From Cloacibacterium normanense (lineage in GTDB: Bacteria; Bacteroidota; Bacteroidia; Flavobacteriales; Weeksellaceae), in NCBI RefSeq assembly GCF_003860565.1, contig NZ_CP034157.1:434001-498000 (forward strand): a stretch of 64,000 nucleotides of DNA. The letters run 5' to 3'. The notes under the pieces are model-generated. The model worked only from the letters and a program-made list of their open reading frames with translations, did not search any database and was not told the DNA's origin. The translations under genes were made by a program, and so were the position numbers. Below, in pieces: positions 1 through 64,000 of this stretch (positions are counted from its first letter, which is position 1; each line of letters begins with the position of its first letter).

Positions 1-516
1 GTGAATTTTTACGGGTAGTTTTGTTTTTTCTATCATTTTTTTGATAATGGCTAATTGCTGGTAATCTTTTTCGCCAAAGTAAGCATTGTGGGGTTGTACT
101 TGTCTGAAAAGTTCTTCTACGATGGTTCCTACTCCGTCAAAATGACCTGGTCTGTATTTGCCTTCCATTTCGTTTTCGAGTCCGTCAAAATCATATTTTT
201 TGCTGTTTAGTCCATCTGGATACATTTCTTCTACATTGGGAACGTAGACTGCATCTACACCTGCTTTTTCTAAAAGTTCTAAGTCTTTTTCTAAGGTTTT
301 CGGGTACTTTTGAAAATCATCAGGATTGTTAAACTGGGTAGGGTTTACAAAAATGGAAGAAATAACCTCGTCGTTTTCTTTTTTAGCAGCTTTGTAAAGA
401 GAAAGGTGACCTCGGTGAAGTGCGCCCATTGTTGGGGCAAATCCTATCTTTTTACCCATTTCTCTCTGTCTTTCAACATAATCAATCAGTGTTTTTTTGC
501 TTTTCAGAACTTTCAT
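1..516 (-). CDS. panC: Pantothenate synthetase PanC, N-terminal part (runs off the left edge)
   Basis: PanC joins pantoate and beta-alanine using ATP to make pantothenate, the last step of cytoplasmic vitamin B5 synthesis. The 172 codons present begin MKVLKSKKTLIDYVE at an ATG on the minus strand at 516. They include the nucleotide-binding segment GFAPTMGALHRGHLSL, with the HxGH-like motif of this adenylyl-transferring family, then SSIFVNPTQFN and the substrate-binding run GKYRPGHFDGV. The frame stays open to base 1, so about 110 C-terminal residues of the usual 280 lie outside the window. It diverges from the glycogen-synthase-like gene. Identification is confident from these family motifs. 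Confidence 0.95.
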   Translation of the reverse strand, partial: MKVLKSKKTLIDYVERQREMGKKIGFAPTMGALHRGHLSLYKAAKKENDEVISSIFVNPTQFNNPDDFQKYPKTLEKDLELLEKAGVDAVYVPNVEEMYPDGLNSKKYDFDGLENEMEGKYRPGHFDGVGTIVEELFRQVQPHNAYFGEKDYQQLAIIKKMIEKTKLPVKIH

Positions 517-581
517 AAAAATTGTATTTAGGGTAAAGTTATAAAAAATTGTTAATTAAAAGAAATTCGGTTATTTTTTTG

Positions 582-589
582 TATTTTTG
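582..589 (+). promoter_or_regulatory. -7 promoter element (TATTTTTG) for the glgA-like/DUF4270/glmS genes
   Basis: TATTTTTG matches the Bacteroidota -7 consensus TAnnTTTG and lies about 40 nt before the ATG at 629. I see no TTG at the preferred 19-20 nt upstream, so this is a partial promoter match. Confidence 0.5.
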
Positions 590-628
590 CATAATTAACC
601 GTCTTTGTATAGAGAAGAAAAAAATATT

Positions 629-1399
629 ATGCCGAATCAAAAGATTTTATACGTCACCACAGAGATGTTTCCATATCAGGAAGATAGTAATATGGCGATG
701 ATGGTGAACAAGATGGCACTGAAGATGCACCAAGAAGGCAATGACGTAAGAGTTTTTATGCCGAGATTTGGATTTATCAGCGAGAGAAAGTTTCAGTTGC
801 ATGAAGTGATTAGATTATCTGGGATGAATATCATTATCAATGATTTAGACCAGCCGTTAATCATAAAAGTAGCTTCTTTGCCAGGAGAAAGATTGCAGGT
901 TTATTTCATAGATAATGAAGAGTATTTCAAGAGAAAACAATATTATCAGGATGAAGATAATCAACCGTTTGAAGATAATGATGAACGAGCAATTTTCTTT
1001 GCGAGAGGTGTGATAGAAACCATTAAAAAACTGAATTGGGTTCCAGATATTATCCATTTTAATGGATGGATGGCGTCATTTATCCCGATTTACCTTAAAA
1101 ATTACTATAAGACAGATTCTTATTTTAACGATACTCAACTTGTACTTTCTGTGTACAATGAAAAAGATTTATCTCTAGGTGACAATATTACTGAAAAATT
1201 AAAGTTTGATAATATTGAAAACCTTAAAGCATTAGAAGAGCCTACCATCCAAAGTTTTGTAATAGAAAGCATGAATTTGGTAGATACTATTGTAAAAGGA
1301 GATGAATTTTTAGAAGAAAAACTAGACAAAGCCTTTGAAGAATCTAAAACACCTAAAAACGAATATGTAGACGGCGGTTCTATAAGCGAAATTTACTAA
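629..1399 (+). CDS. Glycogen/starch synthase N-terminal domain-like protein (short)
   Basis: This 256-residue protein resembles the N-terminal Rossmann half of GT5 glycogen synthase (MPNQKILYVTTEMFPY at the start; later DIIHFNGWMASFIPIYLKNY). A full glycogen synthase has about 470 residues. Here the C-terminal nucleotide-sugar half is absent and the usual KxGGLADV loop is replaced by QEDSNMAMMVNKMA, so catalysis on its own is doubtful. An in-frame TTG at 605 would add eight residues, but ATG 629 gives the family-like start and is preferred. It is followed after 25 bp by the DUF4270 gene and then glmS, suggesting one transcript. The reference fold is reasonably sure; the function is unknown. 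Confidence 0.75.
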   Translation: MPNQKILYVTTEMFPYQEDSNMAMMVNKMALKMHQEGNDVRVFMPRFGFISERKFQLHEVIRLSGMNIIINDLDQPLIIKVASLPGERLQVYFIDNEEYFKRKQYYQDEDNQPFEDNDERAIFFARGVIETIKKLNWVPDIIHFNGWMASFIPIYLKNYYKTDSYFNDTQLVLSVYNEKDLSLGDNITEKLKFDNIENLKALEEPTIQSFVIESMNLVDTIVKGDEFLEEKLDKAFEESKTPKNEYVDGGSISEIY

Positions 1400-1424
1400 T
1401 CACAAATCACATATAATTACTTAA

Positions 1425-2987
1425 ATGATAAAAGAAATTCAGAATATCTTTAGGCTATTTTTTATTTTATTTTCGGGAGCTGCTATTACAGTAGCTTGTG
1501 AATCTGAGCCAGACGAATTAGGAATGCAATTTTTCCAAAACGGAACCGCTCAAGGAACAGAAGAAAGTTTCGATGTAGTAGCCTATAATGTTTATAATAA
1601 TGATGCGCTAGAAGCAGATAATGATAAACTTTCAGAAGCTACTTTAGGTGCTTTTGATGAGCCTAATTTTGGGATGCAGAAATCATCGTATGTTACCCAA
1701 GTAAGATTATCTTCTTATGATCCAGATTTTGGAGCAAATGCTGTAGTAGATTCTGTAGTTTTACAGATGAAACCTCTTTACCAAACAGCAACCGATTCTG
1801 TGGTGACTAAAACTTATGAAGATTACATACACCCAGATAATATCGCTGCAAAAAAAGTAGTAACAAGTTATCCTATTAAAAAATACGGAAAAGCGAAAAG
1901 AAATTTTACCATCAACGTACATGAAGTTACCGATTTCTTATATTCTACAGAAACCAATTTTTATTCTAATCAACAAGTCAATACAGGAACTTTATTAGGA
2001 ACCAAATCATTTGACGGATTCATTAGATCTATTAAAATTACTAAAGACTCTGATAATTCTGAATTATTCAGTAGAGATGCAGGATTAAGAATACCTTTAG
2101 ATAAAGAATTTTTTCAATCTAAAATTATTGATAAAAAAGGGTCTTTTGAACTAAAAGATGTTGCAAGTTTTATTAGATATTTTAGAGGTTTAAAGCTTTC
2201 TGTTGTAGAAAATGATGGATATATTTTTAGTTTTAATCCTAATGAATTATCTGCTATTATCTATTATAAATATGATAAAACAGAGAATAGTACTACTACA
2301 AGAACTCAAGGAAATTACACCCTAGATTTAGGTTCATCTAATGTACATTTTAATCAAATTCAGTATAACAGAAGCAATACATTTGTTAATCACGTACCAA
2401 GTACTCCTAATACAAGTGGAGATGCTAAACTTTTCTTACAAGGAATGGGCGGTCCAGGTGCTGAAGTAGTTATTCCTGATGCCATTATTGCTAAGCTTAA
2501 AAATTTATATAAAAACGAAAAAGCAGGCTTACTTTCTGCTAAAATAAGATTGTATTCAGACGAAGTTTTATGGAATAATTCTTATGCTAAACCAGAAACG
2601 TTTGCTACTTTAGTAAAAACCATAGGTACAGATAATACGACTACATTTTCGTTTTTCCCAGATAAAGATATCTTTGCTTTTTCTGGAGTTTACAAAATGG
2701 TTAACGCAGTAGATTTAAATAAAAATCCTGCCTATTATGATATTGGTATTACTCAGTTTATTAAAAATATAGTAGAAAAAGAAGAAGCAAATAAACCAAT
2801 TACTATCAATGTAGGTAGTTTCCAAACTTCATCTACTACTGGAGGGTTATTAGGAACAGATTATACGACTAAAGCGTATGCTCCTCAAAGAATTGTTTTA
2901 GTTGGAACAGATCCTAGCTTAGACGCTAACCCAAATCCTAGTAATACCAAATATGCTCAATTAAAAGTAATTTACTCAAAAAAATAA
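1425..2987 (+). CDS. DUF4270 family lipoprotein
   Basis: A 520-residue predicted lipoprotein. The N-terminus has a hydrophobic stretch (residues 10-24) ending in ITVAC, a lipobox with the lipidated Cys at 25, so the mature protein should be anchored to the outer membrane or exported. The rest is rich in Ser, Thr, Asn and beta-strand-like segments, with recurring phrases such as SLGSSNVHFNQI and VVIPDAIIAKLKNL, as expected for DUF4270 proteins. It lies between the glycogen-synthase-like gene and glmS (7 bp gap), an order that I recall as conserved in related Flavobacteriia. No enzymatic motif is visible; a role in the envelope is inferred from the lipobox only. Confidence 0.8.
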   Translation: MIKEIQNIFRLFFILFSGAAITVACESEPDELGMQFFQNGTAQGTEESFDVVAYNVYNNDALEADNDKLSEATLGAFDEPNFGMQKSSYVTQVRLSSYDPDFGANAVVDSVVLQMKPLYQTATDSVVTKTYEDYIHPDNIAAKKVVTSYPIKKYGKAKRNFTINVHEVTDFLYSTETNFYSNQQVNTGTLLGTKSFDGFIRSIKITKDSDNSELFSRDAGLRIPLDKEFFQSKIIDKKGSFELKDVASFIRYFRGLKLSVVENDGYIFSFNPNELSAIIYYKYDKTENSTTTRTQGNYTLDLGSSNVHFNQIQYNRSNTFVNHVPSTPNTSGDAKLFLQGMGGPGAEVVIPDAIIAKLKNLYKNEKAGLLSAKIRLYSDEVLWNNSYAKPETFATLVKTIGTDNTTTFSFFPDKDIFAFSGVYKMVNAVDLNKNPAYYDIGITQFIKNIVEKEEANKPITINVGSFQTSSTTGGLLGTDYTTKAYAPQRIVLVGTDPSLDANPNPSNTKYAQLKVIYSKK

Positions 2988-2994
2988 TATAACT

Positions 2995-4845
2995 ATGTGC
3001 GGAATTGTAGGTTATACAGGTTTTCAAGATGCTTATGATATTGTTATCAACGGCTTGAGAAGATTAGAATATAGAGGTTATGACAGTGCAGGAATTGTAC
3101 TTGAAGATAAAAATAATAATTTTGAGGTTAAGAAAACTAAAGGGAAAGTTTCTGATTTAGTTGACATTTCTGAAAACTTAAAAGGAACTTCTCATATTGG
3201 GATGGGACATACAAGATGGGCTACTCACGGAGTTCCAAGCGATAGAAATTCCCACCCACATGTTTCTAACGATGGCAAAATTGCTCTTGTGCATAATGGT
3301 ATTATCGAAAATTATGATACGATTAAGACCATGCTTATAGGCAAAGGTTTTACTTTTTTATCTGAAACCGATACAGAAGTTCTAGTTAATCTAATTCAAT
3401 ATATTTTAGATGCTCAAAATGTAGATTTTCCACAAGCAGTAAGATATGCTCTAAACGAAGTTTATGGAGCGTATGCAATTACCGTGATGCATCAGGACTA
3501 TCCAGGTGTTTTAGTTGTAGGAAGATTAGGTTCACCATTAGCAATTGGTTTAGGAGATAAAGAATATTTTATTGCTTCAGATGCATCACCATTTGTAGAA
3601 TTTACAAAAGAAGCAGTATATCTAGAAGATGGACATATGGCTACCATTTCTTTAGAAAAAGGAGTAGATATTAGAAGCATCAAAGAAAATGAAAAAATAG
3701 AACCAGCAATTCAAGAGCTTAAAGTAAGCTTAGAGCAAATAGAAAAAGGTGGTTATGAGCATTTCATGTTAAAAGAAATTTTCGAACAGCCAAAATCTAT
3801 TCAAGATACATTAAGAGGTAGATTACTCGTAAATGAAGGCATTATAAAAATGGCTGGAATTTGGGATCACCTTGATAGAATTAATAAAGCAGAAAGAATC
3901 ATCATCATTGCGTGTGGAACATCTTGGCATGCTGGTTTAATCGGAGAATATCTTATTGAAGAATTTGCAAGAATTCCTGTAGAAGTAGAATATGCTTCAG
4001 AATTTAGATACAGAAATCCCATCATTACCGAAAAAGATATCGTTGTAGCCATTTCTCAATCAGGAGAAACCGCAGACTCTATGGCAGCGATTAAATTGGC
4101 TAAAGAAAAAGGAGCATTCATCTATGGAATTTGTAATGTAGTAGATTCATCTATTGCAAGATTCTCAGATGCTGGTTCTTATACTCATGCTGGTCCAGAA
4201 ATTGGAGTGGCTTCTACCAAAGCATTTACGGCTCAATTAACTATTTTATCACTTATCGCCCTTAAATTAGGCAAGCATAATGGTAATCTAAGTAATGCTG
4301 AATTCATGAGACTCATCACAGAGTTAGACAATATTCCTAAAAAAGTAGAAGAGGTTCTAAAATCTACACATGATTATGTGAAAGAAATTGCGCATGATTT
4401 TGTTAATTCTACTAATTTCTTATACTTAGGTAGAGGATTTAATTTCCCTGCAGCATTAGAAGGAGCACTTAAATTGAAAGAGATTTCTTATATCCATGCA
4501 GAAGGTTATCCAGCAGCAGAAATGAAACACGGACCTATCGCTTTAATAGACGAAAATATGCCAATTGTAATCATTGCTCCTAAAAAAGGTCATTATGATA
4601 AAATTGTAAGTAACGTTCAAGAAATTAAAGCAAGAAAAGGTAAGGTAATCGCTGTAGTAAATTACGGAGATGAGCAAGTTGCTTCTATGGCAGATTATGT
4701 AATAGAAATTCCAGAAACTTCAGAATGTTTCTCGCCAATAGTAGCATCTATTCCGTTGCAATTATTAGCTTACTACATTGCGGTTTACAGAGGTGCCAAT
4801 GTAGACCAACCAAGAAATCTTGCGAAATCTGTAACAGTAGAATAA
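2995..4845 (+). CDS. glmS: Glutamine-fructose-6-phosphate aminotransferase (isomerizing)
   Basis: GlmS makes glucosamine-6-phosphate from fructose-6-phosphate and glutamine, the entry step to UDP-GlcNAc for peptidoglycan and LPS. The 616 residues match the family length. The start MCGIVGYTG supplies the N-terminal Cys nucleophile of the class II glutaminase domain, with GHTRWATHG and HNGIIENY following. Two SIS sugar isomerase domains follow; the first contains IIIACGTSWHAGL and AISQSGETADSM, and the C-terminal end has LAKSVTVE. I see no glmS ribozyme upstream, only a 7-bp gap to DUF4270. The gene probably ends the transcript that begins with the glycogen-synthase-like gene. Confidence 0.97.
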   Translation: MCGIVGYTGFQDAYDIVINGLRRLEYRGYDSAGIVLEDKNNNFEVKKTKGKVSDLVDISENLKGTSHIGMGHTRWATHGVPSDRNSHPHVSNDGKIALVHNGIIENYDTIKTMLIGKGFTFLSETDTEVLVNLIQYILDAQNVDFPQAVRYALNEVYGAYAITVMHQDYPGVLVVGRLGSPLAIGLGDKEYFIASDASPFVEFTKEAVYLEDGHMATISLEKGVDIRSIKENEKIEPAIQELKVSLEQIEKGGYEHFMLKEIFEQPKSIQDTLRGRLLVNEGIIKMAGIWDHLDRINKAERIIIIACGTSWHAGLIGEYLIEEFARIPVEVEYASEFRYRNPIITEKDIVVAISQSGETADSMAAIKLAKEKGAFIYGICNVVDSSIARFSDAGSYTHAGPEIGVASTKAFTAQLTILSLIALKLGKHNGNLSNAEFMRLITELDNIPKKVEEVLKSTHDYVKEIAHDFVNSTNFLYLGRGFNFPAALEGALKLKEISYIHAEGYPAAEMKHGPIALIDENMPIVIIAPKKGHYDKIVSNVQEIKARKGKVIAVVNYGDEQVASMADYVIEIPETSECFSPIVASIPLQLLAYYIAVYRGANVDQPRNLAKSVTVE

Positions 4846-4903
4846 ATTTTAATCAGATACAAAATATTTTACTTTAATTCTCGTTTAAAAAAAATCTTAA
4901 AGA

Positions 4904-4934
4904 TTTGTTAAAAAAAAAATTAATTATATATTTA
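4904..4934 (+). promoter_or_regulatory. Candidate gldKLMN promoter (-33 TTTG, -7 TATATTTA)
   Basis: TTTG at 4904-4907 and TATATTTA at 4927-4934 are 19 nt apart, the Bacteroidota -33/-7 arrangement with one mismatch in the last base of the -7 element. It sits in the 112-bp gap before gldK, so the motor operon likely has its own start. Confidence 0.5.
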
Positions 4935-4957
4935 CCGCTTTAAACTATAATAGTATA

Positions 4958-6367
4958 ATGAAAAGAATGTTTCTTTTGATGCTTGCAGCATCTTTTGTGG
5001 TTTCATGTTCTAAAGGTGGAGGAAGAGCAAGCTCTGGAAAACCAGACTCTAGAGGAGAATTGGTGCCAAAAGAAAGTAAAAAATCTTTCGAGGCTCAAAG
5101 ACCTTACGGTATGGTGGCCATTCCTGGTGGTTCTTTCGTAATGGGGCAGGCTGATGCAGACTTTACCGCAACACCAGAAAAAGCTCCTCTGAAAACCGTT
5201 ACCGTTTCTTCATTTTTTATGGACGAAACAGAGGTAACCAATTCAGAATACAGACTCTTCGTAAACTATGTAAGAGACTCTATTGCAAGAACATTATTAG
5301 CAGAAGCTGCAGGTGATGATACCAATGAAGATGGAATAGGGAGATATGCTTTTTTAGCTAAAAAAGCGGGTGATGATGCAAACGCATATCAAAAATATTT
5401 AGAAGCTCAAGGTGATAGAGACGGGTACAATGATTCTAGAAAATTAGATTGGAGAGTGCCATTATACTGGAAAACTGGTCAATATCCTGACGAAAAATAT
5501 GCAGAAGTAATGGAATCTCTTTACTTACCACCAGCTAAAAGAATTAACAACGAAAGACTTCTCGATACTCAGAAATTAAAATATTCTTACGAGTGGGAAG
5601 ATATAGCAACTGCGGTAAAAGATAAAACAAGAAGTGCAAGCTATCTTAAAAAAGAAAGCATTGCTGTTTATCCAGATACAACAGTTTGGGTTAAAGATTT
5701 CAACTATGCATATAACGAACCTTTATTTGATAGATATTTTTGGCATAGAGCTTATAAAGATTATCCAGTAGTAGGAGTAACTTGGGATCAAGCAAGAGCT
5801 TTTTGTGATTATAAAACGAAAGCAAAAAGAGACTACGTAAAATCTGGTAAAAAAAGAGGAGACAATCCTATGAAATTTAGACTTCCAACAGAAGCAGAAT
5901 GGGAATACGCAGCAAGAGGTGGTCTAGAAAATGCAACTTATCCTTGGGGTGGTCCTTATCTTACAGATGATAGAGGTTGTTATTTAGCAAACTTTAAACC
6001 GAAAAGAGGTAATTACATAGAAGATGAAAAGAAAGGGACTTATCCATATACAGCTCCAGTAAAAAGATTCCATAGAAATGGTTTTGGTCTATATGACATG
6101 GCTGGAAACGTTGCAGAATGGACGGAGTCTCCTTACAGCAACTCTACTTATCAATTCTCGTCAACTTTAAATCCTTACTTATCAAACCAAGCCTACAGAG
6201 AACTTAAAAAATCTGTAAGAGGAGGTTCTTGGAAAGATGTAGGTTACTTATTAATGACAGGCTATAGAGACTGGGAAAGAAAAGATTCTGCAAGAAGTTA
6301 TATTGGTTTTAGAACTATTCAAGACGTTCCTGCAGGAACAGCTAGATTGAGAAGATCAAGCAAATAA
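4958..6367 (+). CDS. gldK: Gliding motility/T9SS outer-membrane lipoprotein GldK
   Basis: GldK (PorK) is a lipoprotein that with GldN forms the periplasmic ring under the outer membrane in the type IX secretion and gliding machinery. Residues 1-17 (MKRMFLLMLAASFVVSC) are a lipoprotein signal with Cys17. The body has the formylglycine-generating-enzyme/SUMF1 fold: MVAIPGGSFVMGQ near residue 51, FFMDETEVTNSEYRLF, FRLPTEAEWEYAARGG, YDMAGNVAEWTES and SVRGGSWKD. The copper-binding Cys pair of true formylglycine enzymes is not evident, as expected for GldK. Length 469 fits the family. It is first in gldK-L-M-N and has its own candidate promoter. Confidence 0.96.
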   Translation: MKRMFLLMLAASFVVSCSKGGGRASSGKPDSRGELVPKESKKSFEAQRPYGMVAIPGGSFVMGQADADFTATPEKAPLKTVTVSSFFMDETEVTNSEYRLFVNYVRDSIARTLLAEAAGDDTNEDGIGRYAFLAKKAGDDANAYQKYLEAQGDRDGYNDSRKLDWRVPLYWKTGQYPDEKYAEVMESLYLPPAKRINNERLLDTQKLKYSYEWEDIATAVKDKTRSASYLKKESIAVYPDTTVWVKDFNYAYNEPLFDRYFWHRAYKDYPVVGVTWDQARAFCDYKTKAKRDYVKSGKKRGDNPMKFRLPTEAEWEYAARGGLENATYPWGGPYLTDDRGCYLANFKPKRGNYIEDEKKGTYPYTAPVKRFHRNGFGLYDMAGNVAEWTESPYSNSTYQFSSTLNPYLSNQAYRELKKSVRGGSWKDVGYLLMTGYRDWERKDSARSYIGFRTIQDVPAGTARLRRSSK

Positions 6368-6410
6368 AAAGTAAAAATTAAATTATCAAAAACTATTAAA
6401 AATCAAAGGT

Positions 6411-7097
6411 ATGATTGGGAATCCGTTTAAAACTAAAGACACAACTTTAAATTTTATTTATTCAGCAGGTGCTGCTGTAGTAATCTTAGGAGCATTATTT
6501 AAGTTAAATCACTGGAATATTGGGCCATTAACTGGTACTTGGATTCTAGCAATCGGGTTAGGTGTAGAAGCTTTAATTTTCTTAATCTTCGCATTTGATG
6601 CACCAAAAGAAGAAGCTTCATATGCTTGGGAAAATGTTTATCCAGAATTATTAGATGCAGATGCTCAGCCAAAAGCTAGAAAAGTAGCTGCAGTAGAAAC
6701 TTCTGACTTAGACGTTACCTTGTCAAATAAATTAGATAAAATGTTAGCTGATGCTAAACTAGATGTAGAATTATTCGAAAGACTAAAAACAGGAATTGAT
6801 AAATTTTCTAGTTCTGTAGAGCAAATTAATTCTACGGTAGATGTATCACAAGCTACTACTAAATATAATGACCAATTGACTTTGGCTGCTAGTCACTTAG
6901 AAAGCATGAATGCATTATATGCACTACAATTAGAGCATGGTAAAGCACAAAGCGAAATGAGCAAAAAGTATGTAGAAGATATCCAAAAATCTGCAGACCA
7001 ATCTCAGAAATTTAATGAAGAATTAGCAGGTCTTACATCTAATTTAAATAATCTTAATAGAGTTTACGGAGGTATGCTTTCTGCAATGAAAGCTTAA
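6411..7097 (+). CDS. gldL: Gliding motility/T9SS inner-membrane motor protein GldL
   Basis: GldL (228 residues) is the inner-membrane part of the proton-driven motor that, with GldM, powers type IX secretion and gliding. It has a short cytoplasmic start, two transmembrane helices (about residues 14-33 and 42-62) and a long cytoplasmic helical domain likely to form a coiled coil (about 95-225). The membrane glutamate essential in family members is present as Glu53 in GLGVEALIFLIF. Lys31 and His34 lie in the periplasmic turn. It is the second gene of the operon, 43 bp after gldK and 49 bp before gldM. Confidence 0.95.
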   Translation: MIGNPFKTKDTTLNFIYSAGAAVVILGALFKLNHWNIGPLTGTWILAIGLGVEALIFLIFAFDAPKEEASYAWENVYPELLDADAQPKARKVAAVETSDLDVTLSNKLDKMLADAKLDVELFERLKTGIDKFSSSVEQINSTVDVSQATTKYNDQLTLAASHLESMNALYALQLEHGKAQSEMSKKYVEDIQKSADQSQKFNEELAGLTSNLNNLNRVYGGMLSAMKA

Positions 7098-7146
7098 TTT
7101 TCTTTCAATATTTTAATCAATAAAAATTTAAAAAAAAAGAATTAAA

Positions 7147-8715
7147 ATGGCTAAAGGAAAACAAACACCTCGTCAGAAAATGATTAACTTGATGTATCTG
7201 GTTTTCATTGCGATGCTTGCAATGCAGATAGACCAAGAAATCATTAGATCATTTCAAGATACCAATCAATCTCTTACCGATTCTAGAACATTAGCAGAGA
7301 AAAAGAACGATATTTTTGAATTAACCCTTAAACAAAAAGCTGATAATTCACCAGAAACCTTTGGTTTGGCAAGTCAACAATACCAAGGAATGAAGAAAAA
7401 TGCTGATGACTTAGTTGGTTTTATTGAAACAATAAAAGGACAATTAAAAACAGAAGCAGGTTTTGATGCTAACAAAAATGTAGAAGATAATTTTTCTTCT
7501 CTAAATAATACAGACGCTGTAACTAAAAAGTTCTTTAAGGGAGGAGATGCAGAGTTACCATCTAAAAATTCTGAAGAATTAAAAAATAAAATGGCTGCGC
7601 TTCAAAGCTATATCATTCAGAATTTTGGAAACAATAAAGATTTAGTTTCTGTAGTAGAGAGAGCTAAAAAAAGACTATCAACTGATGATGCTCCATACAA
7701 AAAACAGGGTAAAAACTGGTTACAGTATAAATTTTATAATCAGCCTTTAATTGCTGCTCTTTCTAATTTAGAGGTAATTCAGTCAGAAGCAAGAAACTTA
7801 CAGTCAGATGCTCTTTCTTTAATGTTAAGAGAAAAAGTAGACGCAGATATTAAGTTTGATGCATTCGAAGCGGTAGTTGCTGCTCCAGATGTAATTATTC
7901 AAGGAGAACCAGCAGAAGCAAAAGTATTCATTGGTACTTATGATAGCAATTTACCAGGATTTGGTGTTGCTGGTGCAGATAGAACAGAAAACGGAATTGG
8001 TTATAAATCATTAGTTTCTTCTACTCCTGGTGAATATACTTTCAATGGTGTAGTTTCATTTAATGATGCTAATGGTAAAAAATTAGAATACAAATTCTCT
8101 CATCCATATAGAGTAGTTCCAGGTGCTAAAGAAGTAGCCTTCGAAAGTGGAGCTTTATTATCTGCTGATAAAATGAACGTTTTATACCGTGGTGTTCAGA
8201 ACCCAATTTCTGGTTCTATCCTTGGTGCTGATAATAGCCAAACTACACTTACTGCAACTGGCGGAACAGTTACTAAAAAAGGTGGTGGATCTTGGATCAT
8301 TACTCCAGGTTCAGGTAATACTACTACATTAACCATTTCAGGAAAAGGACCAAAAGGACAAACAATTTCTCAGAAATTTGAGTTCAGAATTAAAAATGTT
8401 CCAGCTCCTCAAGGACAAATTAGAGGTGAAAACGAGGTTACAATGCCAGCAACTTCTATTGCTAATCAAACAGTAGGTGCTGCTATCCCAGATTTCGATT
8501 TCCCTGTGTCATTCCAAGTAACAGGATTTAAATTTAAAGTTCCAGGAAAAGCTGCGATGTTTGTAAATGGTAACTCATTAAGCTCTGTAGCAGGTCTTAC
8601 TAAGAACTTAAGATCAGGAGATATTTGTTACATTGCAGGTATTCAAGCAACTGCAACTGGTTTAGGAGGTCAAACGCTGAAAAAAATCAGTCCAGTTGTA
8701 ATAAATGTTCAATAA
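7147..8715 (+). CDS. gldM: Gliding motility/T9SS motor protein GldM
   Basis: GldM (522 residues) spans the periplasm and couples the GldL motor to the GldK/GldN ring. The start MAKGKQTPRQKMINLMYLV is typical; Arg9 corresponds to the conserved Arg thought to pair with the GldL membrane Glu. One transmembrane helix covers about residues 12-28. A large periplasmic part follows: a helical D1 domain to about residue 225, then beta-sandwich domains rich in Gly/Thr (for example residues 340-420). Length and order in gldKLMN are standard. No anomalies are seen. Confidence 0.96.
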   Translation: MAKGKQTPRQKMINLMYLVFIAMLAMQIDQEIIRSFQDTNQSLTDSRTLAEKKNDIFELTLKQKADNSPETFGLASQQYQGMKKNADDLVGFIETIKGQLKTEAGFDANKNVEDNFSSLNNTDAVTKKFFKGGDAELPSKNSEELKNKMAALQSYIIQNFGNNKDLVSVVERAKKRLSTDDAPYKKQGKNWLQYKFYNQPLIAALSNLEVIQSEARNLQSDALSLMLREKVDADIKFDAFEAVVAAPDVIIQGEPAEAKVFIGTYDSNLPGFGVAGADRTENGIGYKSLVSSTPGEYTFNGVVSFNDANGKKLEYKFSHPYRVVPGAKEVAFESGALLSADKMNVLYRGVQNPISGSILGADNSQTTLTATGGTVTKKGGGSWIITPGSGNTTTLTISGKGPKGQTISQKFEFRIKNVPAPQGQIRGENEVTMPATSIANQTVGAAIPDFDFPVSFQVTGFKFKVPGKAAMFVNGNSLSSVAGLTKNLRSGDICYIAGIQATATGLGGQTLKKISPVVINVQ

Positions 8716-8751
8716 TTTAGTTATTAAGAATATACATATCATATCATTAAA

Positions 8752-9849
8752 ATGAAAAAGATTTTAATTTTACTATTAGCATTAAGTGTTTTTTCTGTAG
8801 ACGCGCAGACGAAGAGAAGAACTACGAAGAAGAGAACTGCTAAAAAAACTACAGTTGCTAAACAAGAAACTCCAGCTCCCGCAGTTGAAGCAGCTCCTGT
8901 TACTCCTAATGTTAATACTGAAGTTACAGCTACAGCACAACCAGAAGCTGATTTAGAGCCTATTAACTCATTATCTATATTAAATGCTAAGTCTCCTGCA
9001 GCTTTCAGAGTATACAGAGAGATTGGTACTATTAAGAAAGGTGATTCAGTTATTTCAGCTAGAAACAAGCCTATTAGCTATGGTTACATAGATGAAAAGG
9101 ACGTGCTAAGAAGTATGGTGGTTTGGGAAATTATTGATATGAATGAAAAAATCAATCAGCCATTTTATCATAATGCTGACGGAATTGTTTCTCAAAATAA
9201 ATCTTTATATCAATTGTTGATTGATAACATCATGAGTGGTGATATTAAAGAAGTGTATGATGATGAAATGTTCATGACTAAGTTGTCTCCTGAAGCAATT
9301 AAGCAAAGGTTATCAGTAACTAAAGAATCTGACTGGTTAATTGATAAAAGAAATGCTGGAGAAAAACTTACTCCAGAAGATATCAAAGCTGGAACAGACG
9401 TTATTGAAACTAAAACTGAAAGCGTAAAACTTCTTAAAGTTAAAGGAATGTGGTACGTAGACAGAAGAGATGGTCAAATGAAATACAGACTTCTAGGTAT
9501 TGCTGCGATGGGACCAGATCCTACCATGATGGCAGAAAAAACTGCTGATGGTGTTTCTTTAGGTAACAAAGATGAATTAATTGATCTTTTCTGGGTATAT
9601 TATCCAGATGCTAGAGAAGTTCTTGCTAACTCAGTAGTTTTCAATAGCAAAAACTTATCTTCAGATTTAACTTATGATGATATTCTTAATGCGAGAAGAT
9701 TTTCTTCAATTATTTATAAATCAGACAATGGTTTAGGAACAGGAATCATTAAAGATTATATTCCTAATGATGCTGAAGAACAATTAGAAGAATCTGACAG
9801 AATTAAAAATCAAATTCTAGAAATGGAAAATGATATGTGGAATTATTAA
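8752..9849 (+). CDS. gldN: Gliding motility/T9SS ring protein GldN
   Basis: GldN (PorN) is the periplasmic partner of lipoprotein GldK in the T9SS ring. The 365 residues begin with a cleavable signal peptide (MKKILILLLALSVFSVDAQ). A basic, low-complexity segment (TKRRTTKKRTAKKTT) and an Ala/Pro/Thr-rich linker reach about residue 70. The conserved domain follows, with REIGTIKKGDSVI, VVWEIIDMNEKINQPFY, VKGMWYVDRRDGQMKYRLLGIA and IDLFWVYYPDAREVL. It closes the operon and is followed by a strong terminator. Some related genomes carry a duplicate (gldO); none is present here. Confidence 0.96.
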   Translation: MKKILILLLALSVFSVDAQTKRRTTKKRTAKKTTVAKQETPAPAVEAAPVTPNVNTEVTATAQPEADLEPINSLSILNAKSPAAFRVYREIGTIKKGDSVISARNKPISYGYIDEKDVLRSMVVWEIIDMNEKINQPFYHNADGIVSQNKSLYQLLIDNIMSGDIKEVYDDEMFMTKLSPEAIKQRLSVTKESDWLIDKRNAGEKLTPEDIKAGTDVIETKTESVKLLKVKGMWYVDRRDGQMKYRLLGIAAMGPDPTMMAEKTADGVSLGNKDELIDLFWVYYPDAREVLANSVVFNSKNLSSDLTYDDILNARRFSSIIYKSDNGLGTGIIKDYIPNDAEEQLEESDRIKNQILEMENDMWNY

Positions 9850-9870
9850 TCCAAATATCCTTATATAAAC

Positions 9871-9904
9871 AAAAACCTAAGTATCTTTGCTTAGGTTTTT
9901 TTAT
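9871..9904 (+). terminator. Rho-independent terminator after gldN
   Basis: An 11-bp perfect stem, AAAAACCTAAG (9871-9881) pairing with CTTAGGTTTTT (9890-9900), has an 8-nt loop and runs into a T tract. Confidence 0.9.
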
Positions 9905-9913
9905 TGACAATTT

Positions 9914-10951
9914 ATGACGAAATCAGTAGAGTATATTATCGTAGGAGATGGTTATGCAGCAATTTTTTTAGCGCATCAATTCATTAAAAATAACAAATCA
10001 TTTTTACTTTTTACCGAAGGCAAAAAAAGTGCATCAATGGTTTCTGCTGGAATGATAAATCCTGCAGTTCTCAAACGTTTTACCACATTTTGGTTGGCAC
10101 AGGAACAAATCGATTCTCTTAAAAATACCATGACCGAAATTGAACAATATACAGGTCAAAATTATTTGATAGAAAAGCCTATTCTAAGAGTTTTTCATGA
10201 CGAAAAAGAAAAAGAATTATGGCTGAAAAAATCAGATGACGAAAATTTAAAACCTTTCCTTTCCAAAGATTTTGTAAAACTTAATTCTGTCAAAAATCCA
10301 TTTGAATGTGGAGTGGTGAATCAATCGGCTCGGTTAGATGTAAGTGGTTTTTTCTCAGATATGATGAACTTTTTAGAAAGTCAAAATTATCTTATCAAAG
10401 AAAAATTTGATTATCAGTTATTGAAACCAAATGATTCTACCTACAAAGATCTTTCGTTTAGAAAAATAATCTTTGCCGAAGGAATGGCGGTCAAAGAAAA
10501 CCCATTTTTTGCTGAAATTCCAGTACATCAGAATAAAGGCCATCATTTAGAAGTTCAACTTTCTGTGCCTTTAGAAGATGGGTTTACGATTAAAAAGAAG
10601 CATTTTATTTTTCCATTGAACAACGGGAATTATTATTACGGTGGAACGTATGACCGTGAACAAATCCATCATAAAATAGACGATGTTGCTGTAGAAAAAC
10701 TCACTAATGCTTTAGCAGAGTTTTATCCTCATGATTTTGAAGTAAAAGAGGTGAAATTTGGCTTTAGACCTACTGTTAAAGATAGAAGGCCGATTTTAGG
10801 AAATCATCCAGAATTTGGTAATTTATATGTATTTAACGGATTGGGAGCAAGAGGAATTCTCAATGGAAATTATTTCTCGATTAACCTATACCATCATTTA
10901 GAAAACGACGAAGAAATTCATCCAGAAGTAGATTTGAAAAGATTTCAATAA
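9914..10951 (+). CDS. FAD-dependent oxidoreductase (D-amino acid oxidase/glycine oxidase-like fold)
   Basis: A 345-residue cytoplasmic flavoprotein of the DAO superfamily. The N-terminal dinucleotide-binding site is YIIVGDGYAAIFLAHQF, a variant GxGxxA. MVSAGMINPAVLKRF follows near residue 50, resembling the flavin contact of DAO-type enzymes. The C-terminal part has YYGGTYDR, FGFRPTVKDRRPILG and YVFNGLGARGILNG, the second flavin-contact region of this family. Substrate cannot be told from sequence; similar proteins are annotated only as FAD-binding oxidoreductases. It starts 10 bp beyond the gldN terminator and has its own terminator, so it is probably a single-gene unit. Confidence 0.85.
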   Translation: MTKSVEYIIVGDGYAAIFLAHQFIKNNKSFLLFTEGKKSASMVSAGMINPAVLKRFTTFWLAQEQIDSLKNTMTEIEQYTGQNYLIEKPILRVFHDEKEKELWLKKSDDENLKPFLSKDFVKLNSVKNPFECGVVNQSARLDVSGFFSDMMNFLESQNYLIKEKFDYQLLKPNDSTYKDLSFRKIIFAEGMAVKENPFFAEIPVHQNKGHHLEVQLSVPLEDGFTIKKKHFIFPLNNGNYYYGGTYDREQIHHKIDDVAVEKLTNALAEFYPHDFEVKEVKFGFRPTVKDRRPILGNHPEFGNLYVFNGLGARGILNGNYFSINLYHHLENDEEIHPEVDLKRFQ

Positions 10952-10952
10952 A

Positions 10953-10982
10953 AAAAAATCCGCAATAGTTTGCGGATTTTTT
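10953..10982 (+). terminator. Terminator after the FAD oxidoreductase
   Basis: TCCGCAA (10959-10965) pairs with TTGCGGA (10970-10976) around a TAGT loop, flanked by A and T runs that extend the stem to 13 bp. It can act in both directions and abuts the 3' end of the tRNA gene on the other strand. Confidence 0.9.
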
Positions 10983-10983
10983 G

Positions 10984-11070
10984 CAGAGAAGAAGGGATTC
11001 GAACCCTCGATACAGTTACCCGTATACTACCTTTCCAGGGTAGCTCCTTCAACCACTCGGACACCTCTCT
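10984..11070 (-). tRNA. tRNA-Ser, anticodon GGA
   Basis: The minus strand folds as an 87-nt class II tRNA. Acceptor arm AGAGAGG pairs with CTTCTCT (one G-T) and the discriminator is G. The T arm is GAGGG-TTCGAAT-CCCTT. The anticodon stem CTACC/GGTAG holds loop CTGGAAA, giving anticodon GGA for UCC and UCU serine codons. The long variable arm (around TATACGGGTAACTGTATC) is characteristic of tRNA-Ser. CCA is not encoded. An ORF that runs through this gene is spurious. Confidence 0.97.
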
Positions 11071-11095
11071 TTTTATCTGCTGGCAAAGGTAGAAT

Positions 11096-12121
11096 TTATT
11101 CTTCAATTTCCGAAATTTCTCCACGCAGATTTTTCTTAAAATTTTCAGCAAAATCACCTGAGTAATTTGGATTATCAATTAAATGCATTGCTTTTGCCAA
11201 AGCACTTTCGGCAGTGATGTCATGACCGCTTATTGCGCCAATCTTTTTGAAAATATTACTGTTATTGTATTTTCCGATGCTTATTCCACCAGAAACACAT
11301 TGAGAAATCACCACGATTTCAGTTCCGTTATTTCTGATTTTTTGAAGCACTTCTTCCGTTTTTTTATTGCTGAAAATCGTTCCAGAACCAAAAACTTGAA
11401 GAATTAAAACCTTGATTTTAGGAATTTGAGGTAAACTTTCTAAATTGATTCCAGGAAAAATTCTCCACAAAAGAATGCTGTCATTCAAATGTAAATCTAC
11501 AGAAAAATCTTCTTGATGAGGCGTTCTGTAAAGCATGGTTTCTTCCACCTTCAAGTGAACACCAGATTCTCCTAAAATAGGGTAATTTGGACTGATAAAT
11601 GCATCGAAATTCTCGGCAGAATATTTTAAACAGCGGTTTCCTCTCAATAGTTTATATTCGAAATAGAGCGCCACTTCTTGTACCACCGCTTCATCATTTT
11701 GATATAAACTCGCGTAATAAAGACTGGTAAGCAAATTTTCTTTGGCATCAGTTCTTAAATCCCCGATTGGTAATTGCGAACCCGTCAAAATCACAGGTTT
11801 TCTTAAATTTTTGAGCATGAAACTCAGTGCAGAAGCCGTGTAAGCCATCGTATCTGTTCCGTGAAGAATCAAAAATCCATCAAAAAGGTGATAATTTTCC
11901 TCAATCAGTTGAGCGATTTCCTTCCATTCTTCTGGTCCTACATCTGATGAATCCAAAGGTTCTGAAAACTGATGAACGCTTACTTCGCATTCCAGCAGAT
12001 TCATCTCTGGGATTTTATTGAAAATATGATTGAAATCAAAAGCGCGAAGACTATTGGTTTCATAATCTTTCTCCATTCCGATGGTTCCGCCTGTGTATAT
12101 GATGAGGACTTTTCTTTTCAT
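11096..12121 (-). CDS. ansA: Type I L-asparaginase
   Basis: A cytoplasmic-type asparaginase of 341 residues that hydrolyses asparagine to aspartate and ammonia. The first catalytic Thr lies in LIIYTGGTIGM (residues 6-16). The second signature, LILHGTDTMAYTASALSF, contains the catalytic Thr-Asp pair, and the conserved GSQLPIGDLRTDAKENL follows. There is no signal peptide, in contrast to periplasmic type II enzymes. It lies alone between tRNA-Ser and the broken trmH gene, with 25 bp from its stop to the tRNA 5' end on the same strand. Confidence 0.93.
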   Translation of the reverse strand: MKRKVLIIYTGGTIGMEKDYETNSLRAFDFNHIFNKIPEMNLLECEVSVHQFSEPLDSSDVGPEEWKEIAQLIEENYHLFDGFLILHGTDTMAYTASALSFMLKNLRKPVILTGSQLPIGDLRTDAKENLLTSLYYASLYQNDEAVVQEVALYFEYKLLRGNRCLKYSAENFDAFISPNYPILGESGVHLKVEETMLYRTPHQEDFSVDLHLNDSILLWRIFPGINLESLPQIPKIKVLILQVFGSGTIFSNKKTEEVLQKIRNNGTEIVVISQCVSGGISIGKYNNSNIFKKIGAISGHDITAESALAKAMHLIDNPNYSGDFAENFKKNLRGEISEIEE

Positions 12122-12207
12122 GTAAAATTTTCTTTTTTGTAGAATTTTTCAGACTTTAAAGTTAAAAATTTAAAGTTAATTTCTAAAATATTTTGCAATT
12201 TTGCCAA

Positions 12208-12871
12208 ATGATTCCTAAAAACAGACTTCAAGAAACTTTTGATTATCTAAAACAATTTCTTACTGATGAAAGATTGAGTAAAATAGAGCATTTTTCTCAG
12301 GAAAGTTCAGATTTTGTGCTTCCGGTGATGGAAGATGTGTATCAATTCCGTAATGCAGCAGCAATTGTAAGAAGTGTGGAAGCCTGCGGTTTTCATCACG
12401 TAGTTGCTTTGGAAGAAGAAAATGTTTAACCCAAATCTAAAGGTTACGAAAGGTGCAGAAACTTGGGTGAAAGTTGAAAAAATGCCTAATAATTTAGATT
12501 CTTTGAAGGAAATCAAAAACAGAGGTTATAAAATTTTGGCGGTTTCTCCAGAAAATAACGCGACCATGTTGCCTGATTACGAAGTGAAAGAACCGATTGC
12601 ACTGGTTTTTGGGACAGAATTGGAAGGCGTTTCTGATGAAATTTTAGATTTTGCAGATGAAACTTTGGCCATTCCCATGTATGGTTTTACCAAAAGTTTT
12701 AACGTTTCGGTTGCCGCCGCAATTTGTATGTACGAATTGAAGCAAAAGCTTATGAAATCTGGAATTGATTATAAATTATCTGAAGAAAAATTACTAGAAA
12801 TGAAAATCAGATGGACGGTAAATTCCATCAGAAGTGGCGAAGAACTTTTGGAAAGATTTTTGAAAGGTTAG
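12208..12871 (+). pseudogene. TrmH-family (SpoU) RNA methyltransferase, interrupted by a frameshift
   Basis: Two overlapping frames together make one SPOUT rRNA/tRNA 2'-O-methyltransferase. Frame 1 runs from ATG 12208 (MIPKNRLQETF) to a stop at 12427-12429 and carries motif 1 (RNAAAIVRSVEACGF). The next frame carries FNPNLKVTKGAETWV, motif 2 (ALVFGTELEGVSDEIL) and motif 3 (IPMYGFTKSFNVSVAAAI) to the stop at 12871. From ATG to stop is 664 nt, one more than a multiple of three, so a single extra base near 12415-12425 (in GAAGAAGAAAATG) explains the break and would restore a 220-residue protein. It may be a real mutation or an assembly error; all family motifs are intact. Confidence 0.88.
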
Positions 12872-12981
12872 TTCCACAGAGTACGCTGATGAAATATCAA
12901 TAATTTTCCGCTAAAGAGAATTTGCTAAATCTGCTAATCAGCGAGAAAATTTTTAAAATTCACTTTTCTGAAAAAAATTGA

Positions 12982-13680
12982 CTATTCACTTATTGACTTA
13001 TAGTAATTCCACGCAGCTACGAAAATCCCTGCGGTTTCTGTTCTTAATCTTTGGTGCCCCAGTGAAACGGCTTTTATGCCTTTTTCGGCTAACATTTTAA
13101 TTTCTTTTTCGGAAAAATCACCTTCTGGACCAATAAGGAAAGTAGGATTGGTCAATTCTGGAATGTCACTGAGGTTGATGCGTTCAAAAGCCACATCGCA
13201 ATGTGCCACAAAAGTCATTTCCGGATTTACATTTTTAATAAAATCTGAAAGTTTTGTAACATCATTAATTTTTGGAAAGTGAAATCTTAAACTTTGTTTA
13301 GAGGCTGCAACAGCTTGTTTTCTGAGTTTGTCGATGTTCAGGTTTTTACGTTCTGTTTTTTCAGTATTCAGAATGGTAATCTCAGAAATACCCATTTCTG
13401 TTGCTTTTTCCACGAAAAATTCAATTCTGTCGATGTTTTTGGTAGGAGCAATCGCAATATGCAATTGTTTGGTAAGATTAGGGAAATATTCTTGAACTTC
13501 CGTAACGTTCAGACTGACTTTTTTCCCTTCAAAAACGAGGTTTCCTTTGGCGAGATTTCCTTTTCCGTCTGTCACAAAGATTTCTTCGCCTTCTTTCATG
13601 CGAAGAACTTTCACAATGTGCTGTTGCTCTTCGTCATTAATTTTTACATCTGGAATAATTTCGCCAAAGAAAAGTTTCAT
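12982..13680 (-). CDS. rsmE: 16S rRNA (uracil(1498)-N3)-methyltransferase RsmE
   Basis: RsmE methylates N3 of U1498 in helix 44 of 16S rRNA using S-adenosylmethionine. The 232-residue protein has an N-terminal PUA-like domain (residues 1-70, with HIVKVLRMKEGEEIFVTDGKG) and a C-terminal SPOUT knot domain with APTKNIDRIEFFVEKATEMGI, LIGPEGDFSEKEIKML and VSLGHQRLRTETA, the SAM-binding knot. The gene starts 3 bp after the DUF808 gene stops on the same strand, so the two are probably co-transcribed. Confidence 0.95.
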   Translation of the reverse strand: MKLFFGEIIPDVKINDEEQQHIVKVLRMKEGEEIFVTDGKGNLAKGNLVFEGKKVSLNVTEVQEYFPNLTKQLHIAIAPTKNIDRIEFFVEKATEMGISEITILNTEKTERKNLNIDKLRKQAVAASKQSLRFHFPKINDVTKLSDFIKNVNPEMTFVAHCDVAFERINLSDIPELTNPTFLIGPEGDFSEKEIKMLAEKGIKAVSLGHQRLRTETAGIFVAAWNYYKSISE

Positions 13681-13683
13681 TTA

Positions 13684-14565
13684 TTATTTTTTAAACAGTG
13701 AAACGATTTTTTTTACTAAAGTAATCACCAATACCATGATGACACCGCCTAAAATTCCAGCGCCAAATTCATTAACAATCGCAGGAGTAGGTAAATCTTC
13801 AATCAAATGATGTAAATATTCTACATTGTGTAGGAAAATTCCTCCAGCTACTAGAATTAAAGCAATGGTACCCACTACTCCTAAAATTTTAATTACCCAA
13901 GGCAACATATTGATAAGCAATTGACCAATGTTAAATAAAATTCCGCCTTCTTTTCTTGATTTTTTTTGCAGTTTGTAACCAGCGTCATCCATTCTTACAA
14001 TTAAAGCTACAATTCCATAAACCCCAACTGTAGCGATGATTGAAACGACTGTAACTGTTAAAATTTGATTTAATAATGGTTGGTCTAATACAGAACCTAA
14101 AGCAATAATTACAATTTCTAAAGACAAAATAAAATCGGTGGTGATAGCAGATTTTACTTTTGCTTTTTCTGCAGCGATAGGATCATCCATCACATCTAAA
14201 GCTTCTTCGTGTTCTGTTTTGTGGTCATTCTTATGAAAGAAAAATTCTATAATTTTTTCGGCACCTTCATAAGCCAGATATAAACCACCAATCACTAAAA
14301 TAATTTTGATGGCTGCAGGAAATAACCAGTTTAACCCAAAAATAATGGGTAAAATAATCAATTTGTTAAGAAATGAACCTTTGGTAATTGCCCAAAGTAC
14401 AGGTAATTCTCTAGAAGAAAGGAAGCCTGTTGCTTTTTCGGCGTTTACGGCCAAGTCGTCTCCTAAAATCCCTGCGGTTTTTTTGGTTGCCAGTTTACTA
14501 GCAACTGCTACATCGTCCATCAATGCAGCGATATCATCTAATATTGCGAAAAATCCTGAAGCCAT
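13684..14565 (-). CDS. DUF808 (YedI-like) inner-membrane protein
   Basis: A 293-residue polytopic membrane protein of the DUF808 family. The start MASGFFAILDDIAALMDDVA, the run ASKLATKKTAGILGDDLAVN and the stretch LAYEGAEKIIEFFF are typical. About six hydrophobic segments are visible (roughly residues 75-95, 150-170, 172-192, 215-240, 265-287). Conserved acidic residues in the first 35 positions precede the membrane part. No biochemical function is established. It precedes rsmE with a 3-bp gap; that pairing probably reflects transcription rather than function. Confidence 0.88.
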   Translation of the reverse strand: MASGFFAILDDIAALMDDVAVASKLATKKTAGILGDDLAVNAEKATGFLSSRELPVLWAITKGSFLNKLIILPIIFGLNWLFPAAIKIILVIGGLYLAYEGAEKIIEFFFHKNDHKTEHEEALDVMDDPIAAEKAKVKSAITTDFILSLEIVIIALGSVLDQPLLNQILTVTVVSIIATVGVYGIVALIVRMDDAGYKLQKKSRKEGGILFNIGQLLINMLPWVIKILGVVGTIALILVAGGIFLHNVEYLHHLIEDLPTPAIVNEFGAGILGGVIMVLVITLVKKIVSLFKK

Positions 14566-14572
14566 AATTGTT

Positions 14573-14600
14573 GAGTTATGAGTTAAAAGTTATGAGTTTG
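14573..14600. repeat. Quasi-tandem word repeat between tsaD and the DUF808 gene
   Basis: GAGTTATGAGT is repeated with slight change (GAGTTATGAGTTAAAAG then TTATGAGTTTG), just upstream of the DUF808 start. It belongs to the class of short word-like repeats seen at several intergenic sites in this window. Confidence 0.6.
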
Positions 14601-14651
14601 TTTAAAAATTTAAAATTACGATATATTATTATTTTTCATCATCCAACATCA

Positions 14652-15668
14652 TTACATATCATATCTTGCAGTTGCGCTGGTTCTTAAATCTGTAAATTCT
14701 CCACGCTCGAATTTTAGTTTTGCTACCATGGCAATCATTGCTGCATTGTCTGTAGTGTATTCAAATTTTGGGATGTAAACGTTCCAGCCTAATTTTTCTA
14801 CATTGTTCTGCATGGCTTCTCTCAAGCCAGAATTAGCAGAAACTCCACCTGCAATCGCTACTTCTTTTACATCGTAATCTTTAGCAGCTTTTTCTAATTT
14901 TTTCATCAGAACATCGATGATGGTTTTCTGAACAGAAGCGCAAAGATTTTCTACATTTTCTTGAATGAAATTTGGGTTTTCTTTCAACTGTTTTTGAAGG
15001 AAATATAAAACCGAAGTTTTAATTCCGCTGAATGAATAATCGTAGTTTTCGAGTTTAGGTTTTCCAAAAGTGAAAGCATCTGGATTTCCTAATTTAGCGA
15101 GTTTATCGATAATTGGACCTGCAGGATAATCTAATCCCATGATTTTTCCGATTTTGTCAAAAGCTTCACCAGCTGCATCATCAATGGTTTTCCCAATGAT
15201 TTCCATATCAAAATAATCTTTCACCAAAACAATCATAGTGTGTCCTCCAGAAACGGTAAGACACAAAAATGGAAATTTTGGTGGCATCGGATTTGCATCT
15301 TCGATAAAGTGGCAAAGAATATGTGCCTGAAGATGGTTAACTTCAATCAATGGGACATCTAAACTCATCGCTAATGATTTGGCAAAAGAAGTTCCTACAA
15401 GTAGAGAACCTAAAAGTCCAGGTCCGCGAGTAAATCCTATGGCAGAAATATCTTTTTGTTGTATATTTGCTTTAGTGAAGGATTTTTCCACTACAGGAAT
15501 AATGTTTTGTTGGTGGGCTCTAGAAGCCAATTCTGGAACTACGCCACCATATTCTTGGTGTACCGTTTGATTCGCTGCTATATTAGAAAGGATTTTATTT
15601 CCGTTAATAATGGCAGCAGAAGTATCATCACAAGAAGATTCTATTCCTAAAATAATTGGTTCATTCAT
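14652..15668 (-). CDS. tsaD: tRNA N6-adenosine threonylcarbamoyltransferase TsaD
   Basis: TsaD transfers the threonylcarbamoyl group to A37 of ANN-decoding tRNAs, working with TsaB and TsaE. I choose ATG 15668 (MNEPIILGIESSCDD), which gives 338 residues; an upstream in-frame start would add 16 non-conserved residues. Visible motifs are SSCDDTSAAI (residues 11-20), GGVVPELASRAHQ, the metal-binding HLQAH pair (His112, His116), LTVSGGHTMIVLV and AGGVSANSGLREAM. It diverges from tamB with only 5 bp between the two start codons, so its promoter must lie inside tamB coding sequence. Confidence 0.96.
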   Translation of the reverse strand: MNEPIILGIESSCDDTSAAIINGNKILSNIAANQTVHQEYGGVVPELASRAHQQNIIPVVEKSFTKANIQQKDISAIGFTRGPGLLGSLLVGTSFAKSLAMSLDVPLIEVNHLQAHILCHFIEDANPMPPKFPFLCLTVSGGHTMIVLVKDYFDMEIIGKTIDDAAGEAFDKIGKIMGLDYPAGPIIDKLAKLGNPDAFTFGKPKLENYDYSFSGIKTSVLYFLQKQLKENPNFIQENVENLCASVQKTIIDVLMKKLEKAAKDYDVKEVAIAGGVSANSGLREAMQNNVEKLGWNVYIPKFEYTTDNAAMIAMVAKLKFERGEFTDLRTSATARYDM

Positions 15669-15673
15669 AATTA

Positions 15674-18600
15674 ATGGCAAATTTAGAAAATAATAACTCC
15701 GAAAACAACAAACCAATTTCAGAAAAAGTTGGTGAAAAAATAACTGATGTTGCAGAAGGCGTAAAACACACTATAGAACATCCTGTAGAAGCTGCCAAAG
15801 AAACTGTTGCTCAGGCTGTAGAAGATGTACAAAAGTTTTCTTGGTGGGCCAAATTGTTCCTTTGGTTTGCCGCAATTGCGTCTTTTTTATTTCTTACTTT
15901 TTTAATTATTATCAATCTTCCTGCAACTAAGGATCGTGCTGCAAATTATGCTTTAGGATTTTTGGAAGAAGACTTTGGAGTAAAAATTTCCAAAGAAAAA
16001 GTAGAAGTGAATATTCTGGGAGATGTTATCATTCATGGTCTTAGAATAAAAGACCACAGAAGTAATGATTTAATCTTTGCTAAGCAATTTAGAGCAGATT
16101 CTGACTGGTTATCAATCTTGAAAATTGGAAAATCTAGACAACTTGATTTCTCTACGTTGACGCTTTCTGAGGCAGATGTAAAAGTGGTGACTTATAAAGG
16201 TGATTCTATTGATAATTTTAACAGATTTATTACCAAATTTGATAGTGGAAAACCAAGTGATCCTAAAAAACCACCTTTCAAACTCAATTCTAGAGTTGTT
16301 ATTTTAAATTCTAAAATTTCTATCATTAATCAAAATCATGATGGAGACGAAGGAAAATGGTTGCAAGCTGAAAATGTAAATCTTATTGCACCACATCTTA
16401 ATATTTCTGGACCAGATATTTCTGCTAGAATTAATAATCTTAGTTTTAAGACCAAAAGATGGGGAAAAGTACACACTTTAGATACTTTTTCTACAGATTT
16501 CTCGATGTCTAAAGAATTTTTGAGTTTAAAGGATTTAACACTTTATACCGATCATTCGCTTTTACAAGGTGACCTTACTTTTCATTTAGACAAAGAAACC
16601 AAGTGGCAAGATTTCAATAATAAAGTGAATTGGGAAATGAAAATGAAGCGCGGAAGTGCTGTTTCAGGCTATGATATTTCCTATTTTGTTACTAAATGGG
16701 ATAATTATACCGCCATCAATCTTTCGGGAGACATGAATGGACCGCTGAATAATTTCAGGCTCAATGATTTCCTTTTAACAGGCGAAAATGTAAATATTTA
16801 CACGCCAAATACTAAGTTTAGAAATTTATTGAAAGGGAATTTTAATATTGTAACCAATAATATTTCTACCAATTTTACTTATCCTGCGCTTCGAGCGATG
16901 GTTCCGAGTTTCGTAGCCAATAAAATGAAGAATTTCGCAGATCCTTTCGGAAGAATTCAATACAAAGGTGCGGTAGATGTTACGCCAAAAAGAGTAATTG
17001 CCAAAGGAAATGCTATTACAACTATTGGTAGAGCAAATGCAGATATTGTTTTGTCTGATATTGACCAACAAAATCCTCGATATCTTGGTGTTTTAGACGT
17101 GAAAGATTTCAATACTTCTGCGATTACTAAAAACAATACGGTAGGTTTAATTTCGGGGAGATTTAATGTAGATGGAAGAGGTTTTGATGTTAATACCTTG
17201 ACTTTAAGAACCAAATCTAATATTTCTAAAATTGATATCACAGGAAAAACCATTAACAATCTATATCTAGACGGAACGCTTGACAAAAAACAATATAACG
17301 GAATTATCACCATTAATGATGAAGAAGCAAAAGGAAAAATAACTGGAAAAATTGACTTTTCTACGCCAAGACTTTTTGCGGATATCAAAGGAAATATAGA
17401 TTATCTTAATTTGAGTTATTTCGGAGTTCAAGGTAACGGAAAATCTGTTTTCAGTGGAAATATTGATGGGAAATTAGCTTTCAAAGATTTGAATGATATG
17501 AATCTTGATGCGCAACTCAATAATGTGATTTTCTATGCAGGTGACCAAAAAATAGACGTTCCGAATGGTAGCGTAAAAGCCTACTTCGAAAACGGAAATA
17601 GAATTGTAGATGCAGATATTCCGAATGTGGTAAAAGGAAACATTTCTGGAAAATATAATTTGGGAGATTTAGGAAAAATGTTCCAAAATGGTTTTGATAA
17701 AATTTTGGTCGGAAATCCACAAAGAAGATTGTACAAAGGTCAACAGTTTACCTATAATTTTGATGTGAGTCAAAAACTGGTGAATTATTTTGAGCCGAAT
17801 TTAAAAATTCCTGAAGGTGCGAAAATTGACGGTTCGTATAACGGAAACACCAATGATTTAGTGCTGAATCTTAATTCGACTTCACTGAAATATATTTTGA
17901 CTAAAAAACAAGAGATTTCTCAAGCAGACAGACTTTTGGCGCAAGCAAATCCAGAATATAAACTAGACGAAAACAAGGTGACCAAAGATTCTGCGATGAT
18001 TAATAATATCACCATCAGAATCAATACAGCAAATCCTTCTGAACAAATTTTCGCCAATATTGGTAGGGTAGAATACAGCAAAAATGTATTAAAAGATGTA
18101 ACACTTTTTGGGGAAAATGAGAATGATGAAAGATTGCATTTGATTGCTAATTTTAAACTTGGAACGCTAGAAGATGAGCAAAATGATGCCATGAAATCTT
18201 ATGCCATTAATCTCAATCAAAGTGTAGATGCAAATGGAGATTATGTGGTGAAATTTAATCCAACAGAACTGAAGCTGAACAATTTTACTTGGAATGTAGA
18301 CACCTCTCCAGAACTCAATCATAGCATAACTTATCGTAAAAAAACGGGAGATTTTCTTATTAAAAATCTTCGATTATATTCTGAGGACAGCGAATTATTT
18401 GTAAAGGAAGCGACTTATAAAGATGCCAAAGATTTCACCGCAGATATAGATGTGAAAAATGTAGAAATTTCTAAAATTTTAGATTTATTACCGAGCCAAA
18501 AAGGAAATCTTGACCTAAAAGGAATTGCCAATGGAAACATACAGTTGAAGATGAGCAAAACCAGCTTCGAACCTTTGGTTGATTTAAAAGTTAAAGATAT

Positions 18601-20446
18601 TTTCTTAAGCGGAAAACAATTGGGAGATATGGTGATTTCTGCGAAAAATAGTGCTCAACCTAATATTTTTGACATTAATGCAAAAATCCTTTCTTCTGAA
18701 TTTTTAGGAAAAAATCAATTAGAAGTTACGGGAACTATAGATAATAATACCACTTCTCCTACTTTAAATTTAACCGCAGATTTGCAAGAATTTAATCTTG
18801 GGTTTGTGCAAGCATTTGTGACTAATATATTCTCTAATTTCCGTGGGAAAGCAACTGGAGTTGTAGCGATTAACGGTCCGTTGAATGATATTAATTACGG
18901 CGGAGATGTTGCTTTAAAGGATTTTGGACTGAAAGTTAATTTTAATGGAGTAGATTATACTTTTGCTGATGCTACTGTCTTGTTGCAAAACGGAAACATT
19001 TTAGTTACTGAACCTGTGAAAATTAAGGATGGAAGAAATAATTCTTCGGGAACGCTTTCATTGGCGCAGATTAATTTGAGTAATCTTTCTAATATTGGAG
19101 CCAACGTCTTAATTACTTCGGATAATTTGATGCTTTTGGATACCAAACAAAGCGATTTTGATTTATTCTGGGGTAAAATTTATGGAAAAGGCGACTTGTA
19201 TGTAGGTTTTGATAATGGGAAACTCAGTATTACTGCAGGTAAAGATACGCCAACAGATTCAGAGCCTTTCCAAATTTTGAATAACAGTATTTTCACTCTT
19301 AATAGTAATACCACTTCTTCTGTCGATGAGTTTAAAATGCTCAGATTCTTAAAAGAAGACAAAACAGGTGTGGTAAGTATTGATGAAGGAACGAAAAAAG
19401 GGGTAAATATGGATATTAACCTTCTTTTGAGTGTTGACAAAGGTTCTACTGTAAGTGTTTTGGTGGGAGATGATATCGGAGATATTGTGGTGAGAGGAGA
19501 TTCAGATAAATTAAAATTTGTCATGAAACCAAATGGAAGAATTTCTCTTGATGGAACATATTCTGTGGAAAACGGAACGTATATTTCTAAAGCAATTCTA
19601 GAAAAAACCTTCCAAATTGATAAATTTAGTAGCATTTCTTGGGATGGAGATCCATTTAATCCGGCATTAAATATTACTGCAAATTATTACAGAACAGTTT
19701 CTAATGCTACAGAATATTTAGGCGTTGGTAATTTGCCGCCGATTAATGTAATGCTTCAAACAAAAATCACCCAAAATCTTAGAAATCCTAAAATTGAGTT
19801 TGATGTTCAAGCGCCAGATGTTTCTTCTCAGGTAAAAGAAGCTTTGACGGTAAGAATGAGCAATAATGACGAAAAAACGCTACAATTCGGTTCTGTATTG
19901 CTTCTCAATAATTTCAATACTTCTAATACAGGTGGATTTGGAAATATCAATATTGGGAATGTGGGTTCTGATTTGGGGTATAATTTGGTTTTAAAACAAT
20001 TGGGCAACGTAATCAATACGATTAGTGAGCAGTTCCAAATTGACTTGAATTACATCAAAGGTGACCAAGCTTCTAATACAGCAGATAGAGCCAATATTGG
20101 CGGTAATTTTATTCTTTCGCCAAGAGTAACCTTAAAAACTGGTTTTGGAATTCCTGTTGCAAAAACCGAAAATACCTACGGAAATTATCTTTCTGGTGAA
20201 GGAATTATAGAATATGATGTGTCTAAGAAAAATGATGGTTCATTAATCCTTAGAGCTTATTCTAAGCCTTCTAACTTAGGTTTAGGAACTACGCTAAATT
20301 CTACAGCCAACCAAACCTATGGAGCGGGTGTAGTGTATAGTAAAAGCTTTAATAATCTGTTCAAAAAGAAAAATAAAGTGAAAGATTCTTTAAAGAATTC
20401 TAATAAAAATAAACCCGAAACCATTAAAATTGATTCTGCTAAGTAA
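15674..20446 (+). CDS. tamB: TamB-family translocation/assembly module protein
   Basis: A 1590-residue AsmA/TamB-like protein, thought to bridge inner and outer membranes and to act in lipid transport or envelope protein assembly. Residues 1-55 are cytoplasmic, with an apolipophorin-like helical stretch (GEKITDVAEGVKHTIEHPVE). One transmembrane helix covers about 58-80. A very long beta-rich periplasmic part of repeated amphipathic strands follows, and the DUF490/TamB domain lies at about 1130-1530 (GRISLDGTYSVENGTY; later GNLPPINVMLQTKI). The C-terminus is Lys/Asn-rich. No TamA-type barrel gene is adjacent. The start codon is 5 bp from that of tsaD on the other strand. Confidence 0.92.
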   Translation: MANLENNNSENNKPISEKVGEKITDVAEGVKHTIEHPVEAAKETVAQAVEDVQKFSWWAKLFLWFAAIASFLFLTFLIIINLPATKDRAANYALGFLEEDFGVKISKEKVEVNILGDVIIHGLRIKDHRSNDLIFAKQFRADSDWLSILKIGKSRQLDFSTLTLSEADVKVVTYKGDSIDNFNRFITKFDSGKPSDPKKPPFKLNSRVVILNSKISIINQNHDGDEGKWLQAENVNLIAPHLNISGPDISARINNLSFKTKRWGKVHTLDTFSTDFSMSKEFLSLKDLTLYTDHSLLQGDLTFHLDKETKWQDFNNKVNWEMKMKRGSAVSGYDISYFVTKWDNYTAINLSGDMNGPLNNFRLNDFLLTGENVNIYTPNTKFRNLLKGNFNIVTNNISTNFTYPALRAMVPSFVANKMKNFADPFGRIQYKGAVDVTPKRVIAKGNAITTIGRANADIVLSDIDQQNPRYLGVLDVKDFNTSAITKNNTVGLISGRFNVDGRGFDVNTLTLRTKSNISKIDITGKTINNLYLDGTLDKKQYNGIITINDEEAKGKITGKIDFSTPRLFADIKGNIDYLNLSYFGVQGNGKSVFSGNIDGKLAFKDLNDMNLDAQLNNVIFYAGDQKIDVPNGSVKAYFENGNRIVDADIPNVVKGNISGKYNLGDLGKMFQNGFDKILVGNPQRRLYKGQQFTYNFDVSQKLVNYFEPNLKIPEGAKIDGSYNGNTNDLVLNLNSTSLKYILTKKQEISQADRLLAQANPEYKLDENKVTKDSAMINNITIRINTANPSEQIFANIGRVEYSKNVLKDVTLFGENENDERLHLIANFKLGTLEDEQNDAMKSYAINLNQSVDANGDYVVKFNPTELKLNNFTWNVDTSPELNHSITYRKKTGDFLIKNLRLYSEDSELFVKEATYKDAKDFTADIDVKNVEISKILDLLPSQKGNLDLKGIANGNIQLKMSKTSFEPLVDLKVKDIFLSGKQLGDMVISAKNSAQPNIFDINAKILSSEFLGKNQLEVTGTIDNNTTSPTLNLTADLQEFNLGFVQAFVTNIFSNFRGKATGVVAINGPLNDINYGGDVALKDFGLKVNFNGVDYTFADATVLLQNGNILVTEPVKIKDGRNNSSGTLSLAQINLSNLSNIGANVLITSDNLMLLDTKQSDFDLFWGKIYGKGDLYVGFDNGKLSITAGKDTPTDSEPFQILNNSIFTLNSNTTSSVDEFKMLRFLKEDKTGVVSIDEGTKKGVNMDINLLLSVDKGSTVSVLVGDDIGDIVVRGDSDKLKFVMKPNGRISLDGTYSVENGTYISKAILEKTFQIDKFSSISWDGDPFNPALNITANYYRTVSNATEYLGVGNLPPINVMLQTKITQNLRNPKIEFDVQAPDVSSQVKEALTVRMSNNDEKTLQFGSVLLLNNFNTSNTGGFGNINIGNVGSDLGYNLVLKQLGNVINTISEQFQIDLNYIKGDQASNTADRANIGGNFILSPRVTLKTGFGIPVAKTENTYGNYLSGEGIIEYDVSKKNDGSLILRAYSKPSNLGLGTTLNSTANQTYGAGVVYSKSFNNLFKKKNKVKDSLKNSNKNKPETIKIDSAK

Positions 20447-20523
20447 TAGATTTTTAGAAATTTTCTGATAAAAATCAATGTTTTTTTGTCAAAATAATAT
20501 TTTATCATTTCAATTAAATTTCC

Positions 20524-20531
20524 TAAATTTG
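20524..20531 (+). promoter_or_regulatory. -7 promoter element (TAAATTTG) for the Lrp/AsnC gene
   Basis: TAAATTTG fits TAnnTTTG exactly and lies 49 nt before the ATG at 20581. A -33 TTG at normal spacing is not visible. Confidence 0.45.
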
Positions 20532-20580
20532 CAAAAAAAGATAGCAATTTTTATAAATTTAATAATCTAAAAATACTGGT

Positions 20581-21051
20581 ATGAATTATCAATTAGATGA
20601 AATAGACAAAAAAATCTTAGATTTTTTAGTAGAAAATACAAGAATGCCTTTCACTGAAATCGCTAAACAGATGGATGTGTCTGCAGGTACTATTCACGTA
20701 AGAGTAAAGAAAATGGAAGATGCAGGAATTATCCTGGGTTCTTCTTTAAATATAGATTATGGTAAATTAGATTATCATTTTACTGCATTCATTGGAATTT
20801 TATTAACCAAATCTAACAGAACTCAAGAAGTTCTTAAAGAATTAGCGTCTATTCCAAATGTAGTAGAAGCAAGCGTAATTTCTGGTAAGTATAACATCTT
20901 CTGCAAGGTAAGAGCTAAAAATACAGAAGACGCTAAAAGAATCATTTATCAAATAGATGACATTCAAGATGTTATGAGAACTGAATCTATGATTTCTATG
21001 GAAGAGTTCCTAAGTGATAAAAATAGATTAATTAATGCTATTTCTGTTTAA
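20581..21051 (+). CDS. Lrp/AsnC-family transcriptional regulator
   Basis: A 156-residue regulator with an N-terminal winged helix-turn-helix (LDEIDKKILDFLVENTRMPF, then EIAKQMDVSAGTIHVRVKKM, residues 5-55) and a C-terminal RAM ligand-binding domain (residues 70-150; IPNVVEASVISGKYNIFCKV). Such proteins form octamers that respond to amino acids. The target and ligand cannot be read from sequence. It is monocistronic: a -7 element precedes it and a terminator follows 25 bp after the stop. Confidence 0.93.
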   Translation: MNYQLDEIDKKILDFLVENTRMPFTEIAKQMDVSAGTIHVRVKKMEDAGIILGSSLNIDYGKLDYHFTAFIGILLTKSNRTQEVLKELASIPNVVEASVISGKYNIFCKVRAKNTEDAKRIIYQIDDIQDVMRTESMISMEEFLSDKNRLINAISV

Positions 21052-21075
21052 TAATTTATTATTTTCGCAAAGTAT

Positions 21076-21107
21076 AAAGCTTTTGAATTTTCAAAAGCTT
21101 TTTTTAT
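21076..21107 (+). terminator. Terminator after the Lrp/AsnC gene
   Basis: AAAGCTTTTGA (21076-21086) pairs perfectly with TCAAAAGCTTT (21091-21101) around ATTT, followed by Ts. Confidence 0.88.
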
Positions 21108-21120
21108 AAATTTAGAAAGA

Positions 21121-21495
21121 ATGGAAGATAATTATTTTGACAATAATCCTCAAAAAACTACTTTTTTTTATGTTGCCATTTTCTTTATGGTAGCATTATC
21201 TTTTTTAGGAATAGGAGTAGATCTTACCGAGTATTTTCAGAAAACAGACATTAATATTCCAGTTTGGTATTTTTATTTGATTTTCGCAGTAGATATTATC
21301 GGACTTTTATCAATTGTGGGCATTTATTTTTATAGAAAAATAGGCGTAATCTTATTTCCAGTAGCAATTCTGTTTCATTTTTACTTGCATGAGTTTTATC
21401 TTTCTACCATGCTATATTCAGATTTGTTTACGCTGTTTTCTTATGTGGCATTAGGTTTATTGGCAATCATACCAAAATGGAATTTTTTCAAATAA
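21121..21495 (+). CDS. Small four-helix membrane protein, function unknown
   Basis: A 124-residue protein I do not recognise. It has four hydrophobic helices (about residues 15-36, 48-68, 70-90 and 97-118) with a short acidic N-terminus (MEDNYFDNN) and a Lys/Phe end. It starts 14 bp after the Lrp terminator and is followed after 63 bp by the Rrf2 gene. Codon use and base composition resemble neighbouring genes. It is probably an inner-membrane protein; no function is proposed. Confidence 0.75.
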   Translation: MEDNYFDNNPQKTTFFYVAIFFMVALSFLGIGVDLTEYFQKTDINIPVWYFYLIFAVDIIGLLSIVGIYFYRKIGVILFPVAILFHFYLHEFYLSTMLYSDLFTLFSYVALGLLAIIPKWNFFK

Positions 21496-21504
21496 GATAA
21501 AAAA

Positions 21505-21528
21505 ATCCGAATAAATTGCTTAACTTTG
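21505..21528 (+). promoter_or_regulatory. Promoter region of the Rrf2 gene with a candidate operator
   Basis: TAACTTTG at 21521-21528 fits the -7 consensus. ATCCGAAT at 21505-21512 lies just upstream and recurs, inverted, as ATTCGGAT at 22025-22032 before the ric gene. The shared octamer could be the binding site of the Rrf2 protein (autoregulation). This is inference from two sites. Confidence 0.4.
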
Positions 21529-21558
21529 ATGTCGTAATGATGATTAAAATAACTAAAA

Positions 21559-21993
21559 ATGTTTTCTAAAGCTTGCGAATACGCTATAAAATCGGTAATT
21601 TATATAGCACAAGAAGCTCTTGCTGGTAAAAAAACCAATGTAAAACAAATCGCTGAAGCTACAAACGCTCCAGAAGCTTTTGTTGCAAAAATTCTACAAC
21701 CTCTTTCTAAGAAGGGGATATTGACGTCTAATAAAGGAAAACAAGGTGGTTTTTCGGTAGAATTAGACAAGATTGATAAGATTAAACTCATAGAAATTGT
21801 ACTCGCAACAGATGGTCCAGATATTCTAACGAGATGTGCATTTGGTTTAGAAAAATGTACTTCAGAGAAACCATGTCCTTTTCACGATAAATTCAAAGGA
21901 ATAAGGGAAGAATTAAGAGATTCTCTCAGTGAAATATCAGTCTATGATATGGCGCTTAAAACAGAACAAGGCATTGCCTTCTTAAAGAACTAG
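21559..21993 (+). CDS. Rrf2-family transcriptional regulator (Fe-S sensor type)
   Basis: A 144-residue winged-helix regulator: MFSKACEYAIKSVIYIA at the start, a recognition region at about 28-58 (VKQIAEATNAPEAFVAKILQ) and SNKGKQGGFSVEL as wing. Three cysteines, Cys93, Cys100 and Cys106, are in the place where IscR/NsrR-type proteins bind an Fe-S cluster (C-X6-C-X5-C). Family members sense nitric oxide, iron-sulfur status or redox. The next gene encodes the Fe-S repair protein Ric and both promoters share an octamer, so an NsrR-like role in nitrosative stress is a reasonable inference. Confidence 0.9.
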   Translation: MFSKACEYAIKSVIYIAQEALAGKKTNVKQIAEATNAPEAFVAKILQPLSKKGILTSNKGKQGGFSVELDKIDKIKLIEIVLATDGPDILTRCAFGLEKCTSEKPCPFHDKFKGIREELRDSLSEISVYDMALKTEQGIAFLKN

Positions 21994-22024
21994 AGATAGT
22001 TCTTTTTTTTATTTCTAAAATTTA

Positions 22025-22066
22025 ATTCGGATAAATTTGTCCTATTAAAATATTTTTGTATTTTTG
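22025..22066 (+). promoter_or_regulatory. ric promoter (TTG-N19-TATTTTTG) with overlapping candidate operator
   Basis: TTG at 22037-22039 and TATTTTTG at 22059-22066 are separated by exactly 19 nt; a second TATTTTTG lies at 22051-22058. ATTCGGAT at 22025-22032, the inverse of the octamer before the Rrf2 gene, sits directly upstream of the -33 element, where a repressor could block RNA polymerase. Confidence 0.6.
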
Positions 22067-22088
22067 TCTTGTCAAAAAAGAAAAAAAT

Positions 22089-22808
22089 ATGGAAATAAAA
22101 GACAAAACAATAGGCGGAATTGTAGCCGAAGATTTTAGAACAGCAGCTGTATTTAAAAAATACGGAATCGATTTTTGTTGCAAAGGAAATAGAAGTATAG
22201 AAGAAGTTTGTGCAGTGAAAAAGAAAAATCCAGAAGATATTTATGCAGATTTAGAAAGAGTAACGCAAAATGCAACTCAGAACATCGATTTTAAAGCTTG
22301 GGATTTAGATTTATTGTCAGATTATATCGAGAAAACGCACCACCGTTATGTAGAAGAAAAAACCATTTATTTGCTTCAGTTTTTAGATAAATTAAGAAGA
22401 GTAAAAGGCGATAGATATCCAGAGCTAATTGAAGTTCACGAATTGTTTAAACAATCTGCCGAAGATTTAGGAGCTCACATGAAAAAAGAAGAATTGGTAT
22501 TATTTCCGTTCATTAGAAACATGGTAGAAGCAAAAAGAAGAGGCGTAGAATTACCAAAACCACATTTTGGAGCAGTAGAAAATCCAATTGAGATGATGAA
22601 ACATGAACACGAAAATGAAGGAGATCGTTTCGAAAAAATAGCCCAACTTTTAAATCAATATACACCACCTGCAGATGCATGTAACACGCATCAGGTTACT
22701 TATAAAATGCTTCAGGAATTCGAAGAAAATTTACATACTCATATCCATTTAGAGAATAATATTCTGTTTCCAAAAGCAATTGAGTTGCAAAAAGAATTGC
22801 AAAATTAA
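22089..22808 (+). CDS. ric: Iron-sulfur cluster repair di-iron protein Ric (YtfE/ScdA)
   Basis: Ric repairs Fe-S clusters damaged by nitric oxide or oxidants, using a di-iron site in a hemerythrin-like four-helix bundle. I choose ATG 22089 (MEIKDKTIGGIVAED), giving 239 residues; the frame extends upstream only through non-ATG codons that overlap the promoter. The N-terminal ScdA_N/DUF542 motif FKKYGIDFCCKGNRSIEEVC (Cys30-Cys31) is present. His and Glu ligands follow in KTHHRYVEEKT, AHMKKEELVLFPFI, MMKHEHENEGDRF and HTHIHLENNILFPKA. It follows the Rrf2 gene by 95 bp with its own promoter. Confidence 0.94.
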   Translation: MEIKDKTIGGIVAEDFRTAAVFKKYGIDFCCKGNRSIEEVCAVKKKNPEDIYADLERVTQNATQNIDFKAWDLDLLSDYIEKTHHRYVEEKTIYLLQFLDKLRRVKGDRYPELIEVHELFKQSAEDLGAHMKKEELVLFPFIRNMVEAKRRGVELPKPHFGAVENPIEMMKHEHENEGDRFEKIAQLLNQYTPPADACNTHQVTYKMLQEFEENLHTHIHLENNILFPKAIELQKELQN

Positions 22809-22831
22809 ATTCACTTTAATTGTTTTTTCAA

Positions 22832-22865
22832 AAAATAACCCTAGAAAAACTTCTAGGGTTATTTT
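22832..22865. terminator. Bidirectional terminator between ric and the transketolase genes
   Basis: A 15-bp perfect stem, AAAATAACCCTAGAA (22832-22846) with TTCTAGGGTTATTTT (22851-22865), loop AAAC, serves the two convergent units. Confidence 0.92.
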
Positions 22866-22890
22866 ATATGTTATGATAAGTTAAATTAAA

Positions 22891-23838
22891 TTATCTTGCT
22901 AAAACTCTTTTTACCGCTTTTACTACAGCTTCTGCATCTATTTCGTATTTGTGCATTAATTCTGCTGGAGTTCCACTTTCTCCGAAAGTATCATTTACGG
23001 CAACAAACTCTTGTGGAGTTGGTTTTTTTCTAGATAACATTCCTGCTACAGATTCACCTAAACCACCTAAGTAATTGTGCTCTTCTGCAGTCACAATTTT
23101 ACCCGTTTTTTCTACAGATTTTAGAATGATTTCTTCATCTAAAGGTTTGATGGTGTGAATGTTAATCACTTCACAAGAAATTCCTTCTTTTTCTAATTCT
23201 TCAGCAGCTAGAAGAGATTCCCAAACTAAATGTCCGGTTGCTACAATCGTAACATCTTTTCCTTCTTGTAGTAAAATTCCTTTACCAATTTCGAAAGGCA
23301 TATCTTCTGGAATGAAAACAGGAACTACAGGTCTACCAAATCTTAAATAAACTGGACCTTCATATTCAGCCGCAGCTAGAGTAGCTTGTTTGGTTTGGTT
23401 ATAGTCACAAGGATTGATAACTACCATTCCTGGTAACATTTTCATTTGACCGATATCTTCTAAAACTTGGTGAGTTGCACCATCTTCTCCTAAAGTTAAA
23501 CCAGCGTGAGAAGCTGCAATTTTTACATTTTTATTAGAGTAAGCGATAGATTGACGAACTTGGTCTAAAACTCTAGAAGTTGCAAAATTAGCAAATGTTC
23601 CTGCGAAAGGAATTTTACCAGCAGTAGCTAAACCAGCAGCAATACCCATCATATTTGCTTCTGCAATACCTGTTTGTACAAATCTTTCTGGAGCTTTTTC
23701 TATGAATTTCTCCATTTTTAGAGAACCGATTAAGTCGGCACAAAGTGCTACTACATTTGGATTTTTGTCTGCTAATTCAGCTAAACCTGCTCCAAAACCA
23801 CTTCTTGTATCTTTTTTTTCTGTGTATGTAAATTTCAT
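22891..23838 (-). CDS. Transketolase, C-terminal subunit
   Basis: The pyrimidine-binding and C-terminal domains of a split transketolase (315 residues). Conserved segments are VALCADLIGS, RFVQTGIAEANMMGIAAGLA with the catalytic Glu of the thiamine diphosphate site, KIAASHAGLTLGEDGATHQ, and the C-terminal domain KIVTAEEHNYLGGLGESVA. With the N-terminal subunit 20 bp upstream it should interconvert pentose-phosphate-pathway sugars. Splitting into two genes is common in Bacteroidota and archaea, so this is not damage. Its 3' end faces ric across a shared terminator. Confidence 0.94.
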   Translation of the reverse strand: MKFTYTEKKDTRSGFGAGLAELADKNPNVVALCADLIGSLKMEKFIEKAPERFVQTGIAEANMMGIAAGLATAGKIPFAGTFANFATSRVLDQVRQSIAYSNKNVKIAASHAGLTLGEDGATHQVLEDIGQMKMLPGMVVINPCDYNQTKQATLAAAEYEGPVYLRFGRPVVPVFIPEDMPFEIGKGILLQEGKDVTIVATGHLVWESLLAAEELEKEGISCEVINIHTIKPLDEEIILKSVEKTGKIVTAEEHNYLGGLGESVAGMLSRKKPTPQEFVAVNDTFGESGTPAELMHKYEIDAEAVVKAVKRVLAR

Positions 23839-23858
23839 GTGTATTAAATTTAGAAGAA

Positions 23859-24710
23859 TTAATAATCTGCTTCGGTTTCTACATAAAGTTGAGAAAGTGC
23901 ACTTTCTAACTGAGCATCATTCGGAGCTTTTCCGTGCCAAGAGTGAGATCCCATCATAAAATCTACACCTTGTCCCATTTCTGTATGAAGAATGATGGCG
24001 ACTGGTTTTCCGTTTCCTGTTTTAGATTTTGCATGTTCTAAAACTGCAATTACCGCTTCTAAATCGTTACCGTTTTTCTCTTCTAAAACTTCCCAACCGA
24101 AAGCTCTTAATTTAGCATTTAAATCTCCTAGAGATAATACATCATCTGTATCACCATCGATTTGTCTTCCGTTATAATCTATTGTAGAAATTAAGTTGTC
24201 TACTTTTTTAGCAGCAGCAAACATTAATGCTTCCCAGATTTGTCCTTCTTGTAATTCTCCATCTCCATGAAGGGTATACACTAAAGATGAATCTCCATCT
24301 AATTTTTTAGCTAAAGCTACTCCTATTCCTACAGATAAACCTTGACCAAGAGAACCAGAACTCATTCTGATGCCTTCTAAATGTTCGTGTGTAGTTGGGT
24401 GACCTTGCAATCTAGAATTTAATTTTCTAAAAGTAGAAAGTTCAGAAATTGGGAAAAATCCGTTTCTTGCTAATGTAGAATAGAAAACGGGAGAAATGTG
24501 ACCGTTAGAAAGGTAGAAATGATCTTCGCCTTTTCCTTCCATAGAGAAAGGGAGTTTGTAGTTCATCACTTTGCCATAAAGCGCTGTGAAATATTCTACA
24601 CAGCCAAGACTTCCACCTGGGTGTCCTGAATTTACGGCGTGAACCATTCTTAAAATGTCTCTTCTGATTTGTGTTGCCTGAGCTTTTAACTCTTCAATAG
24701 ATTTACTCAT
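23859..24710 (-). CDS. Transketolase, N-terminal subunit
   Basis: The thiamine-diphosphate pyrophosphate-binding half of a split transketolase (283 residues). MVHAVNSGHPGGSLGCVEYF (residues 22-41) and RMSSGSLGQGLSVGIGVALA are typical. The diphosphate/Mg motif begins at HGDGELQEGQIWEAL and continues to IDYNGRQIDGDTDD. The C-terminal end has HTEMGQGVDFMMGSHSWHG. It is the first gene of a two-gene operon with the C-terminal subunit. A -7 element lies 20 nt upstream. Confidence 0.94.
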   Translation of the reverse strand: MSKSIEELKAQATQIRRDILRMVHAVNSGHPGGSLGCVEYFTALYGKVMNYKLPFSMEGKGEDHFYLSNGHISPVFYSTLARNGFFPISELSTFRKLNSRLQGHPTTHEHLEGIRMSSGSLGQGLSVGIGVALAKKLDGDSSLVYTLHGDGELQEGQIWEALMFAAAKKVDNLISTIDYNGRQIDGDTDDVLSLGDLNAKLRAFGWEVLEEKNGNDLEAVIAVLEHAKSKTGNGKPVAIILHTEMGQGVDFMMGSHSWHGKAPNDAQLESALSQLYVETEADY

Positions 24711-24730
24711 GATTTATAAAATAAGTTTTG

Positions 24731-24738
24731 CAAATTTA
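24731..24738 (-). promoter_or_regulatory. -7 promoter element (TAAATTTG) for the transketolase operon
   Basis: On the minus strand TAAATTTG matches the consensus and lies 20 nt before the ATG at 24710. No -33 TTG is seen at the expected distance. Confidence 0.45.
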
Positions 24739-24795
24739 CTAAATTTAAGGGGCATGAAAGAATTAAAAATGAAAAGATTTCTTACTTTTTGAAAT

Positions 24796-24826
24796 AAAAA
24801 ATTCGGCAATGATTTACCGAATTTTT
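24796..24826 (-). terminator. Terminator after the sodium:solute symporter gene
   Basis: AAAAATTCGG (24796-24805) pairs with CCGAATTTTT (24817-24826), loop of 11 nt, 7 bp beyond the stop codon. Confidence 0.85.
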
Positions 24827-24832
24827 TAAAAT

Positions 24833-26290
24833 TTATTTCTTTCTGATGAGCCAAAGTCCTAAAAAGGTGATGATGCCGTTAATAATTAAGACTTCTATTC
24901 CTATTTGGTAGGCGTATTCTGCTTTTTCTAGATAAGTACTGAGTGCATAAGTGATGATGGGTGCCGCTAAACAAACCCAAAGTGTCAATTTATCTTTAAT
25001 CTGATGTTTAGTCAGAATTCCAAATGCGAATAAGCCCAAAAGTGGACCATAAGTATATCCTGCGATTTTTAGAATTAAGCCAATGATGGATTTGTCATTG
25101 ATAACTTTAAAAATAATAACCAAAATCAAGAAAATTAAAGTAAACGTTAGGTGAACTATTTTTCTGGTTTTAGAATTTTCAACTTCTGATTTTTGATTTC
25201 TGTTGATGCCTAAAATATCAATACAAAATGAAGAAGTAAGTGCTGTAATTGCACCATCTGCAGAAGGAAATAGCGCAGAAATAAGTCCAATAATGAAAAC
25301 CACACCAATAATGGGCGACATTTTTTGGAACGCTAAAATAGGATATAAATCGTCTCCTTTTGCATCTACTCCAATTTGAGCAGCGTACATATAAAGAAGT
25401 CCGCCCATAAAAAGGAAAATGAAATTTACAATCACCATTACCACCGAAAAAGTGAACATGTTTTTCTGTGAATTTCCTAATTTTTCGATGGAAATATTTT
25501 TTTGCATCATTTCTTGGTCAAGACCTGTCATAGAAATGGTAATGAACATTCCTCCGAGAATTGATTTTAAGAAAAAATCTTTAGAATTAATATCTAAAAC
25601 AAACATATTATCATAACCCAAACCTTGAAATTGAGTCCACGTTTCGCCAATTCCTAAATTCATTTTGGTAAGGATATAACCTACAGTAATAAGCAATGCT
25701 CCTAACATGAAAACGGTCTGCAAAGTGTCTGTCCAAACGATAGTTTTCACACCACCTTTAAAAGTATAAGCTAAAATCATTAATAAAATAGCGACAGAAA
25801 TGGCAACAAAACTCCAAGAAATATCGGTAGCTTTCGTAATGTCATTATGGAAAATAAGTAAGTCTAAAATATTGATAACCAAATACAAACGAGCAGTGGC
25901 GCCTAAAGTTCTAGAAATAATGAAAAAAATAGCGCCAGTTTGGTAAGAATTAAACCCAAATCTTTCGTTGAGGTAAGTGTAAATAGAAGTGAGTTTCAGT
26001 TTATAATACAAAGGAAGTAAGACAAATGCCACTACAAAATATCCTAAAAAATAACCTAAAACTACTTGGAAATAAGTAAAACCACCTGTTCCTACCGTTC
26101 CAGGAACCGACACAAATGTTACTCCAGAAAGGGAAGTGCCAATCATTCCAAAAGCTACTAAAAGCCAGTTAGAATTTTTATTTCCTATAAAAAATGTTTG
26201 GTTATTTGCATTTCTAGAAGTGTAGTAAGAAACGCCAAGTAGCGCCAGAAAATAAACGGATAAAATTACTCCTACAAAAACTGGATTCAT
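24833..26290 (-). CDS. Sodium:solute symporter (SSS family)
   Basis: A 485-residue inner-membrane transporter of the LeuT-fold SSS family with about 13 hydrophobic segments. Family features are the first helix MNPVFVGVILSVYFLALLGV, NSNWLLVAFGMIGTSLSGVTF (the discontinuous helix that binds Na+), GYFLGYFVVAFVLLPLYYKL and IGLISALFPSADGAITALTS, a strongly conserved region. The solute is not predictable; many Bacteroidota paralogues exist for sugars, amino acids or sialic acid. It is a single-gene unit with a -7 element (minus-strand TATATTTG at 26311-26318). Confidence 0.9.
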   Translation of the reverse strand: MNPVFVGVILSVYFLALLGVSYYTSRNANNQTFFIGNKNSNWLLVAFGMIGTSLSGVTFVSVPGTVGTGGFTYFQVVLGYFLGYFVVAFVLLPLYYKLKLTSIYTYLNERFGFNSYQTGAIFFIISRTLGATARLYLVINILDLLIFHNDITKATDISWSFVAISVAILLMILAYTFKGGVKTIVWTDTLQTVFMLGALLITVGYILTKMNLGIGETWTQFQGLGYDNMFVLDINSKDFFLKSILGGMFITISMTGLDQEMMQKNISIEKLGNSQKNMFTFSVVMVIVNFIFLFMGGLLYMYAAQIGVDAKGDDLYPILAFQKMSPIIGVVFIIGLISALFPSADGAITALTSSFCIDILGINRNQKSEVENSKTRKIVHLTFTLIFLILVIIFKVINDKSIIGLILKIAGYTYGPLLGLFAFGILTKHQIKDKLTLWVCLAAPIITYALSTYLEKAEYAYQIGIEVLIINGIITFLGLWLIRKK

Positions 26291-26359
26291 TGATTTGATT
26301 TTAAGTTGAGCAAATATAGTTTTTTTAGCGTTTTCAGAAAGTTATTTCAGGGAAAGATT

Positions 26360-27757
26360 TTAAGATTTCATATTATCGCCATCTCTGAAATGGAGTCTTC
26401 TAAAGACGAAACCAGATAAAATAGTGAGAATTCCCATCACCAAAAAAGTATATCGAAAAGCATTGTGAATGTTTCCTTTGATAAGTTGCGTATCACCTTC
26501 AAAAAGTTTTAAAATGATTAAACCAAATGCAATTCCAAATCCTATGGCAATTTGTTGATTTACAGAAATTAAAGAGTTTCCACTACTCGTGTGACTATCT
26601 CGTAAATCCGAAATAGAAATAGTATTCATAGAGGTAAATTGAATAGAATTAAAAAATCCTAAAACCAAAATTAAAGGTATAAACCAATAAATAGATGTGT
26701 TAATTCCTGGGATTGCCATTAAACAAATGAGTGTTCCAATAAGAAAAGTATTGAACATCAATGTTTTTCTGTAGCCAAAACGATTCAGGATTTTAATAAC
26801 GGCAGATTTTCCAAACATGGCAGTGATTGCCATCGGAGCTACAATCCATCCAGAAACTACAGCAGATTGTCCGTAAGCAATTTGAATCATCAAAGGAATC
26901 AAAAGCGGAATTGAGCTTATGCCTAATCTGGTAGCTAGATTTCCTAAAAATCCCACTCTGAAGGTTCTTACCATGAATAATTCTAAGGGGAAAATAGGAT
27001 TTTCTTCTTTTTTGGCGTGTCTGTAATAGAGATAAATAAAAATAAAACCCATTAAAAATACCAATAGAACAGGAGTTATATTTTTAGCATTACCCATCCA
27101 TTCTAGTGATATAGAAAGCAACAAAGACGCTGCTGCAAAAAATAGAAAACCTTTAAAATCAAAATCTATGATTTTTGAAAAGTAATTTGGCATATATTTT
27201 ACACTCAGCACAATTCCTAAAATTCCAATTGGTAGATTCATTAAAAATATCCAATGCCAAGAAAGATAATCTACCATATAACCTCCAATTAATGGACCGA
27301 GAACTGGGCCAATTAAAGCGGGGATAATGGCGAAATTCATCGCTTTCAATAATTCACTTTTGTCAAAAGTTTTGATAAGTGCTAATTTACCAACTGGTGT
27401 CATTAAACTTCCTCCAATTCCTTGTATGACTCTTGAAACAACCAAAACAGTTAAATTTGGGGAAAGTGAACACAAAAGAGAACCTAAACTGAATAGAATT
27501 AAAGAAATAATAAATACTTTTTTCGTCCCGAATTTATCTGCCAAAAATCCGCTAACAGGCATAAATAAGGCTAATGTCAAAACATAGCTGATAATAGCAT
27601 TTTGCATATTGAGCGGTGACTCGTTCAAATCTTTTGCAATGGATGGTAGAGAAGTATTGAGAATCGTAGAATCTAGCATTTGCATAAAAATAGCAGTAGC
27701 CAATATTAATGGAAGAATTTTTTTGGTGGTTTCTATATTTTCAATCTGTGGTTTCAT
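26360..27757 (-). CDS. MFS multidrug efflux transporter (DHA2, 14-helix type)
   Basis: A 465-residue major facilitator with about 14 predicted helices, of the EmrB/QacA type. Helix 1 carries the DHA2 feature MQMLDSTILNTSLPSIA (residues 25-41). Motif A occurs as GFLADKFGTKKVFI after helix 2 and motif C as IIPALIGPVLGPLIGGYMVD in helix 5. It should export hydrophobic compounds using the proton gradient; no EmrA-type or TolC-type partner is adjacent. The stop lies 70 bp from the symporter start and the two are probably separate units. A minus-strand TAAATTTG lies only 5 nt before its ATG. Confidence 0.88.
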   Translation of the reverse strand: MKPQIENIETTKKILPLILATAIFMQMLDSTILNTSLPSIAKDLNESPLNMQNAIISYVLTLALFMPVSGFLADKFGTKKVFIISLILFSLGSLLCSLSPNLTVLVVSRVIQGIGGSLMTPVGKLALIKTFDKSELLKAMNFAIIPALIGPVLGPLIGGYMVDYLSWHWIFLMNLPIGILGIVLSVKYMPNYFSKIIDFDFKGFLFFAAASLLLSISLEWMGNAKNITPVLLVFLMGFIFIYLYYRHAKKEENPIFPLELFMVRTFRVGFLGNLATRLGISSIPLLIPLMIQIAYGQSAVVSGWIVAPMAITAMFGKSAVIKILNRFGYRKTLMFNTFLIGTLICLMAIPGINTSIYWFIPLILVLGFFNSIQFTSMNTISISDLRDSHTSSGNSLISVNQQIAIGFGIAFGLIILKLFEGDTQLIKGNIHNAFRYTFLVMGILTILSGFVFRRLHFRDGDNMKS

Positions 27758-27778
27758 TACATCAAATTTACAAAAAAT

Positions 27779-27802
27779 AAAACCTGCTAATTTGCAGGTT
27801 TT
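27779..27802 (-). terminator. Terminator after aguA
   Basis: AAAACCTGC (27779-27787) pairs with GCAGGTTTT (27794-27802) around TAATTT, just beyond the aguA stop. It overlaps the region upstream of the MFS gene. Confidence 0.85.
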
Positions 27803-27808
27803 GATAGT

Positions 27809-28864
27809 TTATACTAATGGTTCTTGTTGGCTTAAACAATGAAAACTGCCTAATCCCCAAATAATTTCTGTGGAATCTATACCTACCACTTTTCTTTCTG
27901 GGAAACATTTTTGGATGATTTCTAAAGCTATTTCGTCTTTGCTACATCTATAAGTTGGTACAATAACATGCTTATTCGAGATGTAAAAATTAGCATAAGA
28001 AGCTGGCAATCTTTGGTCTTCCCAAATTACAGGATCTGGCATTGGCAACTCAATAATATTTAAAGGAGAGCCATCTAAAAGTTTCATTTCTTGCAATTCT
28101 CTGAGGTTGGTTTGCAGGATTTCGTAGTTTTCGTCTTCAGGATTATCTTCTACAACGGTTAAAACAGTGTTTTCATTCACAAAACGAACGGTGTCATCGA
28201 TGTGTCCATCGGTATCATCACCAATAATTCCGTCACTTACCCAAAGAACTTGCTCTTGTCCGTAATAATTTTTAAGATATTCTTCAATTTCTTCTTTTGA
28301 AAGATGAGGATTTCTATTTTCATTCAAAAGACAAGATTTTGATGTCAAAATAGTGCCTTTTCCGTTAAATTCTACGCTTCCACCTTCCATTACGATTCCG
28401 GGATAAAAGACAGGAATGTCAAATTCTTTCCCGATTTTTGTAGGAATTACATCATCCAAATCAAACGGAGGATATTTATTTCCCCAAGCGTTATAACCCC
28501 AATCTACGATTGCTTTTTCTGGTTCGTTACCATTTTTATTAATCAAAAAAGCGGGACCGTGATCTCTGCACCATGCATCGTTGGTTTCGTGGAAATAGAA
28601 TTCAATATTTTCGAGATTTGCACCAGCTTGCATGATACAATCCATCACAAATTTTCTCATTTCTTCGTCTTTTACATTAATTCTCACGAATTCGTCTTCG
28701 GAAAGAATTTTAATAAATTGACAGTAATAAGGATAAATTTCTTCTAATTTACCTGGCCAAGATTCTTCCTTATGAGGCCAAGAAAGCCAAGTAGCTTCGT
28801 GCTCTTCCCATTCTGCCGGAAAAACGTAGCCTTGTGATTTCGGGGTTTTTGTTAGATCAATCAT
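27809..28864 (-). CDS. aguA: Agmatine deiminase
   Basis: AguA converts agmatine to N-carbamoylputrescine and ammonia. The 351-residue protein has the pentein fold. Visible family segments are FPAEWEEHEATWLSWPH, NDAWCRDHGPAFLI, VMEGGSVEFNGKGTILT, IIGDDTDGHIDDTVRFV (catalytic acid and His) and the C-terminal catalytic Cys in LGSFHCLSQQEP. The start codon overlaps the aguB stop by one base (TAATG), implying translational coupling. With aguB it makes the route from agmatine to putrescine. Confidence 0.95.
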   Translation of the reverse strand: MIDLTKTPKSQGYVFPAEWEEHEATWLSWPHKEESWPGKLEEIYPYYCQFIKILSEDEFVRINVKDEEMRKFVMDCIMQAGANLENIEFYFHETNDAWCRDHGPAFLINKNGNEPEKAIVDWGYNAWGNKYPPFDLDDVIPTKIGKEFDIPVFYPGIVMEGGSVEFNGKGTILTSKSCLLNENRNPHLSKEEIEEYLKNYYGQEQVLWVSDGIIGDDTDGHIDDTVRFVNENTVLTVVEDNPEDENYEILQTNLRELQEMKLLDGSPLNIIELPMPDPVIWEDQRLPASYANFYISNKHVIVPTYRCSKDEIALEIIQKCFPERKVVGIDSTEIIWGLGSFHCLSQQEPLV

Positions 28865-29739
28865 TAGTCTTCGTCAATAAATCTTTTAACAATAGGTTGA
28901 TAAGAATCTATTCTTCTGTCTCTCAAGAAAGGCCAGTGTTTACGGAAATAATCAGTTTGAGATAAATCTAATTCAGTAACTACTACTTCTTCTTGGTCGT
29001 GAGATGCGAGATACAATAATTTACCTTGAGCATTAGCAACGAAACTTCCGCCCCAGAATTTCATAGCACCATCTTGTTCAAAACCAACTCGGTTTACAGA
29101 AACTACAGGGACTCCATTTGCAACAGCGTGACTTCTTTGTATGGTTTGCCAAGCGTTATATTGGTCTGCGTTGGTTTCTTCGTCTTGGTCTGTTGCCCAA
29201 CCAATTGCGGTAGGGTAAAAGAGGATATCAGCTCCCATCAATGCAGTGATTCTAGAAGCTTCTGGATACCACTGATCCCAACAAATTAAAACACCAATTT
29301 TCGCAAATTTGGTTTGAAAAACTTTATAACCTAAATCTCCAGGAGTGAAATAGAATTTTTCGTAAAAAGCAGGATCATCCGGAATGTGCATTTTTCTGTA
29401 TTTCCCAAGATAAGTTCCGTCTGCGTCTAAAATTGCAGTGGTGTTGTGATACAAACCTTGCGCTCTTTTTTCGAAAAGCGAAGCAATAATTACCACGCCT
29501 AATTCTTTGGCAACAGCACTCAACGCATCTGTAGAAGGTCCAGGAATGGCTTCTGCTAAATCGAAATTGTCGTAATCTTCTACATCACAAAAATAAAGTG
29601 ACGTGAAAAGTTCTTGTAAACAAACAATTTGAGCACCTTTTGCAGCAGCTTCTCTTATTTTTTCGATGGCTTTTTGCAGATTTTCGTTTTTATCTTTTAC
29701 ACAGGTCATTTGCACTGTGCCTACTTTTACTTTTGACAT
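28864..29739 (-). CDS. aguB: N-carbamoylputrescine amidase
   Basis: AguB hydrolyses N-carbamoylputrescine to putrescine, CO2 and ammonia. It is a 291-residue nitrilase-superfamily enzyme with the Glu-Lys-Cys triad in IVCLQELFTSLYF (Glu), KYRKMHIPDDP (Lys) and GVLICWDQWYPEASRI (Cys). ADILFYPTAIGWATDQDEE follows, typical of plant- and bacterial-type N-carbamoylputrescine amidases. It is the first gene of the aguB-aguA operon and has a well-spaced promoter. No arginine decarboxylase gene is seen in the window, so the source of agmatine is not shown. Confidence 0.95.
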   Translation of the reverse strand: MSKVKVGTVQMTCVKDKNENLQKAIEKIREAAAKGAQIVCLQELFTSLYFCDVEDYDNFDLAEAIPGPSTDALSAVAKELGVVIIASLFEKRAQGLYHNTTAILDADGTYLGKYRKMHIPDDPAFYEKFYFTPGDLGYKVFQTKFAKIGVLICWDQWYPEASRITALMGADILFYPTAIGWATDQDEETNADQYNAWQTIQRSHAVANGVPVVSVNRVGFEQDGAMKFWGGSFVANAQGKLLYLASHDQEEVVVTELDLSQTDYFRKHWPFLRDRRIDSYQPIVKRFIDED

Positions 29740-29781
29740 TTTTTGGAATTTTTAAATTTCTATTTTGATACAAATTCTATG

Positions 29782-29812
29782 CAAAAATATGATTTTTTTA
29801 ATGCTTAATCAA
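29782..29812 (-). promoter_or_regulatory. aguBA promoter (TTG-N20-TATTTTTG)
   Basis: On the minus strand TTG (29812-29810) and TATTTTTG (29789-29782) are 20 nt apart; the -7 element is 42 nt from the aguB ATG. Confidence 0.65.
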
Positions 29813-29840
29813 ATTATGGTTTTTAGTCTTACAAATTACA

Positions 29841-29873
29841 AAAAAGCCTGTTCAAATTTTATTGACAGACTTT
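29841..29873 (-). terminator. Imperfect terminator hairpin after the GLPGLI gene
   Basis: AAAGCCTGTTCAA (29843-29855) pairs imperfectly with TTGACAGACTTT (29862-29873). Its sequence resembles the hairpin at 30743-30771 on the other side of the same gene. Confidence 0.6.
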
Positions 29874-29892
29874 CTTTTATTGTTTAAACTCA

Positions 29893-30699
29893 TTAATCTC
29901 TTTCAATAGGATTGTTGTAATAATTTATTTTTTTTAGCAATCTTTCTTTGTATTCTTTGATAAAAGTTGGGTTTATTTCTGGATTTGCCACGTCAGCGCC
30001 TTGTAAAGGGTCTTTTTTATAATTGGTTTTAAGTTTTAGAAAATTTTCTTTAGATACTTTAATTGTTTTAATGTATTTTTCGTTGTGCGATTCTTGTTGG
30101 AAAGAACAATTTTCTTTGCAAAAATAATTTCCTTTCAATGTCCATGAATACTCTTTTTCTGAATCTTCAATTTTTACAATTAAACCTGGGAGTCCAAAGA
30201 ATTTATATGGGCCATCATTGATGGGGATTTCGGTAGTAAACCAAGCATTCCATTTTCGTCCACCAAAATCTGTTGTGGCTTTTTGAGTGTTATAATTTTC
30301 TATTTTTTGATATTCGTTGCTAAGTATCCAATTAAAATTTATCTTTTCTACATAATTAAAATTCTGAACTTCTCCTATTACTTCTTTTTGTGTTACAATG
30401 CCATTTTCTTTAATAATTTTGACAGAGTTTTTAGGTGAATTATTGGAAAAGGTTTTCCAATCAAACAGTTCGAATTTAGAAGGGTTTTCGTTTGACGCAG
30501 TAATAATTGAATCATGAACAGCAAGTTCTTGGTTTAGATAAAGTGATTTGCCATCTTTAATATCAAGAACTGTAAGAAGTTTTTCAATTTTGCTAGAGTC
30601 TTTGTTTGGTTTATAGTTTAATTCATAATAAAATCTGTTGATTTGAGAAAATATTAAAATATTCAATAATAGAAAACTGAAAATAAAGGTTTTTTTCAT
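29893..30699 (-). CDS. GLPGLI family protein
   Basis: A 268-residue exported protein of the Bacteroidota GLPGLI family. It has a signal peptide (MKKTFIFSFLLLNILIFSQ) and the family signature FFGLPGLIVKIED at about residues 167-179, within PINDGPYKFFGLPGL. Two Cys lie close together in FCKENCSFQQE. The function of the family is not established; members are often found near TonB-dependent receptors, but none is adjacent here. The gene is flanked on both sides by related terminator hairpins. Confidence 0.93.
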   Translation of the reverse strand: MKKTFIFSFLLLNILIFSQINRFYYELNYKPNKDSSKIEKLLTVLDIKDGKSLYLNQELAVHDSIITASNENPSKFELFDWKTFSNNSPKNSVKIIKENGIVTQKEVIGEVQNFNYVEKINFNWILSNEYQKIENYNTQKATTDFGGRKWNAWFTTEIPINDGPYKFFGLPGLIVKIEDSEKEYSWTLKGNYFCKENCSFQQESHNEKYIKTIKVSKENFLKLKTNYKKDPLQGADVANPEINPTFIKEYKERLLKKINYYNNPIERD

Positions 30700-30736
30700 G
30701 GCTTTGATTTTTCTATAAATTTAGTAAATTTTTTAC

Positions 30737-30771
30737 ATAAAAAAGTCTGCCCAAAAAATTTGGACAGACTT
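30737..30771 (-). terminator. Terminator after asnB
   Basis: AAGTCTGCCCAAA (30743-30755) pairs with TTTGGACAGACTT (30759-30771) with one C-A mismatch; a run of Ts follows on the minus strand. Confidence 0.8.
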
Positions 30772-30801
30772 CTCTTCATATCAAATTTTGAATAACAATT
30801 T

Positions 30802-32472
30802 TTAATAAGAATCTTCATGAACGGAAATCACGGCTCTTCCGCTCGGATCATTCATTTTTTTGAAAGCTTCGTCCCATTCTAGCGCAATTGGTGTAGAACA
30901 AGCTACTGATGGAACGGAAGGAACGGTTAAAGCAGCGGTTTCACTTGGGAAATGCTCCTCAAAAATTGTTCTGTATCTGTATTCTTCTTTGTTTTGTGGA
31001 GTGTTTTGAGGAAAACGGAATTTTGCATTCGCCATCATTTCATCAGTCACTTCTTTTTCGGCAATTTCTTTTAAAGTGTCAATCCAGCTATAACCAACTC
31101 CGTCAGAAAACTGTTCTTTTTGTCTCCAAGCAATCGATTCTGGTAACAAATCTTCAAAAGCTTTTCTCAATAACCATTTTTCAATTTTGGGTTCGTGAGC
31201 AGTAACCATTTTATCCGCAGGATTTACGGTCATGGCAATATCCATAAATTCTTTGTCCAAGAAAGGAACTCTTCCTTCAATTCCCCAACTCATCAATGCT
31301 TTGTTGGCTCTCAAACAATCGTATAAGTGTAATTTCCCTAGTTTTCTTACCGTTTCATCATGGAATTCTTTAGCATTGGGAGCTTTGTGAAAATATAAAT
31401 ATCCACCAAAAAGTTCATCGCTTCCTTCACCAGAAAGTACCATTTTAATTCCCATTGATTTAATCACTCTCGCCATTAAATACATCGGTGTAGAAGCTCT
31501 TACTGTGGTTACATCATACGTTTCGAGGTGATAAATTACATCTTTTACTGCGTCTAAACCTTCTTGAACGGTAAAGTGGATTTCGTGGTGAACAGAGCCA
31601 ATATGTTCCGCAGCTTTTTGTGCAGCCGCCAAATCTGGAGAACCTTCTAAACCTACTGCAAAACTGTGTAATCTAGGGTACCAAGCTTCTTGTTCGTCTC
31701 CACTTTCGATGCGTTTTTTTGCATATTTTGCCGCAATTGCAGAAATAATAGAAGAATCTAAACCTCCAGAAAGTAAAACTCCATAAGGAACATCACTCAT
31801 CATTTGTCTGTGTACTGCATCTTCCAATCCTTTTCTAATGGCAGCAATGCTGGTTTCATTGTCTTTTACATCTTCAAAATCTTCCCAATCTCTTTTGTAC
31901 CATTGTTGCAATTCTTGACCGTCTTTGCTGTATACAAAATGCCCTGGTAAAAAAGTTTCAATTTTATTACAAACGCCTTCTAAAGCTTTCAGTTCAGAAG
32001 CTACATAATAGTTTCCGTGTTTGTCCCAACCTTGATAAAGCGGACAAATTCCCATGTGATCTCTTGCGATTAAATAAATATCATTTTCAATGTCATAAAG
32101 TGAAAATGCAAAAATCCCGTTGAGTTTTTCAATAAAATCTTTGCCATATTTTCTATAAAGTGCCAAGATAACTTCACAATCAGACTGAGTAAGGAATTCA
32201 TAATCAGGGAATTCTTTTCTGAGTTCTTGGTGGTTGTAGATTTCGCCATTTACTGCCAAAACTACTTTTCCGTCTTTTGTAAATAGAGGTTGTTTCCCAG
32301 AAGTTGGGTCTACGATTGCTAGTCTTTCGTGAGAAAATACGGTTTTTTCTGATTGGAAAATTCCGCTCCAATCTGGACCGCGGTGTCTAATTTTTTTAGA
32401 CATTTCTAATATCTGAGGACGCAGAGCGTCTGTTTTTTGTTTCGCATCAAACAAGCATACAATTCCGCACAT
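30802..32472 (-). CDS. asnB: Asparagine synthetase B (glutamine-hydrolysing)
   Basis: AsnB makes asparagine from aspartate, glutamine and ATP. The 556-residue protein begins MCGIVCLFDA, placing the nucleophilic Cys at position 2 of the glutaminase domain (RHRGPDWSGI, AVNGEIYNHQELR follow). The synthetase domain has the ATP pyrophosphatase motif VLLSGGLDSSIISAIAA near residue 230 and MVLSGEGSDELFGGYLYFHK. GIEGRVPFLDKEFMD is also conserved. The size matches E. coli AsnB (554). It is a single-gene unit with a -7 element at 32522-32529 and its own terminator. Confidence 0.97.
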   Translation of the reverse strand: MCGIVCLFDAKQKTDALRPQILEMSKKIRHRGPDWSGIFQSEKTVFSHERLAIVDPTSGKQPLFTKDGKVVLAVNGEIYNHQELRKEFPDYEFLTQSDCEVILALYRKYGKDFIEKLNGIFAFSLYDIENDIYLIARDHMGICPLYQGWDKHGNYYVASELKALEGVCNKIETFLPGHFVYSKDGQELQQWYKRDWEDFEDVKDNETSIAAIRKGLEDAVHRQMMSDVPYGVLLSGGLDSSIISAIAAKYAKKRIESGDEQEAWYPRLHSFAVGLEGSPDLAAAQKAAEHIGSVHHEIHFTVQEGLDAVKDVIYHLETYDVTTVRASTPMYLMARVIKSMGIKMVLSGEGSDELFGGYLYFHKAPNAKEFHDETVRKLGKLHLYDCLRANKALMSWGIEGRVPFLDKEFMDIAMTVNPADKMVTAHEPKIEKWLLRKAFEDLLPESIAWRQKEQFSDGVGYSWIDTLKEIAEKEVTDEMMANAKFRFPQNTPQNKEEYRYRTIFEEHFPSETAALTVPSVPSVACSTPIALEWDEAFKKMNDPSGRAVISVHEDSY

Positions 32473-32521
32473 ATCTTTTATAAATAATTTTAAAGTTGAT
32501 TAAATGTTTACGTTTCGTATG

Positions 32522-32529
32522 CAAAAATA
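32522..32529 (-). promoter_or_regulatory. -7 promoter element (TATTTTTG) for asnB
   Basis: On the minus strand TATTTTTG lies 49 nt before the asnB ATG. No TTG is found 17-23 nt upstream; the region 32530-32620 is almost pure A/T. Confidence 0.45.
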
Positions 32530-32660
32530 GATTTAAAGTTTATAAATAAAAATAAAATATTAAAATTGGTTAATTATTTTAACTAATTAAATTTAATTTA
32601 GAAATATTTTAATTTAAACGCTTGTTTTGAAACAAGGATGCGAATTTTTTTAAGTTGAAA

Positions 32661-32695
32661 AAATAAAAAAAGCAACCTTACATAAAGGTTGCTTT
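32661..32695 (-). terminator. Terminator after rsmB
   Basis: AAAGCAACCTT (32669-32679) pairs perfectly with AAGGTTGCTTT (32685-32695) around ACATA, with a T-rich tail on the minus strand. Confidence 0.9.
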
Positions 32696-32718
32696 AGAAG
32701 CTATGTTTTGAAGTTTAT

Positions 32719-33921
32719 TTAAACTCTCTCAATCAGCGCCATGTAAAATCCGTCAAAACCTGTACTTGGCATTACTTTTTCTTCTTTTACTAATTTGAAA
32801 TCAGGATTGTTTTTCAAGAAATTTTCTACCTGTTCATTGTTTTCACTTGGCAAGATAGAACAAGTGGCGTAAACCATTTTTCCACCTTTTTTAATGATTT
32901 TAGAATAATCTTGAAGAATGGTTTCTTGCTCTTTTCTAATTCTATCGATGAAATCCTGGTCTATTTTCCATTTAGAATCTGGGTTTCTTTTCAAAACGCC
33001 TAAACCAGAACACGGTGCGTCTATCAAAAGTCTGTCTGCTTTTTCGTGAAGTCTTTTGATGACTTTATTATCTGTAATTTCTCTGGTTTCTATATTGTGA
33101 GCTCCCGCTCTTTTTGCTCTACGTTTAAGTTCGGCTAATTTCCAACCGTGAATATCCATAGCAATGATTTGACCTTTGTTTTCCATCAAAGCAGCAAGGT
33201 GAAGGGTTTTTCCGCCAGCTCCAGCACAAGCGTCTACTACACGCATTCCTGGTTTTACATCTAGAAATTCTCCAATTTTTTGCGAACCAGCATCTTGTAC
33301 TTCAAAAAAGCCATCTTTAAAAGCCGAAGTTAGGAACACATTTTTCTTTTCTTCCAACTGCACTGCATTTTCGAAGCCTGGAACTTGAAAACTTTCTACA
33401 TTTTCGTGTTTTAGTTCTTCGATTAAGTGTTTTGTTGAGGTTTTCAAAGAATTAGCACGCAAAATAGTTGGCGCTTGTTCATTTAGCGCAATCATTTCTT
33501 TTTCCCAGTTTTCACCAAGTTCTTTTTCTAAAGTTTCTACCAACCAATCTGGGATAGAATGTTCAAAAGCTTTAGTAGGAACGGTTCCTTTCTTTAATTT
33601 GGTAATAATATCCGCAACTTTTATCCCTTGAAATTCTTCGAATTTTTTATATTCTGTTTCGCTCCAAAGCAAATAGGCTAGTATAAGTCTATAAATGTTA
33701 TTGGGTTTTGCGCCTTCTCCAATGTAATATTCTAGGCGTTTTTTCCAACGGATAATGTTGTAGAAAATTTCAGAAACTACTTTTCTGTCATCGCTTCCCC
33801 ATTTTTTATGAGCTTTCAAAAGTCTTTCTATAACTTTATCTGCGTATTTATTTTTTTCGAAAAAAGTTTCTTGTAGTGCATCGTGAATACCGATGAGTAG
33901 ATTTCTGTGGATTAATTGCAT
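32719..33921 (-). CDS. rsmB: 16S rRNA (cytosine(967)-C5)-methyltransferase RsmB-like
   Basis: An RsmB/NOP2-type SAM-dependent RNA m5C methyltransferase of 400 residues. An N-terminal helical region resembling NusB (residues 1-140) precedes the catalytic domain. Motif I is VVDACAGAGGKTLHLAALME, motif IV DAPCSGLGVLKRNPDSKW with the first Cys, and motif VI ATCSILPSENNEQV with the Cys nucleophile. The family usually targets C967 of 16S rRNA; closely related proteins with other targets exist, so the exact base is inferred. The promoter overlaps the 3' end of the upstream lipoprotein gene. Confidence 0.88.
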   Translation of the reverse strand: MQLIHRNLLIGIHDALQETFFEKNKYADKVIERLLKAHKKWGSDDRKVVSEIFYNIIRWKKRLEYYIGEGAKPNNIYRLILAYLLWSETEYKKFEEFQGIKVADIITKLKKGTVPTKAFEHSIPDWLVETLEKELGENWEKEMIALNEQAPTILRANSLKTSTKHLIEELKHENVESFQVPGFENAVQLEEKKNVFLTSAFKDGFFEVQDAGSQKIGEFLDVKPGMRVVDACAGAGGKTLHLAALMENKGQIIAMDIHGWKLAELKRRAKRAGAHNIETREITDNKVIKRLHEKADRLLIDAPCSGLGVLKRNPDSKWKIDQDFIDRIRKEQETILQDYSKIIKKGGKMVYATCSILPSENNEQVENFLKNNPDFKLVKEEKVMPSTGFDGFYMALIERV

Positions 33922-33973
33922 AGTTTCTGAATTGCTTTCGGCAGTCGGCTTTCTGCTTTCTGCTATTTCTTTG

Positions 33974-34003
33974 CAAAAATAAGGATAAAAAGCTAATTAA
34001 CAA
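33974..34003 (-). promoter_or_regulatory. rsmB promoter (TTG-N19-TATTTTTG)
   Basis: On the minus strand TTG (34003-34001) and TATTTTTG (33981-33974) are 19 nt apart, an exact consensus match 52 nt before the rsmB ATG. The -33 part lies inside the last codons of the 33993-34361 gene. Confidence 0.7.
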
Positions 34004-34361
34004 TTATTGTATAACTTGTTGAAAATAATCTTTTCTTTTTGTTTTGATTGAATTTAGAATTGATTTCTGATTTATCTTTTAAAACGATTGAATCATTCTC
34101 TTTATTAATAATTATTTGATGAAAAGGAAAACTATCTTCACCGCCACCATAACCAATACTCCCAAATATTCTAAATGTTTCTTTAGGTTTAATAATAGCA
34201 GAATCTAGTTCTCTACCATAAATATTTTTGTCATATACTCTTATAGGTGGATTGGTATATATATAAATATCTTTTTCTGAATTATTACTTATGTAATATG
34301 CATAACCAGGATCACATGAAATAAAAGTGAATAATATGATAATAAAAATAAAGTATTTCAT
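33993..34361 (-). CDS. Small lipoprotein, function unknown
   Basis: A 122-residue predicted lipoprotein: MKYFIFIIILFTFISC is a signal with Cys16 followed by Asp. The mature part is Tyr/Ile-rich (YAYYISNNSEKDIYIYTN) and could be a small beta-sandwich. No family is recognised. Very low G+C and its position alone between rsmB and the DUF3575-like gene suggest an accessory gene. The rsmB promoter uses its final codons. Confidence 0.7.
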   Translation of the reverse strand: MKYFIFIIILFTFISCDPGYAYYISNNSEKDIYIYTNPPIRVYDKNIYGRELDSAIIKPKETFRIFGSIGYGGGEDSFPFHQIIINKENDSIVLKDKSEINSKFNQNKKKRLFSTSYTIIVN

Positions 34362-34448
34362 GATTAAAAATTTCTTTAAAATTAAGAATATTTTTTATAT
34401 CAAATCAAAAACTTCTAGCATCCATTCTTCCATCTTCAATCAAATTAA

Positions 34449-34456
34449 TATATTTG
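34449..34456 (+). promoter_or_regulatory. -7 promoter element (TATATTTG) for the DUF3575-like gene
   Basis: TATATTTG fits TAnnTTTG and lies 16 nt before the ATG at 34473, predicting a short leader. No -33 TTG is seen. Confidence 0.45.
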
Positions 34457-34472
34457 CCGAAAATCAAAATAA

Positions 34473-35216
34473 ATGAGAAAACTACTATTAGGAACATTAT
34501 TTTTACTGAGTTTAAGTATGAATGCTCAGGAAGATGACACGCAAAGAAGAAACATTATCAAAACCAATGTTACTGCATTTGCTTTTAAGAATTTTCAATT
34601 GAATTATGAAAGAGTTTTTACCAAAACATTTTCACTGTCTGTAAGTTATGGAATGATACCAGAAGGTAAATTGCCATTTTCTTCACTTTTACCCAATGAT
34701 AGTGAGGTGAATTTAGAAGAAGTAGAACTCGGTGGAAGCAATGCTACTTTAGAAACCAGATTTTATTTAGGAAAAAAAGGTTATGGTCATGGTTTTTATT
34801 TAGCTCCTTATTATAGATATTCTACCTTCAAAGTTTCAAATTTTACAGAAACCATAGATGTGGAAATCAATGGAGTAGTGTATGATACCGTAGACGTTAC
34901 TTTCAAAGGAAATTCTACAGCTCACAGTGCAGGTTTGTTAATCGGTGCGCAATGGTTTTTAGGCAAAAAAGATAATTTCGTTTTAGATGCATGGTTTTTA
35001 GGTGCTCATTATGGAACATCAACCGGAGATTTAGATGGTATTACAGATAGAACATTAACTTCAGTTGAGCAACAGCAAGTTCAGGATGAATTAGACAACT
35101 TAGATATTCCAGTGGTAAAATACAAAGCTACTGTAAATGCAAATGGTGCTAATCTAAAAGTAGACGGACCTTGGGCTGGTTTAAGAGCAGGGATTTCTTT
35201 AGGTTACAGATTTTAA
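34473..35216 (+). CDS. Outer-membrane beta-barrel protein, DUF3575-like
   Basis: A 247-residue exported protein with signal peptide MRKLLLGTLFLLSLSMNAQ. The mature part has alternating hydrophobic strands (IIKTNVTAFAFKNFQLNYER, FSLSVSYGMIPEGKLPF, GFYLAPYYRYSTF) and ends RAGISLGYRF, with the terminal aromatic residue typical of outer-membrane barrels. It resembles DUF3575 proteins of Flavobacteriia, though I cannot confirm this without a search. Function is unknown. The yjdM gene follows after 24 bp with its own -7 element. Confidence 0.75.
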   Translation: MRKLLLGTLFLLSLSMNAQEDDTQRRNIIKTNVTAFAFKNFQLNYERVFTKTFSLSVSYGMIPEGKLPFSSLLPNDSEVNLEEVELGGSNATLETRFYLGKKGYGHGFYLAPYYRYSTFKVSNFTETIDVEINGVVYDTVDVTFKGNSTAHSAGLLIGAQWFLGKKDNFVLDAWFLGAHYGTSTGDLDGITDRTLTSVEQQQVQDELDNLDIPVVKYKATVNANGANLKVDGPWAGLRAGISLGYRF

Positions 35217-35218
35217 AG

Positions 35219-35226
35219 TAACTTTG
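35219..35226 (+). promoter_or_regulatory. -7 promoter element (TAACTTTG) for yjdM
   Basis: TAACTTTG matches the consensus in the 24-bp gap before ATG 35241, so yjdM may be transcribed separately with a leader of about 9 nt. Confidence 0.4.
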
Positions 35227-35240
35227 CAAAAAATAAAAAA

Positions 35241-35573
35241 ATGAGTGAATTAATGCCTTGCCCAAAATGTGGAAGCGAATTTACCTACGAACAAGACAAT
35301 CTTTTGGTTTGCAGTCAATGTTTCCACGAGTTCGATCCTGCAGAAGTAGGTGCAGAAGATAAAATTTTCGATAGCAACGGAAATGAATTGCAAAATGGTG
35401 ATTCTGTGGTAGTTATTAAAGATTTACCAGTAAAAGGAGCGCCAAAACCTGTAAAAGCTGGAACTAAGGTGAAAAATATTAGATTAAGACCAGGTTCAGA
35501 TCACAATATCGATTGTAAAATAGATGGTTTCGGAGCAATGGCATTGAAGTCTGAATTTGTGAAGAAAGCTTAA
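35241..35573 (+). CDS. yjdM: PhnA/YjdM-family zinc-ribbon protein
   Basis: A 110-residue protein of the PhnA/YjdM family. An N-terminal zinc ribbon has two Cys pairs, CPKC and CSQC (residues 7-10 and 28-31). An SH3-like PhnA domain follows ([37 protein letters not shown]). The family was linked to alkylphosphonate use, but no phn genes are nearby and the real role is unclear. Length equals the usual 110-115 residues. Confidence 0.93.
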
Positions 35574-35879
35574 GAACATTTTAATTTGCACAAATTTTCT
35601 CGAATTACTCAAATTACTGATTTGGCAAAATTTGTATAATTCGAGGAAATTAGCACAATTTCTAAAAAAAAAGGAAAGATTTGGCAGGGTTCTTTTCTAA
35701 GACTTTGATTGTTCGTATGAAACGAATCTAATTTCAGTCCATCAAGGCAGAAAGAGAATTAACCAAAAATTTCCTTACGTTTTTCAGGGAAGACAAAATT
35801 AATAAATTTTCTAGAAATAAAATGAAATTTTAGTTGGATGTTCTAAACGATGAATTTTAAACTCAACTTTTACCTTTAC
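35574..35879. other. Non-coding stretch with imperfect inverted repeat
   Basis: No credible gene is seen in these 306 bp. CTCGAATTA at 35599-35607 is matched by TAATTCGAG at 35637-35645, inside imperfect arms of about 23 nt containing TTTGCACAAATTTTC and GGAAATTAGCACAA. The rest is A/T-rich. Confidence 0.5.
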
Positions 35880-36818
35880 CTAATCCTTAATCTCAACCTT
35901 AATATTTCCCTCCAATTTGTTTTCTGAATACATAACAAGCGGAATATTATGAACTAAAATCTTGTTCCAATAATGGTTTCCTGCAAATCTGCTTTCTACA
36001 ATTTGAGCATCTAAACCATTTTCGGTGATTTTAATTTGATGCGGGAAGAAATAATTTTTAGAAACGTTGAGTACAGATTTTTCTTCTTCGGAAATGGTAT
36101 TTACTTCGCCCAGAAGTTTTGCTACATAAGCATTATAAGGATTTCTGAAAGTTTCTTCAGCGTTGTCATTTTGAATCAATCTTCCTTCTTGTAGTACAAT
36201 AATTTGGTCTGTCCAAGGAAGAATTTCTTGAATTTCGTGAGTAGAAATCATCACAGAAAGTTCATGTTCTTTAGCATAATTAAACAAACGCTCTCTCAAT
36301 TCCATTTTTCTGGAATAATCCAAATTGCTGAAAGGTTCATCTAATAAAAGCAGTTTTGGCATTACAGAAAGCGCTCTCGCAATCGCAACTCGCTGTTGCT
36401 GACCACCACTTAAATTTTTTGGCAAAACATGAGCGTAATCTTCTAGTCCAACTACTTGTAAAAGTTCCTGAATTTTTTGCTTTTTCTCGGAAAGATTGGT
36501 GTTAGAAATAAATTTCCCAATATTTTCGGAAACAGTAAGATAAGGCATTAAATCATAATTTTGAGAAACCAACTTCATGCCGAGTTCTCCTGGAACAATG
36601 TTTCCTTTCGGTCCGAAAAGTCTTTCGTCTTCCAAATAAATTTCTCCGCTTTGCCAATCAAACAAACCGTAAATAATATTAAGAAGAGTAGATTTTCCAC
36701 AGCCAGATTCGCCAGCCAAAGCAATAATTTTACCTTTTTCTACAGAAAGATTGATATTTCTGAAAAGTAAAGTTCCGGGTTTGTAACCGAAATATAAGTT
36801 TCTAACATTCAAAAGCAT
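35880..36818 (-). CDS. ABC transporter ATP-binding protein
   Basis: A 312-residue ATPase subunit. Walker A is GESGCGKST (about residues 35-43), the signature is LSGGQQQRVAIARAL, Walker B is LLLLDEPFSNLD and the H-loop is STHEIQEIL. The C-terminal 75 residues form an extra domain, perhaps regulatory, as in MalK/PotA-like proteins. I choose MLLNVRNLYFG at 36818 instead of the ATG two codons upstream, because a minus-strand -7 element (TATTTTTG at 36829-36822) overlaps the earlier one. No permease or binding protein gene is next to it, so substrate and direction are unknown. Confidence 0.88.
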   Translation of the reverse strand: MLLNVRNLYFGYKPGTLLFRNINLSVEKGKIIALAGESGCGKSTLLNIIYGLFDWQSGEIYLEDERLFGPKGNIVPGELGMKLVSQNYDLMPYLTVSENIGKFISNTNLSEKKQKIQELLQVVGLEDYAHVLPKNLSGGQQQRVAIARALSVMPKLLLLDEPFSNLDYSRKMELRERLFNYAKEHELSVMISTHEIQEILPWTDQIIVLQEGRLIQNDNAEETFRNPYNAYVAKLLGEVNTISEEEKSVLNVSKNYFFPHQIKITENGLDAQIVESRFAGNHYWNKILVHNIPLVMYSENKLEGNIKVEIKD

Positions 36819-36909
36819 ATACAAAAATAAGCATAATAAAAGAATTTTTGAAAATTTGAAGAGAAATTTCTTACTTTAGCAGAAGTAAAATGATAAAAAA
36901 CAGTTAAAA

Positions 36910-37566
36910 ATGAAAAAGAATTTATATAGCGTTTTTGGAGTTTTAGTCCTCTCTTTTTTAGTGATTTCTTGTGGTAAAGATAAACCTGTAACCAGCGAAG
37001 CCAATGAAGTTTTAACCGAAACTGACGGTGTGCTCTACAAAGTAGACACCATGAACAGTAGAATAGAGTGGAAAGGTTATAAAGTGCTAAAGTCTGATCA
37101 AACCACACATTTCGGAGAGATAAAATTTGAAAGTGGAGATGTTACTGTAAAAGATGGTAAACTGCAATCAGGAAAATTCGTGGCAGATATTACCACACTA
37201 GAAAATATAGATTTAAAAGATGACCAAGAAATGAAAGCTAAATTAGAAGGTCATCTGAAAAGTGGAGATTTCTTCGAGGTAGAAAAATTTCCTACCGCTT
37301 CTTATGAAATTACCAAAGTAACCAAAAATGCAGCTGGAGATTACAACACGCTTTTAGAAGGAAATCTTACGATTAAAGGCATCACAAAACCAGTTCAGTT
37401 TAAAGCAAATGTAACGGTAGCTGACGGAAATGTAAGCATTGCAAGTGAACCAACAGATATTAACAGAGAAGATTTCGGGTTGAAATTTGAACTTCCTCTA
37501 GAAAATGGTTTGCTAAACAAAGAAATTAATCTTCAGATTTTGGTAAAAGCTTTAGAAAGCAAGTAA
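36910..37566 (+). CDS. YceI family lipoprotein
   Basis: A 218-residue YceI-family protein with a lipoprotein signal (MKKNLYSVFGVLVLSFLVISC, Cys at 21). The YceI domain covers about residues 45-216: YKVDTMNSRIEWKGYKVLKS at the start, FVADITTLENIDLKDDQEMK, then FPTASYEITKVTK and LTIKGITKPVQF. The lipocalin-like fold of family members binds isoprenoid lipids. Lipidation suggests outer-membrane attachment. It is followed by a strong terminator and is a single-gene unit. Confidence 0.92.
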   Translation: MKKNLYSVFGVLVLSFLVISCGKDKPVTSEANEVLTETDGVLYKVDTMNSRIEWKGYKVLKSDQTTHFGEIKFESGDVTVKDGKLQSGKFVADITTLENIDLKDDQEMKAKLEGHLKSGDFFEVEKFPTASYEITKVTKNAAGDYNTLLEGNLTIKGITKPVQFKANVTVADGNVSIASEPTDINREDFGLKFELPLENGLLNKEINLQILVKALESK

Positions 37567-37571
37567 TTCTC

Positions 37572-37587
37572 AAGAGCCAAGTAAAAA
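37572..37587. repeat. 16-bp word shared with the polA upstream region
   Basis: AAGAGCCAAGTAAAAA occurs here and, inverted, at 60485-60500. It is part of a longer quasi-repeat (GAGCCAAGTAAAAATAACC) between yceI and its terminator. Confidence 0.85.
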
Positions 37588-37607
37588 TAACCAAGTGAAA
37601 AAAATAG

Positions 37608-37637
37608 GAACTCGCAGTTTTGTGAGTTCTTTTTTTA
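37608..37637 (+). terminator. Terminator after yceI
   Basis: GAACTCGCA (37608-37616) pairs with TGTGAGTTC (37621-37629, one G-T) around GTTT, followed by eight Ts. Confidence 0.88.
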
Positions 37638-37670
37638 TGACTTAAGTTCGGGATTATTCTGTGATGGTTT

Positions 37671-37701
37671 TTGTGGTTAAAAATTAAAATCCGTATTTTT
37701 G
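37671..37701 (+). promoter_or_regulatory. pheS promoter (TTG-N20-TATTTTTG)
   Basis: TTG at 37671-37673 and TATTTTTG at 37694-37701 are 20 nt apart; the leader before ATG 37722 would be about 15 nt. Confidence 0.65.
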
Positions 37702-37721
37702 CAATTCTATAAAACAAACCG

Positions 37722-38732
37722 ATGTTAGATAAGATAGATGAGTTATTGAAAGAAGTGCAAGGTTTTACTTCTACTAACAAAGACGAAATTGAACAATTTC
37801 GTATCAAATTCAATGGGAAAAAGGGAATTTTAAATGATTTTTTCGAAAAATTTAAAGAAGTTCCGAATGAACAGAAAAAAGAATTTGGTCAAAAAATCAA
37901 TACACTCAAACAAGCCGTGAATACTAAGTTAGAAGAGTTGAAAGAAGCTACTTCTAGCCAAATTATTATCGAAAAAGAAGACCTTACGAAACCTGCTTTT
38001 CCGTTGGAATTGGGTTCTCGTCATCCTATTAATTTAGTAAAAGGCAGAATTATTGAGATTTTTAAATCTATTGGTTTTGCAGTTTCTGATGGACCAGAAA
38101 TAGAAGATGATTGGCACAATTTTACTGCGCTTAATTTACCAGAATATCATCCTGCAAGAGATATGCAAGATACATTCTTTATTGAGCAAAATCCAGATGT
38201 TTTATTAAGAACGCATACTTCATCGGTGCAAATTCGTCACATGGAAGAAAATCAGCCGCCAATTAGAATTCTTTCTCCGGGAAGAGTTTTCCGTAACGAA
38301 GCGATTTCTTCTCGTTCACACTGTATTTTCCACCAAATAGAAGGTTTATATATTGATGAAAACGTGAGTTTTGCAGATTTGAAACAAACTTTACAGTTTT
38401 TCACTACAGAACTTTTCGGAAAATCAAAAATCAGAATGAGACCTTCTTATTTTCCTTTTACAGAACCAAGTGCAGAAGTAGATGTTTATTGGGGATTGAA
38501 TTCTGAAACCGATTACAGAATTACCAAAGGAACCGGTTGGTTAGAAATTATGGGTTGCGGAATGGTAGATCCTGCCGTTCTTAAAAATGTAAATATCGAT
38601 GCGGATAAATACTCTGGTTACGCATTCGGAATGGGAATTGAGAGAATCGTAATGTTGCTTTATCAATTGGGAGACATCAGAATGTTTTTCGAAAATGATA
38701 AGAGAATGCTAGAGCAATTCGGGCATTTATAA
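37722..38732 (+). CDS. pheS: Phenylalanine-tRNA ligase alpha subunit
   Basis: PheS is the catalytic subunit of the (alpha-beta)2 phenylalanyl-tRNA synthetase. The 336-residue protein has an N-terminal coiled coil (about 1-90) that binds tRNA, then the class II catalytic core: motif 1 around [19 protein letters not shown], motif 2 [19 protein letters not shown], and motif 3 [37 protein letters not shown] is also conserved. PheT is not adjacent, which is usual for Bacteroidota but unlike the E. coli operon. Confidence 0.97.
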
Positions 38733-38772
38733 ATTAGAATTTATTATTGAAATTTTCAGAAATGATAAAAAG

Positions 38773-38806
38773 AAAGCGTTCAAAATTTTTTGAACGCTTT
38801 TTTATT
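38773..38806. terminator. Bidirectional terminator between pheS and the DUF5916 gene
   Basis: AAAGCGTTCA (38773-38782) pairs with TGAACGCTTT (38791-38800) and the A/T flanks extend it; it serves the two convergent genes. Confidence 0.88.
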
Positions 38807-38807
38807 T

Positions 38808-41234
38808 TTAAGATTTTTTGAACCAATTTTTTGCTCTGTTGTAGTCTAAGAAATAAGTAATTCTGAGCGAAATATTGTTAATCATAGGTTCGTTAAATAA
38901 TCGGTCAAAATTATCTCTCATGCTTAATCTCGCTACATCTAAGAAATTTTGAGCTTGATTTCTATACAGTAAAGTCAGCTGTGAACCTGGCGCAAACCAC
39001 CAACTGTAACGTAAATCCAAGTTCCATGAATTGAAGGTTCCATCTTTGTTTTCGGCGAAAGTAGTGTCTGGATTGAGTTCTCCATTATCTTTTAACGTGT
39101 AAAATTGTCTGTAAGCAACTTCCGAAAAATAATGACGGAAAGTAAGGTTAATCGCCATTTTTTCATTAAAAGTATATTGAGAAGAAACACTGTTTTCTAC
39201 TGAATTTCTTAATCTTCGGCCAATGAAAATGTTCGTGGCATCTTTTCCTACAAATCCAGTTTCATTATTGAAATTAGCATAATTTAAAGTGTGGAAAATA
39301 GAGAAATGGTCATTAAATCGATATCGGGTATTGATTTCTGAAATGTACGTAATTCTCTTGTCTTCGTTATATTTATAAAATTCTACAAAACCACCGATTT
39401 TGAATTTTTTTCTTTCGTCTGTATTGGCAAAAACCCATGGATTATACATTGCCGGAATGAAAAGATATTTTCCGAAGGTTCTAGGTTCGTAAATGTCATT
39501 GGTTCCGATAGGTTTTACCATCAATCCTCCTCCGAAATTGAAAAACTTTTTATTGGTAATTTGTAAATTTTGGTGAATCACGAAATCTGCAAATAAATCG
39601 GTTTCTAATCTTCTGTTATTGTTTACTTTAATACTGTAATTCAATTGATTGATATTGCCTTTTGGTTGCAAATAACGGTAATTATAATTGGCGCTATAAT
39701 TCACATAATTGGTTTGTCCAGTAAATCCAAGATCGTTAATGTCATAATTTTTATCTCTCAAGAAAACTTCTGCGCCGAATTGATGCCCTTTAATAATTTG
39801 GTTAAAACCAGCACTTCCTTCAAAACCGAATTTTTGTTTTTGATTTTCGAAAACCCAACTTCCCTCTGTAGAACCGAATACAGAAAATGTATTTTTCTTA
39901 TTGGTTAAGTCAAGGAAAACTCCAGTTGCATTAGCATCTCTGAAATCTCCGCTTCTCATCACACTTGTATTGATGAGGGAAACCGAAGAATTTTCACGAA
40001 ATCTTTGGTCTAAAACAAAGACATTGTAATTCGCCAAAGGTTCTGTTACTTCTTTTCTGATTTCGCCAGTGTTGATATTTCTGATGGAAGCTTCCGTTTT
40101 TTCGGTAATGGCATTGAAAAATCCAATTCCTAAGCCTTTTTTGGTTCTTCCTGAAATTTTAGTAGCGTTAAAAAGTTTTACTTTTTCTGGATTTTCTGCA
40201 AATTCTTCATCGGCTGCAAGTTGAGGAAACTTACTTGGGAAACCACCAATTCTTCTGGAATAAAACATATTTCCTTTGTTGAAAAGCTCTGTTCCTTCAT
40301 TGAAAAACGATCGCTGTTCACTGAACTGTTGTTCAAATGGTCCTAAATTTAAAACGGTAGCATCAAAATTGGCTTGTCCAAAATCGGGAATTAAAGTGGT
40401 GTCTAGTGTAAAAGCGTCATTAATTCCATATTTCACGTCCATTCCGCCATTGATGTTGGTAGTGGTTTTTCCGTCAAAATAATTTACATAACTCGAAAAA
40501 TAAGGAAGGAATGACAATCTGGTAGGCGTTTGTATATTTTCTACGCCGTTTAGAATTCCGTCATATAATAAGAAGCTTCCTTTTTGATTATTCACATGAT
40601 TCCATGTATAAGCGGTTTGCAATCGATTAATTTGTCTGAAAAAATTAATTCCCCACTGTTGTTTCTCGCTTTTAGGAAATCTCATCTCGAAATATGGGAT
40701 TTTCATCTCAACAGACCAACCGTTTTCTAAAATTTTCACGCCAGAATACCAAATTCCGTTCCATGAAAAATCTTCACCATTTTGATTGGTAATTTTGCTG
40801 TCTGCTTGTACACCTGCTGCAGTTACAAAGAGTTCTAAACTCTGCTGTTTATCATTATATCCATTAATAAAAAGTACGAAGAAATCATCATTTCCTATAT
40901 TGTCTCTTTCGGTGAGTTCTTTCCCGATTTTAGAAGGTTCTTTATCATACATCATCGCAGAAACATAAATCCCAGTATCGTCATAAGCGACTTTTACTTC
41001 TGTTTTGAAATCAGGATTTTCAGCTTTGCCATTATTAGGTCTTAGTTCTATAAAATCATTGGCAATAGGTGCGTTTTTCCAAATTTCATCATCTAAAATT
41101 CCATCAATCTTTGGCGCTTTTTCTGCTCTTACCGCGTTGATGGTTTTCCGGGTAATGTTTTCGGTTTTTTCTTCTTGTGCCGAGGAAAAACCAACAAAAA
41201 GAAAAGTGAATAAGATGATGATTTGAACTTTCAT
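38808..41234 (-). CDS. DUF5916 family protein with N-terminal CBM9-like domain
   Basis: An 808-residue exported protein. I choose ATG 41234 (MKVQIIILFTFLFVGFSSAQ, a signal peptide) over a start 10 codons upstream. Residues 45-215 resemble the family 9 carbohydrate-binding fold (APKIDGILDDEIWKNAPIA; VKVAYDDTGIYVSAMMYD; WSVEMKIPYFEMRFP). The remaining 590 residues are DUF5916, with long alternating strands that look like an outer-membrane barrel (SQLTLLYRNQAQNFL; final ISLRITYFLDYNRAKNW). Function is unknown; surface location is inferred. Confidence 0.9.
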   Translation of the reverse strand: MKVQIIILFTFLFVGFSSAQEEKTENITRKTINAVRAEKAPKIDGILDDEIWKNAPIANDFIELRPNNGKAENPDFKTEVKVAYDDTGIYVSAMMYDKEPSKIGKELTERDNIGNDDFFVLFINGYNDKQQSLELFVTAAGVQADSKITNQNGEDFSWNGIWYSGVKILENGWSVEMKIPYFEMRFPKSEKQQWGINFFRQINRLQTAYTWNHVNNQKGSFLLYDGILNGVENIQTPTRLSFLPYFSSYVNYFDGKTTTNINGGMDVKYGINDAFTLDTTLIPDFGQANFDATVLNLGPFEQQFSEQRSFFNEGTELFNKGNMFYSRRIGGFPSKFPQLAADEEFAENPEKVKLFNATKISGRTKKGLGIGFFNAITEKTEASIRNINTGEIRKEVTEPLANYNVFVLDQRFRENSSVSLINTSVMRSGDFRDANATGVFLDLTNKKNTFSVFGSTEGSWVFENQKQKFGFEGSAGFNQIIKGHQFGAEVFLRDKNYDINDLGFTGQTNYVNYSANYNYRYLQPKGNINQLNYSIKVNNNRRLETDLFADFVIHQNLQITNKKFFNFGGGLMVKPIGTNDIYEPRTFGKYLFIPAMYNPWVFANTDERKKFKIGGFVEFYKYNEDKRITYISEINTRYRFNDHFSIFHTLNYANFNNETGFVGKDATNIFIGRRLRNSVENSVSSQYTFNEKMAINLTFRHYFSEVAYRQFYTLKDNGELNPDTTFAENKDGTFNSWNLDLRYSWWFAPGSQLTLLYRNQAQNFLDVARLSMRDNFDRLFNEPMINNISLRITYFLDYNRAKNWFKKS

Positions 41235-41323
41235 GTATTTTTTATTTAAAGAAATTAGTTGCAAAAAATTTTCATTTGTTTCAATTAGAACAACTAATCT
41301 TTTAGTTTTATTACATTAAGTAC

Positions 41324-41353
41324 AAAAAAATCCTACAAAAATTGTCGGATTTT
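41324..41353 (-). terminator. Terminator after the DUF3108 gene
   Basis: AAAATCC (41327-41333) and GGATTTT (41347-41353) pair; ACAA/TTGT extend the stem inward past one mismatch. Confidence 0.75.
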
Positions 41354-41367
41354 ATATTTCAAGAAAT

Positions 41368-42132
41368 TTATTTAGAAAAATTCAAAGGATATTTTACGTT
41401 GGCATATCCGTCTAAACTTGCTTTGAGAGAACCTACTAAAAGTTCTGCTCTAATTTCTACGGGAACGTGGTTTTCGTCATTGGTGACCCACATCGTAACG
41501 CCTTCTTGAGATTTAAAAATTCTACCACTCATTACGTAAGGTTTGATTTTAAGGCAAGAAATATCTCCAAATTTGGTAGTTTTGTTTTCTACAGCAACCA
41601 CTTTTAGCATAAAAGGATAAGACTCGTCATCAATCCAAACGTTCATTTTAATATTACTTCCTACTTTAAATTTAGATTTGTCCATGCTTCTAAGGTTGTA
41701 AAAAGAAGAAAGCATATCTTGAATTCCTCTCATAGTTTTAAAATTTTTAGAAGTTTGGTCTAATTTATTGGTTAGGGTAAGAGATTGATTATCATGGTTA
41801 AATTCGGTTTCATAATGTCTTCTGTAACCACCTTCCGAAACGTTTCTAACATAATAACTAGGCAATCCAGTAGCGATATTGATGTAACTTTCATACACAT
41901 CATCCACTTTGAAGAAAGCTCTTACCGCACCAGTACTTTTCCCAATTCCTGTCACTCTGTAATGAGGTTTTCCTTTATAAGTAATTTGGTTGGTGGTAAG
42001 AGTTGCTGTTCCTGCATTTAAGAAACCATAATGTAATCTATAAGAGAGTTTTTCACCACTTTTGATATTGTCAATTTGTGAAAAAACAGTGATTGAAATT
42101 AATAAAAATATAAAATTGAATATTTTTTTCAT
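41368..42132 (-). CDS. DUF3108 domain-containing exported protein
   Basis: A 254-residue protein with a signal peptide (MKKIFNFIFLLISITVFSQ). The DUF3108 domain fills the rest: SGEKLSYRLHYGFLNAGTATL near the start, DVYESYINIATGLPSYYVRN, and MWVTNDENHVPVEIRAELLVG toward the end, as in related proteins of Bacteroidota. Such proteins are predicted periplasmic beta-rich proteins of unknown function. The gene diverges from the ferredoxin-NADP reductase gene; the 185-bp gap carries a Crp/Fnr-like palindrome. Confidence 0.9.
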   Translation of the reverse strand: MKKIFNFIFLLISITVFSQIDNIKSGEKLSYRLHYGFLNAGTATLTTNQITYKGKPHYRVTGIGKSTGAVRAFFKVDDVYESYINIATGLPSYYVRNVSEGGYRRHYETEFNHDNQSLTLTNKLDQTSKNFKTMRGIQDMLSSFYNLRSMDKSKFKVGSNIKMNVWIDDESYPFMLKVVAVENKTTKFGDISCLKIKPYVMSGRIFKSQEGVTMWVTNDENHVPVEIRAELLVGSLKASLDGYANVKYPLNFSK

Positions 42133-42210
42133 AATCGATTTTTAAATATTTATTTCTTCGCAAATTCTTTGCCAAAATTTTAAAGCGGCAATTTTACGCA
42201 TAATCAGTTG

Positions 42211-42222
42211 TGACAAATGTCA
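42211..42222. promoter_or_regulatory. Crp/Fnr-type palindrome (TGACAAATGTCA)
   Basis: TGACA-AA-TGTCA is a TGA-N6-TCA palindrome in the wider context GTTGTGACAAATGTCATAA, like Crp/Fnr/HcpR boxes. It is centred about 40 nt upstream of the -7 element of the ferredoxin reductase gene and also upstream of the divergent DUF3108 gene. Regulator and effect are inferred only. Confidence 0.45.
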
Positions 42223-42255
42223 TAAAAGTTACATAGGCCAAACCACAAAATTTGC

Positions 42256-42263
42256 TATATTTG
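42256..42263 (+). promoter_or_regulatory. -7 promoter element (TATATTTG) for the ferredoxin reductase gene
   Basis: TATATTTG matches TAnnTTTG and lies 54 nt before ATG 42318. No clear -33 TTG is seen, which would fit an activator-dependent promoter. Confidence 0.5.
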
Positions 42264-42317
42264 CAAAAAATGAAAAGTTTTTATTCGTAATTCAAATTTA
42301 CAATAAAAAATATATAA

Positions 42318-43370
42318 ATGATAAATACAGATTTATTGATTATCGGAGCCGGACCAACCGGTCTTTTTGCTGTTTTTGAGGCAGGTTTACTTAAAATTAA
42401 ATGTCACATCATAGATGCATTACCACAACCAGGTGGTCAATTGGCAGAACTTTATCCTAAGAAACCAATTTTTGATATTCCTGGCTATCCATCAGTGTTG
42501 GCAGGTGAATTGGTAGATAATTTAATGGAACAAATTAAACAGTTTGAGCCTGGATTTACCTTGGCAGAAACTGCAACTACTCTTAATAAATTAGAAGATG
42601 GAACGTTCGAAGTGATTACCAATAAAGGTACCGTTCACCGTGCAAAAGCTGTGGCAATTGCTGGTGGTTTAGGAACTTTCGAGCCGAGAAAACCTTTGAT
42701 TGACAATATTGCAGACTACGAAGAAAAAGGAGTAGAATATTTTGTGAAAAATCCTGAACATTTCAGAGATAAAAATATTGTAATTGCTGGTGGTGGTGAT
42801 TCTGCACTAGACTGGAGTATTTTCTTATCTAATGTGGCAAAATCTGTTACGCTTATTCACCGTAGAAATGAGTTTAGAGGTGCTCTTGACTCTGTAGAAA
42901 AGGTACAAGAACTTAAAAACGCAGGTAAAATTAACTTAATTACACCTGCAGAAGTAATTGGTCTAAAAGGTGATGGTCATATAGAAGCTATTACAGTAGA
43001 TAAAGAAGGTGAAATTTACGATTTAGCAACCGATTATTTTATTCCGCTATTTGGATTAACTCCTAAATTAGGTGATATTGCGAATTGGGGATTAGAAATT
43101 GAGAAAAATGCGATTGTGGTAAATAACGCTTTGGATTATCAAACCAATATTGAAGGCGTTTATGCAATTGGCGACGTGAATACTTATCCAGGAAAATTAA
43201 AACTAATTTTGTGTGGTTTCCACGAAGCAACTTTGATGTGCCAAAGTGTCTACAATAGAATGAATCCTGGCAGAAAATATGTCTTGAAATATACTACTGT
43301 AAGTGGAGTAGATGGTTTTGACGGAACCAGAAAAGAAGCCGAAAAAGCAGTAGTGAAGAAGATAGACTAA
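42318..43370 (+). CDS. Ferredoxin-NADP reductase, thioredoxin-reductase-like type
   Basis: A 350-residue flavoprotein that moves electrons between NADPH and ferredoxin. The N-terminal FAD site is LLIIGAGPTGLFAVFEAG; the NADPH domain has IVIAGGGDSALDWSIFL and VTLIHRRNEFRGA; the second FAD segment is VYAIGDVNTYPGKLKLI. There is no CxxC redox pair where thioredoxin reductase has one, which points to the YumC-type ferredoxin reductase. A [2Fe-2S] ferredoxin gene follows after 92 bp and is the probable partner. Confidence 0.92.
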   Translation: MINTDLLIIGAGPTGLFAVFEAGLLKIKCHIIDALPQPGGQLAELYPKKPIFDIPGYPSVLAGELVDNLMEQIKQFEPGFTLAETATTLNKLEDGTFEVITNKGTVHRAKAVAIAGGLGTFEPRKPLIDNIADYEEKGVEYFVKNPEHFRDKNIVIAGGGDSALDWSIFLSNVAKSVTLIHRRNEFRGALDSVEKVQELKNAGKINLITPAEVIGLKGDGHIEAITVDKEGEIYDLATDYFIPLFGLTPKLGDIANWGLEIEKNAIVVNNALDYQTNIEGVYAIGDVNTYPGKLKLILCGFHEATLMCQSVYNRMNPGRKYVLKYTTVSGVDGFDGTRKEAEKAVVKKID

Positions 43371-43391
43371 ATTTTTAGTATTTGGTACTGA

Positions 43392-43452
43392 GTATTTTGG
43401 TAGCTAGACTTTTTACCAATTACTAATTACCAACTACCAATTACCAAAATAC
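43392..43452. repeat. Inverted and word-like repeats between the reductase and ferredoxin genes
   Basis: GTATTTTGGTA (43392-43402) is the exact inverse of TACCAAAATAC (43442-43452). Between them are quasi-repeats of TTACCAA/CTACCAA/TTACTAA. The segment ending at 43461 closely resembles 63792-63812, which likewise lies just before a start codon. Confidence 0.8.
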
Positions 43453-43462
43453 AACTACTAAA

Positions 43463-43792
43463 ATGTTAGACGTAAACATAAAAATTACAGATAGAAACGG
43501 AGTTACCCATGAAGTGGTAGCGCCAACAGATATGGCGATGAACTTGATGGAAATCGTGAAACTCTATGAATTAGCAGAAGAAGGAACCATTGGTGTTTGT
43601 GGAGGAATGGCAATGTGCGCATCTTGTCAATGCTATGTAAATAGTGATACTCCGCTTCCTGAAAAATCTGATGAAGAAGAAGCGATGCTTTCTGAAGCTT
43701 ACAATGTAAAAGAAAATTCTAGATTAGGTTGTCAAATTCACATTACAGAACATTTAGAAGGTCTGGAAGTAGAGTTGGCTCCTTATGAATAA
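43463..43792 (+). CDS. [2Fe-2S] ferredoxin, adrenodoxin type
   Basis: A 109-residue ferredoxin. The cluster ligands are Cys46, Cys52, Cys55 and Cys90 (CGGMAMCASC, then SRLGC), the C-X5-C-X2-C-Xn-C pattern of adrenodoxin and ISC-type ferredoxins. VPTD-like strand MLDVNIKITDRNG opens the beta-grasp fold. It probably receives electrons from the reductase encoded just upstream; no cytochrome P450 or isc genes are nearby, so the final acceptor is unknown. Confidence 0.94.
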   Translation: MLDVNIKITDRNGVTHEVVAPTDMAMNLMEIVKLYELAEEGTIGVCGGMAMCASCQCYVNSDTPLPEKSDEEEAMLSEAYNVKENSRLGCQIHITEHLEGLEVELAPYE

Positions 43793-43814
43793 GGAAATTT
43801 AAAAAATAAAGTAA

Positions 43815-43873
43815 GAGCAAGTTATGACTTGTTCATCAAAAATAAAAAGACGCAACTTAGTTGCGTCTTTTTT
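43815..43873. terminator. Tandem hairpins, bidirectional terminator between ferredoxin and pepD
   Basis: A first hairpin GAGCAAGT/ACTTGTTC (43815-43834, one G-T) is followed by a strong one, AAAAAGACGCAAC (43844-43856) with GTTGCGTCTTTTT (43860-43872). Confidence 0.88.
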
Positions 43874-43892
43874 ATGGATAATTATTTGATGT

Positions 43893-45335
43893 TTAATTCT
43901 TTAAAGGAATATTTTTCAGAATTTCTTGTAAATATTTCCAGAATTTTTGAGTAGAAGGAATATTCGCTCTTTCGTCTGGAGAATGCGCTCCTCTAATCGT
44001 AGGACCGAAACTTACCATTTCCATTTTTGGATAATTCGCTCCAATAATTCCACATTCTAAACCAGCATGACAAGCAACAACGTGAGGTTTTGCCCCGAAA
44101 TCTTTCTCGTAAATTTCTGTCATAATTTTAATGATTTCTGCACCTGGTTTTGGTTTCCAACCTGGATATGAACCCGAAAAGTCAACTTGCATTCCTGCTA
44201 GTTCAAAAACAGATTTCAGTTGTTCGGCAACAGCCATTTTGGTAGATTCTACCGAAGAACGAGTTAAGTTTAAGATTTTTAAACCACCGTTTTTCAATTC
44301 TACTCTTGCAATATTGTTAGAAGCTTCTACTAAATCTGCAACGTCTGGAGACATTCTGTATACACCATTGTGAGCAGATTTTAAAGCTAAAATAATTTTT
44401 TTAGAGTCTTCTACAGAAAGTCCGTTCTCTATATTTTCAGCGGTAGCGAAATTGATTTCTAAATCTTTTTCAACCGAAGCAAATTCTTCTAAAATATCAG
44501 ATTTAAGGGTTTCTAATTTCTGTAAATATTCAGAAGTGTTATTTACAGCAACCAAAGCGTGAGCTTCTCTAGGAATAGCGTTTCTCAATCCGCCTCCGTC
44601 AATAGAAATCAATTGAATTTCGTTAGAAATTCCTGCATAAAGCAATCTTCCAAGAATTACATTAGAGTTGCCAAAACCTTTATGAATATCCATTCCAGAG
44701 TGACCTCCTTGTAAACCTTTGATTTCAATTTTTACAAAATTAGATGAAGTGGAAGTCAGATTATAGTTTGCAGAAGCCGTTACATCGATTCCACCAGCGC
44801 AACCTATATCTATTTCGTCATCTTCTTCTGTATCTAGATTTAATAAAATTTCTCCTGTCAATTGACCTGGTTTTAAACCAAGCGCACCCGTCATTCCCGT
44901 TTCTTCATCTATCGTAAAAAGAGCTTCAATCGCAGGATGAGCTATATCTGTACTTTCTAAAATGCTCATAATAGCTGCAACGCCAAGTCCATTGTCTGCA
45001 CCTAAAGTGGTTCCTTTTGCTTTTACCCAATCTCCGTCTACATACATTTCGATTCCTTGTGTGTCAAAATCGAAATCTACATCATTGTTTTTCTGACAAA
45101 CCATGTCAAGGTGAGATTGTAAAACCACGGTTTGACGGTTTTCCATTCCTGCGGTTGCTGGTTTTTTGATGATGACGTTTCCTACTTCGTCTACAGAAGT
45201 GGGTAAACCAAGATTTTCGCCAAAATTTTTAATAAAAGCGATAACTCTTTCTTCCTTTTTAGAAGGACGTGGAACGGCATTAAGCGCCGCAAAGTTTTTC
45301 CAAATATTTTGAGGTTCTAAATGGGTAATTGACAT
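43893..45335 (-). CDS. pepD: Aminoacyl-histidine dipeptidase PepD (M20 family)
   Basis: A 480-residue cytosolic zinc dipeptidase (peptidase D, beta-alanyl/aminoacyl-histidine type). The metal ligands appear in VVLQSHLDMVCQKNND (His, Asp), TTLGADNGLGVAAIMSIL (bridging Asp), FTIDEETGMTGALGL (catalytic Glu pair) and VACHAGLECGIIG (His). The dimerisation or lid domain inserted at about 180-360 has KGLQGGHSGMDIHKGFGNSN. FGPTIRGAHSPDERANI gives the final His. Length fits PepD (about 485). It is a single-gene unit with minus-strand -7 element TATCTTTG at 45359-45352. Confidence 0.94.
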   Translation of the reverse strand: MSITHLEPQNIWKNFAALNAVPRPSKKEERVIAFIKNFGENLGLPTSVDEVGNVIIKKPATAGMENRQTVVLQSHLDMVCQKNNDVDFDFDTQGIEMYVDGDWVKAKGTTLGADNGLGVAAIMSILESTDIAHPAIEALFTIDEETGMTGALGLKPGQLTGEILLNLDTEEDDEIDIGCAGGIDVTASANYNLTSTSSNFVKIEIKGLQGGHSGMDIHKGFGNSNVILGRLLYAGISNEIQLISIDGGGLRNAIPREAHALVAVNNTSEYLQKLETLKSDILEEFASVEKDLEINFATAENIENGLSVEDSKKIILALKSAHNGVYRMSPDVADLVEASNNIARVELKNGGLKILNLTRSSVESTKMAVAEQLKSVFELAGMQVDFSGSYPGWKPKPGAEIIKIMTEIYEKDFGAKPHVVACHAGLECGIIGANYPKMEMVSFGPTIRGAHSPDERANIPSTQKFWKYLQEILKNIPLKN

Positions 45336-45382
45336 ATAAAATGATTTCTTACAAAGATAATGAATCGTGAAAATGTAAACAT

Positions 45383-45409
45383 AAAAAAACCTGCAAAATG
45401 CAGGCTTTT
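45383..45409 (-). terminator. Terminator after the 45413-45799 gene
   Basis: CCTGC (45390-45394) pairs with GCAGG (45400-45404) with A-rich and T-rich flanks that extend the stem. Confidence 0.75.
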
Positions 45410-45412
45410 CTT

Positions 45413-45799
45413 TTATTTTTTAGCAAGTAAATCTACTTGTTCGTAAATTTTTTTCTTATATTGTTCTAATTCTTCGCCGTATTTTTCTAAAAATAATCGA
45501 GCGCTCATTCCATAAACTGCTTTGTTAATGGTAGTAAAGTCTTTTTCGTTTTGCTTCATCAGCGTTTCATAATCTTCTGAAGAAAGTTCTGCTTTCTTTG
45601 ATTTAATGTATTTTCTGATGTCAAAATAATATTTGCTAATTTCTAAATCTGCTTCATTGTTTTTAAACGAAGCATCATTCATGGTAAAATAGCTTTGATA
45701 ATTATCGCTATCTCTTTTTACATTGTTAGAAGAAGAATTTTGTTGCGCAAAAGAAAGCACAGAAACTATCATTGCGGAAAGTAATATTAGCTTTTTCAT
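45413..45799 (-). CDS. Small exported helical protein, function unknown
   Basis: A 128-residue protein with a cleavable signal peptide (MKKLILLSAMIVSVLSFAQ). The mature part is charged and mainly helical (EADLEISKYYFDIRKYIKSK; ARLFLEKYGEELEQYKKKIY), without Cys. I do not recognise a family. It has its own -7 element (minus-strand TATCTTTG at 45824-45817) and terminator, so it is an independent unit. Confidence 0.7.
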   Translation of the reverse strand: MKKLILLSAMIVSVLSFAQQNSSSNNVKRDSDNYQSYFTMNDASFKNNEADLEISKYYFDIRKYIKSKKAELSSEDYETLMKQNEKDFTTINKAVYGMSARLFLEKYGEELEQYKKKIYEQVDLLAKK

Positions 45800-45846
45800 A
45801 ATTTTTTGGATTTTATCAAAGATAATAAATATTTTTTGATTTGATG

Positions 45847-46443
45847 TTAACCTTTTGCTCTTTCTAATAAAACCATCATCATTAGGCTTAAAACCACTAA
45901 AGTTTCATCTTCATCTGCAATGTCATTGATTTGGTCTAACTGAAATTTTCTACCAAAAAATGAAGGCATTTTCTTCAAACGGTAAATTTCCTTCCCGTTA
46001 TTATCATGAACGATATAAGTAGGATTGAAAAAATAACCTGTAAAAATTCCCAAAATTGGAATTTCGGTAAAGAATCCGTCTATAATTTTTACCCAAGCGT
46101 TTTCTTCCTGAACTTTATATTTTTGGTTGTCAAAAGCATCTAAAACAAAATATGTTGCCTTCCAAATAGAGCGCATTCCTTTTCTGGCGATTTTTCCTAA
46201 ATTCTTTCCAGTGTGGTCTGTTATCGCATAACTTGCGTTAAAATCTATCCATTGATTAGCTCTTATTCTAAAGTTTTCCTGCGTTCTGCTTTCGTTATTG
46301 TAAACAACTACATCTTCTTTTAGTTTGAATAATTTTTGACGAACATAAGCCAAAGAATTTCCGTTTTTGTCAGAAATATTGAAATCACTCGCCAATGTAG
46401 AAATTTTGAATTTTAAAAATAGCGGATACTGAAGATTCTGCAT
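45847..46443 (-). CDS. LURP-one/tubby-like fold protein
   Basis: A 198-residue protein without a signal peptide. The pattern of strands ending in short turns (FNISDKNGNSLAYVRQKLFK; SYAITDHTGKNLGKIARKG; YIVHDNNGKEIYRLKKM) is that of LURP-one-related/scramblase-like proteins with a tubby C2 barrel. The last 25 residues include the hydrophobic run VVLSLMMMVLLE. Assignment rests on pattern only and should be taken as likely, not proven. Function in bacteria is unknown. Confidence 0.6.
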   Translation of the reverse strand: MQNLQYPLFLKFKISTLASDFNISDKNGNSLAYVRQKLFKLKEDVVVYNNESRTQENFRIRANQWIDFNASYAITDHTGKNLGKIARKGMRSIWKATYFVLDAFDNQKYKVQEENAWVKIIDGFFTEIPILGIFTGYFFNPTYIVHDNNGKEIYRLKKMPSFFGRKFQLDQINDIADEDETLVVLSLMMMVLLERAKG

Positions 46444-46469
46444 AGAAATATATTTTGGATAAAGATAAT

Positions 46470-46500
46470 TTTAAATTTTCAAATTTTCAGATTTTCAAAT
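46470..46500. repeat. AATTTTCA quasi-tandem repeat before recR
   Basis: TTTAAATTTTCAAATTTTCAG and ATTTTCAAATT repeat an AAATTTTCA unit about three times in the short gap before recR; same class as other word-like repeats here. Confidence 0.6.
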
Positions 46501-46519
46501 TAAAAAGTACATTTGTATA

Positions 46520-47131
46520 ATGAATTTTCCCAGTAAAGTTTTAGAAAAAGCCGTAGAAGAAATTTCTAGTTTGCCCGGAATTGGTAAAAAATCTGCATTG
46601 AGACTTGCTTTGCATTTGCTTCGCGTTCCAGAATCTCAAGGAATGGCACTAGGTAAAGCCATCCAAAAATTGGTAACAGACATTAAATATTGTCAAGAAT
46701 GTCATAATTTTTCAGATGAAGATATTTGCGAAATTTGCAGTAATCATAAGAGAAATGATGAGGTGCTCTGTATTGTAGAAGATGTAAGAGATGTCATGGC
46801 GATAGAAAATACAGCAAAATTTAATGGTAAATATTTGGTTTTGGGAGGTAAAATTTCTCCTATGGAAGGAATTGGGCCGCACCAGTTGAATATTTCTTCT
46901 ATTGAAAGAAAACTGAATGAAGGAAAAGTAAAAGAATTGATTTTTGCGCTTTCTGCAACCATGGAAGGAGACACTACAGCGTATTATTTATACAAAAAAT
47001 TCAAAGAGTTTCCGGTGACTTTTTCTACCATTGCTCGTGGAATTTCCGTAGGTGATGAACTAGAATATGCAGACGAAATTTCCCTAGGAAGAAGTATTGT
47101 GAACCGTTTGCCTTACAACGAGTCTAATTAA
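46520..47131 (+). CDS. recR: Recombination protein RecR
   Basis: RecR works with RecO and RecF to load RecA at single-stranded gaps. The 203-residue protein has a helix-hairpin-helix (SSLPGIGKKSALRLALHLL, residues 13-31), a Cys4 zinc finger (CQECHNFSDEDICEIC), the Toprim domain (LCIVEDVRDVMAIE; YLVLGGKISPMEGIGP) and the C-terminal Walker B-like region. A TACATTTG -7 element ends only 4 nt before the ATG. Its stop overlaps, by 4 bp, the stop of the convergent membrane-protein gene. Confidence 0.95.
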   Translation: MNFPSKVLEKAVEEISSLPGIGKKSALRLALHLLRVPESQGMALGKAIQKLVTDIKYCQECHNFSDEDICEICSNHKRNDEVLCIVEDVRDVMAIENTAKFNGKYLVLGGKISPMEGIGPHQLNISSIERKLNEGKVKELIFALSATMEGDTTAYYLYKKFKEFPVTFSTIARGISVGDELEYADEISLGRSIVNRLPYNESN

Positions 47132-48690
47132 TTATAAATTATTAATTCTGTGTCTTTTGGAAGCTGTTTTTTAAAATTTTTAAGAGACTCAAGTAAGTCA
47201 TTTTTTAAATTACTATTTTGGGGAATATAAAAACTTACTTTGTTATCACCGAATACTTGATGATGTAGATTTTTTAATTCTGCAATTTTTACTCTAGTCT
47301 TCATTTTATCATTGGAAAACCAGCTGTCGTAAATTACCATTAAATCATAATTTACATGATTTAGATAGTATTTATATTGTTCTGGATTATTTTTCTTTAA
47401 AATTAAAATATTAGTAGAGCCTAGTCCCATTAAATCTATAATTTTTACATCTGAGAAGTAACAAATTGCACCAATATCATTTGCGATTACAGTTTTTATT
47501 TTTTTATTTTTTTGTAAAAACATCCCTATTTGTACTTGTTGACTGTAAATATTCTTTGCAGAAAATTCTAAATCTTTTTCAGATTGTAAAAATCTAGGTG
47601 TGAAGAGGGCAAAAATGAGTAATATAGTAGTTAAATAATATCTGTTTGTGTATTTTATTACGTTTTTTTTAAAAAATAATGGAACAGATACGATAATTAA
47701 AGTGAGGAGATACGACTCATATCTGTATAACCAATTAAATTTTGCAAATAATGAATGTAATATAATAGTAATGAATATTATTAAAAAAGTATCATTTTTT
47801 AATAATATATTATATGATTTTTTATAAAGTTCCTTTTTCGTTTTTTTATTAAGCGTAAAATTTAAAAATATAATAGTGATTAAAAACAATATAATTGAAA
47901 TTATAATAATCTTCCCTATAATGCTGGTTTGCTGAAAAAAAACGAAAGGATTTAATGATAAGTTACCTTTAACTAATAAACTGTTTGGGAAAAAAAATCC
48001 ACCTTTTTTTATGGAAAATAATCCAAAACTTATAACTGGGATTAATGATAATATTAAAATTGTGATGGCTTCTAAATTTCTTTTTTTTATCAATAGAAAA
48101 ATTATTGCTGGAAATAATATAAATAAGCTTTCGTATCTAGAAATAATTAAAAAGAAGGATGAAAGATAAACAAGGTATAGATGGTTATTTTTTAAGTAAT
48201 TACTTTCAATCCATTTAAATAAACTTAACCAAAAAATTGTGATAAAAAATATATGCAAAATATGTTCTAATCCCGTAACTGTTTGTATTTTTAATAAAAC
48301 AATGAAATATAAGCCAGTAAATATAGATGCTAATACTATTGGTTCATCTTTGTAATATAAATAAATAATTATTAAAAATAAATTTGCAATGAATATGTTT
48401 AGATATAATGATACAAGTGGATTGTTCTCCCATAGATTCATTAAAATTGACAATAAAATGCTAAAAAATGGAGATGATGAAGTACTACTGAATTCATATC
48501 TAGTAATACCCCAAACTTCATGAAAACTAATGTTTTTAGCTATACTAAGATGGATGTAACTATCGTCTAAAGGATAATAGTAATCTCCAAATTTTTCTTT
48601 TAAAGCGTTTATGTAATTTATGACATCAAAATTGAAAATTACTATTGCAAGTATTAAGATAAAGAAGGATAAATGTATGTTTTTTTTCAT
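47128..48690 (-). CDS. Polytopic membrane protein, GT-C/ArnT-like glycosyltransferase
   Basis: A 520-residue protein with about 11 hydrophobic segments. I choose ATG 48690 (MKKNIHLSFFILILAIVIF), seven codons inside the longest frame. The first periplasmic loop has YPLDDSYIHLSIAKNI, with an Asp pair placed as in GT-C polyprenyl-phosphate-sugar glycosyltransferases. The C-terminal soluble part has VIANDIGAICYFSDVKIIDLMGLGS, shared with uncharacterised proteins of that group (motif given in pieces: VIANDIGAICYF and KIIDLMGLGS). Very low G+C. It opens the 47-53 kb glycan cassette, divergent from the next four genes. Confidence 0.7.
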   Translation of the reverse strand: MKKNIHLSFFILILAIVIFNFDVINYINALKEKFGDYYYPLDDSYIHLSIAKNISFHEVWGITRYEFSSTSSSPFFSILLSILMNLWENNPLVSLYLNIFIANLFLIIIYLYYKDEPIVLASIFTGLYFIVLLKIQTVTGLEHILHIFFITIFWLSLFKWIESNYLKNNHLYLVYLSSFFLIISRYESLFILFPAIIFLLIKKRNLEAITILILSLIPVISFGLFSIKKGGFFFPNSLLVKGNLSLNPFVFFQQTSIIGKIIIISIILFLITIIFLNFTLNKKTKKELYKKSYNILLKNDTFLIIFITIILHSLFAKFNWLYRYESYLLTLIIVSVPLFFKKNVIKYTNRYYLTTILLIFALFTPRFLQSEKDLEFSAKNIYSQQVQIGMFLQKNKKIKTVIANDIGAICYFSDVKIIDLMGLGSTNILILKKNNPEQYKYYLNHVNYDLMVIYDSWFSNDKMKTRVKIAELKNLHHQVFGDNKVSFYIPQNSNLKNDLLESLKNFKKQLPKDTELIIYN

Positions 48691-48708
48691 TAGAGTATGA
48701 GTATAATA

Positions 48709-48744
48709 CAAATGTAAATAAATTTAAAGTATGCTATATTTTTG
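48709..48744. promoter_or_regulatory. Divergent -7 promoter elements of the glycan cassette
   Basis: TACATTTG on the minus strand (48716-48709) faces the GT-C-like gene; TATTTTTG on the plus strand (48737-48744) faces the four-gene operon from 48786. Neither has an obvious -33 TTG. Confidence 0.45.
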
Positions 48745-48785
48745 TATCAAGGGTAGTTTTTGTATTTTAGTAAATAAATTTAGAG

Positions 48786-49931
48786 ATGTATAATTGCTCC
48801 ATAAAAAAAATAAATGTTTTATTATTAATTTATTTGTTTATAAATAGCTTATTTATAATAAAATATACTCCCAATTTTGAAATTTTTATATTAATTATCT
48901 ACAATTTATTGATTTTTAATTTATTGTGTTTCTATGATAAAATAAACTTAAATGAAAAGATATTTGCATTTATCTTTTTCATGTTTATTATAGTTTTTTT
49001 TCTTTTTACTATTTATCTAAACTATTCTGTAGACGGTAATACTCTAAATGTAGATCGATGGTCAGCTCTGGAAAATGGAGCAAAAGCTCTAATTAATGGA
49101 GATTATCCGTATAATTTCTTAAGTCACATGCAGCATAAATCATCTAATTTGCCAATGCTGATGATTTTAGGATTGCCATTTTATCTTATTTTTGGGAGTG
49201 TAGGATACTTACAATCTTTTTGTTTTCTTCTTTTTGCCTTTTTAATCTATAAGATGTTTAAATCATACAAAGAAAGGTTATTAATACTTTTACTCATCGT
49301 ATTATCTCCAAGTTATGTATATGAAGTATACACCAAAAGTGATATGATGTCTAATTTTATAATCTTGCTATTGGGAATGTATTTAATTTTGAGAAACCTA
49401 GAGCAAAAGAGTGCAAAAAAAATAATAATTTTAGGATTATTTTCTTCTATGCTATTCTTAACAAGAATATCTAGTGTGATTCCGTTACTCTTGGTTTTAT
49501 TTTATCCATTCATAAGTTTTTCTTTAAAAAATAAATTAATTTTTATAATATCATCTCTTACAACTTCTATCATTATATTATATATAGGTTTTCATAATGC
49601 AAATAATTTTTCAGAAATTGTAAAAAATAATCCTTTTACAGTTCAGGCTACTAGGCAACCTTTATATATTACTCTAAGTTTTGTAATTTTATCTGTTCTA
49701 TTATCTTTTAGGATTAAAGTTAAGTCACAATATTATAGTTTTTCTGGACTTTTATTGTTTATGATGATCTTCATTTTCTTTATTATAAGTTTATTAAATT
49801 ATGGATTACAAAATGTTATCGCGAATTCCTATTTTGATATCAGTTACTTTAATATGTGTATGCCCTTTGTTATAGTGTCAATTGGGTTAATGTTTTTTAA
49901 TAATAAAAGATTAAAATTGTGGTCTCTGTAA
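48786..49931 (+). CDS. Polytopic membrane protein of the glycan cassette
   Basis: A 381-residue protein with about 10 hydrophobic helices and very low G+C. The loop after helix 4 has NVDRWSALENGAKALINGDYPYNF, reminiscent of mannosyltransferase/GT-C-like or polymerase-type proteins of surface polysaccharide clusters (motif in pieces: VDRWSALENGAKAL and NGDYPYNF). I cannot assign a family. It overlaps the next gene by 13 bp, so the products are probably made together. Likely role in export or assembly of a surface glycan is inferred from context. Confidence 0.6.
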   Translation: MYNCSIKKINVLLLIYLFINSLFIIKYTPNFEIFILIIYNLLIFNLLCFYDKINLNEKIFAFIFFMFIIVFFLFTIYLNYSVDGNTLNVDRWSALENGAKALINGDYPYNFLSHMQHKSSNLPMLMILGLPFYLIFGSVGYLQSFCFLLFAFLIYKMFKSYKERLLILLLIVLSPSYVYEVYTKSDMMSNFIILLLGMYLILRNLEQKSAKKIIILGLFSSMLFLTRISSVIPLLLVLFYPFISFSLKNKLIFIISSLTTSIIILYIGFHNANNFSEIVKNNPFTVQATRQPLYITLSFVILSVLLSFRIKVKSQYYSFSGLLLFMMIFIFFIISLLNYGLQNVIANSYFDISYFNMCMPFVIVSIGLMFFNNKRLKLWSL

Positions 49932-50719
49932 TTATTCCTCTATATAACGCGGAAACTACCATTTTAGCAGCACTAGAATCGGTAAAGAATCAATATGGTA
50001 ATTTTGATTTTGAAATTATAGTAGTGAATGATGGCTCTACAGATTCTAGTATATATAGAGTAAAGGAATTTATAGAAAAAAATCCAGAACTCAATATTCA
50101 GTTGATCCATCAGGAAAACAAAGGGGTTTCTTCTGCAAGAAATGCAGGGCTTCAATCTGCCAAGGGTGATTTTTTGGCTTTTTTAGATGCAGACGATGTT
50201 TGGCTTCCTCATAAAACTGCTGAACAATTAAAAATATTACAACAGCTTTCGTTAGATGCTGATTTTATTTCATGTAGAATTAATGATAACAAGTTGCTTT
50301 TTCCTTACTTTTCTAATAATAAATTAGTGAAAGTTACATTTAGAAAACTGCTCATTAGAAATGGAATTCCTACACCTACAGTAATTTTTAAAAGAAAAGT
50401 ACTTTCTAACACAGGTCTTTTTGATGATAATCAGAAATTTGCTGAAGACCACAACTATTGGTTGAAAATTTCACTTCATAACAAAATGTATATATTAGAC
50501 GAGAGTTTAGTGATTGCTGGAGGTGGAAAAAGAACTTTTGGTGTTTCTGGTTTATCAGCTAATTTGAAAAAAATGAAAAAAGGTTTTGCTAAAAATATTT
50601 TAGAGATGTATGAGGGTAATAGAATAAATGTAATAGAATATTTTTGTTTGAAATTTTTTTATGAAGCAAAATATTCGTTACTTTTAGTTAGACAATTTTT
50701 TTTTAATCTCAATAAATAA
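49919..50719 (+). CDS. Family 2 glycosyltransferase
   Basis: A 266-residue GT-A glycosyltransferase of family GT2. VSVIIPLYNAETTILAALES opens the nucleotide-binding fold; IIVVNDGSTDSS, NKGVSSARNAGLQSAKGDFL and the DxD-type FLDADDVWLPHK give the sugar-nucleotide and metal site. No transmembrane helix is seen, so it is cytoplasmic or peripheral. The frame has no ATG upstream of the conserved region: GTG 49919 is the best start, 13 bp inside the previous gene. The sugar is not predictable. Confidence 0.9.
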   Translation: MVSVIIPLYNAETTILAALESVKNQYGNFDFEIIVVNDGSTDSSIYRVKEFIEKNPELNIQLIHQENKGVSSARNAGLQSAKGDFLAFLDADDVWLPHKTAEQLKILQQLSLDADFISCRINDNKLLFPYFSNNKLVKVTFRKLLIRNGIPTPTVIFKRKVLSNTGLFDDNQKFAEDHNYWLKISLHNKMYILDESLVIAGGGKRTFGVSGLSANLKKMKKGFAKNILEMYEGNRINVIEYFCLKFFYEAKYSLLLVRQFFFNLNK

Positions 50720-50723
50720 TTCT

Positions 50724-51854
50724 ATGAATATATTGATAACTGGTGGCGCTGGCTTTATTGGGAGTAATCTTAGTCTCAGACTTTTAGAAAAAGGTTATCA
50801 GGTAACCGTTTTAGATAATTTATTGCCTCAAGTGCATGGCGAAAATCCAGAAGAAGAATCTCCGCTATTTCAGAATATTTTAGGTAAAGTAAATTTTATA
50901 AAAGGAGATGTAACCAAAAAATCTGATTGGCAAAAAGTTCTTAATAATCAAGACGCAATTATACATTTAGCTGCATTAACAGGAACAGGACAATCTATGT
51001 ATCAGATAGATAAATATACAGATGTTAATGTTTCTGGAACTGCAAAAATGTTAGATGTTTTAGTAAATGAGAGTCATCAAATTAAAAAAGTTATTCTAGC
51101 ATCTTCTAGAGCAGTTTATGGTGAAGGAAAATATTTTCATAAAGATTTAGGAATTGTTTATCCGGAATCTAGAAAATTAGGTGATTTAGAAAATGCTGAT
51201 TTTGAAGTAAAAAGTAACATGGGAGAAATCCTTACACCGCTTCCTACAGATGAATCATCCTCACTTCATCCTATTTCAGTGTACGGAATTACAAAACAAA
51301 TTCAAGAGCAATTGGTGATGTCTGTCTGTAGTTCTGTCAATATTGATGCAGTGGCATTAAGATTTCAGAATGTATATGGTGCAGGTCAATCTTTACAAAA
51401 TCCTTACACAGGAATTCTATCTATTTTTTCTAGTCAAATATTGAATGATGAAAACCTCAATATTTTTGAAGACGGAGAAGAATCTAGAGATTTTATTTAC
51501 ATAGATGATGCAGTAGAGGCCATTATCTTATCACTTGAAAATACGGATTTAAATAAAGAAATTTTTAACATCGGTACAGGAATCTCTACAACCGTTTTAG
51601 ATGTGGCAAAAACTCTTAAAAAATATTATAAAAAAGATATTGAAATAAATATTTCGGGGCAATTTAGAATAGGAGATATAAGGCATAATTTTGCAGAGAT
51701 TTCTTGGGCTCAAAAAAAATTAAATTTTTATCCAAAAATTTCATTTGAAGAAGGGATTAGAAAATTTACAACATGGGTTCTTAAACAAAAAAAAGGTAAA
51801 ATAAATCTTAATCAATCATTGAATGAGATGAGAGAAAAAGGACTTTTAAAATGA
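50724..51854 (+). CDS. NAD-dependent nucleotide-sugar epimerase/dehydratase (extended SDR)
   Basis: A 376-residue extended short-chain dehydrogenase. The NAD site is MNILITGGAGFIGSNLSLRL, followed by VLDNLLPQVHGENP, a phrase I associate with dTDP-L-rhamnose 4-epimerase-like enzymes. The active site has SSRAVYGEG (Ser region) and YGITK (Tyr-x3-Lys). DFIYIDDAVEAIILSLE and FNIGTGISTTVLDVAKTL are conserved. It should supply a modified sugar nucleotide for the adjacent glycosyltransferases; the exact substrate is uncertain. The stop overlaps the next start (ATGA). Confidence 0.85.
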   Translation: MNILITGGAGFIGSNLSLRLLEKGYQVTVLDNLLPQVHGENPEEESPLFQNILGKVNFIKGDVTKKSDWQKVLNNQDAIIHLAALTGTGQSMYQIDKYTDVNVSGTAKMLDVLVNESHQIKKVILASSRAVYGEGKYFHKDLGIVYPESRKLGDLENADFEVKSNMGEILTPLPTDESSSLHPISVYGITKQIQEQLVMSVCSSVNIDAVALRFQNVYGAGQSLQNPYTGILSIFSSQILNDENLNIFEDGEESRDFIYIDDAVEAIILSLENTDLNKEIFNIGTGISTTVLDVAKTLKKYYKKDIEINISGQFRIGDIRHNFAEISWAQKKLNFYPKISFEEGIRKFTTWVLKQKKGKINLNQSLNEMREKGLLK

Positions 51855-52873
51855 TTCAACTGAAGAATAAAAAAATACTTTTTGTTTCCGTAAGTTTTTT
51901 TAATTACGAAAAAGCTATTGTTTCTAAACTCGAAGAATTAGGAGCAATTGTAGATTTTTATGACGATAGACCATCTAATTCTCTAATTAATAAAGCTATT
52001 GTACGATTAAATAAGAAATTAATTTCTTCTAAAATTAATCATTATTATAAAAAAATTTTAAAAGAAATAAATCAAGAAAATTATGATTATTTTTTACTAA
52101 TCAAAGGAGAAGCTACACCTCGTTTTTTTGTGAAAGAATTGAAAGCTCGTCTTCCTAAACTCAAAACAATTTATTATACTTTTGATTCATTTACTGAATA
52201 TCCTCATCTCGTTTCACATTTAAATGATTTTGATGAAAATTTCACTTTTGATAGAAATGATGCTCATAAATATGGATTGCATTTTCGTCCCTTATTTTTT
52301 TTAGATGAATATTACAAGAAGAGAAAGGAAATAAAATCTCCAGAAATTGATATTGCATTTGTAGGGAGCGCACATACAGACCGATATATTATTGGAGAGA
52401 ATGTAAGATGCATAGCAGAAAAACTTCAATTAAAAACTTTTTTTTATTATTATGCTATGGATAAGTTTGTTTTTAAGTTAAAGAAAATATTTGATAAGAA
52501 TTTGCAATATTTCAATATAAAAAAACTGAGTTTTAAAACACTTTCTCATCAGCAAATCATTGAAATATATCAAAAAACAAAATCCGTCTTAGATATCAAT
52601 AAACCCTTTCAAAATGGATTAACCATTAGAACTTTTGAAGTTTTAGCATTAGGTAAAAAACTCATTACCACAAATGCAGATGTAATAAATTATCCACTTT
52701 ATCATCCACAAAATATTTTGATTATAAATAGAGAAAATATAATCTTAGAAAAATTTTTCTTTGAAACAGAATTCAAAGAAATTGAAAATGAAATTTTACA
52801 GAAAATGTCTTTAGAATCTTTTATAGAGTGTCTTTTTGTAAAAAATCAAGATGAATATTGGAACAATCAATAA
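51851..52873 (+). CDS. CgeB-like glycosyltransferase
   Basis: A 340-residue protein with a GT-B-like layout. The N-terminal Rossmann half begins KKILFVSVSFFNYEKAIVSK and includes YDYFLLIKGEATPRFF and YYTFDSFTEYPHL. The C-terminal half has DIAFVGSAHTDR and DINKPFQNGLTIRTFEVLAL, the region that resembles CgeB/spore-coat glycosyltransferases (seen here as QNGLTIRTFEVLALGKKLIT). It overlaps the epimerase gene by 4 bp and is the last gene of the operon, ending at a strong terminator. Confidence 0.75.
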   Translation: MIQLKNKKILFVSVSFFNYEKAIVSKLEELGAIVDFYDDRPSNSLINKAIVRLNKKLISSKINHYYKKILKEINQENYDYFLLIKGEATPRFFVKELKARLPKLKTIYYTFDSFTEYPHLVSHLNDFDENFTFDRNDAHKYGLHFRPLFFLDEYYKKRKEIKSPEIDIAFVGSAHTDRYIIGENVRCIAEKLQLKTFFYYYAMDKFVFKLKKIFDKNLQYFNIKKLSFKTLSHQQIIEIYQKTKSVLDINKPFQNGLTIRTFEVLALGKKLITTNADVINYPLYHPQNILIINRENIILEKFFFETEFKEIENEILQKMSLESFIECLFVKNQDEYWNNQ

Positions 52874-52905
52874 AAAAGCGATTCAGAATTTCTGAATCGC
52901 TTTTT
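52873..52905. terminator. Bidirectional terminator between the glycan operon and secG
   Basis: A 15-bp stem, AAAAAGCGATTCAGA (52873-52887) with TCTGAATCGCTTTTT (52891-52905), loop ATT; it overlaps the last base of the stop codon and serves secG on the other strand. Confidence 0.92.
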
Positions 52906-52924
52906 AAATATCGTAAATAATAAA

Positions 52925-53263
52925 TTATTTCGTAGCAGTTGGTTTTTGAACCGGAGCTTGTGGAGCTGATTGAGCAGGAGCTTTAGCTTCTTTTTTCTCT
53001 GGAGCATTTACGTCTTTAATTTGTACGCTTGGTTTTGCAGTAAGCACTACGCTTAAGAAAATCAATGAAACAATGATAATCGCTAATACCCAAGTTGCTT
53101 TTTCCATAAAATCATTCGTTCTCTGTACGCCGAATTGTGCAGAAGAACCGCCAAACGTAGCAGATAAACCTCCACCTTTTGGGTTTTGTGCCATTACAAT
53201 AATAACTAATAAAACACAAGCTATGATGATTAACACCATGAAAAGACTAAATATAGTACTCAT
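52925..53263 (-). CDS. secG: Protein translocase subunit SecG
   Basis: SecG is the small subunit of the SecYEG channel. The 112-residue protein has two transmembrane helices (about 3-24 and 52-74) joined by the conserved loop VMAQNPKGGGLSATFGG and ending in NDFMEKATWVLA. A Pro/Ala/Lys-rich C-terminal tail (about 80-112) is longer than in E. coli, as usual in Bacteroidota. A -7 element (minus-strand TACATTTG, 53294-53287) precedes it. Confidence 0.95.
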   Translation of the reverse strand: MSTIFSLFMVLIIIACVLLVIIVMAQNPKGGGLSATFGGSSAQFGVQRTNDFMEKATWVLAIIIVSLIFLSVVLTAKPSVQIKDVNAPEKKEAKAPAQSAPQAPVQKPTATK

Positions 53264-53330
53264 CTTATATTAAAATTTTTGAGTTGCAAATGTAGTGATT
53301 ATTTTTATAAAATTTGTAAAATATTATAAA

Positions 53331-53975
53331 TTAATTTGTTGGTAAAGGTGCGCCAACTGGAATATCACATCTGTGACCGGGCTGTCCGTGTGCCGGATTC
53401 ATTCCAGCTGCTATTGTTGTAGAACCAGCGTTGTTTTGTGGTGCAGCAATAGGAGCAGTAGTAGTGGTTTGATTATCAGTAGTTTTTACCGTTGTAGCTT
53501 CAACTTTTTTAGAATTTAATGGAGCGCCAACTGGAATATCACATCTGTGACCGGGCTGTCCGTGTGCAGGGTTCATACCAGCTGCTACTGTTGTGGAAGA
53601 GTTGTTGTTTTGTGGTATAGCTACAGGAGCAGTTTTAGTCGTTTGAATATCAGTGGTTTTTACCGTTGTAGCTTCTGCTTTTTTAGAATTTAATGGAGCG
53701 CCAACTGGGATGTCACATCTGTGATTTGGTTGTCCGTGTGGTGGATTCATTCCTGGAGCAGTTTGTTGTGGCTGGTTGACTGAATTGGTGGCAATAGGCG
53801 CAGAGTTGTTCATTGTGATAGGCGCAGAATTCTGAGCACTTGTCACATTTGAGGAATCAGAAGCACTTTTTTGCTCATAAGAAGCCAATTCAGGAGAAAG
53901 GGTTTCAGGAGTTTCATTTTTTTTCTGACAAGAAACCAAAGTGAGCGTTAGAATGACTAAATATATTTTTTTCAT
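53331..53975 (-). CDS. Lipoprotein with three GMNP/CDIPVGAPL repeats
   Basis: A 214-residue predicted lipoprotein (MKKIYLVILTLTLVSC, Cys16). A Ser/Asn/Thr-rich region with two NSAPI pieces (residues 49-60) leads to three near-identical 58-residue units. Each carries the motif GMNPxHGQPxHRCDIPVGAP, beginning at Gly75, Gly133 and Gly191, so each repeat presents two His and one Cys (80/85/87, 138/143/145, 196/201/203). Linkers are Thr/Lys-rich (KVEATTVKTTDNQTT). The motif recurs in uncharacterised Bacteroidota proteins as I recall; the His/Cys arrangement suggests a metal or haem site, which is inference. Function unknown. Confidence 0.85.
   Translation of the reverse strand: MKKIYLVILTLTLVSCQKKNETPETLSPELASYEQKSASDSSNVTSAQNSAPITMNNSAPIATNSVNQPQQTAPGMNPPHGQPNHRCDIPVGAPLNSKKAEATTVKTTDIQTTKTAPVAIPQNNNSSTTVAAGMNPAHGQPGHRCDIPVGAPLNSKKVEATTVKTTDNQTTTTAPIAAPQNNAGSTTIAAGMNPAHGQPGHRCDIPVGAPLPTN
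53350..53760 (-). repeat. Three tandem 174-bp repeats inside the lipoprotein gene
   Basis: GCGCCAACTGG starts at 53350, 53524 and 53698, exactly 174 bp (58 codons) apart. The two units at 53350 and 53524 are nearly identical over the motif, the third more diverged, which suggests recent duplication of one unit. Confidence 0.92.
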
Positions 53976-54124
53976 ATTTTTATTTAAATCAAGACGTTAA
54001 TATTAATTGGATAACTTTTAGTGGTAAATCTAAGTAAAATTTAGATTTATATTTTAGAAATTCTAGTGGTAGCGTTATTAATTGTTCAGCTCTGAATTTT
54101 GTAAATATATTTTTAGTAGAAGTA

Positions 54125-54595
54125 CTAAAATATTTTGTAGTTTCTGTATTTTTTTTTGTATTCAGGATTTAGATTCAAGTAATTTAGAGAGTCTTTTTTT
54201 ATTAAAAATTTAGCATTGATAAATTCCGTGATTATTTTTGAATTTGGTTTTGGCTCACAATTTTTTGAAGTCATTCTCATTTTATCATAATTTTCTGAAA
54301 TATTTAAAGAAAAGTCATCAATTATTAGACATTCATTTGGTTGCAATGAGTTTAATGTCAAAGTATCGTTGTTTAAATCCCATATTCCTTCAGAATAACT
54401 CTCACTTAAATGTCCAGTTTCTGAATATTTAAATTCGTGATTAGCGTAAATACTCAAAATTGCATTTGAATATGGATATCGAATGACTTTCCAATCACGT
54501 ATAAAATTTTCTTTTCTCTTAAATTCATCTTTGCTTTCTTTTGAGCAATTTATCAAAATTAGTAATAGAAAAATTAATGAATTTTTTTGAAACAT
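54125..54595 (-). CDS. Small lipoprotein, function unknown
   Basis: A 156-residue predicted lipoprotein with signal MFQKNSLIFLLLILINC (Cys17) and a Lys/Glu-rich linker. The mature part looks like a small beta-barrel of lipocalin-like type (FIRDWKVIRYPYSNAILSIY; EGIWDLNNDTLTLNSL), a pattern found in many Bacteroidota lipoproteins. Two Cys (in PNECLIIDD and KNCEPKP) could pair. Its predicted promoter at 54784-54813 places a 180-nt structured element in its mRNA leader. Confidence 0.7.
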   Translation of the reverse strand: MFQKNSLIFLLLILINCSKESKDEFKRKENFIRDWKVIRYPYSNAILSIYANHEFKYSETGHLSESYSEGIWDLNNDTLTLNSLQPNECLIIDDFSLNISENYDKMRMTSKNCEPKPNSKIITEFINAKFLIKKDSLNYLNLNPEYKKKYRNYKIF

Positions 54596-54616
54596 TGTTG
54601 GTATAGTATTTCTGCT

Positions 54617-54780
54617 AACGGTTCGGCGGATTTGCGAAGTCCCGAGAAGGAAGTTTACTTCCGTTCTTGGGATTTTGCAAATTCACAGATGTGCGAAGTT
54701 CGCGTAGCGACGAGCAACATCTGCGGATGTAATCCGCCGAACCGATGTGGCAAAAGGAGCGGAGCGGATTTTGCCACATC
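54617..54780. repeat. Cloverleaf-like inverted-repeat element (candidate structured leader or MITE)
   Basis: CGGTTCGGCGGATT (54619-54632) pairs perfectly with AATCCGCCGAACCG (54731-54744), enclosing two hairpins: 54632-54680 (stem GGAAG-TTTA-CTTCC at its tip) and 54686-54723 (CAGATGT with ACATCTG, containing TCGC-GTA-GCGA). A third hairpin follows: GATGTGGCAAAA (54744-54755) with TTTTGCCACATC (54769-54780), 12 bp perfect. The segment is much richer in G+C than its surroundings. It has no ORF of its own. Confidence 0.85.
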
Positions 54781-54783
54781 ACT

Positions 54784-54813
54784 CAAATATACGAAAGTAT
54801 TTTTGATAGCCAA
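54784..54813 (-). promoter_or_regulatory. Promoter (TTG-N19-TATATTTG) reading into the cloverleaf element
   Basis: On the minus strand TTG (54813-54811) and TATATTTG (54791-54784) are exactly 19 nt apart. Transcription would begin near 54779, at the first base of the 12-bp hairpin, and pass through the element to the lipoprotein gene at 54595. Confidence 0.65.
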
Positions 54814-54833
54814 AAGCTTAATCAAAATCATCA

Positions 54834-54858
54834 TGTCTTGTCCTGAAATAGCTATACA
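54834..54858 (+). repeat. IS3-family left terminal inverted repeat
   Basis: Starts TGTCTTGTCC and ends AGCTATACA; matches the inverse of the right end at 21 of 25 positions. Confidence 0.9.
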
Positions 54859-54872
54859 CAAAAATAGAGTAT

Positions 54873-55415
54873 ATGCAATCAAAAGAAGAGAGATTTTTAG
54901 CTCGCGAGAGTAAACAGAGTCATTACGACAAACGATTAAAAAAACAAATTGTTCAAGAGGTAGAATCAGGATTACCGAGAAAGGAGGCGATTCGGCTCTA
55001 TAATTTAGGCCAATCCACCTTAGATAGTTGGATGCGAGATTTTGGTTCGCCTAACTACCTAGAAAATTTGAAACGTCGAACGTACACAGGACTAGAAAAA
55101 CGTACAATAGTTACAGCGATAGAACAAGGTCTATTAACGATACAAGAAGCCAAGATAGCCTATAACATAAAGACAGACAAAGTAATTCGTAATTGGATAA
55201 CACAGTACAAATCAGAAAAAGTCGAACTTTGTATTGGAAATAGTTCTATAATGGGAAATAAAACCACACCTAGGAAAGAACCAGAAAAAGAGTCTTTGGA
55301 GAAAGCATTAAAAGAAGCGGAGCTTAAAATTAAAGCCCTCAATACGCTTATTGATGTAGCCGAAGAACAGCTCAAAATAGATATTAGAAAAAAGTCTGGT
55401 GCCAAGCAGTCATAA
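54873..55415 (+). CDS. IS3-family transposase OrfA
   Basis: A 180-residue DNA-binding protein of the insertion sequence. It has two helix-turn-helix regions (residues 20-60: IVQEVESGLPRKEAIRLYNL, then QSTLDSWMRDFG; and about 70-110: EKRTIVTAIEQGLLTIQEAK). A C-terminal leucine-zipper-like helix follows (EKALKEAELKIKALNTLIDV) for multimerisation. The duplicated HTH makes it longer than common OrfA proteins of about 100 residues. Near its end lies the slippery heptamer that joins it to OrfB. Confidence 0.93.
   Translation: MQSKEERFLARESKQSHYDKRLKKQIVQEVESGLPRKEAIRLYNLGQSTLDSWMRDFGSPNYLENLKRRTYTGLEKRTIVTAIEQGLLTIQEAKIAYNIKTDKVIRNWITQYKSEKVELCIGNSSIMGNKTTPRKEPEKESLEKALKEAELKIKALNTLIDVAEEQLKIDIRKKSGAKQS
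55388..55394 (+). promoter_or_regulatory. Programmed -1 frameshift site A_AAA_AAG
   Basis: In the OrfA frame the codons read AGA AAA AAG, so the heptamer A AAA AAG is in the standard IS3 phase. After a -1 slip the reading continues GTC TGG TGC without stop into OrfB, giving a predicted OrfAB of about 482 residues. Confidence 0.85.
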
Positions 55416-55417
55416 CA

Positions 55418-56320
55418 ATGAAAGAATTCTATCCTAAATTGGGAATAGGGTTCTTGTGTAGATTGTTTGGCAAAACAAGACATGCCTATTACGATGGGCT
55501 TTGGCGAAAAGAAAACAGTCTGATAAAAGAAGACATAATCCTTCAAGAAGTTCGTACTATTCGTCGGGATCTGCCACAAGTAGGGACCCGTAAACTACAC
55601 TATATGCTTCAAAATCAACTAAAATCTCATGCCATCAGTTTTGGCAGAGACTATTTATTTGATTTATTGGCAGCGCATCAATTGTTGATTAGAAAACGGA
55701 AACGTAAAGTCATAACAACAGATTCAAGACATTGGATGCGAAAATACAGTAATCTCATCAAAGGAATGGTCATAAATCGGCCAGAACAAGTATGGGTAAG
55801 TGATATTACCTATATCCGATTAACCCATCAATGGGGCTATTTGAGTTTAATTACCGATGCCTATTCTCGAAAAATTATGGGCTACAGTTTTCGTCAAGAC
55901 CTATCGGCAGAAGGATGTATTGATGCTTTGAAAATGGCACTTCATAATCGATTGTATCATCATCCTCTCATACATCATTCCGATAGAGGTTCGCAATACT
56001 GTTCCCAGAATTATGTAGATTTATTATTAAAAAATAATATTGCCATCAGTATGACAGAAAATGGTAATCCTTATGAAAACGCATTAGCAGAAAGAGTAAA
56101 TGGCATTATAAAGAAAGAATTTAATCTTTATACAAGCGCATTAGGTTTTGAACAAACGAAGAGACAGGTGAATGCAAGCATTTTGTCATATAACCAACTC
56201 AGGCCTCATGCAAGTTGTGATTATTTAACCCCTCATCAAGCCCATCTAAAATCTGAACAATTAAAGAAAAGATGGAAAAAATACAATAAAAAATTTAATG
56301 ATAAAAAAACAATGGTATAG
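55418..56320 (+). CDS. IS3-family transposase OrfB (DDE integrase domain)
   Basis: A 300-residue catalytic protein. An HTH_21-like region (about residues 40-95: DLPQVGTRKLHYMLQNQL) precedes the rve core. The DDE triad lies in VWVSDITYIRL (Asp), LIHHSDRGSQYCS (Asp) and NPYENALAERVNGIIKKE (Glu), the last with the K/R seven residues later typical of IS3. ATG 55418 follows the OrfA stop by 2 bp, but the active form is probably the OrfAB frameshift product. No damage is visible. Confidence 0.94.
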   Translation: MKEFYPKLGIGFLCRLFGKTRHAYYDGLWRKENSLIKEDIILQEVRTIRRDLPQVGTRKLHYMLQNQLKSHAISFGRDYLFDLLAAHQLLIRKRKRKVITTDSRHWMRKYSNLIKGMVINRPEQVWVSDITYIRLTHQWGYLSLITDAYSRKIMGYSFRQDLSAEGCIDALKMALHNRLYHHPLIHHSDRGSQYCSQNYVDLLLKNNIAISMTENGNPYENALAERVNGIIKKEFNLYTSALGFEQTKRQVNASILSYNQLRPHASCDYLTPHQAHLKSEQLKKRWKKYNKKFNDKKTMV

Positions 56321-56377
56321 TAAATTTAGGATTAAGAATTATATTTGTATAACTAAAATAGGATTTATTAAATAACC

Positions 56378-56402
56378 TGTATAGTTATTTTAGGACGACA
56401 CA
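56378..56402 (-). repeat. IS3-family right terminal inverted repeat
   Basis: Ends GACGACACA on the plus strand; inverse matches the left end at 21 of 25 positions. Confidence 0.9.
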
Positions 56403-56576
56403 TCACCCAACCCAAAGCAATGTCAAAGGAAAGTCAAAGGAATTTATAAGGAAAGGGTAATGAATTTCTGCTTGTACTTTTTTTGAAGAATTTTTCACAA
56501 AATAGCAGAAAAAATAAAATGACAAGACAAAAACAGAAACCACATTAGGGTTTGGTTTTACTCAAGTGGCAGTTTC

Positions 56577-56648
56577 GTTCGAGTTTTGTTCGCAAAAAGT
56601 ACCCTTTTTCCGAAGCTGATTCGAACTTGATTCGAACAAGACTCGAAC
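56577..56648. repeat. Inverted repeat with 16-bp arms, TTCGAAC-rich
   Basis: GTTCGAGTTTTGTTCG (56577-56592) pairs with CGAACAAGACTCGAAC (56633-56648) at 15 of 16 positions. The loop contains two GATTCGAAC copies. It lies 175 bp from the IS end and has no obvious gene. Confidence 0.75.
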
Positions 56649-56747
56649 AAATGTCTAAAAAAGTACCTAAAAAGGAGCGAAAACCAAAAGATAATTTCTA
56701 TTCCATGACCATTACTTTAATCAATTCCTCATTCTATTAAAATAATT

Positions 56748-56790
56748 TCCAACTCCCATCTTCCAAACTCCATCTTCCAACTCCCAACAA
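56748..56790. repeat. Word-like quasi-tandem repeat before pcrA
   Basis: TTCCAACTCCCATC is followed by TTCCAAACTCCATC and TTCCAACTCCCAAC, period about 14 bp, ending 39 bp before the pcrA start. Confidence 0.8.
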
Positions 56791-56829
56791 ATTTTCATAA
56801 ATTCGCAGCAGAAAAATTTGCAGTAAAAT

Positions 56830-59154
56830 ATGGATTATTTGAAAGGATTAAACGAACCTCAGTATGAAGCAGTTACCACTTTGCACGGACCACTCATGGT
56901 TTTGGCAGGAGCAGGTTCTGGTAAAACGAGAGTTCTTACGATGAGGATTGCACATTTAATTACCAACGGAATTGATCCTTTTAATATTTTGGCGCTTACT
57001 TTTACCAATAAAGCCGCCAAAGAAATGAAACTCCGTATTGCAAAAGTAGTAGGAGAAGGAAATGCTAAATCTCTTTGGATGGGCACTTTTCACTCGGTTT
57101 TTGCTAGAATTCTGAGAAGCGAAGCGCATTATCTCGGTTTTCCTTCTAATTTTACCATTTATGACACGCAAGATTCTCTCAATGTTCTCAAAAAAGTCTT
57201 GAAAGACCTCAATATTGACCAAGAATTATACAAACCAAAAAAAGTTCAAGCTAGAATTTCTAGCTATAAGAACAATCTCATCACAGTTCGTGCCTATCAG
57301 AATAATCCAGAATTAATCGAAGCAGACGAACGTGCAAATATGAAATACATTGGCAAAATCTACGAGAAATATGTAGAACAGTGTTTCAGAAATGGTGCGA
57401 TGGATTTTGATGATTTACTCTTGAGAACCAACGAATTATTGACCAGATTTCCAGAAGTTTTAGCCAGATATCAAGATAGATTCAGGTATATTTTGGTAGA
57501 TGAGTACCAAGATACCAACCATTCTCAATATTTAATTGTAAAAGCACTTTCTTCAAAATTTGAAAATATTTGTGTGGTAGGAGATGATGCGCAATCTATC
57601 TATTCTTTCCGTGGTGCGAATATTTATAATATTTTGAACTTCAAGAAAGATTATCCAGACGCCAAAACGGTTTCTCTAGAGCAAAACTACCGTTCTACGC
57701 AGAATATTGTCAACGCTGCGAATGTAGTGATTGCCAGAAACAAAGAACAGTTCAAGAAAAATGTATTCAGTGATAATGAAGTAGGCGATAAAATAAAGGT
57801 TTTCAGAGCGCTTTCAGATGCAGACGAAGCCAATTTTGTGGCGAATAACATTTGGGAACAGCACAACGCGAACCAAAGAAAATTTACAGATTTTGCGATT
57901 CTTTACAGAACCAATTCACAAACCAGAGCTTTCGAAGATGCGCTGAGACGTAAAAATATTCCGTACAGAGTTTATGGCGGTTTAAGTTTTTACCAAAGAA
58001 AAGAAATTAAGGATTTGGTAGCATATTTAAGACTTTTGGTCAACGAAAATGACAGCGAAGCTTTGCTTAGAGTTATCAATTATCCCACTCGTGGAATTGG
58101 AGAAACCACCCAGAATAAATTGATTGTTTTTGCAGATTCACAAAATGTGAGTTTGGCAAACGTTTTAGATAATTTAGGAATTTATGCACCACATTTGGGT
58201 TTTAACAATGGCGTGATTTCTAAATTGGCAGATTTTTGGAGCATGATTAAAGCCTTCCAAGTGATGCTAAAAACCGAAAATGTGTACACCGTTGCAATGG
58301 AAGTTGCCCAAAGAAGTGGTTTAATCAAGTTTTTGAAAGACGATCAAACTCCTGAAGGAATTTCCAGAGTAGAAAACGTGCAAGAACTCATGAACTCTAT
58401 GCAAGGTTTCATAGAGGAGCAACAACAGTTGGAAGATGGAGACCCAAGTTTGTCGAGTTTCCTAGAAAACATTGCCCTTTCTACAGACCAAGACAAGAAA
58501 TCTGAAAACGAAGACCAGGTTTCTTTGATGACGATTCACTTGTCAAAAGGATTGGAGTTTCCAGTGGTTCATTTGGTAGGTTTAGAAGAAAATTTGTTCC
58601 CAAGTTTTATGAGTTCTTCCACGCGTGAAGAATTGGAAGAAGAGCGAAGATTGTTCTACGTAGCTTTAACCAGAGCCGAAAAACAAGTGTTCTTTTCTTA
58701 TGCCGTTTCCAGATTTCAATGGGGTAAAATTACCGATGCAGAACCTTCCAGATTCTTAAGCGAAGTTGATGAAGAATATATAGAATTCTTAAATCCAGTG
58801 GTAGAAAGCAGATTTGTAAATAAATCTGGGTTAAGTTCTGATATTTTCGGAGATAATTTTTCAGAACCGAGATTCTTCAAAAAAGCAGAAAAGAAAAAAC
58901 TGCCAAGTTCTGATGAGCCAAAACCTTTACCTAAAAATTTAAAACCGGTTGCTTCAGCAAAAATCATCAACCCGAGCGGAAATTCTTCTCAAGATATTGA
59001 AGTAGGAGACAGAGTTCGTCATGATAGATTTGGAGTAGGAGAAGTAGTTTTTCTTGATGGAACTGACCCAGAAAATATTAAAGCTAAAGTAAAATTTGTA
59101 ACAGAAGGAGAAAAAAATCTAATCCTAAAATTTGCAAAACTGACGAAAATATAA
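56830..59154 (+). CDS. pcrA: ATP-dependent DNA helicase PcrA/UvrD type
   Basis: A 774-residue superfamily 1A 3'-5' helicase for repair and plasmid or replication tasks. Motif I is LAGAGSGKTRVLTMRI (residues about 25-40), motif Ia is LALTFTNKAAKEMK, motif II VDEYQDTNHSQY, motif III VGDDAQSIYSFRGA, motif IV EQNYRSTQNIV, motif V SLMTIHLSKGLEFPVVHLVG and motif VI LFYVALTRAEKQVF. A C-terminal Tudor-like domain (VGDRVRHDRFGVGEVVFLDG) as in PcrA/UvrD binds RNA polymerase. Length fits PcrA. The start ATG 56830 gives MDYLKGLNEPQYEAV, usual for the family. Confidence 0.95.
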   Translation: MDYLKGLNEPQYEAVTTLHGPLMVLAGAGSGKTRVLTMRIAHLITNGIDPFNILALTFTNKAAKEMKLRIAKVVGEGNAKSLWMGTFHSVFARILRSEAHYLGFPSNFTIYDTQDSLNVLKKVLKDLNIDQELYKPKKVQARISSYKNNLITVRAYQNNPELIEADERANMKYIGKIYEKYVEQCFRNGAMDFDDLLLRTNELLTRFPEVLARYQDRFRYILVDEYQDTNHSQYLIVKALSSKFENICVVGDDAQSIYSFRGANIYNILNFKKDYPDAKTVSLEQNYRSTQNIVNAANVVIARNKEQFKKNVFSDNEVGDKIKVFRALSDADEANFVANNIWEQHNANQRKFTDFAILYRTNSQTRAFEDALRRKNIPYRVYGGLSFYQRKEIKDLVAYLRLLVNENDSEALLRVINYPTRGIGETTQNKLIVFADSQNVSLANVLDNLGIYAPHLGFNNGVISKLADFWSMIKAFQVMLKTENVYTVAMEVAQRSGLIKFLKDDQTPEGISRVENVQELMNSMQGFIEEQQQLEDGDPSLSSFLENIALSTDQDKKSENEDQVSLMTIHLSKGLEFPVVHLVGLEENLFPSFMSSSTREELEEERRLFYVALTRAEKQVFFSYAVSRFQWGKITDAEPSRFLSEVDEEYIEFLNPVVESRFVNKSGLSSDIFGDNFSEPRFFKKAEKKKLPSSDEPKPLPKNLKPVASAKIINPSGNSSQDIEVGDRVRHDRFGVGEVVFLDGTDPENIKAKVKFVTEGEKNLILKFAKLTKI

Positions 59155-59156
59155 AC

Positions 59157-59190
59157 GAAAAAAACGTGCAAATAAGCACGTTTTTATTTT
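59157..59190 (+). terminator. Terminator after pcrA
   Basis: AAAACGTGC (59161-59169) pairs with GCACGTTTT (59176-59184) and a T-rich tail follows. Confidence 0.9.
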
Positions 59191-59253
59191 AATAAGAATT
59201 TCTAATTGTTCTTTGCGAAAAATCTTCGAGTCTTTGCGTGAAATTCATAAACT

Positions 59254-59637
59254 TTATTTCACCAATTCTTCAAATAATCGTTCAAAAGTTTTGTCAAGAT
59301 CTTTAGATTTTCCAGGATGAGGTCTTGAGGTTTGAATGACTGCGCTTCTTACTGCAGTGAGCCAACGAAAACGTTCAGGAATATCTAGCAAAGCTATTGG
59401 CCCACCTTCTTTTTCGCCTTTGGCAACTTTTTGAAAGTTTTCCAGATTTTTGAAAACTTCTTCGTAGTCTAATTTGCTGTGCATCAGTTGGAATTTATCT
59501 TTACAGAGATAAAATTCAACTCTTATGTATTTTTCTTTCTTAGAAAACATCACCAATCCTATGTTGAAAAATTCTTCTCTTTCAACCTTAGGAACAAGTC
59601 TTATGACTGCGTATTCGTAAATTTTATCCTCTTGCAT
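59254..59637 (-). CDS. DUF3037 family protein
   Basis: A 127-residue protein of the DUF3037 family: EYAVIRLVPKVEREEFFNIG at the start, then VMFSKKEKYIRVEFYLCKDK and PERFRWLTAVRSAVIQTSRPH. No signal peptide. The family has no known activity but is habitually encoded beside HipA-like kinases, as here: its start lies 14 bp inside the end of the upstream HipA-like gene, so the two are translationally coupled. Confidence 0.9.
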   Translation of the reverse strand: MQEDKIYEYAVIRLVPKVEREEFFNIGLVMFSKKEKYIRVEFYLCKDKFQLMHSKLDYEEVFKNLENFQKVAKGEKEGGPIALLDIPERFRWLTAVRSAVIQTSRPHPGKSKDLDKTFERLFEELVK

Positions 59638-60403
59638 TTTTGGCTTCGTTTAAAAAGATTTCTGAATGTTCTAATCTGGTTTTCAAGAAATTAAAATAAA
59701 TTTCTCTTATTTCTTCTGGCGATTCATCGGCATCATTCCATTGCAACCAATCTTCAGGAATTAAATTCACAATCGTTCTGAAAACGTCATCATTTAAAAC
59801 CGATTTTGCAAAGGCATCAGCTTCGTCTAATTGGCTGGCTTGAGGAAGCAAAACGTGGTCTTTTACATATTTGAAAGGTGTTTTCGCAGCGGTATCAAAA
59901 TTTTGCCAAGAGTGATGGAAGTAGAAGGAAGCTCCATTATCAATCACCCAAAGTTCTTTGTGCCACCAAAGCAAATTAGTATTCTTAAAAGTACGGTCAA
60001 TATTAGTAATAAACGCATCTAGCCAAACAATTTTGGAAGCCAAAAGTGCATCAATTTTCATACTTGGATCGTAGGCAATCGCTCCCGAAAGATAATGCAA
60101 ACCTAAGTTAAGACCTTCGGAAAACTTCAATAAATCCTGAATTTCTTCATCGGCTTCTGTTCTCCCAAAATCAACATCGAGATTGGCAAAAACCAATTCT
60201 GGAATTTTCAATCCTAAAACTTCCGCAATTTTTCCGCCCAAAAGTTCAGAAATCAGCATTTTAACACCGTGACCAGCACCTCGAAATTTCAAAACGTATT
60301 TAAAATCATCATCCGCTTCTGCTAATGCAGGTAGACTTCCACCTTCACGAAGCGGAAGAATGTAACGCATTACCGTAACGTTCCTTAAATTCAAATCTTT
60401 CAT
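59624..60403 (-). CDS. HipA-like kinase domain protein
   Basis: A 259-residue protein with a compact HipA/PI-kinase-like fold. YVLKFRGAGHG (residues 31-41) supplies the phosphate-binding Lys and a Gly-rich loop. WLDAFITNIDRTFKNTNLLW carries the catalytic Asp and Asn, and LWVIDNGASFYFHHSW the metal-binding Asp. It lacks the N-terminal domain of HipA toxins and no HipB-like repressor gene is nearby, so it is not a classical toxin-antitoxin pair. The partner is DUF3037. The substrate is unknown. A minus-strand -7 element (TATTTTTG, 60416-60409) ends 5 nt before the ATG. Confidence 0.88.
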   Translation of the reverse strand: MKDLNLRNVTVMRYILPLREGGSLPALAEADDDFKYVLKFRGAGHGVKMLISELLGGKIAEVLGLKIPELVFANLDVDFGRTEADEEIQDLLKFSEGLNLGLHYLSGAIAYDPSMKIDALLASKIVWLDAFITNIDRTFKNTNLLWWHKELWVIDNGASFYFHHSWQNFDTAAKTPFKYVKDHVLLPQASQLDEADAFAKSVLNDDVFRTIVNLIPEDWLQWNDADESPEEIREIYFNFLKTRLEHSEIFLNEAKNARG

Positions 60404-60484
60404 TGAGCCAAAAATACGATTTATTTATAAAATTTGGATGAAAATACATCCAACTTTCAGCCCAAAAAACTTTTTACTGGGTTC

Positions 60485-60500
60485 TTTTTACTTGGCTCTT
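60485..60500 (-). repeat. 16-bp word shared with the yceI-pheS gap, before polA
   Basis: TTTTTACTTGGCTCTT is the exact inverse of 37572-37587. It is part of a quasi-repeat TTTTTACTGGGTTC / TTTTTACTTGGCTC just upstream of polA. Confidence 0.85.
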
Positions 60501-60505
60501 TTTAT

Positions 60506-60513
60506 TACCTTTG
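60506..60513 (+). promoter_or_regulatory. -7 promoter element (TACCTTTG) immediately before polA
   Basis: TACCTTTG matches TAnnTTTG and ends 4 nt before ATG 60518, so transcription would start at or next to the first codon. Confidence 0.5.
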
Positions 60514-60517
60514 TTTT

Positions 60518-63358
60518 ATGACAAATTCTGACAAAAGACTTTTTCTCATCGATGCTTATGCGATGATTTTCCGCGGTTATTACGCCCTGATTAGAAATCC
60601 TAGATTAACTTCTAAAGGTTTTGATACGTCTGCTATTTTTGGATTTACCAATTCATTAATTGAGTTGATTAGAAGAGAAAAACCTACACATTTGGCTGTG
60701 GTTTTTGATGTAGGAAAAGAAAATGTGAGAACCGCAGATTTTACAGAATACAAAGCCAACAGAAGTGACACTCCAGAAGCGATAAAAAACGCAGTTCCAT
60801 ACATTCACAGGATTTTAGAAGCTATGCATATTCCAATTTTGGGAGTAGAAGGTTATGAAGCAGATGACGTGATAGGAACGATTGCCAATAAAGCCGAAAA
60901 AGAAGGGTACACCACGTTTATGGTAACGCCAGATAAGGATTTTGCGCAGTTGGTTACCGATAAAATTAAAATCTACAAACCGGGTTTAAAAGGTGGCGAT
61001 GTAGAAATTTTAGGCGTGGAAGAAGTTAAAGCCAAATACGAAATTGAAGACCCAAAACAAGTCATCGATTTTCTGGCAATGATGGGAGATGCGGTGGATA
61101 ATATTCCAGGATTGGAAGGAGTGGGCGAAAAAACTGCCATGAAATTTTTGAAAGAATTTGGCAGTATAGAAAATCTTTTGGCAAACACCGACCAGCTAAA
61201 AGGAAAACTCAAAGAAAAAGTTGAAAACTCTGCAGAAAGAGGGATTTTGTCTAAAAAATTGGCAACGATTATTTGTGACGTTCCCGTTGAATTTCACCAG
61301 GAGCAATACGATTTAGATATTCCAGATTTTGAAAAAGTTCGTGAGATTTTTGACGAAATAGAATTCAGAAGGTTGTATGAGAATTTGTATAGGGCTTTTC
61401 ATGAGCAATCAGAAATCAGCAATCAGCAATCAGCGAATGAAAGTGATTCAAAACCAGTCTCGCAGAATGCGGAAAGCGGAAAGCAGAATGCTCTACAATT
61501 AGACCTTTTCGCAGATTTCGAAGCGCTAGAACAATCTACTTCTACTACGCTCAATATCGAAACTACGGATAAAATTTATCAATACATTGATACCGAAAAA
61601 GCTCAGAAAATTTTAGTCAAAAATCTTTTGGCACAAAAAGTAGTTTGTTTTGATACAGAAACGACTTCGCTTAATGAAATGGAAACCGAACTCATCGGGA
61701 TGAGTTTTTGTTACAGAAAAGGATTGGCTTATTACATTCCGATTTCTGAAAACCAAGAAGAAGCGAAGAAAACGTTAGAAATTTTCCGTCCGTTTTTTGA
61801 GAAAAAAGAAATTTTAAAAATCGCTCATAATCTTAAATTTGATTATAAAGTTCTGAAGCATTACGGTGTGGAAGTAGAAGGAGCGATTTTTGACACGATG
61901 ATTGCCCATTATCTTCTAAATCCAGACGGGAGACACGGAATGGATTATCTTTCAGAGATTTACCTCAATTATAAGCCTGTCTCTATTGAAAGTTTAATTG
62001 GCAAAAAGGGTAAAAACCAAGGAACTTTGCGTGATGTTTCGTTAGAAGAACAAACCAATTACGCTGCGGAAGATGCAGATGTAACGTTTCAACTCTACGA
62101 AATTTTTGCGCCTCAACTGAAAAAAGAAGGGGTAGAAGATTTGTTTTACCACATCGAAATGCCATTAATGCGCGTTTTAGCTAAAATGGAATTTGCGGGA
62201 ATTTCTTTAGACGAAAGTTGGTTGATTCAAGAAAGTAAGGATTTAGAAAACGACTTGAAAAACCTTGAAACCAAAATTTTTGAACTCTGTGGCGAAGAAT
62301 TTAACATGAATTCTCCGAAACAACTCGGTGAAATTTTATTCGAAAAGTTAAAACTAGACCCGAAAGCGAAAAAAACCAAAACCGGTCAATACGCTACTTC
62401 GGAAGATATTTTGCAGAAATTGGCTTCTAAACATGAAATTATACAATACATTTTAGAATACAGAACCTACCAAAAATTGAAATCAACGTATGTAGACGCA
62501 TTGCCGAATCAGATTGACAAAGACACGAAAAGAGTACATACCAATTTCTCGCAAACTACTGCTGCTACAGGAAGATTGGCTTCTCTGAACCCAAATTTAC
62601 AGAATATTCCGATTAGAACTTTACGTGGTCAACAAATTCGTGGTGCTTTCGTGGCAGATAAAGGAAACAAACTTATTTCTGCCGATTATTCTCAGATAGA
62701 ATTGCGCTTGATTGCAGAAATTTCGGGTGAAGAAAACATGATTAAAGCCTTCCAAAATGGCGAAGATATTCACGCTTCTACTGCGGCAAAATTATTTAAA
62801 ATCCCAATCGAAGAAGTAACAAAAACGCAGCGTTCACAAGCTAAAACTGTGAACTTTGGAATTATTTATGGTCAAGGTGCTTTTGCTTTGGCAGAGCAAA
62901 CTGGACTTTCACGAACGGAAGCAAAACAACTCATCGATTCTTACTACGAAACCTATCCTAAATTGAAAGAATTTATGGCAGAACAAGTTGCGAAAGCCAG
63001 AAAATTAGGATATGTAGAAACAATTTTGGGCAGAAAACGCCATTTGCAAGACATCAATTCTAATAATTTTGTGGTAAAAGGTCACGCCGAAAGAAATGCT
63101 GTAAATGCACCGATTCAAGGTTCTGCTGCAGATATTATCAAATTGGCGATGATTAAAATTCAGGAAGTTCTGGAACAGGAACATCTGAAAACCAAAATGC
63201 TCTTGCAAGTGCATGACGAATTGGTTTTTGAAGCACCAGAAAATGAAGTAGAAACCGCCAAAAAACTGATTAAAGAAAATATGGAAAATGCCTACAAAAC
63301 TGAAGTTCCTTTATTGGTGGAAGTTGGCGTGGGTGAAAATTGGTTGGAAGCGCATTGA
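60518..63358 (+). CDS. polA: DNA polymerase I
   Basis: PolA (946 residues) fills repair and lagging-strand gaps. ATG 60518 (MTNSDKRLFLIDAYA) is chosen; the 28-codon extension upstream overlaps the promoter and is unconserved. The 5' nuclease domain covers about 1-290 (KANRSDTPEAI; GYEADDVIGTIA). A Ser/Gln/Asn-rich linker at about 296-330 follows. The proofreading domain is intact, with exo I motif FDTETTS (Asp379, Glu381). The polymerase has motif A SADYSQIELRLIAEISG, motif B RSQAKTVNFGIIYGQGA and motif C QVHDELVFEAP. The linker is built of repeat DNA (61404-61491). Confidence 0.96.
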   Translation: MTNSDKRLFLIDAYAMIFRGYYALIRNPRLTSKGFDTSAIFGFTNSLIELIRREKPTHLAVVFDVGKENVRTADFTEYKANRSDTPEAIKNAVPYIHRILEAMHIPILGVEGYEADDVIGTIANKAEKEGYTTFMVTPDKDFAQLVTDKIKIYKPGLKGGDVEILGVEEVKAKYEIEDPKQVIDFLAMMGDAVDNIPGLEGVGEKTAMKFLKEFGSIENLLANTDQLKGKLKEKVENSAERGILSKKLATIICDVPVEFHQEQYDLDIPDFEKVREIFDEIEFRRLYENLYRAFHEQSEISNQQSANESDSKPVSQNAESGKQNALQLDLFADFEALEQSTSTTLNIETTDKIYQYIDTEKAQKILVKNLLAQKVVCFDTETTSLNEMETELIGMSFCYRKGLAYYIPISENQEEAKKTLEIFRPFFEKKEILKIAHNLKFDYKVLKHYGVEVEGAIFDTMIAHYLLNPDGRHGMDYLSEIYLNYKPVSIESLIGKKGKNQGTLRDVSLEEQTNYAAEDADVTFQLYEIFAPQLKKEGVEDLFYHIEMPLMRVLAKMEFAGISLDESWLIQESKDLENDLKNLETKIFELCGEEFNMNSPKQLGEILFEKLKLDPKAKKTKTGQYATSEDILQKLASKHEIIQYILEYRTYQKLKSTYVDALPNQIDKDTKRVHTNFSQTTAATGRLASLNPNLQNIPIRTLRGQQIRGAFVADKGNKLISADYSQIELRLIAEISGEENMIKAFQNGEDIHASTAAKLFKIPIEEVTKTQRSQAKTVNFGIIYGQGAFALAEQTGLSRTEAKQLIDSYYETYPKLKEFMAEQVAKARKLGYVETILGRKRHLQDINSNNFVVKGHAERNAVNAPIQGSAADIIKLAMIKIQEVLEQEHLKTKMLLQVHDELVFEAPENEVETAKKLIKENMENAYKTEVPLLVEVGVGENWLEAH
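61404..61491. repeat. Word-like repeat DNA inside the polA linker
   Basis: CAATCAGAAATCAGCAATCAG and related CAATCAGC units (61404-61436), then GAATGCGGAAAGCGGAAAGC with AGAATGC (61464-61491), encode a linker read as QSEISNQQSANES and NAESGKQNA. Such word repeats otherwise occur between genes. Confidence 0.8.
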
Positions 63359-63370
63359 TTTTGAGAGGGA

Positions 63371-63430
63371 GAATGGTAGAGTTAGAGAATGGTAGAGTTA
63401 GAGAGTGGTAGAGTTGGAGAATTGGAGAAG
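63371..63430. repeat. 16-bp quasi-tandem repeat after polA
   Basis: GAATGGTAGAGTTAGA occurs twice in direct succession (63371-63402), then as GAGTGGTAGAGTTGGA, then as the partial GAATTGGAGAAG. Confidence 0.92.
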
Positions 63431-63467
63431 TTGCTTTTCTAAAAAATCAAAATTTATTTTTAAAAAA

Positions 63468-63760
63468 TTGCTTCGTAGAAGCAAAAGGTTTGTAGAAAAA
63501 ATATAGAATTTGAAAGGAAGTTCCGTAGGAACGATAGATTTTTAAGATTTGGAATTTATTCCAAACATTAGAGTTTAAAAGATGTTTTTGCTTCGTAGAA
63601 GCAAAAGGTTTGTAGAAAAAAATGTAGATTTTGAAAGGAAGTTCCGTAGGAACGACAGATAATTTGAGGTTTTGAATTTATTCCAATAACAAGTATTAGT
63701 TTCAATAGGAACGGGCTTTAGCCCGTTTTAAAAATAAAAAAATCAATTGGCTTTAGCTAA
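63468..63760. repeat. Array of GTA- and TTTA-loop hairpins with a 120-bp direct repeat
   Basis: TTGCTTC-GTA-GAAGCAA (63468-63484, again 63588-63604), GTTCC-GTA-GGAAC (63520-63532, again 63641-63653), TTTGGAA-TTTA-TTCCAAA (63548-63565, degenerate copy 63672-63686), AACGGGC-TTTA-GCCCGTT (63710-63727) and TTGGC-TTTA-GCTAA (63747-63760). The first three modules and the sequence between them repeat at a spacing of about 120 bp. Confidence 0.92.
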
Positions 63761-63770
63761 AATTTAAAAA

Positions 63771-63798
63771 TACCAAATACCAAATACCAAATACCAAA
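63771..63798. repeat. Four exact TACCAAA repeats
   Basis: Four 7-bp copies in succession, followed by ATACGAATTACTAA, end 24 bp before the start of the YciI-like gene. Confidence 0.95.
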
Positions 63799-63822
63799 AT
63801 ACGAATTACTAATCAAAAAAAT

Positions 63823-64000
63823 ATGAAAACAGTTGTCCTTTACGAAACCGCACCAGATACAACTATGGAGAAAATGATGGAAGTTTTTCCTGCGCATCAA
63901 GCCAATGAAGAAATCTTTGTAAAAGCTGGAAAAATATTGGGAATTGGTCCGTTTGCAATTCCGGGAGAAGGAGCGATGGCGATTTTTACAGATAGAGAAT
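63823..64000 (+). CDS. YciI-family protein, N-terminal part (runs off the right edge)
   Basis: The 59 complete codons begin MKTVVLYETAPDTTMEKMME and continue VFPAHQANEEIFVKAGKILG, then IGPFAIPGEGAMAIFTDRE. This matches the ferredoxin-like fold of YciI/YCII proteins, with a His in FPAHQ where family members have a conserved active-site-like His. The frame is open to base 64000. Family function is uncertain. The start is preceded by an A-rich leader and the TACCAAA repeats. Confidence 0.8.
   Translation, partial: MKTVVLYETAPDTTMEKMMEVFPAHQANEEIFVKAGKILGIGPFAIPGEGAMAIFTDRE

Follow-up and report, generated by a model that had tools for sequence, protein, structure and literature searches.

Short hairpins downstream of polA in Cloacibacterium normanense: a probable gene-less, REP-like cluster of several Y1 transposase lineages

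The gap between polA and a yciI-like gene in a 64,000-nt stretch of Cloacibacterium normanense DNA (the window, taken from a 2.76-Mb single-contig genome) holds an array of very short hairpins, which is probably a gene-less, REP-like cluster of several Y1 lineages, moved in trans by TnpA of subclass 1.2. A REPtron-like system was found in a subclass of transposases for which none had been reported: hairpins of these kinds are associated with the transposase genes, hairpin type is specific to gene lineage, and stems covary. These patterns suggest that the elements are mobilised in trans and that the transposase reads the loop. Among the loci found, the nearest named relative by the C-terminal 299 aa of polA is Cloacibacterium normanense (99%).

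The array downstream of polA

The polA ORF ends at 63358 and the next gene starts at 63823. All eight GTA- and TTTA-loop hairpins that a sequence-only reading had placed in this gap were present as written (Table 1). The array has a 120-bp period, hairpins 1-3 and 4-6 being two copies of one unit, so the independent stems number five, not eight; the earlier description of eight separate hairpins stands as to their existence and falls as to their separateness. What had been taken for one modular system is partly plain tandem duplication and mixes hairpins of different transposase lineages. The first GTA-loop pair shares its layout with 42 CGTAG-12-TGTAGAA units and with the flank of an intact Y1 gene of the source genome (G000:C1:117689-118036). 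The layout of a GTA hairpin followed by a TTTA hairpin recurs in the flanks of relatives' transposase genes (L156, L157, L162 and L248), and the terminal TTTA-loop pair equals both flanks of a broken Y1 gene of the source genome (G000:C1:1761236-1761579).

Table 1. Hairpins and composite parts of the array (window coordinates)
Feature	Sequence or layout	Position	Strand
Hairpin 1	TTGCTTC-GTA-GAAGCAA	63468-63484	
Hairpin 2	GTTCC-GTA-GGAAC	63520-63532	
Hairpin 3	TTTGGAA-TTTA-TTCCAAA	63548-63565	
Hairpin 4	TTTTGCTTC-GTA-GAAGCAAAA	63586-63606	
Hairpin 5	GTTCC-GTA-GGAAC	63641-63653	
Hairpin 6	Degenerate copy, TTTA loop, one mismatch	63671-63686	
Hairpin 7	AACGGGC-TTTA-GCCCGTT	63710-63727	
Hairpin 8	TTGGC-TTTA-GCTAA, one G-T pair	63747-63760	
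Unit copy 1	TTGCTTC-GTA-GAAGCAA, AAGGTTTGTAGAAAA, AT-rich spacer, GTTCC-GTA-GGAAC, TTTGGAA-TTTA-TTCCAAA	63466..63585	+
Unit copy 2	As copy 1, third hairpin degenerate	63586..63690	+
GTA-loop hairpin pair, first copy	TGTAGAA between the hairpins	63468..63532	+
GTA hairpin and TTTA hairpin	About 16 nt apart	63520..63565	+
TTTA-loop pair	CAATAGGAACGGGC-TTTA-GCCCGTT and TTGGC-TTTA-GCTAA	63702..63766	+

Folding as single-stranded DNA gave z-scores of -4.4 (+) and -3.9 (-) for unit copy 1 and of -3.2 (+) and -3.1 (-) for unit copy 2; the TTTA-loop pair folded alone (63700-63766) was not above shuffles (z -0.95). In an Rfam scan of 63000-64000 and 63420-63800 the gathering score was reached by no family. 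The matches to Acido-Lenti-1 (16.1 bits, cut-off 37) and psRNA14 (16.3, cut-off 60) were weak and were rejected. A short tandem repeat of the ACCAAAT/ACCAAATA type lies at 63770-63800, just upstream of the next gene.

Abundance against chance

Hairpins were counted as perfect stems of at least 5 bp with at least two G/C in the inner five, and genic and intergenic DNA were separated on the basis of ORFs. The source genome was sampled as 20 stretches of 20 kb (400 kb), one of which (L087) contains the window array. Over the complete sample 17 intergenic GNA-loop hairpins were counted against 1.1 in shuffles, and 8 TTTA-loop hairpins against 0.6. With L087 left out, the intergenic counts were 13 against 1.3 for GNA (maximum of 50 shuffles, 4), 6 against 0.7 for TTTA (maximum 3) and 25 against 8.4 for other 3-nt loops. 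Intergenic ANA loops (14 against 2.9) were raised as well, less than GNA and TTTA. Inside genes, again with L087 left out, the counts lay near chance (GNA 21 against 17.0, TTTA 6 against 3.4). The comparison with shuffled sequence and with other loops, proposed in the sequence-only reading, came out in its favour, with intergenic GNA and TTTA up about tenfold and other 3-nt loops less.

In the sequence flanking 91 transposase genes (described below), 30 distinct 5-bp stems carried GAA/TTC loops (1.4 in shuffles), 13 carried TTTA/TAAA loops (0.5) and 7 GTA/TAC loops (0.6). The objection that all copies might be plain duplicates is valid for the tandem copies in the array and fails for the many distinct stems of these flanks.

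The pattern TTCCGTAGGAA was found at 45 sites in the source genome and its reversed pattern at 0; 18 of 20 sites checked lay outside ORFs of at least 100 aa. All seven genomes of the genus carried it. Like REP-type copies, the palindromes are dispersed and mostly intergenic. That chance short palindromes in AT-rich DNA, together with one tandem duplication, produced the array is barely conceivable and conflicts with the counts obtained: six of the eight hairpins do come from a unit present twice, but the intergenic enrichment is about tenfold even without the array's own stretch, and reversed-pattern controls gave 0 to 3 matches per genus genome against 7 to 58 for TTCCGTAGGAA.

Unit architecture and stem covariation

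Frequently two hairpins lie about 49 bp from each other and enclose TGTGTAGAAA or one of its variants, in single copies or in arrays; in G002, a genome of the genus, 15 exact TTCCGTAGGAA copies lie inside about 850 bp. The 49-bp tandem arrays were also considered as CRISPR-like, a reading that was dropped because the units bear transposase-flank hairpins and the spacers recur. Another tandem array of the source genome (G000:C1:1892700-1894000, locus L123) is made of units of about 110-140 bp, each with TTCCGTAGGAATCTAAAAG, and contains six exact TTCCGTAGGAA.

Forty-two distinct units, many of them from arrays L136 and L137, were selected for CGTAG and TGTAGAA a fixed distance apart, with no requirement for pairing. 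Pairing at stem positions 1, 3, 4 and 5 exceeded all 300 shuffles, position 2 was invariant, and positions 6 to 8 fell within the shuffle range. For the third hairpin of the window unit (14 units), stem positions 2, 3 and 5 were above all 300 shuffles and positions 1, 4 and 6 were not. The stems covary, and the earlier claim that loops are fixed while stems vary by compensating change was borne out in both sets.

Transposase genes and their framing hairpins

Of the seven genus genomes, 6 had matches to PF01797, as did 99 of the 148 family genomes. The source genome has six Y1 matches, two being pieces of one broken gene. Its GTA-lineage gene is intact and framed by GTA hairpins in inverted arrangement, and its TTTA-lineage gene is the broken one, framed by the CGGGC-TTTA / TTGGC-TTTA pair as in the window. 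No gene of the L156/L162 type was recognised in this genome, three of its six Y1 matches having been classified. Two near-equal-scoring Y1_Tnp-like ORFs (208 aa, E 1e-7) lie 1.8 kb apart at G000:C1:825139-825420 and 826963-827244 and align to a region of the profile that differs from the one matched by the genes of this analysis.

One hundred transposase loci were collected, 40 from profile searches and 60 hand-picked among the matches listed, mostly with open frames and from different genomes. The pattern Y---[QN]--[HN]H gave a gene at 91 of them; the remaining nine (L161, L164, L165, L202, L218, L240, L252, L254 and L255) were dropped. The printed motifs of the 91 genes were Y---Q--HH, accompanied in the proteins by HuH and WQ motifs, which is the subclass 1.2 signature; the class 2 motif Y---NP of TnpA-REP proper was not seen among them. 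Two of the proteins matched Pfam Y1_Tnp, and one gave a distant match to solved IS200-type transposases (2fyx, E 1.8e-7). A search for a RAYT transposase had been recommended on the basis of the array; a RAYT-like Y1 transposase is present, and its genes are framed by such hairpins.

An identical hairpin core was found on both sides of 55 of the 91 Y1 genes, compared with none across 50 shuffles, 8.6% among 3000 mismatched flank pairs and 1 of 328 ordinary genes of the source genome, that one gene being framed by the element of the 54.6-kb type. The remaining 36 genes had no common core on both sides. GNA or TTTA hairpins stood on both sides of 58 genes, upstream only of 6, downstream only of 23 and on neither side of 4. 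When the two flanks of each gene were aligned locally, 23 of the 91 genes scored beyond the 99% level of the null and 41 beyond the 95% level; because shared elements inflate this null, the hairpin-core test was preferred.

Such framing might be expected of remains of IS200/IS605 insertion sequences, or of MITEs derived from them, whose ends moved with their own gene and not in trans. The likeness to IS608 and ISDra2 extends to the Y1 HuH transposase, the distant match to solved IS200-type proteins and folded single-strand DNA substrates, and the inverted hairpin pairs frame the gene as IS ends might. This origin is nonetheless unlikely: gene-less hairpins far outnumber genes (45 TTCCGTAGGAA sites to 6 Y1 matches in the source genome), tandem arrays occur without a gene, the flanks of several genes are direct repeats or repeated units, and the subclass is described as low-copy and without IS properties (PMC6006769).

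Hairpin type and gene lineage

A quick tree of the 91 proteins was made, and 55 genes were labelled by hairpin type, mainly by loop class. One core was chosen where a gene had two, and L248 was grouped with AGA though its loop is AAA. Hairpin type changed 8 times on the tree, against a minimum of 7 and a shuffled mean of 30.9, a clustering to which near-copies contribute. The 15 TTTA genes formed a single clade (support 100); changes per type were 2 for GTA, 3 for GAA and 4 for AGA. Hairpin type follows the lineage of the transposase gene.

At the level of whole genomes, and with kinship ignored, the 99 with a Y1 match included 62 that carry GCTCCGTAGGAGC and 64 that carry CGGGCTTTAGCCCG, and the 49 without one included 2 and 5, respectively; the reversed controls for both were absent from all 148 genomes. 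The GTA hairpin occurred in 18 of 18 genomes with a fetched GTA gene (mean 7.3) and in 44 of 81 other Y1 genomes (mean 2.9), and the TTTA hairpin in 22 of 22 genomes with a TTTA-clade gene (mean 13.1) and in 42 of 77 other Y1 genomes (mean 3.1), the counts including the genes' own flanks and ignoring kinship. Each of the two hairpin types also turns up in many Y1 genomes from which genes of a different type were fetched; such genomes may hold further cognate genes beyond those fetched.

The polA site and a second site in relatives

Downstream of polA, the source genome and G002 carry two units and the TTTA element, G005 four units and the TTTA element, and G003 two variant units and the TTTA element. 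A single unit lacking the third hairpin, followed by other genes, was found in G001 and G004; at these two loci (L289 and L292) differing reading frames follow the single unit where other genomes have more units and the yciI-like gene. G006 has no repeats at the site, with 37 bp to the next gene, a polA end 96% identical and no Y1 match. Despite the lack of a Y1 match, 7 exact matches to TTCCGTAGGAA and one to CGGGCTTTAGCCCG lie elsewhere in G006, so hairpin copies can outlast or precede the gene. A second element, at the L112 site, is present in G000 (the source genome), G001, G002 and G005; in G006 it is absent and another short hairpin is found instead, and a different gene comes next in G003 and G004. 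Among 13 named loci compared downstream of polA, units were found in L003, L031 and L015; L034, L038, L041, L047 and L058 have a short gap, a similar next gene and no units, and L004, L008, L043, L062 and L069 have another gene order. Close relatives that differ in gene presence and in 0 to 4 units at one site provide direct test material.

Loops, strand and orientation

The earlier statement that only two loops are used is local to the array. Among 432 transposase-flank hairpins on either strand, the loops were GNA in 179, TTTA or TTCA in 106, ANA in 59, GNNA in 11 (5 of them GNRA) and UNCG in 0. The interpretation given in the sequence-only reading is partly supported; its core idea holds and its details have been corrected.

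These loop counts bear on whether the hairpins act at the RNA level, as terminators or mRNA stabilisers, with an incidental or historical link to the transposase. Five terminator-like sites occur in the region against 0.3 in shuffles, and polA directly precedes the array; yet four of the five lie on the strand opposite polA, the loops favoured in RNA are near-absent (5 GNRA and 0 UNCG to 179 GNA), and the identical hairpins that flank transposase genes are left unexplained. We consider an RNA-level role quite improbable.

Upstream of the gene, GNA loops lay on the coding strand in 70 cases and on the other in 0 (42 loci); downstream the ratio of coding to other strand was 33 to 76. TTTA loops followed no strict strand (35 to 12 upstream, 24 to 27 downstream). 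A sample of 30 loci from the phylum gave 22 that were assignable, 18 of these with the signature and 9 of those sharing a core. Their cores had GTA, TTTA, GTTA, ATA and other loops, the motifs at L266 and L282 being perhaps misread, and this sample showed no strand preference (GTA 4 to 4). A lagging-strand bias fell short of significance (p 0.14), one half giving 9+/3- and the other 8+/10-.

Neighbouring hairpins within 100 nt in gene flanks were mostly on the same strand (GNA 64 vs 11, TTTA 27 vs 12), and inverted neighbour pairs, the orientation required of a REPIN (two inverted REPs that form one larger hairpin), exist as a minority. Inspection of 5' feet by eye revealed no general rule in the flanks for the GT[AG]G foot of canonical REPs; TGTAG is present in GTA units, but about 20 nt from the next hairpin. 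The 3' flanks of GNA and TTTA hairpins start GAC/GAA- or T/A-rich.

A DNA energy model gave no advantage to GNA or TTTA. It assigns an identical value to every triloop and therefore cannot test stability by loop; TTTA and TAAA were among its lowest-ranked tetraloops. A T-A Hoogsteen pair is formed in TTTA DNA loops. Published work attributes extraordinary stability to DNA mini-hairpins that have a GNA or GNNA loop (PMC4686876) and ranks GAA first for stability among known DNA loops (PMC9828363).

Proposed mechanism and relation to known systems

In the reading that we favour, of a REP-like cluster moved in trans, a small HuH/Y1 transposase (PF01797, subclass 1.2) would act on one DNA strand in its single-stranded state and recognise chiefly the loop, as C-GNA-G or C-TTNA-G, together with a paired and largely sequence-free stem. 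Cutting and rejoining beside the hairpin would seed new copies, and slippage or recombination could later expand tandem units. Since recognition would rest on the loop and ask no more of the stem than pairing, compensating changes could accumulate in stems under constant loops. For the Marinomonas TnpA-REP, both Ts and the A of the TTNA loop are required, and exchange of the whole stem has a moderate effect where a mismatch is harmful; the Stenotrophomonas enzyme requires the first G of its triloop (PMC8266576). Recognition of this kind, with the loop read and the stem tolerated, would fit the rule seen here in another class of transposase.

TnpA-Y1 of subclass 1.2 is described as occurring mostly in Cyanobacteria and Bacteroidetes, at low copy number and generally without IS200 end structures, and REP is tabulated as 'no' for it (Quentin 2018, PMC6006769). 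The proteins studied here resemble that subclass in the Y---Q--HH motif, the length of about 150-180 aa, the few copies per genome and the occurrence in Bacteroidetes, and depart from the tabulated description in that matching hairpins frame 55/91 genes. With the REPtrons, formed by REP/REPIN and TnpA-REP (RAYT), they have in common short dispersed intergenic palindromes and a framed single-copy Y1 gene (PMC6006769, PMC8266576), as well as a lineage-specific hairpin type, the loop-reading, stem-tolerant recognition being known for two studied REPtron enzymes (PMC8266576). REPtrons belong to class 2 (Y---NP) and are described from Proteobacteria and other phyla (PMC6006769), whereas the present system is of class 1, subclass 1.2, has no general GT[AG]G foot and uses GNA, ANA and TTTA/TTCA loops. 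GTAG- and CGTC-tagged palindromic repeats likewise form families of stem-loops, single, paired or clustered, in which stem changes are complementary and loop formats few; most of their loops are described as fitting TY or CMA (PMC3733652), and their terminal tag is not the rule here. In the open-licence literature, judged by title and the start of the abstract, no paper on REPs of subclass 1.2 was found.

Subclass 1.2 TnpA across Bacteroidota may constitute a separate, unrecognised REP-like system, with its address in the loop (ultra-stable C-GNA-G triloops, or C-TTNA-G), drifting stems, dozens of families, gene-less spread in trans and tandem arrays; we give this wider proposal an even chance. 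For a transposase group whose descriptions include no substrate, these hairpins are a likely one, and the phylum concerned has poorly charted REPs. Many hairpins that stand unannotated in Weeksellaceae genomes probably have this origin. The simple rule, a loop that is read and a stem that need only pair, would indicate how single-strand transposases could tell elements apart.

The palindromic element at 54.6 kb

Two further hairpins, TCGC-GTA-GCGA and GGAAG-TTTA-CTTCC at 54.7 kb, had been assigned to the same kind; they sit in a different, longer palindromic element, and their membership is unsupported. The element (54607-54780 of the window) is a long imperfect palindrome, GGTTCGGCGGATT..AATCCGCCGAACC, with GGAAG-TTTA-CTTCC as its inner hairpin. 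Elsewhere in the genome, two related copies in direct orientation (L095:4262-4336 and 5084-5175) frame a 162-aa ORF and have ends of the form CTAAC..GTTAG. This arrangement resembles gene cassettes with attC-like sites.
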